From NCBI GenBank assembly GCA_029257435.1, contig JARIBI010000249.1:1-64000 (forward strand): a stretch of DNA of 64,000 nt, given 5' to 3'. The notes beneath the pieces are model-generated. The model had not been told where the DNA came from. It did not search any database and was given only the letters and a program-made list of their open reading frames with translations. Numbering within the stretch: position 1 is the first letter of the stretch; every line of letters starts with the position of its first letter. Below, one piece after another: positions 1 through 64,000 of this stretch. Position numbers and translations under genes: made by a program. This DNA comes from Sporosarcina sp. (GTDB lineage Bacteria; Bacillota; Bacilli; Bacillales_A; Planococcaceae).

Positions 1-1103
1 ATTGCATTTATTGAATCTCCAGAAGCTGAACGTGTTGCAACTGACTTACCTGCTTCATAAACAGGCAACTGCGCTTCAACTGCAGCTTTATCAGTTCCAT
101 CAATTGCATTTTTCAATTGGGCAGCAAGCTCCCCATTTTCTTTTTCGTAGGCAGCGAATAATTTGTCCCACTCGGATTCACTGTCTGCGCCAAGTTTTTG
201 TATAGACGTTTTAAAGTGGTCATAAACTTCTTCAGGGACGTGGAAGTCCTCTTCAAAAGTCCATTTGTAAGCTTCTTTTGTAAGTTTCATCTCATCTTCA
301 CCAAGTGGTGCTCCATGAGCATCTGATTTACCAGATTTGTTAGGTGAGCCATATCCAATAACAGTTTTCACTTCGATTATTGTTGGACCGCCTGTATTTT
401 GTTTCGCTTGTTCAATTGCTTGAGACAAGCGCGCCGTGTCATTGCCGTCACCAACATGAATGTAATTCCATCCATATGATTCAAATCGATTTTGAATTTT
501 TTCTGTGAAAGACATCTCTAATTCCCCATCTAGGGAGATGTCATTGCTATCGTAGAGAACAATTAGCTTATCTAATTCAAGATGTCCTGCGAGTGAAATC
601 GCCTCAGCCGCCACGCCTTCCATTAAGTCTCCGTCTCCACATAGCGCATAAGTGTAATGATCTACAACATCATAACCTGGCTTATTGTAAGTAGCAGCAA
701 GGTGCTTTTCAGCCATAGCCATACCAACAGCCATTCCAATACCTTGTCCTAACGGTCCTGTGGTCGCTTCGACTCCAGCTGTATGACCATATTCAGGGTG
801 ACCCGGTGTTTTAGATCCCCACTGACGGAAGTTCTTTAGTTCCTCCATCGGCAAATCATATCCGCTTAAATGGAGCATGCTATATAGCAGCATTGAGCCA
901 TGACCTGCCGACAAAACAAAGCGATCCCGGTTAAACCAAGATGGGTTTGACGGATTATGATGCATGTGCTGTGTCCAGAGCACATACGCCATTGGCGCAG
1001 CACCCATAGGAAGGCCAGGGTGGCCAGAATTTGCTTTTTCGATAGCGTCGATCGATAACGTCCGGATCGTATTAATCGCCAGTTGATCAGTAGTGTTGGT
1101 CAT
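1..1103 (-). CDS. tkt: transketolase, N-terminal part (runs off the left edge)
   Basis: Minus-strand frame from ATG at 1103 reads [43 protein letters not shown]..., a typical transketolase N-terminus; synteny with ynzC/yneAB/lexA. Confidence 0.95.
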
Positions 1104-1161
1104 CGGTAAGTACACCCTTTCACAATCTCTTATTTTAACTAGATTCCTCATCCATTGTAAT

Positions 1162-1191
1162 GAAAAAACCGCAGGAATACAAACTGCGGTC
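1162..1191 (-). terminator. rho-independent terminator between ynzC and tkt
   Basis: ACCGCAG...CTGCGGT stem followed by T-run on the minus strand. Confidence 0.7.
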
Positions 1192-1208
1192 AGATGATAT
1201 GCGGATAC

Positions 1209-1442
1209 TTAATTTAAAAACTTCTTGTTTTGAGCATCTTTTACTTTTTCAGGTGTTACATCATTTCCATCAGGGTCCAGCACTTTAACATTTTCGATGG
1301 TATCTCTCATTGTTGAACGGAAAGTTTTCAAATACTCACTGCGCAATTGAGATTGCTCTTTCGCTTCTTCAATGGAAAGACCTGAGGTTTTTGCCTTTTT
1401 TGCAAGCTCATTAATACGGTTTATCTTATTTTCTTCCAGCAT
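1209..1442 (-). CDS. ynzC: DUF896 (UPF0291) family small protein, YnzC-like
   Basis: 77 aa, INRINELAKKAKTSGLSIEEAKEQSQLRSEYLKTFR signature; lexA-locus synteny. Confidence 0.9.
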   Translation of the reverse strand: MLEENKINRINELAKKAKTSGLSIEEAKEQSQLRSEYLKTFRSTMRDTIENVKVLDPDGNDVTPEKVKDAQNKKFLN

Positions 1443-1507
1443 AACGTTCCCTCCAGTTTACATTCATTATTTAGAACGTAAACAAAAACGAACAGAAGTG
1501 CAACCAA

Positions 1508-2481
<974 letters not shown>

Positions 2482-2498
2482 GGATGTTTTCCCCTTTC

Positions 2499-2606
2499 AG
2501 AATGTACGTTCGCTTCTATACTTTTATTATATGCGAACAAAGGTTTGTGTGTCAACACTAAAAATTAGAACCTTTGTTTGCTATGCGTACGAACACATGT
2601 TATACT
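2499..2606. promoter_or_regulatory. divergent yneA/lexA SOS control region with four candidate LexA boxes
   Basis: Boxes: AGAATGTACGTTCG 2499-2512, CGAACAAAGGTTTG 2534-2547, AGAACCTTTGTTTG 2567-2580, CGAACACATGTTAT 2590-2603. yneA promoter: TTGACA (minus, 2550-2555), 18 bp, TATAAT (2526-2531). lexA promoter: TTGCTA 2578-2583, 17 bp, TATACT 2601-2606. Confidence 0.85.
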
Positions 2607-2668
2607 ATTTTCATAGAAACACTTCGCAGAGCGACGTCTCCTGCAAAAATAGTGAAGAGGTGAACATA

Positions 2669-3289
2669 TTGAAAAAGATCTCCAAAAGACAGGAAGACAT
2701 CCTGACTTTCATTAAAGATGAAGTGCAGAAAAAGGGATATCCGCCTTCCGTACGGGAAATTGGTGAAGCTGTTGGACTTGCTTCCAGCTCTACTGTCCAC
2801 GGCCATCTCGCGCGCCTTGAAAGTAAAGGACTAATTAGACGAGATCCAACTAAACCACGTGCCATTGAGATTTTGGATCAAGATGGAATGGACGAGTTAA
2901 AAACAGGCGTCGTTCACGTCCCTTTAGTCGGAAAAGTTACAGCTGGTATTCCGATTACTGCCATTGAAAATATCGAAGAGTACTTCCCCATTCCGGATAC
3001 GTTCGGGACTTCGGAAGATAACTTATATATGCTGGAAATCGTAGGAGATAGTATGATTGAAGCTGGTATTTTAAATGGAGACCGCGTCGTTGTGAAGCAG
3101 CAACATACTGCCAGTAATGGTGAAATTGTCGTTGCGATGACTGAGGAAGATGAGGCAACTGTGAAACGTTTCTTTAAAGAAAAAGATTACTTCCGTTTGC
3201 AGCCAGAGAACTCATCAATGGATCCTATTATTATTGAAAATGTATCGATTCTCGGCAAAGTTGTCGGTGTTTATCGCACGATTCATTAA
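2669..3289 (+). CDS. lexA: SOS repressor LexA (TTG start)
   Basis: [81 protein letters not shown] before TTG at 2669; the ORF-track start at 2450 is an over-extension. Confidence 0.96.
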
Positions 3290-3299
3290 TTTTATATGT

Positions 3300-3347
3300 A
3301 AAAACTGCGTATTCCTCATTAACTTTGAGGGATACGCAGTTTTTTGT
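3300..3347 (+). terminator. lexA terminator
   Basis: AAAACTGCGTATTCCTCATTAACTTTGAGGGATACGCAGTTTTTT hairpin plus T-run. Confidence 0.85.
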
Positions 3348-3372
3348 TTTAATGGGTGAATTTCGGATGCGG

Positions 3373-3750
3373 GTATGGGCACTTTCTATGGGTTTTGGTC
3401 ATTTTAGTAAATTTATGAGCGCTTCCTCCGAGGTTATGAGCGCTTTCCGTGGTTTATGATCATTTCCTCAAGGTTATGAGCGCTTCCACGGGGTTTATGA
3501 TCACTTCCTCACGTTTATGAGCGCTCCCACGGGGTTTATGATCATTTCCACAAGTTTATGAGCGCTTGCCGTGAGTTATGATCACTTCCTCACGTTTATG
3601 AGCGCTCTCACGGGTTATGATCATTTCCTCAAGTTTATGAGCGCTTTCCCCGGGTTATGATCACTTCCTCAAGCTTATGAGCGCTTTCCCCGGGTTTATG
3701 ATCACTTCCTCAAGCTTATGAGCGCTTTCCGCCGTCTATGATCACTTCCA
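3373..3750. repeat. alternating two-unit tandem repeat array (~20-nt A and B half-units)
   Basis: About 9 A units (TTATGAGCGCTTYCC..GGG) alternating with 8 B units (TTATGATCAYTTCCTCAAG) over 3413-3750, preceded by a degenerate copy at 3373-3412. Confidence 0.95.
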
Positions 3751-3752
3751 CC

Positions 3753-5018
3753 TTACGATTTGATTAATTCAAGTTCGATTAATCGCTCGACAGATGATAG
3801 GATGGCGACTTTTACGTGTTCGTACGTCAGGCCGCCTTGGATGTACGCTGTATACGGCGGACGAATAGGGCCGTCCGCGGTTAACTCGATGCTGGAGCCT
3901 TGGATGAAGGTTCCTGCGGCCATAATGACATCATCTGCATAGCCTGGCATGTATGATGGCACAGGGCTCACGTGTGCATCGATTGGTGAGTTGGCTTGGA
4001 TCATTTGGCAGAATGCGACCATTTGCTCGGCATTTTGGAATGATACCGATTGAATCAGATCTGTTCGTACTGCAGAATAATGAGGCGCTGTCACTAGGCC
4101 GTAGGATTCAAGCATCCCCGCAGTAAATTGTGCGCCTTTTACGGCTTGGCTTACGGTATGCGGTGCTAGGAAAAATCCTTGGTACATTTCTCGTAATGTA
4201 TCCAGTGATGCCCCCGCTTCTGCGCCTAAGCCAGGTGAAGTCATGCGGTATCCGCATTTCTCAATCAAATCTTTTCTTCCTGCAATGTAGCCGCCTGTAC
4301 GAGCGAGACCGCCACCTGGGTTTTTGATCAATGACCCCGCCATCAAATCTGCACCAACATCCGTCGGCTCCAGCTCTTCGACAAATTCACCATAACAGTT
4401 ATCGGTAAATATAATAATATCGGGATGATTTGCTTTTATCCGCTTCACCATGTCGCCAATCTCGGCAACTGTGAAGGATGGCCGATCGGCGTATCCTCTT
4501 GAACGCTGAATACCAATCATTTTAGTGTTGGGATTGATCTGACGTTCAACTTCTTCATAGTCAACAGTTCCATCTTTCAATAAATCAACATGATGGTAGC
4601 CGATATTGAAGTCTTGCAGCGAGCCGGTATCTTGATCGCCACCAGATACGATTGACTCTAATGTATCATATGGTTTCCCTGTTATATAAAGCAGTTCATC
4701 TCCGGGACGCAAAATCCCGAAAAGGCTAATCGCAATCGCATGTGTTCCCGAAATGATTTGACCGCGCACTAGACATGCTTCCGCGCCAAAAACATCGGCA
4801 TATAATTGCTCAAGCACTTCTCTGCCCGCGTCATCATATCCATATCCAGTGGATCCGGTCAAATGAAAGTCGCTCACACGATTCTTTCTGAACGCTGCCA
4901 ATACTTTCTTTTGATTGAGGAAAGCGATGCGTTCTGTAGCTTTTGCATAAGGTTGTAGTTCGTTTTCGACTTTTTCTGCACGATTTAAGATTTCATCGTT
5001 CAATTGCTGTATACTCAT
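3753..5018 (-). CDS. ynbB: PLP-dependent aminotransferase/methionine gamma-lyase family protein (YnbB-like)
   Basis: 421 aa; SGTHAIAISLFGILRPGDELLYITGKPYDTLE and NPGGGLARTGGYIAG PLP-lysine region (SLIKNPGGG). Confidence 0.85.
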   Translation of the reverse strand: MSIQQLNDEILNRAEKVENELQPYAKATERIAFLNQKKVLAAFRKNRVSDFHLTGSTGYGYDDAGREVLEQLYADVFGAEACLVRGQIISGTHAIAISLFGILRPGDELLYITGKPYDTLESIVSGGDQDTGSLQDFNIGYHHVDLLKDGTVDYEEVERQINPNTKMIGIQRSRGYADRPSFTVAEIGDMVKRIKANHPDIIIFTDNCYGEFVEELEPTDVGADLMAGSLIKNPGGGLARTGGYIAGRKDLIEKCGYRMTSPGLGAEAGASLDTLREMYQGFFLAPHTVSQAVKGAQFTAGMLESYGLVTAPHYSAVRTDLIQSVSFQNAEQMVAFCQMIQANSPIDAHVSPVPSYMPGYADDVIMAAGTFIQGSSIELTADGPIRPPYTAYIQGGLTYEHVKVAILSSVERLIELELIKS

Positions 5019-5135
5019 TCAGGATGCTCCATTCTGTACCATAGGTTCACTGTCCATTTTAACAGGTAGAACGGTTTCGGTAAACGGATTCTCATCCTGA
5101 CAATTTTAGAACGTATTGAACGGAGGAACTTTGAA

Positions 5136-5741
5136 GTGACATGGGATGTATTTAGTCTGATTGGTACAGCCGCATTTGCAATTTCGGGTGCGATTGTTGC
5201 GATGGAAGAGGACTTTGATATGTTTGGAGTCTATATATTAGGAATGGTCACTGCGTTTGGCGGAGGCGCCGTACGCAACGTTTTTATAGGAGTTCCCGTT
5301 TCAGTCTTATGGGGACAAGAGCTGTTTTTCACAGTCGCTTCAGTACTTATAGCAGTCATCTTTTTCTTTTCAGGATACTTGCTGAAGACGTGGAATAGGT
5401 GGGGATCTTACTTTGACGCGGTCGGGTTAGCTGCCTTTGCCATTCAAGGTGCCCTAATGGCTGTTGAGATGGAAATGTCTTTGTTCGCTGTAGTGGCGGC
5501 AGCGGTGTTGACGGGTGCCGGCGGAGGAGTCATCCGTGACTTGCTTGCCGGACGTCAGCCATTGGTCTTTAAAAGTGATATCTATGCCGTATGGGCTGCA
5601 CTTGCTGGTTTAATTGTTGGATTCGATACGTATATACACGATGTTGCACTCTATATATTGCTTATTGCTACAGCCGGGTTACGCATGTTATCCATTAAGT
5701 TCCACTGGCAGCTGCCGCAGCGCTCTTTATTGCCAAAATAA
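5136..5741 (+). CDS. trimeric intracellular cation channel (TRIC/UPF0126) family membrane protein
   Basis: Two repeated halves with GTAAFAISGA...GGGAVRN and GLAAFAIQGA...GGGVIRD motifs. Confidence 0.88.
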   Translation: MTWDVFSLIGTAAFAISGAIVAMEEDFDMFGVYILGMVTAFGGGAVRNVFIGVPVSVLWGQELFFTVASVLIAVIFFFSGYLLKTWNRWGSYFDAVGLAAFAIQGALMAVEMEMSLFAVVAAAVLTGAGGGVIRDLLAGRQPLVFKSDIYAVWAALAGLIVGFDTYIHDVALYILLIATAGLRMLSIKFHWQLPQRSLLPK

Positions 5742-5767
5742 AAAAGGCCAGTCATGGCCTTTTTTTA
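5741..5767. terminator. bidirectional terminator between TRIC gene and hfq
   Basis: AAAAAAGGCCAGTCATGGCCTTTTTTT between convergent genes. Confidence 0.85.
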
Positions 5768-5989
5768 TTGTTCATCTTTCAATATAACCGGTTTTGCAGG
5801 AACATAAGTAGAGATTGCATGCTTATAAATCAGCTGCTGCTTGCCGTCTGATTCTAGAAGAACTGTATAGTTATCATACGACTTAATCAACCCTTTAAGC
5901 TGGAAACCATTTGTTAAAAATACAGTTACAAACGTGTTATTCTTCCTTAGTGAATTCAGAAACGTATCTTGCATATTGGCATTTGCCAT
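5765..5989 (-). CDS. hfq: RNA chaperone Hfq
   Basis: [58 protein letters not shown]. Confidence 0.95.
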
Positions 5990-6019
5990 CTAATTTCCCC
6001 CCACAATTCTTATTCGCAA

Positions 6020-6979
6020 TTAATGCCTGCTTTTTGTATTCGCGATATGCAGGTGAAATCCCTTTACATCGTCACATATTTTCTTAACCAGCAGCGTTTT
6101 CTCTGTTGTTGCATCATACCAATTGACTTCCAGCTTGTTGCGGAAGTACGTCATCTGCCGTTTTGCATAGTGGCGAGTATTCTTTTTAATGAGTTCGACT
6201 GCTTCATCTACTGATACATTACCATCAATTGCTTGATACAGCTCTTTGTATCCGATTGCTTGAACTGACTGGACGTCCCTTATATTTTGCTCCCATAATC
6301 CTTGGACTTCATTCAGTAATCCTTTTTCCATCATCAAATCGACACGACTGTCAATTCTCTCGTAAAGGAGCTTTCTAGGCAGCTCAAGGCCTATAATAGA
6401 AGACCGGTACATCGGTGTTGTGCCTTGGTCCGCTTCATGATTCGCTTTTGTCTCCCCGCTTACTTCTAGAATCTCTAAGGCTCTAACGAGTCGTCTATGA
6501 TTATTCGGATGAATCTTTTCAGCACTTACCGGATCTTGCTGAAGAAGTCGCTCGTATAATACAGGAGCCCCTAACGATTCAAGCTCTCTCTCCAGACGGC
6601 TTCGCACTTCCAAATCAGCTGCTGCTTCCGTGAATCGGTAGTCAAAAAGAACAGACTGCATATACAGCCCTGTGCCGCCCGCCAAAATCGGGAATTTCCC
6701 ACGGGATTGTATTTCTGATATCTTTTCCCGAACAAGTTGCTGGTATTCTGCTGCTGAAAACGATTCCCATGGAGATTTAATATCGAATAAGTGGTGAGGA
6801 ATGCCTTCCATTTCGTCTTTTGTAATTTTGGCGGTCCCAATATCGAGACCACGGTAAACTTGCATAGCATCTCCATTGATCACTTCGCCGTTAAGGCAAT
6901 GCGCAAGACCGACGGCCAGGGCAGTCTTCCCTGAAGCTGTAGGACCAGCAATTGCTATCACTTCTGCTGGTTGATTCAT
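6020..6979 (-). CDS. miaA: tRNA dimethylallyltransferase MiaA
   Basis: AIAGPTASGKTALAVGLA P-loop, NGDAMQVYRGLDIGTAK. Confidence 0.96.
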   Translation of the reverse strand: MNQPAEVIAIAGPTASGKTALAVGLAHCLNGEVINGDAMQVYRGLDIGTAKITKDEMEGIPHHLFDIKSPWESFSAAEYQQLVREKISEIQSRGKFPILAGGTGLYMQSVLFDYRFTEAAADLEVRSRLERELESLGAPVLYERLLQQDPVSAEKIHPNNHRRLVRALEILEVSGETKANHEADQGTTPMYRSSIIGLELPRKLLYERIDSRVDLMMEKGLLNEVQGLWEQNIRDVQSVQAIGYKELYQAIDGNVSVDEAVELIKKNTRHYAKRQMTYFRNKLEVNWYDATTEKTLLVKKICDDVKGFHLHIANTKSRH

Positions 6980-7890
6980 AAATTATTCACCCACTGTTTC
7001 ATCATAGTCAGCACAGATTCTCTCGAAGTTCCTTGTAAGGATTCATGTCTAACACCTTCAAATAGATGAACGCGTACATTTTCTACACCCGCATCCTGAT
7101 ACATTTCCGCTGCTTCAAAAATTCCGCTTCCCATGTTACCTACAGGATCTTCTGTCCCTGCAAATAAAAGTACAGGCAATTTCTTAGGAACTGATTCGTA
7201 TGCGGATGTCGAACTGATTAATTTTAAGCCGTCAAATAAGACATGGAAGAAATGATTCGTTGAAACCACTCCCGATAGAGGATCCTCAATATAATCATGC
7301 ACAGTTTGCCGATCTGTTGAAAGCCAATCGAACTTCGTCTTTGGATTTTCAATGGTTTTGTTGTATCCTCCAAAACCAATCCTATCAAGTACTTCACTTG
7401 GTGCATGCGAACCGTCTTTAATGGATAAAACAGAGGCTAGAATACTGCCTCCAACTCTTGTCATACCTGGTTTTCCAGCAGTTCCGGAACAAATAAGGGC
7501 ATCTATTTCTTTTCCGTATTTTTGAGAAAAACGACGGACAATAAACGATCCCATACTGTGTCCAAACAGAATGCGCGGCTGGTTAGAGTCACCTGCACTA
7601 AATGCATTCATGACTTCCCGCACATCTTCAACGAGTCTATCAAATGTGATCCCCTCGCCAAAGTCCCCTAGCTGGTTTTGGTCAAGCGCCCGTTGTCCAT
7701 GTCCGCGCTGGTTATATCCAGTGACTAGGTAGCCAGATTGAGACAGATCATTCATAACTGCTTCGTACCGCCCAATATGCTCTGCCATGCCATGAACGAG
7801 ATGGATGTGTCCGCGTGAAGTTCCAGAAGGTTCCATGATATAGGCATCAAGAATTACTCCATCAGACATTTTAAGTTCCTGTTGTTTCAT
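6976..7890 (-). CDS. alpha/beta hydrolase (monoacylglycerol lipase / serine aminopeptidase S33-like)
   Basis: HLVHGMAEHIGRY, nucleophile elbow FGHSMGS; overlaps miaA start by 4 bp. Confidence 0.88.
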   Translation of the reverse strand: MKQQELKMSDGVILDAYIMEPSGTSRGHIHLVHGMAEHIGRYEAVMNDLSQSGYLVTGYNQRGHGQRALDQNQLGDFGEGITFDRLVEDVREVMNAFSAGDSNQPRILFGHSMGSFIVRRFSQKYGKEIDALICSGTAGKPGMTRVGGSILASVLSIKDGSHAPSEVLDRIGFGGYNKTIENPKTKFDWLSTDRQTVHDYIEDPLSGVVSTNHFFHVLFDGLKLISSTSAYESVPKKLPVLLFAGTEDPVGNMGSGIFEAAEMYQDAGVENVRVHLFEGVRHESLQGTSRESVLTMMKQWVNNL

Positions 7891-7906
7891 TACATTCCCT
7901 CCTCCC

Positions 7907-9775
7907 TTACATTACTCTCTTGAACATTTTTTCAAGTTCATAAGTTGTGAAGTGGATTAACACAGGTCGTCCATGCGGACATGTATATGGATTTTCTGCA
8001 TTTCCTAAATCAGTTAACAACCGATTCATGTCTTCCATTGTTAAGTGATGATTTGCTTTGATAGATTTCTTGCAGCTCATCATAATTGCTGAGTCTTCGC
8101 GCAGTTTAGCAATGTTCACTTGACGGGTGTGCAATACTTGTTCAATCATTTCTTCAATAATTGAAGAAGCTTCTGCCGCGGGGAACCATGAAGGATACTC
8201 TTTTACTGTGTACGATGAAGGACCGAATTGCTCCAGGTAAATACCGACTTCTTCTAACGCATCGAGTCTTTCTTCAATCTTTAGCTGTTCATCTGCTGAA
8301 TAATGGAAGATTAAAGGCATTAACAACATTTGTCGTTCATCATGATCCACTTCTGCGATTTTCGTCCTGAAATACTCATACTTAATGCGCTCTTGAGCCG
8401 CATGCTGGTCGATCATATAAAAGCCATCCTCATTTTGTGCAACGATATAAGTTCCATGGACTTGTCCTACTGGCAAGAGTGTTGGGAATGACGCTTTTTC
8501 TTCAGATTGCACTTCTTCATCCTGAGTTGTAATTGCTTGCCATTCATCGTCAGGCTTAGACATTTCATTTGTCTCCACAGGATCTGCTGTAACATCTGGA
8601 GTGATCGTCATGTCTTCATTTAGCGGAATTTCTTCGACCGTCCAAGAAGACTTTTGCCGGGGAGGATAATTGCTCGTCGTTTGAAAATCTTGGACTGGCT
8701 TTACATTGCGTTCTGGATGTTTCCAAAATGATTCTTGTACACTAGGGGTGCTTGGCTTTTTCTTCTCTTTCATGATTGCATCGGGAACAATGATCGCTTT
8801 CTTTACTGCCGCATGCACCCCTTCGCGGACGGCTGCAAGCAATTCACCTTCTTTACTCACTTTAATATATTGCTTTGAAGGATGGACGTTGACATCTGTT
8901 AAGTATGGATCTGCCTCTGCCTGCAGAACAATGATTGGAAACCGGCCGATCGGTAAATACGTGTGCATCGCTTCTAAAACGGCTTTGTTGACGGGATAGC
9001 TTTTCACCCATCTGCCGTTAATGAGCACTGTCATGTAGTTTTTAGATGCCCGGGTCATTTCAGGCAAGGTCACATAGCCACTCACTTTGTAATCTGCGTT
9101 TTCAGCTTGAAAAGGGATCATTTTTTTGGCAACTGCGATGCCATACACGTCAGATAACACGCGAAGCAAATCGCCTGAACCTGATGTTTTGAGCAGCACT
9201 TGCTGGCCGTGAGCTAAACGAAATGCAATAGCAGGGTGGCTGATTGCGAGCCGATTGACTAAATCGATGGTATGACCTATTTCAGTTTGGATCGTCTTCA
9301 TATATTTCAAGCGGGCAGGTGTGTTGAAAAACACTTGTGAGATAGTAATATCCGTTCCTTGCCGAAGTGCTGCCGCACGGTGAGTAATCACCTTTCCGCC
9401 TTCAATATCCACTTCTGTGCCGCTGATTCCGTCAGACGTCCAGAGATGCACTTTTGATACTGCTGCAATACTTGCTAATGCTTCACCTCTGAAACCCAGT
9501 GTGCGAATTCTAAACAAATCATGCTCATTGACGATCTTACTCGTCGCATGGCGCTCAAATGCTCGAATAGCGTCTGTCGTCGTCATTCCATTTCCATTGT
9601 CTGTTATCCGAATACTTGTTAACCCTGCTTCTTCGAGTGTAATTTCAATCGACGTACTTCCAGCATCGATTGAATTTTCCACAAGCTCTTTCACGATGGA
9701 TGCAGGTCGTTCTACAACTTCTCCAGCCGCAATTTTATTTGCTAATGGTTCGTCCATCACCTTAATGATATCCAT
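7907..9775 (-). CDS. mutL: DNA mismatch repair protein MutL
   Basis: MDIIKVMDEPLANKIAAGEVVERPASIVKELVENSIDAGS; GFRGEAL; C-terminal DQHAAQERIKYE. Confidence 0.97.
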   Translation of the reverse strand: MDIIKVMDEPLANKIAAGEVVERPASIVKELVENSIDAGSTSIEITLEEAGLTSIRITDNGNGMTTTDAIRAFERHATSKIVNEHDLFRIRTLGFRGEALASIAAVSKVHLWTSDGISGTEVDIEGGKVITHRAAALRQGTDITISQVFFNTPARLKYMKTIQTEIGHTIDLVNRLAISHPAIAFRLAHGQQVLLKTSGSGDLLRVLSDVYGIAVAKKMIPFQAENADYKVSGYVTLPEMTRASKNYMTVLINGRWVKSYPVNKAVLEAMHTYLPIGRFPIIVLQAEADPYLTDVNVHPSKQYIKVSKEGELLAAVREGVHAAVKKAIIVPDAIMKEKKKPSTPSVQESFWKHPERNVKPVQDFQTTSNYPPRQKSSWTVEEIPLNEDMTITPDVTADPVETNEMSKPDDEWQAITTQDEEVQSEEKASFPTLLPVGQVHGTYIVAQNEDGFYMIDQHAAQERIKYEYFRTKIAEVDHDERQMLLMPLIFHYSADEQLKIEERLDALEEVGIYLEQFGPSSYTVKEYPSWFPAAEASSIIEEMIEQVLHTRQVNIAKLREDSAIMMSCKKSIKANHHLTMEDMNRLLTDLGNAENPYTCPHGRPVLIHFTTYELEKMFKRVM

Positions 9776-9790
9776 CGTATCGCTCCTTTC

Positions 9791-12355
9791 TTACTTCAGT
9801 TTTGCTTTTAGTTCAAATAATAATTGCAAGCCTTGCAATGGTGTTGTATTTGCCAAATCTATAGCTTTCAGATTCTCTAGAATTTCAATTTCTTCAGCTG
9901 GCTGTTCTGCAGTTGGTTCTTCGGATTGTAAGTCAAAGAAACTAATTTGTTCACTAGAAGGAAGCAATTCCTTTTCAGAGTCTTTTTGATTCTCGAACCC
10001 TTCTAATAGTTCTCTTGCCCGCTGCAGCAATTCAGACGGTAAACCTGCAAGTTCTGCGACGTGAATTCCATAACTTTTATCTGCCGGCCCAGCCATCACT
10101 TTATGAAGAAATACAACTTTTCCTTCTTGTTCCATTGCCGCAACATGGACATTCATTAACCTGTCCAATTGCTCATCCAGCGCTGTTAGTTCGTGATAGT
10201 GTGTTGAAAACAGCGTATTTGCACCGATTTCATCGTGAATATATTCCATCATCGCCTGAGCTAATGACATGCCGTCATATGTGGATGTCCCCCGTCCGAT
10301 TTCATCAAATAACAATAAGCTTCTATCAGTGGCATGTGCAATCGCCTGCTGCGATTCCAGCATTTCCATCATGAACGTACTTTGACCTGATGCTAAGTCA
10401 TCTGCTGCACCAATTCTTGTGAAGATTTGGTCTGTTATCGGCAGTGATGCAAACTCACATGGTACATAGCAGCCAATTTGGGCCATGACGACTGTCAATG
10501 CGACCTGACGCATGTATGTACTTTTACCTGACATATTTGGACCTGTGATTAATAACATATTGACATCGTTTGCTAACTTGCAGCTGTTCGGCACATAAAG
10601 TGAATGGTCCATCATTTTTTCGACGACCGGATGCCTGCCGTTTCGGATATCGAGGGCTTGGTCTTCCGTGAATAACGGCTTTACATAATTTTGTGATTCT
10701 GAAATCTCAGCGAACGCAAGCAGAACGTCCAATTCGCTCAGCACGGATGCGAGCTGCTGAATGTGTTCAATGCCCTGTTTCATCTGTTCCCGAACTTCAG
10801 CAAATAATGTGTACTCCAAATCCAAGCTTTCCGATTCTGCACTTAAAATGAGCTCTTCTTTTTCTTTTAGCTCAGGAGTAATATAACGTTCCGCGTTTGC
10901 CAATGTCTGTTTACGTTCATATCTTGTGAGATCTGCAAGATGTAAATTAGACTTCGTAATCTCGATAAAGTATCCGAAGATTCGATTGTAGCCGATTTTC
11001 AATCCTTTAATACCAGTTTTCTGCCGCTCTTTCTGCTCTAGTTCAGCAAGCCACAGCTTTCCGTTTCTTGAAGCATCCCGATAGGTATCCAATTTTTCAT
11101 TGTACCCATCTTTAATGACGCCTCCTTCTTTTGCGGAAAGAGGCGGTGCCTCAGCAATAGACGTTTCTAATACTGCACATTGGTCTCCACAAGGGTCAAT
11201 TCGCTTTGAAAACTCTACTAAATTCGGCTGTTCGGATTCAGCAAGCTGCTGCTTTAAATCAGGAATTGATCGGAGCGAATTTCGCAACTGTGCAAGATCG
11301 CGTGCACTTGCACTCCCCATTGAAATTCTTCCAGCCAATCGCTCCAAGTCATATACTTCACGCAGAGCTGTCTTTAAATCATCGCGTAAAAAATATGCAT
11401 CTATCAGTTCAGATACCGTATTTAATCTATGTTCGATTTCGGGGCGGTCTGCAAGCGGCTGACGAATCCAAGTCTTTAATTTGCGTGCCCCCATTGCGGT
11501 ATTGGTTTCATCGAGCAACCAAAATAACGTTCCTTCTTTGCCGCCGGAACGGATGGATTGGACAAGCTCCAAATTCCGCATGGAGTTTGCGTCGATTGTC
11601 AGTTTAGCTTCCCGAGCCAGAAATTTAAATGGCTGCAAATGTTCTAAGCTCGTCTTCTGTGTTTGCTGCAAATATGCGACGAGCCGCTCACATGCACCCG
11701 TTGCCATTTCCGGAATCTCCTCAAAAAGTTCTCTGCCATGAGGCTTATATAAATCGCGGTCACAAATGGATAATACAATGCCCTTATTGTGGCTAATATC
11801 ACCAAGCATCAGCTGCATTTGTTCATCCACGACGGCTTCTTTCATTCCAAGGGATTCCACTGCTGCTGCAAGCGCACTCTCGTCTCCTTGAATATGCTCC
11901 ACAGTGCCTTCTCCTGTAGCCAGATCCACATAAGCGAATGCACACAGGTTTTCGGATATCCGATCGAAGGAACCGATGAAGTGATTGGAATTGGAATCAA
12001 TATTTTTACCTTCTGTAATAGTCCCTGGTGTGATGACTTTCACAACTTCACGTTTTACAATTCCTTTAACGTGTCTTGGGTCTTCTGTTTGTTCACAGAT
12101 GGCCACTTTATATCCCTTGCCAACAAGTGTTTCTATGTAACCTTGAGCGGAATGGTATGGAACGCCGCACATTGGAATTCTCCCAGATGCTCCACCTTCA
12201 CGGCTCGTCAATGTAATTTCAAGTATATGAGATGCTTCTGTCGCATCCGTAAAAAACATTTCATAAAAGTCACCTAATCTGAAAAAGAGAAAGGCATCTT
12301 CATATTGAGATTTTATTTGTAAGTATTGTTGCATCATTGGTGTATGTGTTGTCAT
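9791..12355 (-). CDS. mutS: DNA mismatch repair protein MutS
   Basis: MTTHTPMMQQYLQIKSQYEDAFLFFRLGDFYEMF; TGPNMSGKSTYMRQ; true start 12355 rather than ORF-track 12451. Confidence 0.96.
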   Translation of the reverse strand: MTTHTPMMQQYLQIKSQYEDAFLFFRLGDFYEMFFTDATEASHILEITLTSREGGASGRIPMCGVPYHSAQGYIETLVGKGYKVAICEQTEDPRHVKGIVKREVVKVITPGTITEGKNIDSNSNHFIGSFDRISENLCAFAYVDLATGEGTVEHIQGDESALAAAVESLGMKEAVVDEQMQLMLGDISHNKGIVLSICDRDLYKPHGRELFEEIPEMATGACERLVAYLQQTQKTSLEHLQPFKFLAREAKLTIDANSMRNLELVQSIRSGGKEGTLFWLLDETNTAMGARKLKTWIRQPLADRPEIEHRLNTVSELIDAYFLRDDLKTALREVYDLERLAGRISMGSASARDLAQLRNSLRSIPDLKQQLAESEQPNLVEFSKRIDPCGDQCAVLETSIAEAPPLSAKEGGVIKDGYNEKLDTYRDASRNGKLWLAELEQKERQKTGIKGLKIGYNRIFGYFIEITKSNLHLADLTRYERKQTLANAERYITPELKEKEELILSAESESLDLEYTLFAEVREQMKQGIEHIQQLASVLSELDVLLAFAEISESQNYVKPLFTEDQALDIRNGRHPVVEKMMDHSLYVPNSCKLANDVNMLLITGPNMSGKSTYMRQVALTVVMAQIGCYVPCEFASLPITDQIFTRIGAADDLASGQSTFMMEMLESQQAIAHATDRSLLLFDEIGRGTSTYDGMSLAQAMMEYIHDEIGANTLFSTHYHELTALDEQLDRLMNVHVAAMEQEGKVVFLHKVMAGPADKSYGIHVAELAGLPSELLQRARELLEGFENQKDSEKELLPSSEQISFFDLQSEEPTAEQPAEEIEILENLKAIDLANTTPLQGLQLLFELKAKLK

Positions 12356-12451
12356 TCTATTTCCCTCACAGCCTAAATAGTATTCCTTAAGTATAACAGA
12401 AGATGCTTCCATTCGTTTATGAAAGCGTCGTAGTTTCCATTCCAAAAACAA

Positions 12452-12483
12452 GAAAAAAAGCCGAAAACATGCTTCGGCTTTTA
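12452..12483 (-). terminator. cotE terminator
   Basis: AAGCCGAAGCATGTTTTCGGCTTTTTTT on minus strand. Confidence 0.75.
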
Positions 12484-13029
12484 AAACTGTGAATTATCTT
12501 TTCCTGCGCGTGAACCGCCTTCATTAGCATGACTTTGATGATGGGATGACTCATCATCGAATGACCATTCCTCTTCAAAATCATTAGGATGTACTGTAAT
12601 CATGACTTTTGTTTCACCGATCACTTCCGCCACGAGCTCGCGTTCGACTTTGATTAAGAACTTCTCTTTACAATCTGAAATAATCGCCTCTGTGCAGTTT
12701 GGCTGTTGTAACACTTCAACTCGAATTTCTTCTTTAGAGGATGAGGGTTCATCCCGATAGCGCAGACGGATTTTGTCTTTGTAGTTCACTGTCTCTGTGA
12801 ATACTGAAGTTTTGGAATGATCGTGGTGAGAGTACCAGACGTTGACATCAAATTTACCGGTTACTTCAATGGTTGATCCAGCCTTTTTAGCGCTATGGGT
12901 GTGATTGATGACCCAGCAGCCAAGAATACTGGAAGGACGATTAGGCGGGATAAGCGTGACTTCCTTTTCTGTACGCTGCTTCCCTTTTGCAATTACTGCC
13001 TTCGTAACGACTTGTCGTAGATTCTTCAG
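12481..13029 (-). CDS. cotE: outer spore coat morphogenetic protein CotE, probable CTG start
   Basis: Minus frame reads (M)KNLRQVVTKAVIAKGKQRTEKEVTLIPPNRPSSILGCWVINHTHSAKKAGSTIEVTGKFDVNVWYSHHDHSKTSVFTETVNYKDKIRLRYRDEP...; RBS GAAGGAGG 7 nt before CTG; the ORF track gives only the 102-aa C-terminal part from GTG at 12789. Confidence 0.88.
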   Translation of the reverse strand: MKNLRQVVTKAVIAKGKQRTEKEVTLIPPNRPSSILGCWVINHTHSAKKAGSTIEVTGKFDVNVWYSHHDHSKTSVFTETVNYKDKIRLRYRDEPSSSKEEIRVEVLQQPNCTEAIISDCKEKFLIKVERELVAEVIGETKVMITVHPNDFEEEWSFDDESSHHQSHANEGGSRAGKDNSQF

Positions 13030-13087
13030 TTTTTTTCCTCCTTCGTGGACTTCTTTACATCCTATGCAACAGAAGCCCAGAAAGTGA

Positions 13088-13122
13088 AAAAATCGGAGGA
13101 GAATTTTTCTCCCCCGACTTAA
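13088..13122 (-). terminator. ricA operon terminator
   Basis: AAGTCGGGGGAGAAAAATTCTCCTCCGATTTTTT on minus strand. Confidence 0.75.
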
Positions 13123-13125
13123 ATG

Positions 13126-13560
13126 TTAGGATAAAGGCTTATGTTGTGTGCTTTGTACGTAAGAACCTGTCTGCCCTTTTAGTACATCTCCACCTGTAGA
13201 TTCAATGATTTCATCCGTAACCCGATTGGAAATGGTATTCGCAATCAATTGCAATAAATCATTAACATCGTTTTGGGATTGCTTGAATTCTTGAACCAAT
13301 GGAATTTCATCAATTTCATTTTCGATTTGCTCAATTTTCTTTTCAATGATGCCTAATGCACGTTCTTTGTCGTATTCTTGGAAATTCACAGCTTGTTTTT
13401 GCAAGGACTTCAGGCTTGCAATCTTTTCTCTTACTTTTTTGTTTTCATTAATATGGGCTTCTGTTTGTTTAAATAATTCAACTTGCTCCGTGTTCGCCAC
13501 CATATGTGCAAGCTCTCTTGATTTTTCAATAATATCTTGTTTTGTATACATCTTTTCCAT
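13126..13560 (-). CDS. ricA: YlbF/YmcA family regulator RicA
   Basis: 144 aa helical protein; YTKQDIIEKSRELAHMVANTEQVELFKQTEAHI; adjacent to miaB. Confidence 0.9.
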   Translation of the reverse strand: MEKMYTKQDIIEKSRELAHMVANTEQVELFKQTEAHINENKKVREKIASLKSLQKQAVNFQEYDKERALGIIEKKIEQIENEIDEIPLVQEFKQSQNDVNDLLQLIANTISNRVTDEIIESTGGDVLKGQTGSYVQSTQHKPLS

Positions 13561-15086
13561 TATAACATCACCTTTTCCTTTTCTTTTATTCCGATAAACT
13601 CCCCGTCTAATGACCAGGACTTAGCTTGCGTAATTCGAACTTGAACAATTTTTCCGATTACATTTGCAGGCGCCCGGAAGTTCACCAGCTTACTCTTTTC
13701 GGTGTAGCCAGAGAGTACTTCCTTATTCCGTTTACTCACCCCTTCAACCAATACATTCACTATTTCGCCTTGATAAGGTTTCATCCCAGCAGCTGAGAAA
13801 TCATTGACGACTTTGTTCAGTCGCTGAAGTCGATCCTTCTTCACTTCCATTGGTACATTATCTGTCATCTTAGCGGCTGGTGTTCCTTCTCTAGGGGAAT
13901 AGATGTATGTGAAGGCCATGTCAAATCCAACTTCATTATACAACGAAATGGTCTCTTGGAATTGTTCTTCAGTTTCATTTGGAAAACCGACAATAATATC
14001 TGTTGTCAAAGTGACATTCGGAATTGCTTGTTTAATTTTCGAAACGAGATTCAAGAAGTGTTCCCGTGTATATTTTCTTGACATCAACTTCAGTATTTCA
14101 CTGGATCCGGATTGAACGGGTAAATGAATATGATTCACTAAGTTTCCGCCTTTAGCGAGCACTTCAATGAGATGATCATCGAAGTCACGCGGATGACTTG
14201 TTGTAAAACGGATACGGGGAATATCAATTTTACGGAGTTCGTCCATCAGATCCCCCAATCGATAGGTCTCATTTTCAAAGTCTTTTCCGTACGCATTCAC
14301 ATTTTGTCCGAGTAGCGTGATTTCTTGATAACCAGCAGCAGCTAGCTGACGGACTTCCAGAATAATGTCTTCTGGTCTTCGGCTTCGTTCTTTTCCGCGA
14401 GTATAAGGGACGATACAATAGGTACAGAATTTATCACAGCCGTACATAATATTAACCCAGCCTTTAATATTGCCCTTTCGCACTCTCGGAAGGTTTTCTA
14501 TGATATCGCCTTCTTTTGACCATACCTCAACGACCATTTCTTTTGATAAGTACGCTTCACGTAAAATTGCAGGGAGCCTGTGAATGTTGTGTGTTCCGAA
14601 AACCATGTCAACTTGGTCATATGTTTTCAGTATTTTTTTAACTACAGATTCTTCTTGCGACATGCATCCACATACACCAATCAGCAGGTCCGGACGTTCA
14701 CGTTTAAGGGATTTCAAATGACCAAGTTCACCGAACACTTTATTTTCCGCATTTTCTCGAATTGCACACGTATTCAAAAGGATTACATCCGCATCTTTGA
14801 CTGTGTCGGTTGGTTCATATCCCAGCCCTACAAAAATACCTGCCATGACTTCGGTATCGTGTTCGTTCATCTGACAGCCGAATGTCCTTATGTAAAATTT
14901 GCGTCCGATTCCCATTCCTGAATAGTGTTCATCAATTTCAAAATCGTCATGATAGGAAATTGCTTCTTTGCCGCGTTTTTTAGCATCTTTTAAAGATGGC
15001 GGCGTATAAACGGATTGGAAATAGTGACTATAATCTTTTTCTTTTGTTGCAGGTGCTTGTCCAGCAAGCCGTTGTTCCTCGTTCAT
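13560..15086 (-). CDS. miaB: tRNA-2-methylthio-N6-dimethylallyladenosine synthase MiaB
   Basis: [21 protein letters not shown]; radical-SAM motif [12 protein letters not shown]-like C-terminus; start at 15086. Confidence 0.96.
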
Positions 15087-15207
15087 GTGATGAGCCCCTC
15101 TCTTGATTCTGTTCATCTAGTTGAAACCAAACAGTAGGTACCCTCATTATACTGAAGGGTTTGACGTCTGTATACGAGCATAAGGGATTGTCCCCCATTT
15201 GTCACAG

Positions 15208-15243
15208 AAAAAAACTGCGGAGGAAAGTTCTCCACAGTTTTAT
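15208..15243 (-). terminator. spoVS terminator
   Basis: AAAACTGTGGAGAACTTTCCTCCGCAGTTTTTTT on minus strand. Confidence 0.8.
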
Positions 15244-15245
15244 TT

Positions 15246-15524
15246 TCATAATGATTGCTGTCGCGTTCTTTTCTCAACGAATAATTTTAAGGCAGTCCGG
15301 CCTTCTCCATTAATTTCAATATCTGCAAAAGCCGGTGCACATATCAAATCACTCCCGCTTGGAGCTACAAAGCCACGTGCAATTGCAACTGCTTTCACTG
15401 CCTGATTTAAAGCACCTGCACCTACAGCCTGCATTTCAGCAAATCCCTGATCTCTAATGACTGCAACGAGAGCGCCTGCAACTGAATTAGGATTTGAGCG
15501 TGATGATACTTTTAATGGATTCAT
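15246..15524 (-). CDS. spoVS: stage V sporulation protein S
   Basis: MNPLKVSSRSNPNSVAGALVAVIRDQGFAEMQAVGAGALNQAVKAVAIARG; RBS AAGGAGGAAATACC; start at 15524. Confidence 0.96.
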   Translation of the reverse strand: MNPLKVSSRSNPNSVAGALVAVIRDQGFAEMQAVGAGALNQAVKAVAIARGFVAPSGSDLICAPAFADIEINGEGRTALKLFVEKRTRQQSL

Positions 15525-15612
15525 GGTATTTCCTCCTTGTAAAGAATAGTGTATGGAATGCAGTTCTCCATGCACTATCCTATGAAGGAGAATGAACAAT
15601 TAGACGCTCATT

Positions 15613-16410
15613 TCACGACTGAAACGGTGAATCTTCATTAATCATTAATCGTTCTATTGAACGCGCGCGTCCTGTCTGATTGTCAATGTCAATGATGACA
15701 CCGTTCAATTGGGCTCTGCCTTGTTTAGGCACTTGGAATCGGACGGGCATATTTGTCTGGAATCGATAAATGACATCCTCTTTCTTCATGCCAAGAATAG
15801 CGTCATAAGGTCCTGTCATACCCACATCTGTAATATAAGCCGTCCCTTCCGGCAGAATACGGTTGTCTGCAGTTTGCACATGTGTATGTGTTCCCACCAC
15901 AGCAGATGCACGTCCATCTAAATGCCAGCCCATAGCAATCTTTTCACTCGTTGCTTCTGCATGAAAATCAACAAAAACAAGAGGAGTTCTTTCTTTTGCT
16001 TCTTTAATAAGATCGTCTGCTTTTTTAAACGGATCATCATGAGGCGGTAAAAAAGTACGTCCATGCAAATTCATAACTGCTAATGTGACGCCGCCGCGTT
16101 CAATGTATGTCATGCCTTGACCAGGCGCTTCATCTGAAAAGTTAGCGGGACGAATGAGTGAATCTGTTTCGTCGATGAAATCATAAATCTCTTTATGATC
16201 CCATGTGTGATTTCCCATTGTCACTACGTCTACTCCTGCACGAAGCAAATCATCAAAAATCGCTTTCGTAATCCCTCTGCCCGAAGCAGCATTTTCACCG
16301 TTTACAATTACTGCATCCGGTTCATATTTTCGTTTCAAACGCGGCAGATAGTCAAAAACCATATCTCTTCCTGGTGAACCTACGATATCTCCAATAAACA
16401 GCACTTTCAT
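15613..16410 (-). CDS. ymdB: metallophosphoesterase YmdB
   Basis: MKVLFIGDIVGSPGRDMVFDYLPRLK; NGENAASGRGIT; GNHTWDHKEI. Confidence 0.94.
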   Translation of the reverse strand: MKVLFIGDIVGSPGRDMVFDYLPRLKRKYEPDAVIVNGENAASGRGITKAIFDDLLRAGVDVVTMGNHTWDHKEIYDFIDETDSLIRPANFSDEAPGQGMTYIERGGVTLAVMNLHGRTFLPPHDDPFKKADDLIKEAKERTPLVFVDFHAEATSEKIAMGWHLDGRASAVVGTHTHVQTADNRILPEGTAYITDVGMTGPYDAILGMKKEDVIYRFQTNMPVRFQVPKQGRAQLNGVIIDIDNQTGRARSIERLMINEDSPFQS

Positions 16411-16430
16411 TTCTATTCCTCATTTCCAAA

Positions 16431-16470
16431 AAGAAAAAGGCTTCCAGCATTCAGCAGGAAGCCTTTTCCC
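16431..16470 (-). terminator. rny terminator
   Basis: AAGGCTTCCTGCTGAATGCTGGAAGCCTTTTTC on minus strand. Confidence 0.8.
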
Positions 16471-18027
16471 TTATTTTGCGTACTCAACCGACCGTGTCTC
16501 CCGAAGAACGGTAATCTTAATATGTCCTGGGTAGTCGAGCTCTTCTTCAATTCGTTTCCGAATGTCGCGAGCAAGACGGTGGGCTGTAATATCATCAATG
16601 ATATCGGGACGTACGATAATTCGAACTTCGCGACCTGCTTGAATCGCGAATGATTTCTCAACGCCTTCATAAGACTCAGAGATTTCCTCAAGTTTCTGCA
16701 GACGTCTGATGTAGTTTTCAAGTGTTTCACTTCGTGCGCCCGGACGAGCAGCTGATAATGCATCTGCTGCTGCGACAAGTACTGCGATAACGGATGTCGC
16801 TTCTTCGTCACCGTGGTGAGAAGCGATACTGTTAATGACAACGGGGTGTTCTTTGTACTTAACTGCAAGTTCTTTACCAATTTGCACATGGCTGCCTTCA
16901 ACTTCATGGTCTATCGCTTTTCCGATATCATGAAGCAAACCGGCACGTCGAGCCAGCGTAACATCTTCGCCGAGCTCTGCTGCTAATAATCCGGCAAGAT
17001 AAGCTACCTCAGTTGAGTGTTTCAATACGTTTTGACCATAACTAGTACGGAATTTCAAGCGACCTAGAATTTTAATCAGGTCCGGATGTAAATTATGAAC
17101 ACCAATGTCAAACGTAGTTTGCTCTCCAGTTTCCCGGATCAGCTCATCTACTTCACGTCTAGCCTTATCCACCATCTCTTCAATTCGAGCTGGGTGAATT
17201 CTTCCGTCTGCTACAAGCTTTTCCAGTGCCAGTCTTGCAATCTCACGGCGGACTGGATCGAAACCAGAAAGAATAACAGCTTCAGGTGTATCATCAATGA
17301 TCAGATCAATACCAGTTAAGGTTTCGAGTGTACGGATATTCCGCCCTTCTCTGCCGATGATACGGCCTTTCATTTCATCATTCGGCAAATTGACGACAGA
17401 TACTGTCGTTTCAGCCACATGATCCGCTGCGAACCGTTGGACAGCAAGGGATAGAATCTCTCGTGCTTTCTTTTCGGATTCTTCTTTGGCACGTTGTTCG
17501 GACTCTTTTGTCATCACAGCGATATCTGTAGATAGTTCTCTTTCTACATCATCGAGGATCAGACGTTTTGCCTCATCACGTGTCAAAGCTGAAATTTTCT
17601 CAAGCTCTGTCTGCTGTGTGGCAACCAGTTCTTCCGCCTTGCGTTCCATCTCTTCAATATGCTGTTGTCTTCCGGATAGCGCATCATCCTTACGCTCCAG
17701 ACTTGCTTCTCGCTTGTTGAGTGAGTCATCTTTGCGGTCCATATTTTCTTCCCGCTGCAAAATACGGTTTTCCTGTTTTTGAAGTTCTGTCCTTCGTTCA
17801 CGGATATCCGTTTCTGCCTCAACGCGCAATTTGTGATTTTCATCCTTCGCTTCAAGAAGTGCTTCTTTTTTTAATGCCTCCGCTTCACGCTTCGCCTCTT
17901 CAACGATTGTTGCGGCGGAGTGCTTTGCACCTGTCACTTTTGATTCATTCACGTTTTTGTTGTACACAAACATAACAACTGCACCGACGATGAGACCGAT
18001 CAAAGCGGAGATGATAATAGTACCCAT
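16471..18027 (-). CDS. rny: ribonuclease Y
   Basis: N-terminal TM, coiled coil, KH ([19 protein letters not shown]), HD domain ([12 protein letters not shown]). Confidence 0.97.
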
Positions 18028-18132
18028 TCAGGTCACCTCCTCTTGCTTATTTTTTCATTTTCAGTCAGCTTGTACATTAACTTTCAACATACCGCCAAAT
18101 TCTTTTCAAATGGTGAGAATTATACAACTCTA

Positions 18133-18161
18133 ATTGTATCGGTGTCATATTCCCATGTCAA
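18133..18161 (-). promoter_or_regulatory. sigma-A promoter for rny
   Basis: TTGACA (18156-18161), 17 bp spacer, TACAAT (18133-18138) on minus strand. Confidence 0.75.
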
Positions 18162-18229
18162 GACGTGAGAAGTGATGACACTATGATTCTACAGTGCCGA
18201 ATGGACACAGTGGTAAATAAAAAGGTTTT

Positions 18230-18268
18230 GAAAAGCCGGCTTCCCTCCAAGAGGAAAGCCGGCTTTGG
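18230..18268 (-). terminator. recA terminator
   Basis: AAAGCCGGCTTTCCTCTTGGAGGGAAGCCGGCTTTTC on minus strand. Confidence 0.85.
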
Positions 18269-18284
18269 ATCATGCAGTATCGTG

Positions 18285-19343
18285 TTATTCTTTTTCTTCA
18301 AATAGCTCTAACTCATCTTCATCCTCTGACTCGTGAGCTGCGATTACATAATTATCACTATTCAATCCATAACTGCTGCGAATTTTATCGGAAATTTCCG
18401 CACGAATCGCCGGGTTTTCTTTTAAGAACTGCTTCGCGTTTTCACGACCTTGTCCCATACGCTCACCTTCATAAGAATACCACGCCCCGCTCTTCTGAAC
18501 GACTTCAACTTCAACACCTAAGTCGACGATTTCGCCTTCTTTGGAAATTCCTTCTCCATACATGATATCTACTTCAGCTGTACGGAAAGGCGGTGCCACT
18601 TTGTTCTTTACAACGCGAATTCTAGTTTTATTACCCATGATTTCGTTGCCGTGTTTAATCGCTTCACCGCGTCGAACTTCAAGTCTGACAGATGCATAGA
18701 ATTTAAGTGCACGTCCACCCGGAGTGACTTCAGGGTTACCGAACATAACTCCGACTTTTTCTCGAATTTGGTTGATGAAGACAGCAATCGTTTTCGATTT
18801 GTTAATAGCACCAGAAAGTTTACGTAAAGCTTGGGACATCAGACGTGCTTGCAAACCTACGTGTGAGTCTCCCATTTCTCCTTCAATTTCTGCTTTAGGT
18901 ACTAAAGCAGCAACAGAGTCAATAACGATGATTTCAACTGCACCGCTTCGTACAAGAGCTTCTGCGATTTCTAGTGCCTGCTCTCCTGTATCCGGCTGTG
19001 ATAATAGAAGCTCATCGATATCCACTCCAAGTTTTTGTGCATAGACAGGATCCAGCGCATGCTCCGCGTCAATAAAAGCAGCTGTTCCTCCTGCAGCTTG
19101 AACTTCTGCAATTGCGTGAAGTGAAACAGTCGTTTTACCTGAACTTTCCGGTCCGTAAATTTCAATGACACGTCCTCTTGGATAACCGCCAACCCCAAGT
19201 GCAGAGTCAAGTGCAAGTGATCCAGTCGATGATGTTGAAATCTCTCTATCCGTCTTCTCACCCAGTTTCATGACAGAGCCTTTTCCGAACTGTTTTTCTA
19301 TTTGTTTAAGTGCTTGATCTAAAGCCGCTTTACGTTCACTCAA
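18285..19343 (-). CDS. recA: recombinase RecA (TTG start)
   Basis: [56 protein letters not shown] before TTG at 19343. Confidence 0.97.
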
Positions 19344-19381
19344 AAATAATTCCTCCTTCAAGGTGTTTTCTATCTGTCTCT

Positions 19382-19432
19382 ACTATACTCCTTATGAGAA
19401 AAATAAACAAGAAAAAAGCGAACGAGTATTCG
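19382..19432 (-). promoter_or_regulatory. recA promoter with upstream LexA box
   Basis: -35 TTGTTT (19405-19410), 17 bp, -10 TATAGT (19382-19387); LexA-like CGAATACTCGTTCG at 19419-19432. Confidence 0.75.
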
Positions 19433-19452
19433 ACTTTTTATTATAGATTCTT

Positions 19453-19499
19453 ATTTTAATTGAGAATTCACCTTGTATTTGAATTTTAATTGAGAATTC
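19453..19499. repeat. 17-bp direct repeat ATTTTAATTGAGAATTC x2, 30-bp period
   Basis: Exact copies at 19453-19469 and 19483-19499 between cinA stop and recA promoter. Confidence 0.9.
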
Positions 19500-19509
19500 G
19501 GGGGAAAAT

Positions 19510-20760
19510 TCAATTTTGACTCTTTATCGTTTCCAACTCGCGAATGAGATAGTACAAAGCAAAGTTGGCTGCACGCAAACGATTGGTGTTACGGGATCCA
19601 GATAACCGAAGCTGATACGATTTTGTTCTATCTTTAATTGCAAGACCTATCCAAACCGTTCCTGCAGGTTTTCCATCATGTGTATCCGGCCCAGCGGCGC
19701 CAGTTAATCCGATTCCGATATCTGTTTGGAAATATTCACGGATTTTTTCTGCCAATGCTTCTGCACATTCAGAGCTAACCGTACCGTAAGTTTCGATTCG
19801 TTTTCTATCTAATCCAAGCTGATCTATTTTAGCTTGTACATCATAAACCGTCATACCGCCTTTTAAAGAGGCACTAATTCCAGGTTCTTCTGCAAGCAAT
19901 GCGGTGAAAAGTCCCGCGGTTAAACTTTCTGCTGCCGAAATCGATAAACCTGTACTTATCAGTAATGACGCCGCTTTGGAGGACAGCGTATCCTCATCAA
20001 TCCCATAAATAAATTCGCCAACTTGGTTATGCAGTTCAGATAGAACCGGATCTATTAAACTGTGTGCAGCTTCAGCCGTTTTAGCTTTTGCAGTTATCCG
20101 AAGTGTCACCGCATCTTTTGAAGCTAAAGGCGCAATGGTTGGATTGGTTTGAGATTCCAACAAGTCTTGCACTTTATGCTCAAGTTCTGCTTCTCCAATT
20201 CCAAAAAACTTTACGACAGTCGAAACAATAATTTCCTTACTACCTGACAGTCGCTGTAAATATGGGATTCCCTCGTCTCGGAACATCGGCTCCATTTCAT
20301 GCGGAGGTCCTGGCAATAGCATATAGGTTTTTTCATTCACCGTAATTGCCATTCCAGGTGCCATCCCAAATCGATTTTCCAGCACTACAGAATCTTTCAA
20401 AACGAGCGCCTGCTTTTTATTGTTTTCGGTCATTGGTCTCCCCGTACGTTCAAAATACGCTTCGATCGACTGCAATGCCTTTTTGTTGGATTCGAGCTCA
20501 ACCCCTGCATGACGTGCTATTGTCTCTTTTGTTAAATCATCTTTAGTCGGTCCTAATCCGCCTGAGAAGATGATTAGATCTGCTCTCCTCTCAGCGATTC
20601 GAATTGTTTCTTCCAACCGCGCCGGATTATCTCCAACAACTGTTTGATAATGTACATCCACTCCGATATCAGCAAGTTGTGCAGACATGAATTTTGCATT
20701 TGTATTGGTGATTTGACCGAGCAATAACTCGGATCCAACTGCTATGATTTCTGCTCGCAT
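19510..20760 (-). CDS. cinA: CinA (competence-damage inducible; nicotinamide-nucleotide amidase-like C-domain)
   Basis: MRAEIIAVGSELLLGQITNTNAKFMSAQLADIG; AESLTAGLFTALL; LTGAAGPD. Confidence 0.95.
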   Translation of the reverse strand: MRAEIIAVGSELLLGQITNTNAKFMSAQLADIGVDVHYQTVVGDNPARLEETIRIAERRADLIIFSGGLGPTKDDLTKETIARHAGVELESNKKALQSIEAYFERTGRPMTENNKKQALVLKDSVVLENRFGMAPGMAITVNEKTYMLLPGPPHEMEPMFRDEGIPYLQRLSGSKEIIVSTVVKFFGIGEAELEHKVQDLLESQTNPTIAPLASKDAVTLRITAKAKTAEAAHSLIDPVLSELHNQVGEFIYGIDEDTLSSKAASLLISTGLSISAAESLTAGLFTALLAEEPGISASLKGGMTVYDVQAKIDQLGLDRKRIETYGTVSSECAEALAEKIREYFQTDIGIGLTGAAGPDTHDGKPAGTVWIGLAIKDRTKSYQLRLSGSRNTNRLRAANFALYYLIRELETIKSQN

Positions 20761-20775
20761 CGACAATCTCCCTCT

Positions 20776-21354
20776 TTACATCGATTTCGTAAGGACGCTT
20801 TTGTTTTTCATGAAATATTCTAATCCTGACCATATTGTAAAGAACAGACAAATGTACAACATGATTGTTCCAAAAGGAACGTGAATAGCTTCAAAGAAAA
20901 TATTATTCAATAGTAAAGATGAAATCGCTAAAATTTGAGTGACAGTTTTAATTTTCCCTAGCTGATTAGCAGCTACCACTTCTCCTTCACCTGCTAATAG
21001 AAGTCGCAATCCAGTAACCGCGAATTCCCGGCTAATGATAATAATAACAACCCATGAAGGGGCTAATCCGAATTCAACTAATATGATAAATGCCGCAGAA
21101 ACGAGCAGTTTGTCAGCTAACGGATCCAAAAACTTTCCCATATTGGTAACTAGGTTGTTTTTCCGCGCAATGTATCCATCCAGCCAATCTGTTGCAGAAG
21201 CAAATATGAATATAAGACCGCCAATGAATTGTTCAATAGGCATTGTAGCACCGCCGATTGTCAGTTGCCCCATTCCAAAGTCCGCTAACATAAATACGAT
21301 AAATACAGGAATTAGTAAGACGCGCGAAACGGTTATTTTATTCGGTAAGTTCAT
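20776..21354 (-). CDS. pgsA: CDP-diacylglycerol--glycerol-3-phosphate 3-phosphatidyltransferase
   Basis: [21 protein letters not shown]-alcohol motif [28 protein letters not shown] (DGx2ARx8Gx3Dx3D). Confidence 0.95.
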
Positions 21355-21392
21355 AGTGTAATGCACCCTCTTTTCCTTAGTTTTACTCTTTG

Positions 21393-21419
21393 AAAAGCCC
21401 TGCCTTCCAGCAGGGCTTA
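21393..21419 (-). terminator. second of two tandem hairpins between ymfM and pgsA
   Basis: AAGCCCTGCTGGAAGGCAGGGCTTTTC on minus strand. Confidence 0.65.
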
Positions 21420-21422
21420 AAG

Positions 21423-21447
21423 AAAAAAGTCATCTTCGCAGATGACT
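21423..21447 (-). terminator. first of two tandem hairpins between ymfM and pgsA
   Basis: AGTCATCTGCGAAGATGACTTTTTT on minus strand. Confidence 0.75.
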
Positions 21448-21451
21448 ATTC

Positions 21452-22360
21452 TCATTTTTTATATTCAATAACGATATTTTGAATCATATTATCATTGGGA
21501 TAAGTTAGTGATTGACCATTCACCAGAATCTCTGTAAATTGAGTCCGCGCTACACGAATTCTTACAGATTGCTGACCCGCTAAGTCAAGCTCAGCTTCTT
21601 CCCCGTTTTTCATTACGCGTGCACCGTTGGGAAGAAGTTCTTCCCCATTTTGATTGGTAACTCCAATCCATGATTCGCCGCCATCTTTCACTTTGACGGA
21701 TAGATTGAAGGTATCTGCATTTTCCAGCGTGAACGTTGTTGTTTCACCGTTTACTGCACCTTGTGTAAGCGTCTGTTCAGGGGCTGGTTCTTCTTCAGGC
21801 TCTTCCTCAGGTTCGTTCGGCTTATTTGCATCTTCTTTAGAATCTGCATCTTTGCCATCCTCACCTTTGTTTCCATCTGATTTAGAATCATCAGGTTTTT
21901 TGTTATCAACTGTAATCTCATCGGATGATCCTACTTCAGGTTTCGGCGTATTTGCTTGGTGTTTATAAAGAAAAATAACAACAGCAAGAATGACGATGAT
22001 AAACAGAGCAGCAATGATTTTAGGAAGAACTTCATTCATTCTGCCGGATTTCATATACCCTGCTTTTTGTGACAGTTGGGGTGCACTTCGTTGAATTTCC
22101 TCTTCTTTCATTTGTTCTGAGGATTCGTTTTCACGATATAATGACAACATCTCTTGTGCATCTAGCCCTACTGCTTCAGCGTATTGCTTAATAAATGCCC
22201 GAACATAAAATGAACCAGGCATCATACTGTAGTCTTCGTTTTCAATTCCAGCCAAATACCGTTTCTGAATCTTAGTAATTGCTTGTAAGTCATCCAAGGT
22301 ATATCCTTTTGCTTTTCTCGCCTCTTTAAGGCGATCGCCTAAACCGGACAACTTTATCAC
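21452..22360 (-). CDS. ymfM: RodZ-like HTH/TM/DUF4115 protein YmfM
   Basis: N-terminal GDRLKEARKAKGYTLDDLQAITKIQKRYLAGIENEDYSMMPG HTH; TM; acidic linker; C-terminal DUF4115-like domain. Confidence 0.9.
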   Translation of the reverse strand: MIKLSGLGDRLKEARKAKGYTLDDLQAITKIQKRYLAGIENEDYSMMPGSFYVRAFIKQYAEAVGLDAQEMLSLYRENESSEQMKEEEIQRSAPQLSQKAGYMKSGRMNEVLPKIIAALFIIVILAVVIFLYKHQANTPKPEVGSSDEITVDNKKPDDSKSDGNKGEDGKDADSKEDANKPNEPEEEPEEEPAPEQTLTQGAVNGETTTFTLENADTFNLSVKVKDGGESWIGVTNQNGEELLPNGARVMKNGEEAELDLAGQQSVRIRVARTQFTEILVNGQSLTYPNDNMIQNIVIEYKK

Positions 22361-22369
22361 CTGCCTGTT

Positions 22370-23176
22370 TTAAAAATTGAACATCCCAAAGCCGCCCGCG
22401 CCATCACGGCCAGAAATCATCCCGTTGTTTTGAATGACCTCGTATGTAATCTCCTGCTCGGGTGTTGTACGCAGTTCGATAATGTAATCAAAATCTTCGA
22501 TTGAGTATTCGGAGTGCTGAACGAACATGTCAGGATGCTCGACAACTTTTGTTGAAGGGAGCCGCATCATTTCACGGACTAATTGCATATGACGTTCGTC
22601 TTCAGCCTTCCTCGTAACAATCCCATCTAAAATGAAAATATTATCTTTTGAAAATTCATCACCCATTAAACTGTTGCGGACTGTCTGTTTAATCATCGTT
22701 GATGAAAGAAAAATCCACTTTTTGTTTGCACAGACACTTGCAGCAACAACAGATTCCGTTTTTCCAACACGTGGCATTCCCCGAATCCCTACGAGCTTGT
22801 GTCCATCTGTTTTAAAGATTTCCGCCATGAAGTCTACGAGAACCCCCAACTCACTGCGAAGGAATCTAAATGTTTTACGATCATCGACAGTACGCTGGAT
22901 ATACCTTCCGTGGCGTACAGCGAGAACGTCCCGTAACTTCGGTTCTCTAATCTTACGGATTTCAATTTGTTCCATCGTGGAGGCGATTAATTCAAACCGT
23001 CTGATTTGGTCATCATCTTCTGTTCGTACAAGCATCCCGCGCGTATTGCCGTCTACTCCATTAATGGTAACAATGTTGACTCGGAGCATCCCCAGCAATG
23101 TAGCAATATCCCCCAAAAGACCGGGACGATTCACTTGCAAATTGTATTCCAGATACCACTCACCCAATGGAATCAC
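22370..23176 (-). CDS. ymfK: DUF3388 protein YmfK (ACT-like N-domain plus P-loop-like segment)
   Basis: VNRPGLLGDIATLLGMLRVNIVTINGVD (ACT-like) and GIRGMPRVGKTESVV (Walker A-like); ymf synteny. Confidence 0.85.
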   Translation of the reverse strand: MIPLGEWYLEYNLQVNRPGLLGDIATLLGMLRVNIVTINGVDGNTRGMLVRTEDDDQIRRFELIASTMEQIEIRKIREPKLRDVLAVRHGRYIQRTVDDRKTFRFLRSELGVLVDFMAEIFKTDGHKLVGIRGMPRVGKTESVVAASVCANKKWIFLSSTMIKQTVRNSLMGDEFSKDNIFILDGIVTRKAEDERHMQLVREMMRLPSTKVVEHPDMFVQHSEYSIEDFDYIIELRTTPEQEITYEVIQNNGMISGRDGAGGFGMFNF

Positions 23177-23303
23177 TCCTTTGTCTGTTCACCACTCATT
23201 GGATAGGACGCAAAAAACACAGCTTAGTTTCTATAATAGCTGAATTAGTGCTTGAGTGAAAGCGAAAAACTAAAACAAGGAGACCTGGTTGACATGGAAT
23301 GGA

Positions 23304-24038
23304 TCAGATATACCAGCCGCCGTTCAACTTCAAAATCTCTCCAGTCATATAATCGGCTTTGCCGCTCGTTAAAAAGTTGACCAAATCTGCTACTTCTGAA
23401 GGTCTTCCAGGGATCATTAATGGGATTTCCTCCATAACCATCGCTCTTTCCTCTTCGGGAATTTCTTCATTCATTCGCGTTTCAATCCACCCCGGCGCAA
23501 TACCATTCACCCTAATTCCGCCGTATGCAGCTTCTTTTGCATAAGCTTTGACAAACGCATGCTGCGCACCTTTGACACTTGAGTACATCACTTCACCCGC
23601 AGCCCCTGCACTGCCCCATATAGAGCCTATAAAGACGACATATGAAACTGAATAGGAACGCAATCCAGCAGAAAGTAAACTAATCAATCGAACTGGATTT
23701 TGAACATGGACCCGCCATAATGACTCCATCTCGTCTTCTGTTGTCTCCGTCAAAAGTTTTAGCATCGATTGACCATTGGCCACAATAATTGCCTGAACGT
23801 CAGTCAACTGAGCAGCTAAACGATCGGCTGCTCCAAGCTGACCTAAATCTGATTGAACACATTGAAATTCACCAGACGGATAATTCGTGGTGAGAACTTG
23901 TTGAAGCTTATTGACCGTCTGCTGGCCATTGTTGTAATGCAAATATAATGACCATCCTTCAGACGCTAACTTCTCACAGATAGCTTCACCAATTCCGCCG
24001 GACGCACCGAGTACAAGAGCCCAGCGTCCGCTGCTCAC
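23304..24038 (-). CDS. ymfI: SDR family oxidoreductase YmfI
   Basis: VLGASGGIGEAIC; YSSVKGAQHAFVKAYAKE (YxxxK). Confidence 0.9.
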   Translation of the reverse strand: MSSGRWALVLGASGGIGEAICEKLASEGWSLYLHYNNGQQTVNKLQQVLTTNYPSGEFQCVQSDLGQLGAADRLAAQLTDVQAIIVANGQSMLKLLTETTEDEMESLWRVHVQNPVRLISLLSAGLRSYSVSYVVFIGSIWGSAGAAGEVMYSSVKGAQHAFVKAYAKEAAYGGIRVNGIAPGWIETRMNEEIPEEERAMVMEEIPLMIPGRPSEVADLVNFLTSGKADYMTGEILKLNGGWYI

Positions 24039-25333
24039 TCAGATTTCTCCGATGGATAAATTATCATGGTCGTTTGTCCGCCTTCATAATACAGGTTTTC
24101 AAAAGCTGATTTCAACTGGTCTGTTGTCAATCCTTCCAACACCGGTACAACATCGAACAAATTCATCTCATTAAAATTATAATGTGTGAACTGATTGGCT
24201 ATATACTCTGGAGAATTCAAAGCCCTCATAAATAAGCCGATACGCTTCTTGCGAATACGCTCAAGCTGCTCCTCTTTAATTGACCAATTATTTTTTGCAT
24301 TCTCAAAAACACTTTTGATTAGTTTTTCAAGTTCTTCAGGCTTTTCAGTATCAGAACCAATTGCTGCGAATCCAAATCCGTTTTCCAGATTGAATTCATA
24401 GGAGAACGATTCATCAATCAAGCCCTCGTTATAAGCCTTCGTAAAGAAGTCAGAAGATCTGCCAAACAATATATCCAGTGTTACATCGGATGCTAACTCT
24501 CGAATCAGCATTTCTTTTCCAGACATGTCTGTATTCCGGCATTTTGTGCCGATCATCAATTTAGGTTTAGAGACATCCATATACAGCTCACTGCGTTTTT
24601 GGGCGGCGTAATCTGGCTCGCTTGGGAAACTGCGGACAACAGGTTCAGGTGAATCGAAAGATTTCGCTTGCTGATCTTGCTCCACAAACTTCAGCATTTC
24701 TTCAGGATCTACATTCCCTACCGCAAAGAAAACCATATTGGATGGATGGTAAAAAGTTTCATAGCACTCGTACAGATGCTCTGCGGTAATATCTTGTATC
24801 GTTTCTACAGTCCCAGCAATGTCAATTCGGACTGGATGATTTTCAAACAAGTTTTCGATTGTACCAAAGTATTGGCGCCAATCTGCCTGGTCATCATACA
24901 TCGTAATCTCTTGCGCAATGATTCCTTTTTCTTTCTCCACCGTTTTTTCAGTGAAATATGGCTGCTGAACAAAGTCGAGCAAAGTTTTTGTATTCTCATA
25001 TAACTCAGATGTCGATGAAAACAAATACGAGGTTCGAGTAAAAGAAGTGAATGCATTCGCCGCAGCTGCGTTTTGACTGAACTGCTGGAACACATCTCCA
25101 TCTTCTTTTTCAAACATTTTATGTTCTAAGAAATGGGCAATTCCGTCTGGCACAGTTATGAGTTCTTTACCGCCTCTCGGTATGAACGTCCGATCCACTG
25201 AACCATACTTCGTAGTAAATGTTACATATGTTTTTGAAAACCCTTCCTTCGGGAGGACATAGACATTAAGTCCGTTATCAAGTTTTTGATGATAAAGCGT
25301 TTCCTGCAGCTGATCAAAGTGAATTTTATTCAT
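24035..25333 (-). CDS. ymfH: M16 family zinc peptidase YmfH
   Basis: HFLEHKMF (HxxEH) motif; tandem with ymfF. Confidence 0.93.
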   Translation of the reverse strand: MNKIHFDQLQETLYHQKLDNGLNVYVLPKEGFSKTYVTFTTKYGSVDRTFIPRGGKELITVPDGIAHFLEHKMFEKEDGDVFQQFSQNAAAANAFTSFTRTSYLFSSTSELYENTKTLLDFVQQPYFTEKTVEKEKGIIAQEITMYDDQADWRQYFGTIENLFENHPVRIDIAGTVETIQDITAEHLYECYETFYHPSNMVFFAVGNVDPEEMLKFVEQDQQAKSFDSPEPVVRSFPSEPDYAAQKRSELYMDVSKPKLMIGTKCRNTDMSGKEMLIRELASDVTLDILFGRSSDFFTKAYNEGLIDESFSYEFNLENGFGFAAIGSDTEKPEELEKLIKSVFENAKNNWSIKEEQLERIRKKRIGLFMRALNSPEYIANQFTHYNFNEMNLFDVVPVLEGLTTDQLKSAFENLYYEGGQTTMIIYPSEKSE

Positions 25334-26615
25334 GATTCATTGCCTCCCTTCCAGAAAGAAGATACGTGATTTCCTTTGTTAATAACGCAGCCATCTCCTG
25401 GATATCCTCTTTCGTCACACGCTCCCACTTCTCTATGAGCTTATCCGATGTAAAGTTTTCATCTAATAATTTATATTGGTCATATATTTCAATCTGCCCT
25501 TTCGCAGAATCGAACGAACTGCGGATGCTATTTGACAATAGCGCAAGTGTTTGTTGAATTTCCAAATCGGAAATATCACCATTACGCAGTGCATCTACCT
25601 GTTGATCAATCAGCGAAGCAGTTTTCTCTTCTTGTTCAGCATCAATTCCAGACATGATATAAAGCAATCCATAATGGGATGCATAAGAACTCGAACAATA
25701 ATAAGCGAGACTCTCTTTTTCACGAACATTGATAAACAATTTACTATGGGCAAATCCGCCTAATACACCGTTCATCATTTGCATTTTCGGATAATCCGGA
25801 TGCTTAAATCCTACCGGCGTACTGTAAGCCATGTTCAGCTTGCCTTGCTTCATGTCTTGTTTTTCACGGATATGTTTAGAAGCAGATACTTCTTTATTTA
25901 CATTAGATGCTGCAGCTGGCACAGAATTACGTGTTCCTTCTGCAAATGGAAATAGTGTTTGCGCACGATCTATGAGCTGTTCCGTATCAACATCCCCTAA
26001 GATATAAATGTCAATAGTATCTTCATTCATCATTTGATTATACGTCTTTTTTAACAACTCGCTCGTTACAGCTGAAACTGTTTGTTCTGTTCCTGAAGAG
26101 GATAAAGACGCCGGCCGACCCGAGCGTATGAGTTCAAGCATTCTTTTGTTCGCATATCGGGTTTTATCATTATAAATAGATCCGATTCGGTCAATAATTG
26201 TTTGTTTTTCTCTTTCAACAATTGCTTCGTCAAAAGTTTCACCTGCCAGATTAGGCTTAAATAAGCTCTCTGTAACAAGTGTTAAAAGCTGCTCAAAAAC
26301 TGGCACTTCAGGATTACGCAGATACTCTTCGTTTACACTTTCTGCATATACCGTAAAGATATGCTCGTTCCCTCTTTTACCTGTGTCCGTATAGTATACA
26401 GCACCGTAAAGTTCTTCTAAGGCCTGTCTTAGCTTTGTGCGAGTCGGATATTGCGCAGATGAATCCTCCAATACATTGGCAAGGACTGTGCGTGCCGCAG
26501 CGGTTTCTTCTGTCAAAGGAGCTGTAAATTTTATAGCTACACTTACGGTTTTAAACTGTGCAGTCTGACGTGTATACAAATTCACGCCAGATTGCAGTTC
26601 GGTTTTATGGAACAT
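25326..26615 (-). CDS. ymfF: M16 family peptidase-like protein YmfF
   Basis: M16 fold-like sequence without a canonical HxxEH; tandem with ymfH. Confidence 0.9.
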   Translation of the reverse strand: MFHKTELQSGVNLYTRQTAQFKTVSVAIKFTAPLTEETAAARTVLANVLEDSSAQYPTRTKLRQALEELYGAVYYTDTGKRGNEHIFTVYAESVNEEYLRNPEVPVFEQLLTLVTESLFKPNLAGETFDEAIVEREKQTIIDRIGSIYNDKTRYANKRMLELIRSGRPASLSSSGTEQTVSAVTSELLKKTYNQMMNEDTIDIYILGDVDTEQLIDRAQTLFPFAEGTRNSVPAAASNVNKEVSASKHIREKQDMKQGKLNMAYSTPVGFKHPDYPKMQMMNGVLGGFAHSKLFINVREKESLAYYCSSSYASHYGLLYIMSGIDAEQEEKTASLIDQQVDALRNGDISDLEIQQTLALLSNSIRSSFDSAKGQIEIYDQYKLLDENFTSDKLIEKWERVTKEDIQEMAALLTKEITYLLSGREAMNHE

Positions 26616-26748
26616 GCAAAAAACACCTCAATCTATAGGATAAGTATGTGCTGATTTTTCCACGCTGATTGCGTGTTCAAGTAGTATGCTTCTTTCCAAC
26701 TTCACTATACATTTCCAAACGTTCTCATACAAGTGAACGGTTTTAACA

Positions 26749-26793
26749 AAAAACTGCCCGAACTGTCCGCAGCGGGACATTTCGAGCAGTAAT
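26749..26793 (-). terminator. nupQ terminator
   Basis: ACTGCTCGAAATGTCCCGCTGCGGACAGTTCGGGCAGTTTTTT on minus strand. Confidence 0.85.
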
Positions 26794-26796
26794 TGA

Positions 26797-27759
26797 TTAA
26801 CGAGATCCTTTGATGTACGGATCTCCAATCGCTTTTGGTGCATTTGCTTTTCCGATAAATCCAGCAAGTGCAATGATTGTAAGCGCGTAAGGCAGTATAT
26901 ACAAAAATACAGATGGCACATTTTGCATGAATGGGATCCCAGAAGAACTGATCGCAAGCGCTTGTGCAAAACCAAAGAACAGCGCCGCTCCCATCGCTCC
27001 AATTGGATGCCACTTACCGAAGATCATCGCAGCCAAAGCCATAAAGCCCTGTCCGTTAATCGTTGCATGACCAAAGTCATTCGTCATTGTTTGTGCATAA
27101 ACAGCACCGCCCATTCCTGCAAGACCACCAGAAATGATAACTGCAATATAACGAATTCGGTTTACTTTTATCCCCATCGTGTCCGCTGCCATCGGGTGCT
27201 CCCCAACTGAACGAAGACGTAAACCAAATGGAGTTTTGAAAATAATAAACCAAGCAAGGATTGCAATCGCAACTGCCAGAATAGACGAACCGTAAACCGA
27301 CTTAAAGAACATGGGCCCAAGCACCGGTATGTCCTGTAAAAAAGGAATGTTGAACCGAGGAATTTTTTCCTGGATAAAGTCAGTCTGTCCTTTTCCATAA
27401 ATCATTTTCACAGAGAATAAAGCAATAGCAATTCCCAGCAAGTTAATTGCAACACCCGAAACGACTTGATCTGCTCGGAAGGAGATCGATGCGACTGCGT
27501 GCATGAGTGAGAAGATTGCCGAAACAACCATGGCCGCTAAAATTGAAACCCACGGCGTCCATGCGCCAAATGTATCTACAAAGAATAGGTTGAAGACGAT
27601 TCCTACGAACGCCCCCATAACCATTAGTCCTTCAAGACCAATGTTGATAACACCGGAGCGTTCCGAGAACACACCGCCAATTGCTGTGAAAATTAGAGGC
27701 GCAGCGTAAGCAATCGATATTGGAACGATAAAATAAAGTATATCGAGAAAGCCACCCAT
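26797..27759 (-). CDS. nupQ: nucleoside ABC transporter permease NupQ
   Basis: MGGFLDILYFIVPISIAYAAPLIFTAIGGVFSERSGVINIGLEGLMVMGAF; BPD_transp_2 permease. Confidence 0.9.
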   Translation of the reverse strand: MGGFLDILYFIVPISIAYAAPLIFTAIGGVFSERSGVINIGLEGLMVMGAFVGIVFNLFFVDTFGAWTPWVSILAAMVVSAIFSLMHAVASISFRADQVVSGVAINLLGIAIALFSVKMIYGKGQTDFIQEKIPRFNIPFLQDIPVLGPMFFKSVYGSSILAVAIAILAWFIIFKTPFGLRLRSVGEHPMAADTMGIKVNRIRYIAVIISGGLAGMGGAVYAQTMTNDFGHATINGQGFMALAAMIFGKWHPIGAMGAALFFGFAQALAISSSGIPFMQNVPSVFLYILPYALTIIALAGFIGKANAPKAIGDPYIKGSR

Positions 27760-27760
27760 C

Positions 27761-28807
27761 TTACTTCGCCTCCTTTTTCTTGCCGATTCGCTGTAATCCA
27801 ACCCGGATAATATAACCGGATGCTACAAAGAAGATAATTAACGCAATGACAATTGATACAATTTCAATCGGAATATCTGCAGCATTTGGCATATTGTTCG
27901 CTCCATATTTAAGCGATCCAAACAAACTAGCGCCAAAAATAACGCCAAGAGGTGTATTAGCACCTAGCAAGGCAACCGCAATTCCATCAAATCCGATACC
28001 CGTAAATCCAGCGCGTGTAGACATATTACCGAACGTTCCAAGTGCCTCCATTGCGCCGCCTAGACCAGCAAAGGCACCTGAAATGACCATTGCCATAACA
28101 ATATTCTTTTTAACACTCATACCTGCATATTGCGCAGCATTTTCGTTGAATCCTACAGATTTAAGTTCGTATCCCAGCTTCATTCTTTCCAGGATAAACC
28201 ACATAATGAAGACCATGAATAGGGCAACAAAGATTCCGTAGTGAAGCGTAGAAAAGTCTGTCAGCTCCGATAAGAAATCTGATCGGAGTGATGCAGTATC
28301 CTGAATTTTGTCTGTCTTAAATCCACCTTTAGCCACAACTTTAATGAGCGCATTCACAAGATGCAATGCAATATAGTTCATCATAATCGTGACAATTACT
28401 TCGTGGACTTTTAATGTGGCTTTCAGCAAGCCTGGAATCAGTCCCCAAAGCGCTCCTGCTGCCGCTGCTGCTAGCAATGCAAGCGGCAAGTGGATGATCT
28501 TTGGTAATTCAAATGCCATACCTACGTAAGCTGCAGCGAACCAGCCTACGATCAGCTGACCTTCAACTCCAATATTGAATAGACCTGTTCTGAAAGCAAA
28601 TGCAACCGCCAGTCCTGCAAGGATATAAGGACTGATTTGACGGATCGTTTCTCCAATCGCATACGAATCTCCAAATATTCCGTTCCAAAGTGCAGTATAA
28701 CCCGCGACCGGATCGTAGCCGCTGACAAGCATGACAACCGCACCTACTAGCAGTCCGAGAATAATTGAAATTACAGGAACTAGCACATTAATTAATCGAT
28801 TAGACAT
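27761..28807 (-). CDS. nupP: nucleoside ABC transporter permease NupP
   Basis: MSNRLINVLVPVISIILGLLVGAVVMLVSGYDPVAGY; FNIGVEGQLIVG. Confidence 0.9.
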   Translation of the reverse strand: MSNRLINVLVPVISIILGLLVGAVVMLVSGYDPVAGYTALWNGIFGDSYAIGETIRQISPYILAGLAVAFAFRTGLFNIGVEGQLIVGWFAAAYVGMAFELPKIIHLPLALLAAAAAGALWGLIPGLLKATLKVHEVIVTIMMNYIALHLVNALIKVVAKGGFKTDKIQDTASLRSDFLSELTDFSTLHYGIFVALFMVFIMWFILERMKLGYELKSVGFNENAAQYAGMSVKKNIVMAMVISGAFAGLGGAMEALGTFGNMSTRAGFTGIGFDGIAVALLGANTPLGVIFGASLFGSLKYGANNMPNAADIPIEIVSIVIALIIFFVASGYIIRVGLQRIGKKKEAK

Positions 28808-30368
28808 GGTCGTCATCACCTTCTTTCAATACAGCACCTTCACTGGTTTCAACAATTTCATTTTTATTATGCCCCGCCATGAATAACCCGAGTTCTTGTT
28901 CTGACGTTTCCGCAGGAATAACTGTGTCTACAATTGCTCCGTCATAAATAACAGCAATTTGGTCAGACACGTTCATGACTTCATCAAGCTCAAATGAGAT
29001 TAAGAGAACTGCTTTTCCTTGATCCCGCTGCTCAATAAGGCGTTTGTGAATGAATTCAATCGCACCTACATCCAGACCTCGAGTAGGAAGTGCAGCAATA
29101 AGCAAATCAGGATTTCGATCCACTTCACGGCCGATAATCAGCTTCTGCTGATTCCCTCCTGAAAGCGCACGTGCCAGCTCATGTTCACCTTGAGTACGAA
29201 CATCAAAGTCAGCAATTAGTTTGTTTGCATGTTTTGAAACTTCTTTATAATTCATAAGGCCATTCGTAGAGTAAGGTTTTTGATAATACGACTGCAATGC
29301 TGCATTATATCCAACGCTAAAGTCTAGAATGAGACCATGTTTATGACGGTCTTGAGGGATATGACCCAATCCGTTTTCTGTAATTTGTCTGGGATTCTTA
29401 TTCGTTACGTCTTTATCACCCATAATAATTTTACCGGATTTCACTTTACGCAGTCCAGTAATCGCCTCGATCAATTCCGATTGACCGTTGCCGTCAATAC
29501 CAGCAAGACCAACGATTTCTCCTCGTCGAACAGATAAGTTTAAACTTTTAACTTTTTCAATCCCGCGGTAATCGGTCACAACTAAGTTTTCAATCTTCAA
29601 GATTTCTTCTGTTGGATGAGATGGACCTTTTTCGGTTTTGAACGTTACTTGGCGCCCAACCATTAGCGTAGCAAGCTCTTCTGGATTCGACTCTGATGTT
29701 GTAACTGTTCCAATCCCTTCCCCTTTACGAATAACAGTGACGCGATCAGAAACGGACATTATCTCTTGAAGTTTGTGAGTGATTAGAATGATTGACTTAC
29801 CTTCTTCAATCAACTTATGCATAATTCTAATTAACTCATCGATTTCCTGTGGTGTTAGAGAAGCTGTCGGTTCATCAAAAATCAAAATTTCAGCACCGCG
29901 ATAAAGCGTTTTCAGAATTTCCACACGTTGTTGCATGCCGACAGAAATATCTTCAATCTTCGCATATGGATCAACGTCCAACCCGTACAATTTGGAGATT
30001 TCCGCTACTTTCTTAGCGGAATCCTTAATGTTGATCATCCCCATTTTAGTAGGTTCGCTGCCAAGGATAATATTTTCAGTTACCGTTAAATTTTCAACAA
30101 GCATAAAGTGCTGGTGAACCATTCCGATTCCTAAATCATTAGCTACGTTCGGATTTGAAATGTCGACTTTTTTGCCTTTGACTTTAATCTCTCCGCCATC
30201 TGGCTGATATAGACCGAATAATACGTTCATCAATGTTGACTTACCTGCACCATTCTCGCCTAAAAGTGCATGAATTTCCCCTTTTTTCAACTGAAGAGTA
30301 ATATTGTTATTCGCATAGAAAGTACCGAACTTCTTTTTAATATTCAGCATCTCGATGACGTATTCCAC
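28800..30368 (-). CDS. nupO: nucleoside ABC transporter ATP-binding protein NupO (two NBDs)
   Basis: GENGAGKSTLMN; ISVGMQQRVEILK; second NBD LSGGNQQKLIIGRE. Confidence 0.92.
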   Translation of the reverse strand: MEYVIEMLNIKKKFGTFYANNNITLQLKKGEIHALLGENGAGKSTLMNVLFGLYQPDGGEIKVKGKKVDISNPNVANDLGIGMVHQHFMLVENLTVTENIILGSEPTKMGMINIKDSAKKVAEISKLYGLDVDPYAKIEDISVGMQQRVEILKTLYRGAEILIFDEPTASLTPQEIDELIRIMHKLIEEGKSIILITHKLQEIMSVSDRVTVIRKGEGIGTVTTSESNPEELATLMVGRQVTFKTEKGPSHPTEEILKIENLVVTDYRGIEKVKSLNLSVRRGEIVGLAGIDGNGQSELIEAITGLRKVKSGKIIMGDKDVTNKNPRQITENGLGHIPQDRHKHGLILDFSVGYNAALQSYYQKPYSTNGLMNYKEVSKHANKLIADFDVRTQGEHELARALSGGNQQKLIIGREVDRNPDLLIAALPTRGLDVGAIEFIHKRLIEQRDQGKAVLLISFELDEVMNVSDQIAVIYDGAIVDTVIPAETSEQELGLFMAGHNKNEIVETSEGAVLKEGDDDHV

Positions 30369-30497
30369 TGATCTCACTTCCTTGCTTATAGTTTCTATAT
30401 TTTGGTTTGTAAAATTGACACAATAAAAGATTCTTGTTAGAACCTTTTAGTCTGTCAACTTCTAACAATTGTTTTTCACTATGTATACAAAAATAAC

Positions 30498-30522
30498 GAA
30501 GGCCGGTATGGACCGGCCCTCA
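30498..30522 (-). terminator. intra-operon GC hairpin between nupN and nupO (possible attenuator/processing site)
   Basis: GAGGGCCGGTCCATACCGGCCTTC on minus strand followed by a weak T-rich tract. Confidence 0.5.
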
Positions 30523-30543
30523 TTTGTATCTTTAGGACAACTC

Positions 30544-31617
30544 TTACTTTTCGCCTGGCACTTCGATTTCACCATCAGAAATCTTTTTGTCGTACTTTTC
30601 AATTTCAGCAAGTACGTCTTCAGGGATTGCACCGTGTGAATCTGCAAGTGCTACACCTTCATCTTGCAAACCATAAACTTTTGTTTCGCCTCCAGGGAAT
30701 TTACCTTCCTGAGACAATTTAGCAATATCATTTACTGCATTGTCAACGCGCTTCAACATAGAAGTCAATGTTACATTCTCGTCTCCAACTTGACCTTCGT
30801 CATACTGGTCAGAGTCAACTCCGATTACCCAAACATATGCATCTTTGTCTGCAGTTTTACGTTCTTTTGCTTCACTGAATACACCATTTCCAGTACCACC
30901 AGCTGCGTGGAAGATAATATCTACGCCTGATGAGTACATACGGTTAGCTGCTGCTTTACCAAGTTCTGCTTTATCAAAAGCACCTGTGTACTGAACGTCA
31001 ACTTTAATTTCTGGCTTAACTGCTTTAACACCTGCAAGGAAACCTACTTCAAAACGTTCGATAACTGGAATTTCCATACCACCAACAAAACCGATTTTAT
31101 CGGATTTAGTCATTAGAGCTGCAGCAACACCTGCAAGGTAAGCTCCTTCTTGTTCTTTAAAAAGAACACTTGCTACGTTTGGCTGTTCAACAACACCATC
31201 AATGATTGCGAACTCAGTATCCTTCTGCTGCTGAGCAATTGTATCAATTGCATCTTCCATAAGGAAGCCAACACCAAAGATCAAGTTGAAATCACGACGA
31301 GCGAGCGCATTTAGATTTGTTGTATAGTCTGCATCACTTTGCGACTGTAAGTAGTCAAATCCTCCGTCGCCTTTTTTCAAGCTGTTTTCTTCACCAAACT
31401 CCTGAATCCCTTTCCAAGCGGATTGGTTGAAGGATTTGTCGTCGATACCGCCGACATCCGTTACCATACCTAATGAGAATTCAGAAGCATTGCCGCCGTC
31501 AGAAGATGAACCTTTGTCACTTCCCTTGTTATCTTCCTTGTCTGAACCACAAGCTCCCAAAACTGTACCTGCAGCAAGTACAAGAGATAGTGCAAGACCA
31601 AATCTGCGTTTACTCAT
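30544..31617 (-). CDS. nupN: BMP family nucleoside-binding lipoprotein NupN
   Basis: Lipobox [39 protein letters not shown]. Confidence 0.93.
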
Positions 31618-31666
31618 TTTGTGACCTCCCTATTTATATGTTGGTATGATTATGGCGTAAATCGCC

Positions 31667-32395
31667 TTATACCCGTTTACGTACCACATGGAAGCTGAAT
31701 TTGTCCGCGCGGAAATAGTTCTTAGAAAACAAGACCATTTCCCCTGTTTCCGTGTAGTGTTTTTGCAGCAATACAAGCAATGGAACATCGACACCACACC
31801 GAAGTATGGAAGATGCTTCTTCGTCATATCCTACAGGTTCAATATGCGCGATTGCTTGGGAAATATGAATTTCCCCATTTTTTTCTAGCGCATCAAAAAT
31901 CGAGTTCTTCATAAGAGCTGTCGCTTCAGTTTGAAGATTTTTCTTGTCTACTTGGTCCACACAATAAACGACAGGTTCACCGTCTGCTGTCCGGACTCTT
32001 TTAATTGTAACAATGGAGTCCTCGTGGTTGCAACCGAACTTTTCAATACTGTCTTCTGTTGCAAATGCGTCTGAAACTTCAAGGAAAATCGTTCCCGGCT
32101 CCATCCCCGCAGCACGGATCATGGAAGAAACACTTGATAGCTCTTCGATACCAGAGGAGAATAATGGACGCGCTTTCAAAAATGTCCCGACTCCGTGTTT
32201 TCGAACAATTATTTTCTCTTCTTCTAAAACACGTAGTGCTTCCCGCAACGTTGCCCGACTTACGCCTAACGTCCTAGCCAGTTCAAACTCCGAAGGGAAT
32301 TTTTCATTTTCTTTAAAAACGCCGGCTTCAATGTCCTGCTTAATATGCTCGATGACTTGGACATATAAATGTCTTTGATCTGCCTTAATCACCAA
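31667..32395 (-). CDS. nupR: GntR/HutC-family regulator (YmfC/NupR-like)
   Basis: N-terminal wHTH LYVQVIEHIKQDIEAGVFKENEKFPSEFELARTLGVSRATLREALRVLEEE, UTRA C-domain; adjacent to nupNOPQ and spoIIIE. Probable TTG start. Confidence 0.85.
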   Translation of the reverse strand: MVIKADQRHLYVQVIEHIKQDIEAGVFKENEKFPSEFELARTLGVSRATLREALRVLEEEKIIVRKHGVGTFLKARPLFSSGIEELSSVSSMIRAAGMEPGTIFLEVSDAFATEDSIEKFGCNHEDSIVTIKRVRTADGEPVVYCVDQVDKKNLQTEATALMKNSIFDALEKNGEIHISQAIAHIEPVGYDEEASSILRCGVDVPLLVLLQKHYTETGEMVLFSKNYFRADKFSFHVVRKRV

Positions 32396-32412
32396 TCCAT
32401 CTCCCTCCGGCC

Positions 32413-32439
32413 GAGGTCAGACCTCTGATGTTTAACATC
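32413..32439. promoter_or_regulatory. two adjacent perfect 13-bp palindromes upstream of nupR
   Basis: GAGGTC-A-GACCTC (32413-32425) and GATGTT-T-AACATC (32427-32439), separated by 1 bp; likely -10 TATAGT at 32454-32459 (minus). Confidence 0.6.
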
Positions 32440-32546
32440 GTTCTATTCACCCATACTATAACATTTAACGACGAAAAAATAAACATCGTTTCAAAAAATT
32501 ATTTCTTAAGGAATACCTATTGTTCTAAATCTGACAAATCTTTGCG

Positions 32547-34919
32547 TTACATGTCTGTAGAATCTTTTCCTACTAATACTTGTCTTGGCTTACTTCCTTC
32601 AGGCGGTCCTACGACTCCGCGCATTTCCATTTGATCGACAATGCGTGCTGCCCGCGAATACCCTACACGGAAACGGCGCTGCAGCAAGGAAACGGAAGCA
32701 GTTTGCATCTCTACGACTAATTGAACTGCATCGTCATAAAGTTCATCTGTCTCATCAAACTGCTGGACTTCCTCGATTTCTGTTGGAATCATTTCTTCTT
32801 GATACTGTGCTTTTTGCTGCTGAATAACAAAGTCGACAACTGATTCCACTTCACGATCCGATACAAATGCACCTTGAACCCGCGTTGGCTTAGAAGCACC
32901 AGCAGGAAGGAACAGCATATCCCCTCTGCCTAGAAGTTTTTCTGCACCCCCACTGTCAAGAATCGTTCGGGAATCGATTGCAGAAGAGACTGAAAATGCA
33001 ATTCTAGATGGAATGTTTGCCTTGATGATGCCTGTAATGACATCTACACTTGGCCGCTGTGTAGCGATGATCAAATGAATACCGGCGGCACGAGCCATTT
33101 GAGCAAGACGTGTAATCGCATCTTCCACTTCGTTAGATGCAACCATCATCAAATCAGCAAGCTCATCCACAATCACTACGATGTAAGGCATTTTGGGATG
33201 CTTCTCATCATTTTCTTCATTCCAAGTGTCGATATGTGAGTTATAGCCCTCGATATTCCTCGTGCCTGTATGGGAAAACAACTCATAACGTCTTTCCATT
33301 TCCGAAACTACTTTTTTCAGTGCTTGTGCCGCTTTTCTAGGATCGGTCACAACTGGCGCCAATAAATGCGGGATTCCGTTATAGACATTGAGTTCCACCA
33401 TCTTAGGGTCTATCATCATCATTTTCACTTCATGAGGTTTGGCTCTCATTATAATGCTGATAATAATTCCGTTTACGCAGACACTTTTACCGCTACCAGT
33501 TGCACCAGCAATCAATACGTGAGGCATTTTGTTCAATTCTGACAGCATGGCTTCACCTGTCACATCCCGCCCTAAAGCAATCAGCAGTTTCGAATCAGGG
33601 CGGTTGTTCTCTTTCGCTTCTAGAACCTCGCGCAAACTCACGACTGCAACTGCGGTATTAGGCACTTCAATGCCAACTGCCGATTTCCCAGGGATTGGTG
33701 CTTCGATTCGAATCCCGCTTGCTGCGAGTGCTAACGCAATATCATCCGCCAAACTGACAATCCGACTCACTTTCACTCCGGTATCCGGAAGTACTTCATA
33801 TTTGGTTACAGCAGGTCCTAAATGGACTTGTGTAACGCGTGCTTTCACTCCAAAACTATGGAAGGTCCGCTCCAGCTTTTGCGCGTTTGCTTGAATTGCA
33901 TTGTACTCTCCCGATTGGTCGTTTTCAGGAGGCTGTTTCAATAAGTTGAATGATGGTAGCTGATACGACTCGTTTTCTTCTTCTCCTGATACACCTTGAT
34001 AAGGATTCTTAGTTGCATTACTTGAATCAGGATCTTTTTGATCTGCAGCCGGTGCAGATTCCGTCTCTTTTGGAGCCGGCACTTCTGCAACATCATTCCG
34101 TTCATTAAATGCGGATATGATTGGCTGAACATAAGGCGTCTCATCTTCAGGAAGTGCATTCACATGAACAGGCTGCGATGTAGAGTCCTTCTCTTGGACA
34201 GACTCATTCTGATGCTTGCTGGAGCGGGTTGTGCGCGCTGGCTTGGTCTTTTTTTCAGGGACTGCTTTCGTGACGGTTCGGAAACTAATTCCTTTAAGCT
34301 TTTGTTTTATGGTTGAATATGCAGCAGGGAACCACTCGGCCAGATATGGAGCAAGGGCCTTTCCAGAAACGAGGATTAGCCCTGTTAATAAAAGCAATAC
34401 ACCCGCTACTGCTGCACCTGCAGAATCAAAGAGCGAATAGAACATTGCAAAAAGGACGGCTCCAATCATGCCGCCGCCAAGCGTTCCACTTCTTGTACTA
34501 ATCCCTCCATTCGAGATGAGTACTTTCCACGTTTCCTTTAATGCAGAATCTGACATTAGGATCCGACTTGCAGAGAGTTCTTTAAACAGTAAAATATGGC
34601 TGAATAAGAGCAGACTTGCAAGGATGCAGAGACTTCCACCGACAATCCGATTTTTCCAGCCTAGTTCCCCGCGTTTCACCATGAATAGTAACGCTTGTAC
34701 AATCAGTATGAAGGGCAGTGCTACATGCCAATTACCAAATAGGAATCTGCTAAACGAACCCAGACCTCTCCCGACAATGCCAAATTCGAAAATCATGATA
34801 ACGGCAAGTGCTAGCATTGTTAAGCCGATTACTTCAAATAAGAGCGGGTTTAAGGGCGATTTCCCTTTTTTCTTACTAGGTGCTCGTTTCTTTTTCTTTT
34901 TTGAGACTTTCTTAGACAT
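32547..34919 (-). CDS. spoIIIE: DNA translocase SpoIIIE/FtsK
   Basis: Four N-terminal TMs, [20 protein letters not shown] Walker A, C-terminal gamma domain. Confidence 0.95.
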
Positions 34920-34942
34920 GCTGTCCCTCCTTTTTGCGAAAA

Positions 34943-34980
34943 AAGGATTTCCTGCCTGACGGCAAGGAAATCCTTAAGAA
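34943..34980 (-). terminator. rnjB terminator
   Basis: AAGGATTTCCTTGCCGTCAGGCAGGAAATCCTTTTTT on minus strand. Confidence 0.85.
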
Positions 34981-34991
34981 GAATCTTTCAA

Positions 34992-36659
34992 TCAATACTC
35001 CATAATAATTGGAATAATCATTGGTCGTCTTTTCGTTTGCTGATACAAATAAGAGCTGAGCGTGTCGCGGATCTCTTGTTTTATGTTTGTCCATTCAAAC
35101 GTTTCTTTATTCACATATTTTTCTACAATTTTACGAATCAAGTTAGATGCTTCTTCTAGCAGCTCTTCTGATTCACGAACGTAGACAAATCCGCGTGAGA
35201 CAATCTCCGGACCTGCAGCAATTCGTTTTTGTTTGCGGCTTAGTGTAATTACGATTGTAAAAATACCATCTTGGGAAAGCAGCTTACGATCCCTCAAAAC
35301 GATATTTCCAACATCTCCCACACCAATTCCATCGATCAATATGTTGCCCGCAGTAACACGGCCGCTCATTCTGATTTTACCGCTCTTGTATTCAACGATA
35401 TCGCCTTTATCAGCAATGAAGATCTGATTTTTGCGCATACCAATCTCTTGAGCAAGTTTAGAGTGGGCAATCAGCATTCTGTATTCACCCGTTACAGGGA
35501 TGAAGTTTTTTGGTTGCATAAGGTTAAGCATCATTTTCAAATCTTCTTGACTGCCATGTCCTGAAACGTGGACATTACGAGCTGACGTCAAGACCGTTGC
35601 ACCTGCTTTCGCAAGTTCGTTCATCATAGAATAGACAGAGACCTCAGAACCCGGTGACGGTGTAACCGTGATTAGCACTGTATCCGTATCTTTAATGCGA
35701 ATATCGCGATGATGTTTGCGAACGATTTTTTCAAGTGCTTCAAGTGGTTCACCTTGGTTGCCTGTTAAAATGATTGCGACTTCACTATCATCATAGTTGC
35801 CGATATCTTTAACAGAAATGACGATGCCTTCGCCCACATTTAAGTAACCAAGTTTAACGCCAACCTCGAAGTAGCTCTCTAAGCTTTTACCAACAACTGC
35901 CACTTTCTTGCCTGTTTCAGCTGCCTTGTCCAGTACTTGCTGGATACGGAGGAAATTAGATGCATAAACTGCAACTAGTATTCTTCCTTCTGCACCATAA
36001 AACGTTTTGGACAATTGGTTTTCGACAACTGTTTCAGAAGTGGTATATCCTGGCCGTTCAGCCTCGGTTGAATCGGACATTAAAATAAATACGCCTTCTT
36101 CGCCAAGTGCTGCCATTTTCCCAAGATCAGGTTTGTAAGGTCCTTTCGCTGCCTGGTCGAATTTAAACTCCCCTGTATGAACGATTGCTCCTTCACTCGT
36201 ATGGAACACAATACCCAGTGCATCAGGGATACTGTGAGTCGTATTGAAAAACGTCACATATGTACGTTTGAAATTCATGCGACTCTTCGTAGATACTTCG
36301 AAAAATTTCACGTTGGAAGGAGCAGGCATCACTTTCAAATGCTCTTTAGCAAGAGCAAGTGTCAGTTTTGAACCGTAAACTGGTGCTTGTACTTTTTGCA
36401 GTAAATATGCAATTGCCCCAATTGCATCCTCATGACCGTGTGTTAAAAAGATTCCTTTAACACGATCTTTGTTTTCTTCCAGGTATGTCATATCAGGAAT
36501 CACAAAATCGATTCCAAGCATTTCTTCTTCCGGGAACATCAGGCCTGCATCAACGACAAAAAGTTCCTCGTCGATTTCTACCACATACATCGATTTCCCT
36601 AACTCTCCCACTCCGCCAAGCGGAATGACTTTAATTACTTCATTTTTGACTTTAGTCAC
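34992..36659 (-). CDS. rnjB: ribonuclease J (RNase J2-like), GTG start
   Basis: LTHGHEDAIGAI metallo-beta-lactamase motif (HGHEDAIG); beta-CASP; GTG start at 36659; spoIIIE-adjacent. Confidence 0.88.
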   Translation of the reverse strand: MTKVKNEVIKVIPLGGVGELGKSMYVVEIDEELFVVDAGLMFPEEEMLGIDFVIPDMTYLEENKDRVKGIFLTHGHEDAIGAIAYLLQKVQAPVYGSKLTLALAKEHLKVMPAPSNVKFFEVSTKSRMNFKRTYVTFFNTTHSIPDALGIVFHTSEGAIVHTGEFKFDQAAKGPYKPDLGKMAALGEEGVFILMSDSTEAERPGYTTSETVVENQLSKTFYGAEGRILVAVYASNFLRIQQVLDKAAETGKKVAVVGKSLESYFEVGVKLGYLNVGEGIVISVKDIGNYDDSEVAIILTGNQGEPLEALEKIVRKHHRDIRIKDTDTVLITVTPSPGSEVSVYSMMNELAKAGATVLTSARNVHVSGHGSQEDLKMMLNLMQPKNFIPVTGEYRMLIAHSKLAQEIGMRKNQIFIADKGDIVEYKSGKIRMSGRVTAGNILIDGIGVGDVGNIVLRDRKLLSQDGIFTIVITLSRKQKRIAAGPEIVSRGFVYVRESEELLEEASNLIRKIVEKYVNKETFEWTNIKQEIRDTLSSYLYQQTKRRPMIIPIIMEY

Positions 36660-36735
36660 ATTGTTTCCTCCTATATAAAATTCCCGCGCTAAACGACTAG
36701 TTCTCATTATACTTTACAGAGCAGTTCTGCACAAA

Positions 36736-36763
36736 CAAAAAAAGCCGGCAGTCTCGCCGGCTA
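36736..36763 (-). terminator. dapA terminator
   Basis: GATAGCCGGCGAGACTGCCGGCTTTTTTT on minus strand. Confidence 0.8.
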
Positions 36764-37654
36764 TCCCGTTTTCGAATCAAATTGCTGTTGAAACGTTAGC
36801 ATTGTATGGTCTAAATAAGAATCATGTTCTGCAATTCCGACAAGCGGCAGACGTACATCCCCCACCGGAAGTCCAATTTTTTTCAACAGATATTTAATCG
36901 GCACAGGATTTGGTTTTGAAAATACAGCGTGAAATAGCGGCATGAGTGTTAGGTGCAACTCCGCTGCATTAAGTGTGTTTCCAGTATGATAATCACGGAT
37001 CATACGCTGCATTTCGAGTCCCGCAATATGTGAAGTTACTGAAATAACTCCTGCTCCTCCAATTGCCAATAGCGGTAAAGTTAACGCATCATCTCCGCTA
37101 TAAACTCTAAATGCATCATCTGTTCCTTCAATGATTGCAGCCATTTGGGCCAAGTCTCCGCTGGCTTCTTTAACCGCTTCAATGTTCGTTACTTTCGATA
37201 ACCGAATGACTGTTTCTGCAGACAAATTCACTCCTGATCTCCCTGGAATGTTGTAAAGCAAGACTGGAAGGGATGTATTTTCTGCAATTGTTTTAAAGTG
37301 TGCATACAGCCCGTCTTGGTCGGGTTTATTATAATAAGGTACGACAAGCATTACACCGTCTGCACCGAGCTGTTCTGCCCGTCTCGTTGCATGTATGGAA
37401 GCGTGAGTATCATTGCTGCCAGTCCCCGCAATGACAGGGATTCGTTTATCCACGATTGAAATCGCATGAACGAGCAATCGCTCTTTTTCTTGTTCTGATA
37501 AAGTAGGTGATTCTCCAGTCGTTCCATTGACAATGAGCGAATTTGTTCCGTTATCGATTAGATGATCGATAAGAAGTGTTGTCACTTCATAGTCAATCTG
37601 CCCTTCTTCGTTAAACGGTGTAACCATCGCTGTACCAATCGAACCTAACTTCAT
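36761..37654 (-). CDS. dapA: 4-hydroxy-tetrahydrodipicolinate synthase
   Basis: LGSIGTAMVTPFNEEGQIDYE; NGTTGESPTL; LYNIPGRSGVNL. Confidence 0.95.
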   Translation of the reverse strand: MKLGSIGTAMVTPFNEEGQIDYEVTTLLIDHLIDNGTNSLIVNGTTGESPTLSEQEKERLLVHAISIVDKRIPVIAGTGSNDTHASIHATRRAEQLGADGVMLVVPYYNKPDQDGLYAHFKTIAENTSLPVLLYNIPGRSGVNLSAETVIRLSKVTNIEAVKEASGDLAQMAAIIEGTDDAFRVYSGDDALTLPLLAIGGAGVISVTSHIAGLEMQRMIRDYHTGNTLNAAELHLTLMPLFHAVFSKPNPVPIKYLLKKIGLPVGDVRLPLVGIAEHDSYLDHTMLTFQQQFDSKTG

Positions 37655-37677
37655 TCGCACCATTCCTTTTCAGTTAT

Positions 37678-38724
37678 CTAGTTGTTTTGTGCGTCGCGAT
37701 TTTTAAGAAGCTGCTCTGCGATCTGAACAGAATTCAGCGCAGCACCCTTCAACAAATTATCCGCGACAATCCACAAGTGAAAGCCTCTTGGATGATCTGG
37801 ATCTTTCCGAATGCGTCCAACATAAACATCGTCTTTGTTCTCTGCAAAAAGAGGCATTGGATACGTCTGTGTAGCAGGGTTATCTTGAACGACTACGCCG
37901 GGTGCTTTTGAAATCGCCCGACTGAACTCCTCCGCAGTTATCCCCTCTTTTTCAATTTCCACATAAACCGATTCTGAATGCCCTGTAACGACGGGCAATC
38001 GTACACATGTTGCAGATACCGCTATTGTTGGATCATTGAAGATCTTTTTAGTTTCATTAATCATTTTCCACTCTTCTTTTGTATAGCCCATATCATCGAA
38101 AGAATCGATTTGCGGGATTGCATTAAATGCTATTGGATAATGCCGTTCAGCCCCGGCACTTGGCAGCTGTGAAGCGGAATTTTCTGCTCTGCTGTCAAAT
38201 TGACCGCTTTGCGATTTTAATTCTAAAATCGCATCTGCCCCTGCACCCGAAACGGCCTGGTAAGTAGATACAAGAATCTTCTTAAGGCCAAATGCTTCTT
38301 TTATTGGATTTAGTGCAACGACCATCTGAATCGTTGAACAGTTCGGATTTGCAATCAACCCATTATGGGTATCCAATGCTTTAGGATTTACTTCAGGAAC
38401 AACAAGCGGAACCTCTACATCCATTCGGAACGCACTGGTATTATCAATCACAACCGTTCCCCGCCGAGTGGCTTCTGCTGCCAGGTTTTCAGAAATAGCC
38501 CCGCCCGCACTGAAAAAAGCAAAATCGACGCCATGAAAGGATTCTGGTTTTGCTTCTTCGATTGTGAACAATCTTCCGCCCGCTTGAATAACCGTACCTG
38601 CTGATCGGGAAGAAGCTAACAGCTTTACTGAACGAAACGGAAATTTCCGTTCGATGAGTTTATCAAGAATTTTGGCGCCCACTGCACCAGTCGCACCAAC
38701 AATCGCAACCGTATAAGTCTGCAT
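37678..38724 (-). CDS. asd: aspartate-semialdehyde dehydrogenase
   Basis: VAIVGATGAVGAKILDKL; IANPNCSTIQMVVAL. Confidence 0.95.
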   Translation of the reverse strand: MQTYTVAIVGATGAVGAKILDKLIERKFPFRSVKLLASSRSAGTVIQAGGRLFTIEEAKPESFHGVDFAFFSAGGAISENLAAEATRRGTVVIDNTSAFRMDVEVPLVVPEVNPKALDTHNGLIANPNCSTIQMVVALNPIKEAFGLKKILVSTYQAVSGAGADAILELKSQSGQFDSRAENSASQLPSAGAERHYPIAFNAIPQIDSFDDMGYTKEEWKMINETKKIFNDPTIAVSATCVRLPVVTGHSESVYVEIEKEGITAEEFSRAISKAPGVVVQDNPATQTYPMPLFAENKDDVYVGRIRKDPDHPRGFHLWIVADNLLKGAALNSVQIAEQLLKNRDAQNN

Positions 38725-38822
38725 AATGATTCTCCTTCTCTAACTCAATGTTTCAAGAAAAATGAAAACATCGATAATTCGTATTGGAGGAATTATACCA
38801 TAACAAGTATTAGTCAGCAGTG

Positions 38823-39416
38823 TTATTTTTCAGAAGAATGAAGTATTAGTAATGGCTGGAGTTGTTCTTTGTCAATTGCCGCAGCCGCAGCTTCAACAAT
38901 TAATGAAAAATCGCTTATGAGGGAATTCGGTTTTTTGTAGGGGTCATCTTGACCAAAAGGTATGAAGAATACATTTTTCATATTCAAGAGTTTGACGAGG
39001 TTTGCGGCGTTTAATCCTAATGCGTCATTAGTTGAGATTCCAAGCAGTACAGGTGAATAATTGCGCAAAGTAGCTTTAGCCGCCATAAGAACCGGGGAAT
39101 CGGTGGCTGCATTCGCAAAACGGCTCATCGAATTCCCCGTGAGTGGAGCGATAATCATACAGTCAACTGGGGTAGAAGGACCAAAAGGCTCTGCTCCTGC
39201 AATAGAAGAAATCACTTTTTCTCCAGTTGCATTCTCGATTTTCTCTACCCATTCTTCGCCTGTTCCGAAGCGTGTAGCTGCTTTAAGAACAGAGTGAGTG
39301 ATGACAGGTACAACCGTTGCGCCGGCGTCTTGAAGTTTCGCAATCATCGGTAGCAATTCTTCGTACGTACAATGGGAAGCTGTGATTCCCAATCCAATAC
39401 GTTTATTTTCAAGCAT
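38823..39416 (-). CDS. dpaB: dipicolinate synthase subunit B
   Basis: Flavoprotein-like fold; upstream of asd, downstream of dpaA; VDCMIIAPLTGNSMSRFANAATDSPVLMAAKA. Confidence 0.92.
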   Translation of the reverse strand: MLENKRIGLGITASHCTYEELLPMIAKLQDAGATVVPVITHSVLKAATRFGTGEEWVEKIENATGEKVISSIAGAEPFGPSTPVDCMIIAPLTGNSMSRFANAATDSPVLMAAKATLRNYSPVLLGISTNDALGLNAANLVKLLNMKNVFFIPFGQDDPYKKPNSLISDFSLIVEAAAAAIDKEQLQPLLILHSSEK

Positions 39417-39420
39417 TTTT

Positions 39421-40200
39421 TTACTCCTTTCCTCTGCACATCCTCAAAATTGTATCTGCCAAATAGCATGCAGCTCTTTGCGGGAAATGTTTTCCCGGCA
39501 GACCGAGGTGTAACGTATAGTATGCAGAGGACATTCCGGGCTTTAGGCACCCGGGCTTTGACGCAAGATCAAACACACGAAGAGGATCTTCTGGCTGTAA
39601 AGCAAGCCATTGCGCAGGAATAGTGTTTATAAGATAACCCGATTCGAATTCAGCCTCTGATGATAGCCTCTTCACTTCAAATCCTAGCGCTTCCGCTTCA
39701 CCGAGCTGAGCTTCTGATCTCGCATAGATGGTCAACTTAGCTCCTGCCGCAGCAAGAACGTGTGCAAGCATTCTCCCCACTCTTCCAAAACCAGTAATTT
39801 GAAAATGGGTACTTGCAATCGGCGTGTTGGTTTCCAAGTAAAAGTCCTTTACGAAACCTTCCGCTGTGAGGCGGGCATTATTCCATACAAATCGTTCATC
39901 CTTTAAGTAACTCGATACATAATGTCCTGCAGACTCTAACTCTCTTTTCTGAATTTCAGGAAGGATGCCAGTGAAAAATACAGTACCTGTAGAAAGTTGT
40001 TTTAAGTCAAGCGATCCCATTATTCCCTGTATCGGCAAAACGATATGTGTTGGATGAATTTTGTCAATCTGCTCCACAAGCTCATCCGTTACTTTATCGT
40101 ACGGATAGTGGGTCACATCCAGATTGTTTTCATTAAAAAGCCGGGTACATTCTTTAATCCGAAGATCAGAACCGATCAGCAACCAGCGTGCTTCACTCAT
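39421..40200 (-). CDS. dpaA: dipicolinate synthase subunit A
   Basis: MSEARWLLIGSDLRIKECTRLF; Rossmann ITGFGRVGRMLAHVLAAAGAK; start at 40200. Confidence 0.9.
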   Translation of the reverse strand: MSEARWLLIGSDLRIKECTRLFNENNLDVTHYPYDKVTDELVEQIDKIHPTHIVLPIQGIMGSLDLKQLSTGTVFFTGILPEIQKRELESAGHYVSSYLKDERFVWNNARLTAEGFVKDFYLETNTPIASTHFQITGFGRVGRMLAHVLAAAGAKLTIYARSEAQLGEAEALGFEVKRLSSEAEFESGYLINTIPAQWLALQPEDPLRVFDLASKPGCLKPGMSSAYYTLHLGLPGKHFPQRAACYLADTILRMCRGKE

Positions 40201-40471
40201 CAAATTCTGCACCATCCAGGAAGTGTGTACGGCCAAATAATATACGGTGTTCACCAATTAATACAATTTCACTCCACGGAATATATTGCTTGGAAGTCTC
40301 TTTCTTTTGAAGAAATGGAATTTTGCTCGCACGGTCACGAATTTCAAACCCAATAATTGTACCGCTGGAGCGGTCGAATAACAAATCTGTATCCGCTAAA
40401 AAGCCGTACCTGATGCCCTCTTCCACTTGAATCAGCTCTTTTTGTGCTAGTTCAGACAACAACACACGCAT
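40193..40471 (-). CDS. ymxH: YlmC/YmxH family PRC-barrel sporulation protein
   Basis: MRVLLSELAQKELIQVEEGIRYGFLADTDLLFDRSSGTIIGFEI. Confidence 0.85.
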   Translation of the reverse strand: MRVLLSELAQKELIQVEEGIRYGFLADTDLLFDRSSGTIIGFEIRDRASKIPFLQKKETSKQYIPWSEIVLIGEHRILFGRTHFLDGAEFDE

Positions 40472-40534
40472 TCCTCCTAGTCTCTTTACCACTAGTCTAT
40501 GATTGAGCAAGTGAAAAGCTGACAAACCGATTGA

Positions 40535-41764
40535 TTAGTCTTGATTGGGAGACAGGATGGAGACTGCAGGTATATTTCCTAGCAATTTGATGGCCATCAT
40601 CGCTATATCATCCGCCGTCACTGCTTGGATTTTAGCTATGATATCTTCCTCTGACTTATGTTCACCTAGGAGCAGTTCGTTATTGCCATTACGGTGCATT
40701 CTTGCTTCTGTACTCTCCAAACCGATTAAGTAACTTCCCCGCATTTGTTCTTTTGCGTTTCGCAGCTCATCAGCAGTAACCCCATGTTCAATAAATTCGT
40801 GTATAACGGATTGGACAGTATCAAATAACTGTTGTTCGTTCTCCGGAGAAGCTGCACAGCCAATGACGAATGCCCCCTCTTCCGCATGTGAGGCATAATA
40901 AGAATAAACCGAGTACGCCAATCCTTTTTCTTCTCTCACTTCTTGGAACAATCGCGATGACATCGTACCGCCCAGAATACTATCGAGCAACGCCAAGCTA
41001 TATATATCGGGATGCTTAAGAGGGAGGCCAGGATAACCTAAGAAAAGATGTGACTGCTCGATATCCTTTGCTTTTCTTCCATTCCCGCTTTTGAAGTCAG
41101 CCGGTTCCAGCACTGGTCGAGGCTCGTTTGAAATAGGTTTGCTAAACGAACCAAATAATTGTTCAACCGCTGATAGCAAGGAATTATCAAAACTCCCTGC
41201 AACCGAGATGACAATCCTGTCCGGTGTATAAAAGCGATCCATGAAAGTGATTAAGTTCTGCTTTGTAAACGACTGAACCCGGTCAGGTGTACCGCCAATT
41301 GGTCTGCCTATGGGATGATTGGGATACATAAGTGCCCATAAGCGTTCATCCGCATCTTCTTCAGGCGAATCTTCAACGGATGCCAATTCGTCGATAATGA
41401 CAGACTTTTCTTTCGCCATTTCCGTTTCATCTAACTTTGAATTCAATAGCATATCCGCTAAAATGCGGGCTGCGTCTTCAGCACGATCTTCTAATACAGT
41501 TGCATAAAAACATGTCGCCTCTTTTGTCGTAAAGGCATTGATGTCTCCGCCAAATCGGTCAAATTGCTGCGCGATTTCTTTCGCTGTAAAAGTCGCGGTT
41601 CCTTTAAAAAGCATATGCTCTATGAAATGCGCGATACCTTCCTCACCGGTCAACTCTTCTGCAGATCCTACTTTTACCCATATTCCGAGCGATACGGAAC
41701 GGGCATGAGAAATTGGTTCACTGACGACCCGTACGCCATTTTCTAATGTTTGAATGGTTACCAT
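40535..41764 (-). CDS. mlpA: M16 family zinc peptidase (MlpA/YmxG)
   Basis: HFIEHMLFKGT (HxxEH); start MVTIQTLENGVRVVSE at 41764, not 41923. Confidence 0.92.
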   Translation of the reverse strand: MVTIQTLENGVRVVSEPISHARSVSLGIWVKVGSAEELTGEEGIAHFIEHMLFKGTATFTAKEIAQQFDRFGGDINAFTTKEATCFYATVLEDRAEDAARILADMLLNSKLDETEMAKEKSVIIDELASVEDSPEEDADERLWALMYPNHPIGRPIGGTPDRVQSFTKQNLITFMDRFYTPDRIVISVAGSFDNSLLSAVEQLFGSFSKPISNEPRPVLEPADFKSGNGRKAKDIEQSHLFLGYPGLPLKHPDIYSLALLDSILGGTMSSRLFQEVREEKGLAYSVYSYYASHAEEGAFVIGCAASPENEQQLFDTVQSVIHEFIEHGVTADELRNAKEQMRGSYLIGLESTEARMHRNGNNELLLGEHKSEEDIIAKIQAVTADDIAMMAIKLLGNIPAVSILSPNQD

Positions 41765-41789
41765 TGGTGTGCCTCCTATTGGATGTAAA

Positions 41790-41832
41790 CAAAAAAGCCT
41801 CGCTCTCACAACTGTGGGAGGGAGGCTTCTTG
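41790..41832 (-). terminator. pnp terminator
   Basis: AAGAAGCCTCCCTCCCACAGTTGTGAGAGCGAGGCTTTTTT on minus strand. Confidence 0.8.
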
Positions 41833-41840
41833 CGATAAAA

Positions 41841-43958
41841 TTACTCGCCTTTTTGTTCTGCTTTTTCTTTTTCTTCTTTAATGACAATTTTACGTGATAA
41901 GTTGACGCGGCCTTGGTTGTCAATTTCGATGACTTTGACGAAGAGCTCGTCTCCCAATTTCATAACGTCTTCCACCGCTTTTGTACGTTCTTCTTGAATT
42001 TCGGAAATGTGGAGCAATCCATCTTTTCCTGGGAATAACTCAAGGAAAGCACCGAATTTTTCAATGCGTTTCACTTTTGCCATGTAATATTCTCCGACTT
42101 TTGCTTCGCGGACGATGTTTTCAATCATCTTCTTCGCTTTGTCGTTCATCTCAGAATCAGGAGACGAAATGTAGATTGTCCCATCTTGTTCTGTATCGAT
42201 TTTCACGCCAGTTTCTTCAATGATCTTGTTGATGACTTTTCCACCAGGTCCGATAACATCGCGGATTTTGTCTGGATTAATGTGAATCATGATTATCTTA
42301 GGCGCATATTTTGAAAGTTCTTCTGCTGGCTGCGCAATTGTTTCAAGCATATGACCAAGAATTTTCATACGGCCGATTTTCGCTTGCGCCAAAGCTTCTT
42401 CTAAGATTTGTCGTGAAAGACCATCAATTTTAATATCCATTTGAAGTGCTGTAATACCTTCAGAAGTACCCGCTACTTTAAAGTCCATATCTCCTAGGTG
42501 GTCTTCCATTCCTTGGATATCAGACAGTACTGAGTAGTTGTCTCCTTTTTTCACAAGTCCCATTGCTATTCCTGCAACTGGAGCTTTGATTGGAACACCT
42601 GCATTCATCATAGCCATTGTGGATGCACAAATCGATGCCTGAGATGAAGAACCGTTAGATTCTAGAACTTCAGCTACAAGACGAATCGTATATGGGAACT
42701 CTTTTTCATCTGGAATAATTGTTGAAAGTGCGCGCTCTCCTAGTGCACCGTGACCAATTTCACGGCGTCCTGGAGCACGGATTGGGCCTGTTTCTCCAAC
42801 ACTGAAGTTCGGGAAGTTATAGTGGTGCATGAAGCGTTTTGTTTCTTCCAGCCCCAGCCCATCAATAATTTGTACTTCACCGAGTGCACCTAGTGTACAT
42901 ACGCTAAGAGCTTGAGTTTGTCCGCGTGTAAATAGACCTGAACCGTGCGCTCTAGGAAGAATGCCTGTTTCTGAAGATAGTGGACGGATTTCTTCAAGTC
43001 CACGACCATCCGGACGTACTTTTTCATCTGTAATTAGACGACGGACTTCATCTTTCACAAGCTTTTCCAATACGTTGCGGACTTGTTTCATAGTCGCATC
43101 ATCCGCTTCGTTCTCTTCGTAACGGGCAATCACTTCGTTTTTCACAGCAGTGATTGCTTCTTCACGGGCATGCTTTTCTTCTGTCTGGATTGCTTGTACT
43201 AAGTCGCTGTTACAGCTCTCTTTAATCGCAGTAACGAGATCCTGATCGAGTTGGAATAATTCGATCTCCATCTTTTCTTTGCCTACTTCTGCAATGATTT
43301 TCTCTTGGAAGGCAACGAGTTTTTTGATCTCTTCATGACCGAACATGATTGCTTCCAACATAATATCTTCAGACACTTCTTTCGCGCCTGCTTCCACCAT
43401 GTTGATTGCATCTTTTGTTCCAGCTACTACGAGGTCAAGCTCGCTCGCTTCAAGTTGTGTCGGTGTAGGATTGACAATGAATTCGCCATTCAGACGACCG
43501 ATTTGAACACCTGCAATGGGACCATCAAATGGAATATCTGAAATGGAAATCGCAAGTGATGAACCGATCATTGCTGCCATTTCTGACGAACAGTCTTGGT
43601 CCACTGACATTACAAGTGAAATGACTTGTAAGTCATTACGGAATCCTTCAGGAAATAATGGTCTGATTGGACGGTCAATTAAACGGCTCGTCAAAATCGC
43701 TTTTTCAGAAGGACGTCCTTCACGCTTGATGAATCCTCCTGGAATTTTACCAACTGCATATAGTCGTTCTTCATAATTCACAGTTAGGGGGAAGAAATCC
43801 AATGCTTTCGGCTTTTTAGAAGCTGTTGCAGTAGAGAGGACTGTTGTTTCTCCGTAGCGTACGAAAACCGCCCCGTTTGCTTGCTTTGCAAGTTGTCCTG
43901 TTTCGATTGTAAGCTCTCTGCCAGCCCAATCCATTGTAAACTTTTTGTGTTCTGTCAT
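41841..43958 (-). CDS. pnp: polyribonucleotide nucleotidyltransferase (PNPase)
   Basis: [16 protein letters not shown]...; two RNase PH domains, KH and S1 C-terminus. Confidence 0.97.
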
Positions 43959-44104
43959 GATTGATCTCCTCTCGGTTTACATCCTTTGAATACGAAGTAT
44001 GTATTACATAATAGTGTATCAAATTAAGCAATGGTTTGCGAAATATATCTTTAAGTAATGGGATTTAGGAAGCAAAGAAAGTTAAAAAACATTCGTTTGC
44101 ATAG

Positions 44105-44133
44105 AAAAAAGCGGGCAAAGCCCGCTTTTTCGG
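44105..44133 (-). terminator. rpsO terminator
   Basis: AAAAAGCGGGCTTTGCCCGCTTTTTT on minus strand. Confidence 0.85.
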
Positions 44134-44142
44134 TTGTCAATA

Positions 44143-44412
44143 TTAACGGCGTAGGCCGAGTTTAGCGATTAGATCACGGTAACGTGCAACTTCTGTTTCA
44201 CGCAAGTACTTCAAAAGACGACGACGTGTACCGACCATCTTATAAAGACCACGGCGTGAGTGGTTATCCTTCTTGTGTGAACGCAAGTGCTCGTTCAAGT
44301 TGTTGATCTCTTCAGTAAGGATAGCGATCTGAACATCTGCAGACCCTGTGTCGTTTTCATGAGTTTTGAATTCGTTGATCAATTCATGTTTACGCTCTTG
44401 TGTAATAGCCAT
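44143..44412 (-). CDS. rpsO: 30S ribosomal protein S15
   Basis: [70 protein letters not shown]; start at 44412. Confidence 0.97.
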
Positions 44413-44488
44413 CCTAGTCACCTCCCATTCTTTAATATCCCCAAGTCCCAAGCAGCCGTTGGTGAATCGTAATGCCAAGGAAAGGTTC

Positions 44489-44538
44489 GTGTACACTGTA
44501 CACTTGACTATCATAGCATGCACATCTTACGACTGCAA
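44489..44538 (-). promoter_or_regulatory. rpsO sigma-A promoter plus 15-bp palindrome at predicted mRNA 5' end
   Basis: -35 TTGCAG (44533-44538), 17 bp, -10 TATGAT (44510-44515); palindrome GTGTACAGTGTACAC 44489-44503 (minus). Confidence 0.65.
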
Positions 44539-44541
44539 CCT

Positions 44542-45489
44542 TCAGTCTTTTTTTGAAAGTATTTTTTTTGCTGTTTCCTTGTCTTCTGCAATCTGTTTAA
44601 TCAGCATATCGATTGAATCGAACTTCTGCTCAGCTCTGATATGATCTATCCAGTCAACTATCACATTTTTGCCATATAGGTCCCCGTCGAAATCAAAGAC
44701 ATTCACTTCAATCGTTTTACGTGCTTCATCCGGATGATCAAAAGTCGGCTTAACGCCAATATTACAGACGCCATCATAAGTAATTCCATCTGCTGTGAAC
44801 CGTACTGCATAGACGCCATTTTGAGGGACTATGAGTTCAGCGCCTGGAGTAATATTAGCAGTTGGAAAACCTAGTTGCCGTCCGCGCTTGTCCCCGTCAA
44901 TCACTGTACCGATTGAACGAAAAGGACGGCCAAGAAGCGATGCAGTTTTTGCTACTTCTCCGTTTGACAGTAATTTACGAATGCGTGTGGATGAAACCTT
45001 CTCCTCTTCTTCAGTTACTTTTTCGACGCTTGTCGTGCCGAAATCTCCATTTGCTAACGATGCCATCTGTTCCATTGTTCCTTTTCCTTTTGCGCCGAAT
45101 GTGAAGTCAAATCCAGCTGTTACATGACGAACATTCAAATTTCTTAACACTTGATCAACAAATTCCTCCGGAGTCAAGCTAGCGAGACTTTGATCGAATG
45201 ATACGATAAATAACGTGTCGATTCCCATTTCACTTAAGATCCGCTGTTTTTCTTCCAAGGGAGTAATGTAGCCAATTTTTTCATGCTCACCCGCAAACAG
45301 ATGAGAGGGATGAGGATTAAACGTCATTACAGCGGAAGCAATTCCGAGGTTCTTTGCGGTATCAATTGCTTGTTGTATAACTGTCTGATGACCTTTATGC
45401 AGTCCATCGAAAAAACCGATAGCTAACGAGAATTCTTTGTCAATGATCTTAGTAATACCACGATCAATTCGCAACTCAATTGTTTCCAT
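44542..45489 (-). CDS. ribF: bifunctional riboflavin kinase/FAD synthetase
   Basis: METIELRIDRGITKIIDKEFSLAIGFFDGLHKGHQTVI; GRPFRSIGTVIDGDKRGRQLGFPTANI. Confidence 0.95.
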   Translation of the reverse strand: METIELRIDRGITKIIDKEFSLAIGFFDGLHKGHQTVIQQAIDTAKNLGIASAVMTFNPHPSHLFAGEHEKIGYITPLEEKQRILSEMGIDTLFIVSFDQSLASLTPEEFVDQVLRNLNVRHVTAGFDFTFGAKGKGTMEQMASLANGDFGTTSVEKVTEEEEKVSSTRIRKLLSNGEVAKTASLLGRPFRSIGTVIDGDKRGRQLGFPTANITPGAELIVPQNGVYAVRFTADGITYDGVCNIGVKPTFDHPDEARKTIEVNVFDFDGDLYGKNVIVDWIDHIRAEQKFDSIDMLIKQIAEDKETAKKILSKKD

Positions 45490-46423
45490 CGTTTTTCCTC
45501 TCCTCTTCTCGATTCGCAAGAAACATCTTGACAGGTTTCATCAGCCCTGTTTTTTCTGGATGCGGTGCGTACACAGCGAGAGCTCTACCGTGTTCCGTAA
45601 ATACTGCTTCGTCCTCTGTTTCGAGTATCGGATGAAGGGGAAGAACTTGGCCATTTAAAACTTTGGTCAGCAGTTCTTCATTGTCCTCTATTTGTACTTG
45701 AACAATCCCCTCTAAAGCGGACTCCAGCGGCCTTAAGAATGATTTCAGGCTTCCAGTCTCCTGAAGCTCACGGACTTCATCTAGCGTACGGCAGTCGGTT
45801 TGCTTATATGTCCCTGAAGCCGTCCTTACTAAATGGGACATATGTGCAGGATACCCCAGCTGTTCTCCAATTTGAACTGCAAGCGTACGAATATACGTGC
45901 CTTTCCCGCAAGATACCTTAATCGTAAAGCGGGGTTCGATTCCTTCGAATTGTTCATCTTCACTTAATAACTCGATTTTATGGATGTGTACTTTGCGTTC
46001 TGGACGCTCAACTTCTATTCCTTTCCTTGCATACTCATAAAGTTTTCTTCCATTCACTTTAACAGCTGAATACATAGGAGGAATTTGTGTAATATGTCCT
46101 GTCAAAGTAGCTAGAGCCTGCAGTACTTGTACACGAGTAATGACCTTGTCCGATGCATCATTCTTGACGACATCTCCATCAGCATCTTCAGTTTCAGTCG
46201 CAGTTCCAATAGACACCTCAGCAATGTATTCTTTTCCTGAATCTGTGATGTAGGATGCAACTTTTGTGGCAGACCCGATGCAAATCGGCAAGACGCCTTC
46301 TACACTCGGGTCAAGAGTTCCGGTGTGCCCGACTTTTTTCGTGCGAAGGATTTTCCGTAATTTAAATACACAATCGTGTGAGGTCATCCCTTTTTCTTTC
46401 CATAGGGGCAGGATTCCGTCCAT
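45476..46423 (-). CDS. truB: tRNA pseudouridine(55) synthase TruB
   Basis: GILPLWKEKGMTSHDCVFKLRKILRTKKVGHTGTLDPSVEGVLPICIG. Confidence 0.95.
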   Translation of the reverse strand: MDGILPLWKEKGMTSHDCVFKLRKILRTKKVGHTGTLDPSVEGVLPICIGSATKVASYITDSGKEYIAEVSIGTATETEDADGDVVKNDASDKVITRVQVLQALATLTGHITQIPPMYSAVKVNGRKLYEYARKGIEVERPERKVHIHKIELLSEDEQFEGIEPRFTIKVSCGKGTYIRTLAVQIGEQLGYPAHMSHLVRTASGTYKQTDCRTLDEVRELQETGSLKSFLRPLESALEGIVQVQIEDNEELLTKVLNGQVLPLHPILETEDEAVFTEHGRALAVYAPHPEKTGLMKPVKMFLANREEERKNDGNN

Positions 46424-46468
46424 ATCATCGCCTCCTTTTATAGGTTAGTTCAAGCACTATGTAAAATG

Positions 46469-46504
46469 AAAAAGGGACCGGAAATCCAATTGGATACCGA
46501 TCCC
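46469..46504 (-). terminator. intra-operon terminator-like hairpin rbfA/truB
   Basis: GGGATCGGTATCCAATTGGATTTCCGGTCCCTTTTT on minus strand. Confidence 0.65.
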
Positions 46505-46510
46505 ATTTGT

Positions 46511-46864
46511 TTAATTGTCCGACTCGTCTTCCTTCACATCACGTAAAAGTGATTCGATTCGGTTGCCGTATGCGACGGATTCATCAAACGCGAAATCGAT
46601 TTCTGGTGTTTTTCTTAAACGGATCCGTTTTCCGATTTCAGAGCGGATGAATCCTTTAGCTTTTTTAAGCCCTTCTAGTGACGCTTCTTTCTCAGAATCT
46701 TTTCCAAGAACAGAAATATAGATAGTTGCTTGTTGAAGGTCCCCTGTTACTTCCACATCGGTCACTGTGACGAAACCAATGCGAGGATCTTTCAAACGTT
46801 GACCTATAATATCACCGAGTTCTTTTTTCATTTGTTCTGCTACTCGATTAACACGCATTGACAT
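46511..46864 (-). CDS. rbfA: ribosome-binding factor A
   Basis: [54 protein letters not shown]. Confidence 0.96.
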
Positions 46865-46883
46865 GGAGTTTCACCCCGCTTCA

Positions 46884-47165
46884 CTATCCAGGATAGTCAA
46901 TCTGTATTTCAGTTAGTTCCCAATCTGGATTGGACTCGAGAAATCGCTGAACGCGATGAATTTCACGTTCAGCAGCTTCCGTTGAAGAGGCAATTGCGAC
47001 AACGCCAAGTGTTGTACGCTGCCAGAGATCTTGGTGATCCAATTCAGCTATAGAAACATTATACCCATTTTTCACACGATCGATCATACGTTTCAGCACG
47101 GAACGTTTATCTTTTAGAGAAGCCGCCATTGGAATGATGAACGAACACTCTGCATAAACAATCAC
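46884..47165 (-). CDS. ylxP: DUF503 family protein YlxP
   Basis: [49 protein letters not shown]. Confidence 0.92.
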
Positions 47166-49615
47166 ACGCGCTTAATTTCCTGCATGATGAAAGGTTCGAT
47201 GATGTCGCCTTCTTTAACATCGTTAAAGTTCTTAATCGTGATACCGCATTCGTATCCTTTTGCGACTTCTTTTGCATCATCTTTGAAGCGTTTCAATGTA
47301 TCGAGTTCCCCTTCAAAGATAACAATGTTGTCCCGGTAAATGCGAACCCCGGAGTCTCTTGTTATTTTACCGTCAGTTACATAACTTCCGGCAATAGTAC
47401 CGATTTTAGAAACTTTGAATGTTTCACGGACTTCAACTTGACCGATAATTTTTTCTTCAAATTCAGGGTCAAGCATACCTTTCATTGCAGATTCGATTTC
47501 CTCTACAACTTTATAAATAACACGGTGCAGACGAATGTCGACGCCTTCTTCATCAGCAGCACGTTTAGCATTGACATCTGGACGTACGTTGAAACCAATG
47601 ACAATTGCATTTGATGCAGCTGCTAAGGAAATATCAGATTCGTTGATTGCTCCGGCACCTGTATGAATAATTTTAACATTGACGCCTTCTACATCAATCT
47701 TCATTAATGAAGCTGCCATTGCCTCGACAGTACCTTGAACGTCTGCCTTAACAATCAGGTTCAATTCTTTCATTTCGCCTTCTTTCATCTGATCAAACAA
47801 GTTATCCAAAGTGACACGCGTTTTTTCAGTACGCTGTTCCTGGATTGCTTCGCCAGCACGGCTTTCACCAATTTGACGAGCTGTTTTCTCATCTTTGAAG
47901 ACTACAAAACGGTCACCTGCTTGAGGCACATTGCTAAGACCTGTAATTTCTACAGGAGCAGATGGACCGGCTTCTTTAACACGGCGGCCTACGTCATTGA
48001 TCATTGCTCGTACACGGCCGAATGTGTTTCCGACAACAACAGGATCACCGACGCGAAGTGTTCCATCCTGAACGAGCAGGGATGCAACTGCACCGCGGCC
48101 ACGGTCGAGTTGAGCTTCAATAACTGTTCCTTTAGCTCGAACGCTTGGATCAGCTTTCAATTCAGCAACTTCTGCAACAAGGAGAATCATTTCAATTAAC
48201 TGGTCAATTCCTTCACCTTTAAGTGCAGAAATTTCAACAAAGATTGTATCTCCGCCCCAAGCTTCAGAAACTAAACCGTGTTCCGTTAATTCTTGCATAA
48301 CACGATCTGGATTAGCAGATGGTTTATCCATTTTGTTGACTGCAACAATAATAGGAACTTCTGCAGCTTTAGCATGGTTAATCGCTTCAACCGTTTGTGG
48401 CATAACCCCGTCATCCGCAGCAACAACAAGGATAGTCAGGTCAGTTACTTTTGCACCGCGCGCACGCATAGTTGTAAATGCTGCGTGTCCTGGTGTATCA
48501 AGGAACGTGATCTTTTTCCCATTGGAATTAATTTGGTATGCTCCGATGTGCTGAGTGATTCCGCCAGCTTCACCTTGAGTGACTTTCGTGTCTCTAATTG
48601 AATCGAGTAATGTTGTTTTACCATGGTCAACGTGTCCCATGATTGTAACGACAGGCGGTCGTTCGATAGCTTCTGTATTCGATTCAACTGCCTCATCATC
48701 TGTATCTGGATCTTCGAAATAGATTTCAAGATCTGTTACATCAATGCGAATTTCCTCTTCAACTTCTACATCATACTCTGCACAGATTAGTTCAATCGCA
48801 TCTTTATCAAGCTCTTGGTTAATGGTAGCCATTACACCAAGAAGGAATAACTTTTTAATGATTTCTGAAGGTTCCCGGCCTAGCTTGTTTGCAAGTTCCC
48901 CAACAGAGGCAGATTCGTAAAATGTGATTTTTTCCGGTAACGGTTTTTCCACTTTAGGCATTGGGTTCGCAGGACGGTGTCTGCGTCGACCTTGGTTTAT
49001 ACCCCGTGCTGGCGGACGTCCGCCACGGCGATTGCCTCCGCCGCCTTGACGGTTTTGGGAAGATGGCCCTTGATTAGGACGATTTTGTCCTCCAGTTGAC
49101 GGACTGCCCTGACCGCCGCTTGCTGGACGGCTGCTTGTTTGCCCCTGAGGACGATTAGCAGTCTGCCCTTGTGGACGGCTATTGCCGCCTTGACCTTGCG
49201 GACGATTCGTGCTTTGTCCTTGTGGACGGTTGCCCGTTTGACCCGCTGGGCGATTGCTGCCTTGGCCTTGCGGACGGTTGCCTGTTTGGCCTTGCGGGCG
49301 GTTATTGCCTTGTCCCTGTGGACGGCTGCTGCCTGTTTGACCTTGTGGACGGCTGTTACTTTGTCCCTGCGGACGGCTGCCCGTTTGGCTTTGTGGACGA
49401 CTCGTATTTTGACCTTGCGGACGAGACGCACTTTGGTTATTGGATGAAGTACTTTTTGAAGCTGAAAACTTCTTATCCAATTTTTCTGCAGAGCTTGTAT
49501 CGATCATTGACATGTGGTTCGAAACATCCACATTCATTTTACCTAGTTCCTCAATGACCTCTTTGCTTGATTTGTTAACCTTCTTCGCGTATTCATGTAC
49601 ACGTATTTTCGTCAT
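47162..49615 (-). CDS. infB: translation initiation factor IF-2 with Gln/Gly/Arg/Pro-rich repetitive linker
   Basis: [40 protein letters not shown]1; start at 49615. Confidence 0.97.
49100..49440 (-). repeat. coding tandem repeat (RPQGQ-x-x-x) inside infB
   Basis: About 12 copies of R-P-Q-G-Q (two degenerate: RPQSQ, RPAGQ) in the IF-2 linker; DNA-level imperfect ~21-24 bp period. Confidence 0.9.
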
Positions 49616-49628
49616 TAGCCCACCCCCG

Positions 49629-49943
49629 TTATAATTCGTTGAGGAGCGAGGACAGCTTTTTAGCAAAACCGCTGTCCGTTACCGCGAGGACGACCCGCGA
49701 CTCTTTTCCGATTGCATGCCCGAGTGCTTCGCGGCTCCCAAAAACATGCTTCTCAACGTTGTAACTATTACATTTATCCGACATTTTCTTATTCGTATTG
49801 TCAGATGCGTCTTCTGATAGTATAACAAGTTTTGCTTTCTGTGCTCGAACTTCAGAGACTACAAGCTCTTCGCCGGTTGTCAGCATTCTTGCTCGAGCTG
49901 CTAAACCTAGTAATTGAAAAATCTTAGTTTCTGTAGAAATCAT
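49629..49943 (-). CDS. ylxQ: L7Ae family ribosomal/RNA-binding protein YlxQ
   Basis: [52 protein letters not shown]. Confidence 0.93.
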
Positions 49944-50221
49944 TTAATTGCCTCTCTCCGAATCGCATGTAATAAATCTGCATACACTTGTTCCGGAACA
50001 GCGCTACCCAATTGACTCTCGATTGCACGCGTCGATTGCGCTTTTTCTACGGCTGCTTCAGATTTTGATACATACGTTCCGCGTCCAGATTTTTTACCTG
50101 TCAAATCGACGGATATTTCTCCTTCTTTTGTGCGGACAATCCGGATCATGTCTTTTTTAGGAAACATTTGGCCGGTAGCTGCACACTTGCGCAACGGCAC
50201 TTTTCGATTATTGACTGCCAT
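49940..50221 (-). CDS. ylxR: YlxR/DUF448 RNA-binding protein (RnpM)
   Basis: VPLRKCAATGQMFPKKDMIRIVRTKEGEISVDLTGKKSGRGTYVSKS. Confidence 0.93.
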   Translation of the reverse strand: MAVNNRKVPLRKCAATGQMFPKKDMIRIVRTKEGEISVDLTGKKSGRGTYVSKSEAAVEKAQSTRAIESQLGSAVPEQVYADLLHAIRREAIK

Positions 50222-50245
50222 GCGTATGCACCCTCTCGTTACTTC

Positions 50246-51454
50246 TTATTGATGTTCGTCTTGATACAAGTCGATCGAATCTGTCTCGACTTCTTCTGTC
50301 CCTTCAGTCGAATCAAGCCCAGTTTCTTCATCAGAATACATATCTACTTCTGCAGATTCATCAACGTCTGCTGCATCAGCTTGGAATTCCTCTTCAAATC
50401 GAGGATAGATTCCTAGTTCACGCGCATCTGTTTCACTTTTAATGTCAATTTTCCAGCCAGTTAACTTGGCAGCTAAGCGTGCGTTTTGGCCACGCTTACC
50501 GATTGCCAGTGATAATTGATAATCCGGAACTACTACCGTTGTCGAACGATCTTCTTCTTTAACTTGAACATCCAATACTTTAGAAGGGCTTAGTGCGTTT
50601 GCAACGAAGATAACTGGATCTTCTGACCATTCTACAATATCGACTTTCTCACCATTAAGTTCATTTGAAATCGATTGAACGCGTGCTCCGCGCGCGCCCA
50701 CACAAGAACCTACTGGATCCACTTCTTCGTTCGTTGTAAAGACGGAGATTTTTGAACGATCGCCCGCTTCTCTTGCGATCGATTTAATTTCTACAATTCC
50801 TTCAAAGATTTCAGGAACTTCCATTTCAAACAGACGGCGCAAAAGTCCGGGATGTGTTCGAGAGACAAACACTTGTGGTCCGCGTGAAGTGCGTTCCACT
50901 TTAGTGATGTACACTTTGATTCGTTCATGCGGGTTGTATGTTTCAGAAGCGATTTGCTCGGTCATAGGAAGTACAGCTTCCACTTTCCCTAACCCTACAT
51001 ACAAGTTGCGCGCATCAAAGCGCTCTACAATTCCATTGACGATATCGTCTTCACGGTCGATATATTCTTCATAGATAAGACCGCGTTCAGCTTCACGGAC
51101 ACGTTGGGTAACGACTTGCTTCGCTGTTTGAGCAGCAATTCGTCCAAAGTCGCGAGGTGTAACTTCTTGCTCCACAATGTCGCCAACTTCATACGCTGGG
51201 TTTATAAGCAACGCATCTTCAAGCGTAATTTGCAGACGGTCATCTTCCACTTCTTCTGCTACGACATCTTTACGTGAAAACACTTTAATAGTTCCTACTC
51301 CTAAGTTCAAATCCACGCGCACGTTTTGAGCTTGATTGAAGTTTCGTTTGTACGCAGTTACGAGTGCCGCTTCAATCGCGTCCACTAGTACCTCTCTAGA
51401 TATGCCTTTTTGCTTTTCTAATGCTGTTAATGCATCGAGAAGATCGCTACTCAT
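50246..51454 (-). CDS. nusA: transcription termination/antitermination protein NusA
   Basis: [40 protein letters not shown]1/KH domains; [14 protein letters not shown]. Confidence 0.96.
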
Positions 51455-51477
51455 GTTCATCACTCCTGATTATTCAA

Positions 51478-51954
51478 TTATGCAGAAAAGTCGATTGCAT
51501 ATCTTGCAACAGCAATCTTTTGCTTATCGATTCTGACTGTCAATGTACGTGTTTTAATGCGAATTTGAAGTTCAATAGCATCTGGTTCATTGACTAAAAG
51601 GTGCCCTTCGAATTCTTTCATATCTTTAACTGGCTCATAAGTTTTCACGTAAATATACTGGCCAACCGCTTTTTCGTAATCCTGCTCTTTTTTAAGCGGA
51701 CGCTCTGCCCCTGGAGATGAAACTTCCAAGAAGTAGTTTTGTGGAATCGGATCTGTACGGTCCAGTTCTTCACTTAGACGTTCACTTACTTGTGCACATT
51801 GAAGTATGTCGATATTCCCTTCCTGCGTATCAATGTAGACGCGCAAAAACCAATCTCTTCCTTCTTTCAAAAACTCAATGTCGACTAGTTCAAGCGATAA
51901 CTCATTGACAATCGGGAGTGCTAACATTTCTACTTCTTCTGTAATTTTACTCAT
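51478..51954 (-). CDS. rimP: ribosome maturation factor RimP
   Basis: MSKITEEVEMLALPIVNELSLELVDIEFLKEGRDWFLRVYID; start at 51954. Confidence 0.94.
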   Translation of the reverse strand: MSKITEEVEMLALPIVNELSLELVDIEFLKEGRDWFLRVYIDTQEGNIDILQCAQVSERLSEELDRTDPIPQNYFLEVSSPGAERPLKKEQDYEKAVGQYIYVKTYEPVKDMKEFEGHLLVNEPDAIELQIRIKTRTLTVRIDKQKIAVARYAIDFSA

Positions 51955-52008
51955 CTTACCCCTCCCTTGCAGGTTGTAATTTGCTTGCATAATAATGGCA
52001 GACAACAG

Positions 52009-52035
52009 AAAAGAGCGGGGAATCCCACTCTTTTC
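52009..52035 (-). terminator. hairpin between polC and rimP
   Basis: AAAAGAGTGGGATTCCCCGCTCTTTT on minus strand. Confidence 0.7.
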
Positions 52036-52128
52036 GCGTAAGACTATAGCAAAAGTTGTTTCAATTATACCATATGTTCAACCCCTGCGCAAATTATCCA
52101 AATGCGCGGTGTCGTATTACTTCTTTAC

Positions 52129-55100
52129 TTAGAACAATGACAGCTGATTCATTTCCGGCAATCCCTCAAGGCAGCCGAGCGAATCCATGTATTCTGTAAT
52201 TGTTTTGGATACACGCCCACGGCGCTGAAGATCTTCCTTAGATAGGAATTCTCCGTCATCTCTAACTTCTACGATTGTTCTCGCAACGTTTGTACCTAGT
52301 GATGGAATGGCATTAAATGGCGGAATCAGTGTATTACCCTCGATGATGAATTCAGTAGCGGATGATTTATATAAATCAGGTTTAGCAAATGTAAACCCTC
52401 GTTCACACATCTCTAAAGCGATTTCAAGGACCGTAACTAGACTTTTTTCTTTCGGCGAAGCGTCTAAGCCTTTGTCATAGATTTCTTTCACTTTCACTCT
52501 AATAGACGCTGGACCTTTAATCATCGTCGCCAAATCGTAATCTGTTGCACGCACTGTAAAATACGTTGCGTAATACATAATCGGATGATGCACTTTGAAA
52601 TAAGCAATCCGGAGTGCCATGAGAACATAAGCAGCGGCGTGTGCTTTCGGGAACATGTACTTAATTTTTTTACAGGAAGCAATGTACCATGCCGGGACTT
52701 TGTTTTTCTTCATTTCCTCTTCAAATTCAGGTGTCAGTCCCTTACCTTTACGCACCGACTCCATTATTTTAAATGCAATGGCTGGTTCCAGGCCTTGATA
52801 GATTAAATACACCATAATATCGTCGCGACAGCCGATTACTTCTGCCAGTACACACGTTTTATTCTGAATCAATTCCTGTGCATTGCCGAGCCATACATCC
52901 GTTCCGTGAGACAATCCCGAAATTTGTATGAGCTCTGAAAATGTGGAAGGCTTTGTCTCTTCAAGCATCTGGCGAACGAATCGGGTACCGAACTCAGGTA
53001 CTCCGAGCGTTCCGGTTTTACAGTTAATTTGCTCTTCCGTTACACCAAGCGATTCTGTCCCGCTGAACAGTGCCATAACACCAGGATCGTCAGGCGGAAT
53101 CGTTTTAGGATCCATTCCTGACAAGTCTTCCAGCATTTTAATCATCGTCGGATCATCATGACCTAAAATATCGAGCTTGAGCAAGTTGTTATCAATGGAG
53201 TGGAAGTCAAAGTGAGTCGTCTTCCAGCTCGAACCGACGTCATCTGCCGGAAATTGAATCGGCGTAAAGTCATAGATCTCCATATTATCCGGTACTACAA
53301 TGATACCGCCCGGATGCTGTCCCGTGTTTCGTTTAACGCCTGTACACCCTTGAACGAGCCGATCGATTTCGGCACCCCGCAAATTGATGCCGTTATCGTT
53401 CATATACCCACGAACATATCCGTAAGCTGTTTTCTCAGCAACAGTTCCAATAGTTCCTGCTCTGTACACATAATCTTCACCGAAAAGTTCCTTCGTATAG
53501 TTGTGGGCATTTGCCTGATACTCACCACTGAAGTTCAAGTCGATATCCGGTACCTTATCACCGTTAAATCCAAGGAACGTTTCAAATGGGATGTCATGAC
53601 CGTCTTTTGTATACGGGATGTCGCAAGCCGGGCAATTTTTGTTTGGTAAGTCGAAACCTGAGCCGACTGAACCATCCGAGAAGAATTCAGACTGCTTGCA
53701 TGTTGGACAAACATAATGCGGCGGCATTGGATTCACTTCCGTAATTTCCATCATCGTCGCGACAAGAGAAGAACCAACCGAACCACGAGAACCAACCAAA
53801 TAACCATCATCCAATGACTTTTTGACCAACTTATGTGAAATCAAATAAATAACCGCAAACCCGTTTCCGATAATCGACTTCAATTCCTTATCAATACGGG
53901 CTTCAATTATATCCGGTAATGTCTCCCCATAGATGTCATGGGCCATCGTATACGTCAGCTGGCGTACTTCTTCGTCAGCCCCTTCAATTTCTGGAGGATA
54001 AAGATCATCTTTGATCGGCTTAACGTCTCCGACCCGATCGACAATACCCTGTGGATTATCTATGACAATCTGCTCTGCTGTCTCAGGTCCTAAGAACGCA
54101 AACTCTTCCAGCATTTCATCCGTTGTCCTGAAATGGACAGCTGGCAATTCGTGACGGTTCATCGGATTCGCACCACCTTGAGAACGGACAAGTACTTGAC
54201 GATACGCAGCGTCCGTTTCCTCAATGTAATGTACGTTTCCTGTTGCCACTACTGGGAGGCCTGTCTTTTTCCCCAATTTAATCATTTTACGCATGATATC
54301 TTCCAGGTTCCATTCATCACGAATGAGATCCAGTTCAATCAAATGATTATAAACCGGCTTAGGATGGAGCTCCAAGTAATCATAAAACCCGGCAACTTCC
54401 TCTGCTTCTTCAATCGACTTTTGCATAAGTGCTTCAAACACTTCGCCTTTGTCACAGCCAGAGCCGACGAGCAGCCCTTTTCTGTATTTCACGAGCAGCG
54501 ACCGCGGAATCCTCGGCACTCGATAGAAATAATCCATGTGAGAGAACGAAACTAGTTTAAATAAATTCTTCAGACCTTCATCACTGGTAGCAATCAGCGT
54601 GCAATGGTTAGGTCGTGAACGCTTGTACGCATCCCCTTCACCGACGTTTTTGTTAAAGTCATCTAACCAGGCAATCCCTTTTTCAGAGGCATCTTTCATC
54701 AATCTAACAAATAGATGCGCAGTCGCTTCCGTATCGTAAATGGCACGGTGATGCTGAGTCAAATCGATGTCGAACTTTTTAGCTAATGTATTCAGACGAT
54801 GATTTCTGAGATCCGGGTACAGCAAACGCGCCAATTCTAATGTATCGATTGTTGGATAATCTGCGGTTTCAATTCCTGCCTTTTTGCAGGATTCATAAAA
54901 GAAGCCCATATCAAACGAAGCATTGTGCGCGACTAAAATGGAGTCACCTATGAACTCTATGAAATCGACCATCACTTCAGAAACTTCAGGTGCATCTTTC
55001 ACCATATCATCTGTAATCCCTGTCAATTCGGTTGTGGTAGAAGACAAAGGATGATGAGGATTTGAAAAACGTTCAAATGTATCTATGATTTCCCCGTTTT

Positions 55101-56442
55101 TAACACGGACTGCAGCAAGTTCAATTACGGTATCGTACACAGCGGATAACCCTGTTGTCTCAACGTCAAAGACAACAAATGTATCTTCTTCGAGTAACCG
55201 ATGCTGTTCGTTATAAACGATTGGAACACCATCATCCACAAGGTTCGCTTCTAAACCAAACAACACTTTAATGCCATGCTTCTTCCCTGCATTATAGGCA
55301 TCCGGAAAAGCCTGCACGTTTGCATGATCTGTAATCGCAATAGCAGGATGACCCCATTTTGCTGCCTGTGCAACAAGTGCACCCGCAGAAGAGACCCCGT
55401 CCATTTGACTTAGCTTTGTATGTGTATGTAATTCAACACGTTTACGCCCTTCGGGTGCTGTGTCTTTTTTGACAACTGGTGCAACTTCCATAATATCTTG
55501 TGCCATCATGATTAAGTCACGAACGAATGTATCATTTTGAATACTTCCGCGGGCTCTTACCCATTTACCTTTCGTGAGTGCTTTCATGAGGTCTGCATCT
55601 TCATTATCACGTGAGAACATCTTCACAAGGATAGAGTCGGTATAATCCGTCACTTTTAAGGTTAATAATGATCGACCGCTTCTTAGCTCTCTCACTTCGG
55701 CATCGAAAACAAAGCCTTCGATTGTCACACGGCGCTCTTCATCTTGGATCTGCCGGATTTCCAACAACGGTTCATCACCGCGAATTGGTGTTCCGAAAGA
55801 AATAGGACCTGTAGGCGCACCACCTCCATCTTTCTTAGTCGTTTCACGCTGCTGCATTGCTTCCAATGCTTTTTGAGCATAAGCGACTTCCTCTGCCTTC
55901 CGTTCTTCGAAAAATGCAGCGCGGGCTTGTTCCTCTTCCACTGGTGCCTCTGAAATTGTGAACTCCGGATAGATCCGTGGGAAGCCAAAGGACTCATATG
56001 CATTTGAAATGAGATGACCATACTTATTTTTCAACGTTTGCTGTTGGACATCATTCAGACAGCAAACTGTAATTTTCTCTCCAGCAATCGTTGGTTTTTG
56101 TGATGTCAATGCTTCACGAATCGGCGGCGAAACTTCACCCAGCTCATCCATGATTGCAGGCCAGTAGGAAAGAATAGTTTCCGCCTCATGCACTTCCGTC
56201 TTTGTACTGATTTTTAAACGAATCGCAGCGATATTGGCAAAAGTCTGTTCCACACGTTTACGGAATAGTTGGAACACATCAAACGGTAACGGCTTTTGCA
56301 AGGTTGCTGTAAATTGCCAAACCCTCGACTTTTTAAAGATATCCACCCGCTCTAATTCAGCGTCCTGAAAATGAATAACAAACGCGTCTTCCGTTAATTC
56401 GATTTGCTGGAGCAGCATTGACATCTTTCTTTTAGCATCCAT
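52129..56442 (-). CDS. polC: DNA polymerase III PolC-type alpha subunit
   Basis: 1437 aa; [49 protein letters not shown] exonuclease; [19 protein letters not shown] polymerase. Confidence 0.97.
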
Positions 56443-56463
56443 ATATTTCTCCTTTCCGTAAAA

Positions 56464-56494
56464 AGAAGGGAAGGACCGCGAGTCGGCCTTCCCA
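56464..56494 (-). terminator. hairpin between proS-like gene and polC
   Basis: GGGAAGGCCGACTCGCGGTCCTTCCCTTCTTTTT on minus strand. Confidence 0.7.
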
Positions 56495-56499
56495 TGTCT

Positions 56500-58101
56500 T
56501 TACTCTGTTCTGAAAAACTCTTGAAGTTTTTCTGTCACTTCTTCTTTTCGCATGCTAACCGGCTCACCCATCATTCGGTACGTCACTTGGACCATTCCAG
56601 CTTCCGCGTCATCACCAACTACTATTTTTACCGGGACACCTAACTGGTTGGAAGTTTTACGTTTACTATCAGGGCTTACATTTCGATCATCAAACAGCAC
56701 ACGATATCGGTATCCATTCATGACAGAGTGAATCTCTTCTGCTAACTGCTGCTGACTTTCATTTTGAATATCCTCAATCAATAAATGTATATCATATGGA
56801 GCAAGTTGAATTGGCCATTTCAATCCCAGTGAGTCACTAAAGTGTTCAGCCGTCACTGCAAACAAACGGGTCAAATCTATATAATAATATCCCGTTAAAA
56901 TTTCAAGGGATTCCTTGTTTGCGACGTTAATCGTACTGAATACAGGTTCTGGTTCAATAATCCGTGCGAATGTGACTCCTTGACGAAATGTTAACGTACC
57001 ATTTCCATCAGGTGATGGCTCTCCTTCTTTCACAAGACGGATATCTACGTAATGGTCAACTGTAAAATCACGTTCCGGATTAACATTCAGCAGGAATGTA
57101 TCCTTTTCATTTGCGCCGCAAATCCCATTCACAATAGCAGAGACACCGTAGTCAGCATAAACCGGTAAACCGAATGGTAATTGGACAGGTCCAATCGTGT
57201 TCAGTTCAACACCTAACTCTTTCTTTACCTCACTCGGGGTCAATAAACTGATTATTGAACCCCCAAAAGCTTTAGCTAACTTCATTTCATTCATCTCATG
57301 ATCTCCACGAAGAAGAATGAGTGCAGGTTTCGAATCAATGTCATACAAAAATGCTTGAACTGTTTGAGAGCAGTCTAATCCAAGTGATTCAGCCAGCGGG
57401 GCAATTTCTTTGCCATGTCCACTTATCTTTTCAGCCTTTTTAAGCTTTTTGGATTCGATAGGTTCTTCTTGGAAAGCTTCCGCAAGCACAGCTTTTGACG
57501 TATACGATGAATCAGTACTTTGTGCAAAAAATTCTTTTCCACATTCGGAAAATGCAATAAATTCGTATTCAGTTCCCCCATTAGCGTTTTGTGATTCAAT
57601 TACGCGATAAGGGAGTCCGATTCTATTTGCAATAGTTGAAAAGACCGAAAATAACGTTTCTCCATTCTCTTTTGCTTCAACTGTATCAGTATGAAAAGAA
57701 TAGCCACTCACTAATGAATATTCTTTTGCATACAGAAGATTGGATTCCTGGATAGAATGCAGGGTTTTTCTGACATTCTGTTTGATGTGAAATACAGATA
57801 TCGGCAGCTGCTCGGAGCTAATAATTTCTTTTGCAATGAACGACAGCAAAATCATTTCATCTGATTTTCCTGTCGCATGTTCAAATTGTTCATATGGAAG
57901 ATCCACTTCAAGGACACGCGCTGACTCCATCTCCTCACGGATCACACGCTTTATATTTTCTAAAACTTTTCCGGCTAACGGAAAATACGCATACATGCCT
58001 TCAGATGTTTCTTGAACATAACCAGATTGAGTGAGAAGCTGATCTGCCAGACAGTTGTTTGAAGTTTCAGCAGCAGGTATGAATACACCTGATTGTTTCA
58101 T
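56500..58101 (-). CDS. divergent prolyl-tRNA synthetase-like protein at the canonical proS locus (possible pseudoenzyme)
   Basis: 533 aa intact ORF. ProRS-like N-term (MYAYFPLAGKVLENIKRVIREEME), INS-like region (LLRGDHEMNEMKL, GANEKDTFLLNVNPERDF, EGEPSPDGNGTL) and anticodon-binding-like C-term (GLKWPIQLAPYDIHLL, VLFDDRN), but ATHEE loop absent and motifs 2/3 altered. Confidence 0.85.
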   Translation of the reverse strand: MKQSGVFIPAAETSNNCLADQLLTQSGYVQETSEGMYAYFPLAGKVLENIKRVIREEMESARVLEVDLPYEQFEHATGKSDEMILLSFIAKEIISSEQLPISVFHIKQNVRKTLHSIQESNLLYAKEYSLVSGYSFHTDTVEAKENGETLFSVFSTIANRIGLPYRVIESQNANGGTEYEFIAFSECGKEFFAQSTDSSYTSKAVLAEAFQEEPIESKKLKKAEKISGHGKEIAPLAESLGLDCSQTVQAFLYDIDSKPALILLRGDHEMNEMKLAKAFGGSIISLLTPSEVKKELGVELNTIGPVQLPFGLPVYADYGVSAIVNGICGANEKDTFLLNVNPERDFTVDHYVDIRLVKEGEPSPDGNGTLTFRQGVTFARIIEPEPVFSTINVANKESLEILTGYYYIDLTRLFAVTAEHFSDSLGLKWPIQLAPYDIHLLIEDIQNESQQQLAEEIHSVMNGYRYRVLFDDRNVSPDSKRKTSNQLGVPVKIVVGDDAEAGMVQVTYRMMGEPVSMRKEEVTEKLQEFFRTE

Positions 58102-58145
58102 CGTGCGTCGCCTCCATTACCCTCTGATCAATACGATCATCATTT

Positions 58146-59408
58146 CTAGAAAAAGAACTTTTGAATATCGTTCCATGTAACAACAAGCATAAGTAACATA
58201 AGCAGCATTATTCCTACAAAGTGAACCATACCTTCTTTTTGACGATCAATCGGTTTACCGCGGACCGCTTCAAACAAGAAGAACAACAATCGTCCGCCAT
58301 CCAATGCTGGCAGCGGCAGAAGGTTCATAATTCCTAAGTTAATGCTCAATACAGCTGCCCAATTCATAAGATTGAAAATACCATACTGTGCGACTTCTTC
58401 TGTTGCTTTGTATATCCCTACTGGCCCGGAAAGTGCATCCAAAGTAAAATGACCAGTTACAAGCAAACCGAGCAACTCAAATATTTTCGCAATCCAGAAC
58501 CAGGTTTGCTGTGCGCCATACGCTATGGCTTTCAAAGGGTTCTTTTCGACTGGGCTTGTATAGAATACACCAATCTGACCTTGTTTAACTCCAGCTTCTT
58601 CCGTTTCTTTAGGTGTTACTTGCAGTGCTACCAGTTCACCATCACGTTCAACTTCTAAATCAATCGACTTACCGGCATTATCCTGTATGGTTCCTGTGAA
58701 TTCATTCCACGTCTTCACTTCCACACCATTTGAAGATTTTACAAAATCACCTTTTTGAACACCAGCTGCTTCCGCTGGACTATTATCTTGGACTTCTGTA
58801 ATTATTGGTTCATTTGTCGGAACCCCATTCAATAAACCGAGTGCAATAAAGATGAAGAACGCTAGAATGAAGTTAAAGACCGGTCCTGCGAGAATCGTTA
58901 GAAATCTTCCCATTAGTGGTTTTGAATCGAATTGACGATCTTTCGGCGCGATGAGTGTCTTCTGCCCTTTCTCGTGGATAACAGCAGTTCTTGACACTGG
59001 CAAACGAACCAAACTTCCTTCATCGTCGTATCCTTTAATAAATAATTTATCATTTAAATCGGCTTCTTCTGTTTCAAGGAAAAGCACATCCGGATTCGAC
59101 ACATTTGAATTCAAGTAAATCTTAGTAACTTCGTCTTGTGCATTTAAAATCAATCCGACACGATAGCCTGGCAGCAATTCGACGGTGTCAAAATCTTCGC
59201 CTGCCATTCGTACATATCCGCCAAGCGGAAGCAATCGAACCGTATAAAGTGTTTCACCTTTTTGAATACCGATTATTTTCGGTCCCATTCCAATTGCAAA
59301 TTCACGAACCATAATGCCCGCTCTCTTTGCAAATAAGAAGTGTCCAAACTCATGGAAAAAGACTAATGAGCCAAAAATAATTATAAACGAGATAACTGTC
59401 GTCGCCAT
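58146..59408 (-). CDS. rasP: RIP/site-2 protease RasP (RseP family)
   Basis: FFHEFGHFLFAKRAG zinc motif; PDZ domain; NLLPLPALDGGRL. Confidence 0.95.
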   Translation of the reverse strand: MATTVISFIIIFGSLVFFHEFGHFLFAKRAGIMVREFAIGMGPKIIGIQKGETLYTVRLLPLGGYVRMAGEDFDTVELLPGYRVGLILNAQDEVTKIYLNSNVSNPDVLFLETEEADLNDKLFIKGYDDEGSLVRLPVSRTAVIHEKGQKTLIAPKDRQFDSKPLMGRFLTILAGPVFNFILAFFIFIALGLLNGVPTNEPIITEVQDNSPAEAAGVQKGDFVKSSNGVEVKTWNEFTGTIQDNAGKSIDLEVERDGELVALQVTPKETEEAGVKQGQIGVFYTSPVEKNPLKAIAYGAQQTWFWIAKIFELLGLLVTGHFTLDALSGPVGIYKATEEVAQYGIFNLMNWAAVLSINLGIMNLLPLPALDGGRLLFFLFEAVRGKPIDRQKEGMVHFVGIMLLMLLMLVVTWNDIQKFFF

Positions 59409-59452
59409 TTATACCCACCTTTTCAGCTTACTTGGCTATTGTACTAAATACC

Positions 59453-60601
59453 TTATTTTATCATGGAATAGACGATTTTACGAGTTTGCATATCCGTCTC
59501 AAGGATTGCTTCCAAATTAGGTTCCAGAACTGGATGATGCTGTTCCATCGCACGTTCAACAAATTCATCGATTTGAACGAATGGGATATGTCCTGCCATG
59601 AATTGACTAACCGCCATTTCATTTGCAGCATTCATTGCGGTTGGCATTGTGCCGCCGATTCGTCCTGCTTCGTACGCAAGTGCAAGAGCCTTGAAACGTG
59701 TTAAATCCATCTTTTCAAAATGTAATGTACCGATATCTTCAAGCTTAAGACGCTGAGGATTTTTCATAGGAATACGTTCCGGATAAGAAAGTGCGTACTG
59801 AATTGGAACACGCATGTCTGGTGAACCTAATTGCGCCATGACACTTGTATCCTCAAACTCAATCATGGAGTGGATAATACTTTCTTTGTGCAAAAGACAA
59901 TCTATCTGATCATAAGGCATATTAAAAAGGTGGTGGGCCTCAATTACTTCAAGACCTTTGTTAAACATTGTTGCTGAATCAATCGTCAATTTATTCCCCA
60001 TCGACCAATTTGGATGAGCAAGTGCTTGTTCCAATGTAACATTAGTCAGCTGAGCTCGAGTTAAATCTCTAAAGCTTCCTCCTGAGGCCGTCAAAATCAG
60101 GCGGCTGATCGATTTGGATTGCTCACCATTCAGCGCTTGAAATATAGCGGAATGTTCGCTGTCTACAGGCAAAATAGACACACCGTACCGCTTCGCTTCC
60201 GCCATTACAATATCGCCGGCCGCTACAAGAGTTTCTTTGTTTGCAATGGCAATTGTAATTCCTTGACGAATGGCTGCCAGTGTCGGTTTCAGACCTACAC
60301 TTCCAATTACAGAATTTAAGAGGACGTCTGCACCTGTGTTGGCTGCAACTTCCTCCAATCCTTCTGCTCCATAAAGGAATCGTATCGCCGGAAATTCTAT
60401 TTGAAGAGTTTCCGCGTCCATTTTTTCCATTACGGAAATAAGCGGCGGATTATGGAAAGCAGCAATTTCTCGTACTTTCTCAATATTACGCCCAGCAGAA
60501 AGCGCTACAAGTTCAAACTGATTGGGGTGAGCTGCAATTACTTCAAGTGTTTGTAACCCAATAGAACCTGTAGCCCCAAGAAGGCTGATCTTTTTTTTCA
60601 T
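59453..60601 (-). CDS. dxr: 1-deoxy-D-xylulose-5-phosphate reductoisomerase
   Basis: [51 protein letters not shown]. Confidence 0.96.
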
Positions 60602-60619
60602 CAAAAACATCCCTTTCGA

Positions 60620-61414
60620 TTAACTAACAAAGTGCAATAAATGCAGAAGCGGCAAAACAAATAACAAACTGTCAAACCTATCTAAAATACCTCCGTGTCC
60701 AGGTAAGATCTTCCCCGAATCTTTCACGTTATAATTTCTCTTTAACGCAGATTCAACAAGATCCCCTAGTTGACCAATAACAGATGCGATGAGTGTTACA
60801 CCAATTAAAATCAGGAAGGTAGATCCGACAGGTTGTATAAGTTGAAATAGGACCGCAAAAACGACTGCACTCAAAATACCTCCCACAAAACCTTCAACTG
60901 TTTTGTTTGGCGAAATATCCGGCCACAGCTTATTCTTGCCTAGTTTACGACCAATAAAGTAAGCGCCAGAATCTGTTGTCCATACAATGACCAGTGCATA
61001 AATGATAAAGACTAAACCGGCATCCCGTGTAGCAGTGAGATAATAAAATCCCATCCCTACATAAAAGGCAGACATCACTAAAAAGGATGCGTGGGCAAAC
61101 GTAAAACGATTCTTCACAAGTACAGTATAGATCAATAAGAGCAATATAATGATAAAAGCGGCTTCTAATTTCGTATAACCGACTGCTCCTAACCATTTGA
61201 GTGCTAGCTGGTCAGGTAATAATAGAATGGCTGACAATATCCATGCCAGTACACCTTCGATAGAAAGTAATTTAATGGATTGCATTTTCAACAGTTCATA
61301 CAGTCCGATTGTTGCGATTGCATAGACCAAAATGGTGAATGGAATCCCTCCAACAACAACAAATGGAATGAATACTGCAGCTGCTACAATAGCAGTTAGT
61401 ATCCGTTGTTTCAC
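60620..61414 (-). CDS. cdsA: phosphatidate cytidylyltransferase
   Basis: TDSGAYFIGRKLGKNKLWPDISPNKTVEGFVGG; KDSGKILPGHGGILDRFDSL. Confidence 0.95.
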   Translation of the reverse strand: MKQRILTAIVAAAVFIPFVVVGGIPFTILVYAIATIGLYELLKMQSIKLLSIEGVLAWILSAILLLPDQLALKWLGAVGYTKLEAAFIIILLLLIYTVLVKNRFTFAHASFLVMSAFYVGMGFYYLTATRDAGLVFIIYALVIVWTTDSGAYFIGRKLGKNKLWPDISPNKTVEGFVGGILSAVVFAVLFQLIQPVGSTFLILIGVTLIASVIGQLGDLVESALKRNYNVKDSGKILPGHGGILDRFDSLLFVLPLLHLLHFVS

Positions 61415-62208
61415 TTGATTTCATCCCCTTCAAGACTTCCAAACCGTCTGCTTCGTTTTTGATAATCCTCTATAATACTAAGCATACTCTCTTCATTAAA
61501 GTCCGGCCAGAGTACTTCCGTAAATGCAAGCTCCGCGTAAGCTAACTGCCAAAGCATGAAATTGGATAAACGAACTTCCCCACTTGTTCTAATGAGAAGA
61601 TCTGGATCCGGAAGATGCGATGTCATCATTGCGCCGGATACGGTCTCTTCAGTAAGTTCATCAAGTTGAATTGTGTTTTCTGAAAGTTGCAAGGCTAAGT
61701 TTTTTACAGCTGCGACGACTTCGAAACGACTTCCATAGTTCATTGCAAAGTTTAGAATCATTCCATCATTATGTGCTGTAGCTTCCATCGCTTTTTGGAT
61801 GGCTTCTTTTGTATGAGCAGGTAATAACTCGGCACTTCCAATCATTTCTACTTTAACGTTGTTTTCAACTAACTCCGGTAAATATGTACTTAAGAATTCA
61901 CCCGGAAGTTTCATCAGAAAATCAATTTCAAGTTTAGGCCGTTTCCAATTTTCTGTTGAAAATGCGTATAACGTCAATACTTGAATACCTAGTTCATTGG
62001 CAAAAAGAGTGGTTTTGCGTACAGTTTTCATGCCTTCATGATGACCTGCAATTCTCGGAAGTTTACGCTGCTTCGCCCACCTTCCATTCCCATCCATAAT
62101 AATGGCGACATGTGTAGGCACCGGCTTTTCTTTCACAATGGCGAGCCTCTCTTGTAATGTCGACGGAACAGCCGTCGTCTTCTTTCGCAGTAGTTTATCG
62201 AACATCAT
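61411..62208 (-). CDS. uppS: undecaprenyl diphosphate synthase
   Basis: HVAIIMDGNGRWAKQRKLPRIAGHHEGMKTVRK; DLLIRTSGEVRLSNFMLWQLAYAEL. Confidence 0.96.
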   Translation of the reverse strand: MMFDKLLRKKTTAVPSTLQERLAIVKEKPVPTHVAIIMDGNGRWAKQRKLPRIAGHHEGMKTVRKTTLFANELGIQVLTLYAFSTENWKRPKLEIDFLMKLPGEFLSTYLPELVENNVKVEMIGSAELLPAHTKEAIQKAMEATAHNDGMILNFAMNYGSRFEVVAAVKNLALQLSENTIQLDELTEETVSGAMMTSHLPDPDLLIRTSGEVRLSNFMLWQLAYAELAFTEVLWPDFNEESMLSIIEDYQKRSRRFGSLEGDEIK

Positions 62209-62286
62209 TTTTCCTCCACTCGACGACGTTTCAAATCATTCATCCTCTTTATCCTAACAAAATAAAGGAAAACTTGCATGTTAAAA

Positions 62287-62312
62287 AGGACGTCCTAACG
62301 TTAGGACGTCCT
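62287..62312. terminator. frr terminator made of a perfect 26-bp palindrome
   Basis: AGGACGTCCTAACGTTAGGACGTCCT, followed by TTTTT on the minus strand. Confidence 0.8.
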
Positions 62313-62332
62313 GCGAAAAAGAAAGTTCATGT

Positions 62333-62890
62333 TTAAATTTCCATAATCTCGTTTTCTTTGTCCCCTGCAATGCTATCGATTTTAGAGATGTACGTATCGG
62401 TTAGCTTTTGGACATCGTCATTATTACGACGTAATTCATCTTCTGTAATCTCGCCATCTTTCTCGAGTTTTTTCAACTCATCATTGGCATCACGACGAAT
62501 ATTGCGGATTGCTATTTTAGATTCTTCAGCGGCTTTTTTCACTTCTTTAACTAGATCTTTACGGCGTTCTTCAGTTAAAGCAGGAACTGCTAAGCGAATA
62601 ACATTTCCGTCGTTAGAAGGTGTAATACCAATATCCGACTTCAAAATCGCTTTTTCGATATCGCCTAACGTCGTTTTATCATACGGCTGAATGACCATAA
62701 GACGTGCTTCTGGCACAGAGACTCCTGCCATCTGATTAAGGGGCGTTGGTGCACCGTAATACTCAACTGTAATACGATCTAGTAACGAAGCGTTTGCCCG
62801 TCCTGCACGAATTGAAGCTAAATCACGTCCAAGTGAACTGATTGCTTTTTCCATTCTTTCGGTTGTTTGATCCATAACTGCTTTTGGCAT
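62333..62890 (-). CDS. frr: ribosome recycling factor
   Basis: [55 protein letters not shown]. Confidence 0.97.
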
Positions 62891-62892
62891 GT

Positions 62893-63615
62893 TTAGTTCC
62901 TCCCGACGACTGTACCGATAGTTTCTCCACATACAGCCTTTTTTATATTTCCTTCTTCCATAATCGAGAATACTACGAGTGGGATATCATTGTCCATACA
63001 GAGTGTTGAAGCAGTTGCATCCATCACTTGCAGCCCTTTGCTAATTACATCCAGGTAGGTCAACTGATCATATTTCACTGCAGTTGTATCAAGCATTGGG
63101 TCAGCAGAATAAACGCCATCCACATTGTTTTTCCCCATCAAAATGACATCTGCTTCGATTTCAGCTGCACGAAGAGCTGCTGTTGTATCCGTTGAGAAGT
63201 ATGGATTTCCGGTACCTGCTGCAAAAATGACTACACGTTTCTTTTCGAGGTGTCGAATAGCTTTTCGACGAATGTAAGGTTCTGCTACTTGACGCATGTC
63301 GATTGAGGACATGACACGAGACTCTGCACCTAACTTTTCAATCGCGTCTTGAAGTGCTAATGCGTTCATAACCGTTGCCAGCATTCCCATATAGTCCGCA
63401 GTTGTTCGATCCATTCCCATTTCACTGCCGACCTTGCCGCGCCAAATATTTCCGCCGCCGACAACAACAGTTACTTCAACGCCAAGATCCAGCACTTCTT
63501 TCACTTGAATCGCAACAGATTTAATAATTTCCGGGGAAAGACCAAATCCTTGTTCTCCAGCGAGAGCTTCACCGCTTAGTTTTAACACGATCCGTTTATA
63601 AGTAGGTGTGTTCAT
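62893..63615 (-). CDS. pyrH: UMP kinase
   Basis: [34 protein letters not shown]; start at 63615. Confidence 0.96.
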
Positions 63616-63647
63616 ATGTATCCCCCATCTTCTTGGTTTTCTTAAAA

Positions 63648-63673
63648 ATAGGGAACACAAAATGTGTCCCCTA
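63648..63673 (-). terminator. hairpin between tsf and pyrH
   Basis: GGGGACACATTTTGTGTTCCC plus T-rich tract on minus strand. Confidence 0.7.
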
Positions 63674-63695
63674 CCATTAGTATGAGTTAAAACAA

Positions 63696-64000
63696 TTATC
63701 CTTTGTTAACTTGGCTCATTACTTCATCAGCAAAGTTATCTTCACGCTTTTCAATTCCTTCGCCTACTTCATAACGAATGAATTCTGTAAGCTTTCCACC
63801 AGTAGAAGTTACGAATTCTCCAACCTTTTGGTCAGAGTTCTTAACGAATGGCTGGTCCAGTACACAGATCTCTTCGAAATACTTGCGAAGACGTCCTTCA
63901 ACCATTTTAGCAACGATGTTTTCCGGCTTGCCTTCATTAAGAGCTTGTTCAGTAAGAATTTTACGCTCATGCTCAACTTCTTCTTCAGAAATTTGGTCAT
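63696..64000 (-). CDS. tsf: elongation factor Ts, C-terminal part (runs off the right edge)
   Basis: Continuous frame ...[59 protein letters not shown]... Confidence 0.95.

Follow-up and report, generated by a model that had tools for sequence, protein, structure and literature searches.

The position between polC and rasP in this Sporosarcina sp. is occupied by a gene that descends from a prolyl-tRNA synthetase (ProRS) gene and has lost many catalytic features of the enzyme. This raises the question of whether its product still charges tRNAPro and, if not, for what it has been kept. In the window, the 64,000-nucleotide stretch of contig JARIBI010000249.1 that was analysed, the gene proS1* (56500..58101, minus strand) is an intact open reading frame encoding 533 aa, with an ATG start and the stop codon included. 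It is flanked downstream by the polC frame (52129..56442, minus strand) and upstream by the rasP frame (58146..59408, minus strand), the latter serving also as the reference gene for the tree. The preliminary description had placed an uninterrupted 533-aa frame between these two genes, and its coordinates, strand, length and neighbours were all right. Profile comparison showed the window protein to be homologous to P-type ProRS (E 1.6e-91), with the Enterococcus faecalis ProRS 2j3l as its best solved relative (E 2.5e-87). The AF2 model of the protein gave a TM of 0.81 against 2j3l. Its mean pLDDT is 75, with values near 90 in the INS domain and most of the anticodon domain; the N-terminal half is poorly modelled, and therefore no pocket geometry is claimed. 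A first AF2 run with seven close relatives in the alignment (pLDDT 37) was discarded, and the second run added four distant ProRS. A scan of viral contigs with the window protein alone gave no match; an alignment query returned four ProRS loci, which served alignment depth only. The native polC–rasP locus, the full-length homology and the fold establish membership in the P-type family by descent: the protein is a bacterial P-type ProRS by vertical descent at its native locus. Its scores lie under both NCBI ProRS cut-offs (307.9 against 558 and 252.7 against 306.7 bits), and the Pfam class II core domain is also below cut-off (21.6 against 29.3).

The 533-aa form was found free of stop codons in ten genomes, including one single-contig genome (G065) at 97% identity, which shows that proS1* is not a product of chance or of sequencing error. 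This window type (lineage D) occurs in 10 of the 68 genomes of the genus searched, always intact and at 62–97% identity; the Sporosarcina relatives include S. aquimarina, S. koreensis and S. gallistercoris. Pairwise dN/dS was calculated according to Nei and Gojobori with our own script and, with the deep pairs saturated at silent sites, amounted to 0.07–0.12 in the window clade, compared with 0.03–0.08 for canonical ProS1 and mostly 0.03–0.07 for RasP. Purifying selection (dN/dS about 0.1) therefore acts on the protein despite its missing catalytic features. The intact frames in ten genomes and the dN/dS values rule out both an assembly error and a pseudogene; the window protein is not a pseudogene. 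The very fast stem branch of the clade, with 0.95 changes per site, could be expected of a decaying gene that is as yet unbroken. This is extremely unlikely, considering that all ten frames are intact over the whole range of identities, that dN/dS is low overall and that 267 columns are invariant in the clade. Conservation has also shifted along the protein. The N-terminal region (residues 1–76; 57874..58101, minus strand) is unusually conserved: deep clade pairs are 77–85% identical here, whereas canonical pairs matched for overall identity average 64%. The same comparison shows lower conservation in the clade for the TxE–motif 2 and YSFH zones. The low dN/dS together with the shifted conservation indicates that the protein works at something, and that this differs from the ancestral job.

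The former synthetic core (57457..57873, minus strand) has lost 97 of the 140 columns that are invariant in canonical enzymes. The motif changes noted in the preliminary description (FRDE to VRKT, RGREF to YAKEY, GCYGIGVSR to GYYYIDLTR, LGxxYS to EPEPVFS and TVKTLL to TVQAFL) were all read correctly. Its statement that the TxE loop is gone was an alignment slip: the loop (57856-57864) aligns as G-K-S-D-E-M, with Thr replaced by Ser and Glu kept in 10 of 10 relatives. What is deleted is a block of about 30 residues directly ahead of the loop (ELW..GRW..YG..DRH). The extent of the motif losses was likewise overstated, since the TxE Glu, the motif 2 Arg (57769-57771), the GREF Glu (57721-57723, in AKEY..GYSFH), the YSFH segment with its His (57691-57693) and the motif 3 Arg (56866-56868) are invariant in all ten clade members. 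The segment comprising the proline pocket and motif 3 (56827..56976, minus strand) carries Tyr and Asp in place of the motif 3 glycines (56875-56883), again in 10/10. The residues E142 and R144 are variable in the clade, and the GGxxGG loop and the LGxxYS pocket are lost; the protein thus lacks the motif 2, motif 3 and proline-pocket set of a functional P-type ProRS. R144 is needed for tRNAPro charging (PMC12152171). The invariant residues just listed, together with an equally invariant E154, would be compatible with a working but unusual ProRS in which catalytic residues are supplied from alternative positions. Against this stand the substituted glycines, the variable E142 and R144, the lost loop and pocket, the deletion ahead of the TxE loop and the presence of another ProRS in every such genome, which make a working enzyme very improbable. 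The window protein is very probably not a ProRS.

The preliminary description had supposed that a second ProRS gene lies elsewhere. The search of the organism's own genome (251 contigs, 97.5% complete) detected it. ProS2 (G000:C43, locus L004) is an E-type, that is archaeal/eukaryotic-type, ProRS of 479 aa; its TIGR00408 score of 580.1 bits (cut-off 437) and its length close to the 480 aa of this type assign it to the E-type enzymes. The same proS1*/ProS2 pair is found in the single-contig relative G065 (97% identity), so that the draft state of the genome is no explanation for the pair. The region upstream of ProS2 contains a T-box leader (101.8 bits, E 2e-23). Reading the alignment by eye gives its specifier as the proline codon CCU followed by A. 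No T-box reached the Rfam gathering score at the proS locus of the window. A T-box also lies ahead of ProS2 in further members of the window clade, in lineages C and E, in part of the canonical genomes and in two genomes that have lost ProS1; none was seen upstream of ProS2 in the lineage B genomes examined (loci L056, L057, L063, L066 and L073). The tRNAPro(UGG) that was found is ordinary, with the P-type elements C1:G72 and A73, and bacterial E-type ProRSs have been reported to charge P-type tRNAPro (PMC12152171). ProS2 is likely to perform the charging under the control of the proline T-box. The loading site of the ancestral gene may have been lost because this archaeal-type enzyme appears to do the charging. 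The loss of charging by the window protein, a vertical descendant of the bacterial ProRS, is strongly suggested by these features.

The gene in the window is not the single oddity that the preliminary description had pictured; the genus holds several parallel cases, of which it is one. In lineage B (15 genomes), the proteins mostly have an S-D-E loop, with a deletion within the GGxxGG loop and a motif 3 such as GSYSLGISR. Lineage C (4 genomes) has an RSSDQNS-like loop and has lost LGxxYS. In lineages E (2 genomes) and F (4 genomes) TxE is replaced, and the motif 2 Arg is changed to Lys and Gln, respectively. The ten genomes of lineage D, the window clade, carry the most altered form. A strongly degenerate P-type ProRS (IGPS-MDL, LQNI, FHARES) with an intact INS set was also found in G076 (L110), from another genus of the family, and an E-type ProRS is present alongside it. 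The genome G023 (L118), in which both ProS1 and ProS2 are split, was excluded from the counts; it is 83% complete with 9% contamination, and the splits are probably sequencing errors. On the RasP tree, the canonical label requires 7 changes, at least 5 of them forced by supported branches; lineage E adjoins the canonical G004, and lineage F lies among canonical rows. The synthetic-site residues of P-type ProRS have thus been lost independently in at least five lineages. Every lineage with a degenerate ProS1 also carries ProS2, and in the 15 family genomes where ProS1 was found and ProS2 was not, ProS1 is canonical (one gene is incomplete). The raw Fisher test, uncorrected for kinship, gives p 1e-4 (37/0 against 35/15). 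The kinship-corrected test, which has too few contrasts and no power, was not significant, and no statistical link between degeneration and ProS2 is claimed. Ten more distant genomes, most of them with both ProRS types, have a canonical ProS1, so the presence of both types need not lead to decay. Those proteins of lineages B, C and F that were tested score above the NCBI ProRS cut-offs despite their eroded synthetic-site residues, and such genomes are therefore annotated as having two ProRSs.

The distribution of the losses along the protein gives a clue to what has been retained. The 209 columns with an invariance of 97% or more among 51 canonical sequences were divided into core (140), INS (36) and anticodon domain (33). 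The proteins of lineages B, C, E and F and of G076 have lost 34–66 of the core columns, 1–3 of the INS columns and 0–1 of the anticodon-domain columns (Fisher p 2e-4 to 2e-12). All six residues of the INS catalytic set (K279, G331, G334, P335, D347 and H366) are retained throughout these proteins, apart from G015 of lineage F and a single changed His in G017 of lineage C. A core lost while the INS and anticodon domains are spared is what would be expected if the protein had been retained to proofread in trans. ProS2 has no INS domain. ProRSs lacking INS are expected to misacylate alanine, and the same is expected of the E-type partner. A PF04073 search of the own genome returned only the INS domain of the window protein and one YbaK-like protein elsewhere. 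We propose that, because ProS2 lacks INS, the old ProRS of several lineages lost its synthetic site but retained the domains for INS editing and for anticodon binding. It would then be a full-length factor that hydrolyses in trans the Ala-tRNAPro made by ProS2. For the sister lineages, which retain the Lys, the GxxGP loop and the His of an INS-type editing factor, trans-editing of Ala-tRNAPro is moderately well supported by these residues.

The window clade departs from this pattern, with 97/140 core, 8/36 INS and 13/33 anticodon-domain columns lost (core against INS, p 7e-7). The INS domain (56977..57456, minus strand; Pfam tRNA_edit 65 bits, cut-off 25.5) and the anticodon-binding domain (56503..56811, minus strand; HGTP_anticodon 38.9 bits, cut-off 21) both pass their Pfam cut-offs, and 20 of the 33 canonical-invariant columns of the latter are kept. 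The two frameworks are thus recognisable, as the preliminary description had it, but the damage to them had been understated. The window protein carries Gln (57355-57357), Asn (57199-57201) and Phe (57094-57096) at the sites of K279, G331 and H366, respectively; the GP of the GxxGP loop is retained. With these residues altered, the window protein is not classed as an INS-type factor for trans-editing of Ala-tRNAPro. K279, the position in TVQAFL, is numbered on the E. coli enzyme, and G331 and H366 as in the canonical relative G036. Across the clade, the K279 position is Q in six members, R in two, K in one and H in one, H366 has become F and G331 is lost. The anticodon-domain invariants R511, G513, V514, F516 and D518 are lost as well. 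The importance of K279 follows from the use of K279A as the standard editing-defective E. coli ProRS (PMC3973320) and from the contact of the equivalent Lys with A76 in ProXp-ala (PMC10164551). All four residues found at this position are polar, which leaves room for a weak or altered function. As a separate observation, the same INS residues have been lost independently in G015 (L116, lineage F), where K279 is Gln, G331 is His and H366 is Tyr.

The window clade most likely arose from such a trans-editing state and had its INS pocket rewritten afterwards. Its protein may now be an editing factor of altered specificity or weakened activity, or a non-hydrolytic tRNA binder; the residues point only weakly to altered editing or tRNA binding. 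Of the pseudoenzyme idea in the preliminary description, the second ProRS and the selection on a catalytically incomplete protein have held, and among the roles it left open, regulator, tRNA binder or altered trans-editing factor, the intact INS of the sister lineages favours an editing origin. Taken as a whole, the explanation that ProS2 charges tRNAPro, that the ancestral ProRS became a trans-editing factor in several lineages and that the window clade was altered further while still acting on or with tRNAPro has, in our estimate, an even chance of being right. Three points weigh against it. The missing INS-hydrolysis residues, the variable R144 and the lost anticodon invariants make the action of the window clade on tRNA uncertain. 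Editing may not be needed at all, since genomes without ProS1 have no replacement editing protein. The SxE loop and the motif 2 and motif 3 Arg are invariant, which is more readily explained by a pocket function that was retained than by editing alone.

This last point leads to a new, non-editing function, in which a different ligand occupies the old synthetic pocket or the dimer acts as a partner subunit or regulator, as HisZ does for HisG. The 76 derived residues fixed in 10/10, the conserved SxE, motif 2 Arg, E154, His and motif 3 Arg, the low dN/dS of the motif 3 segment in most window-clade pairs, the N-terminus conserved above expectation, the missing INS catalytic residues and the precedent of HisZ (PMC9437257) would all agree with it. 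The gene still sits at its ancestral polC–rasP site with no partner gene or change of context, however, and relative to the canonical columns the INS and anticodon domains remain the best-kept parts, so that we regard this function as possible but rather unlikely. Another way in which the protein could outlive both of its own activities is as an adaptor, the old dimer being a catalytically silent scaffold that presents tRNAPro to YbaK, a task that the E-type enzyme is perhaps unable to serve. The option comes from E. coli, where ProRS confers tRNAPro specificity on YbaK through a 2:1:1 ProRS–YbaK–tRNAPro complex (PMC6344894), and every window-clade genome has a free-standing INS-family protein, YbaK-like in the own genome. 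The tRNA-contact residues are eroded too (R144 variable, R511 lost), and an adaptor role is improbable. The idea that all window-clade genomes had gained another editing protein was rejected, as a further INS-type match exists in only five of the ten (G007, G010, G020 and G025, L189-L192; and G022). This additional protein has 165 aa and the conserved Lys, scores below the YbaK cut-off and is absent from G000, G065, G045, G008 and G066. G068, G086, G070 and G088 belong to genera of the same family that seem to have lost the P-type ProRS; each has at most one small INS-family protein, so that these genera may lack editing of Ala-tRNAPro. The own genome also contains a second ThrRS-like frame (L001, G000:C57:42781-46404; 456 aa) that starts near the catalytic core and lacks the long N-terminal editing region; C37 carries the full-length ThrRS frame of 648 aa.

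The preferred reading, an editing origin followed by further change, can be set against known systems. With the INS-containing P-type ProRS (E. faecalis 2j3l; TIGR00409, NF006625) the window protein shares locus, domain order, fold and descent, and it differs in falling below the cut-offs and in the loss of the motif 3 glycines, the LGxxYS pocket, the 30-residue block and the editing Lys and His, with E142 and R144 variable. Archaeal ThrRS-ed (NF011500, Ser-tRNA(Thr) hydrolase) is likewise derived from a synthetase and stands beside a separate charging enzyme; lineages B, C, E and F are probably in this state. ThrRS-ed is made up of hydrolytic and anticodon domains (PMC11295145), whereas here the dead synthetic core remains; the window clade has altered editing residues in addition. 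By analogy, the window protein probably functions as something one step further on than ThrRS-ed, a synthetase-derived accessory to a separate charging enzyme. ProXp-ala and other free-standing INS proteins have the INS fold in common with it and edit Ala-tRNAPro where ProRS has no INS; outside ProRS, INS-family proteins are single-domain (PMC11295145), and the window protein is without the conserved Lys. HisZ is a synthetase paralogue that does not charge and is kept under selection (PMC9437257), and non-charging is predicted for the window protein as well. In contrast to HisZ, no biosynthetic partner is seen, the protein is itself the copy at the ancestral locus and not a duplicate, and the charging enzyme is of a foreign type. 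Streptomyces ProRSx is also a second ProRS-type gene in its genome, but it is active on a special tRNA (PMC9437257), whereas here the ancestral copy is degenerate and the tRNAPro found is ordinary.

Our literature search, of incomplete coverage, returned no description of a dead ProRS paralogue or of such a ProRS, and no paper joining Sporosarcina with prolyl-tRNA synthetase. It is plausible, though we rate it somewhat short of even, that the ancestral ProRS has repeatedly become a full-length trans-editing factor with a dead synthetase core and that the window clade has left both synthetase and canonical editing chemistry for a new selected function. If so, one genus would offer a natural experiment with replicates: sister species carry the ProRS in canonical, half-lost and fully altered form at one locus, and the separation of charging from proofreading within a synthetase could be followed. 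Lists of essential genes or drug targets based on the native proS would then point to the wrong gene in these species.
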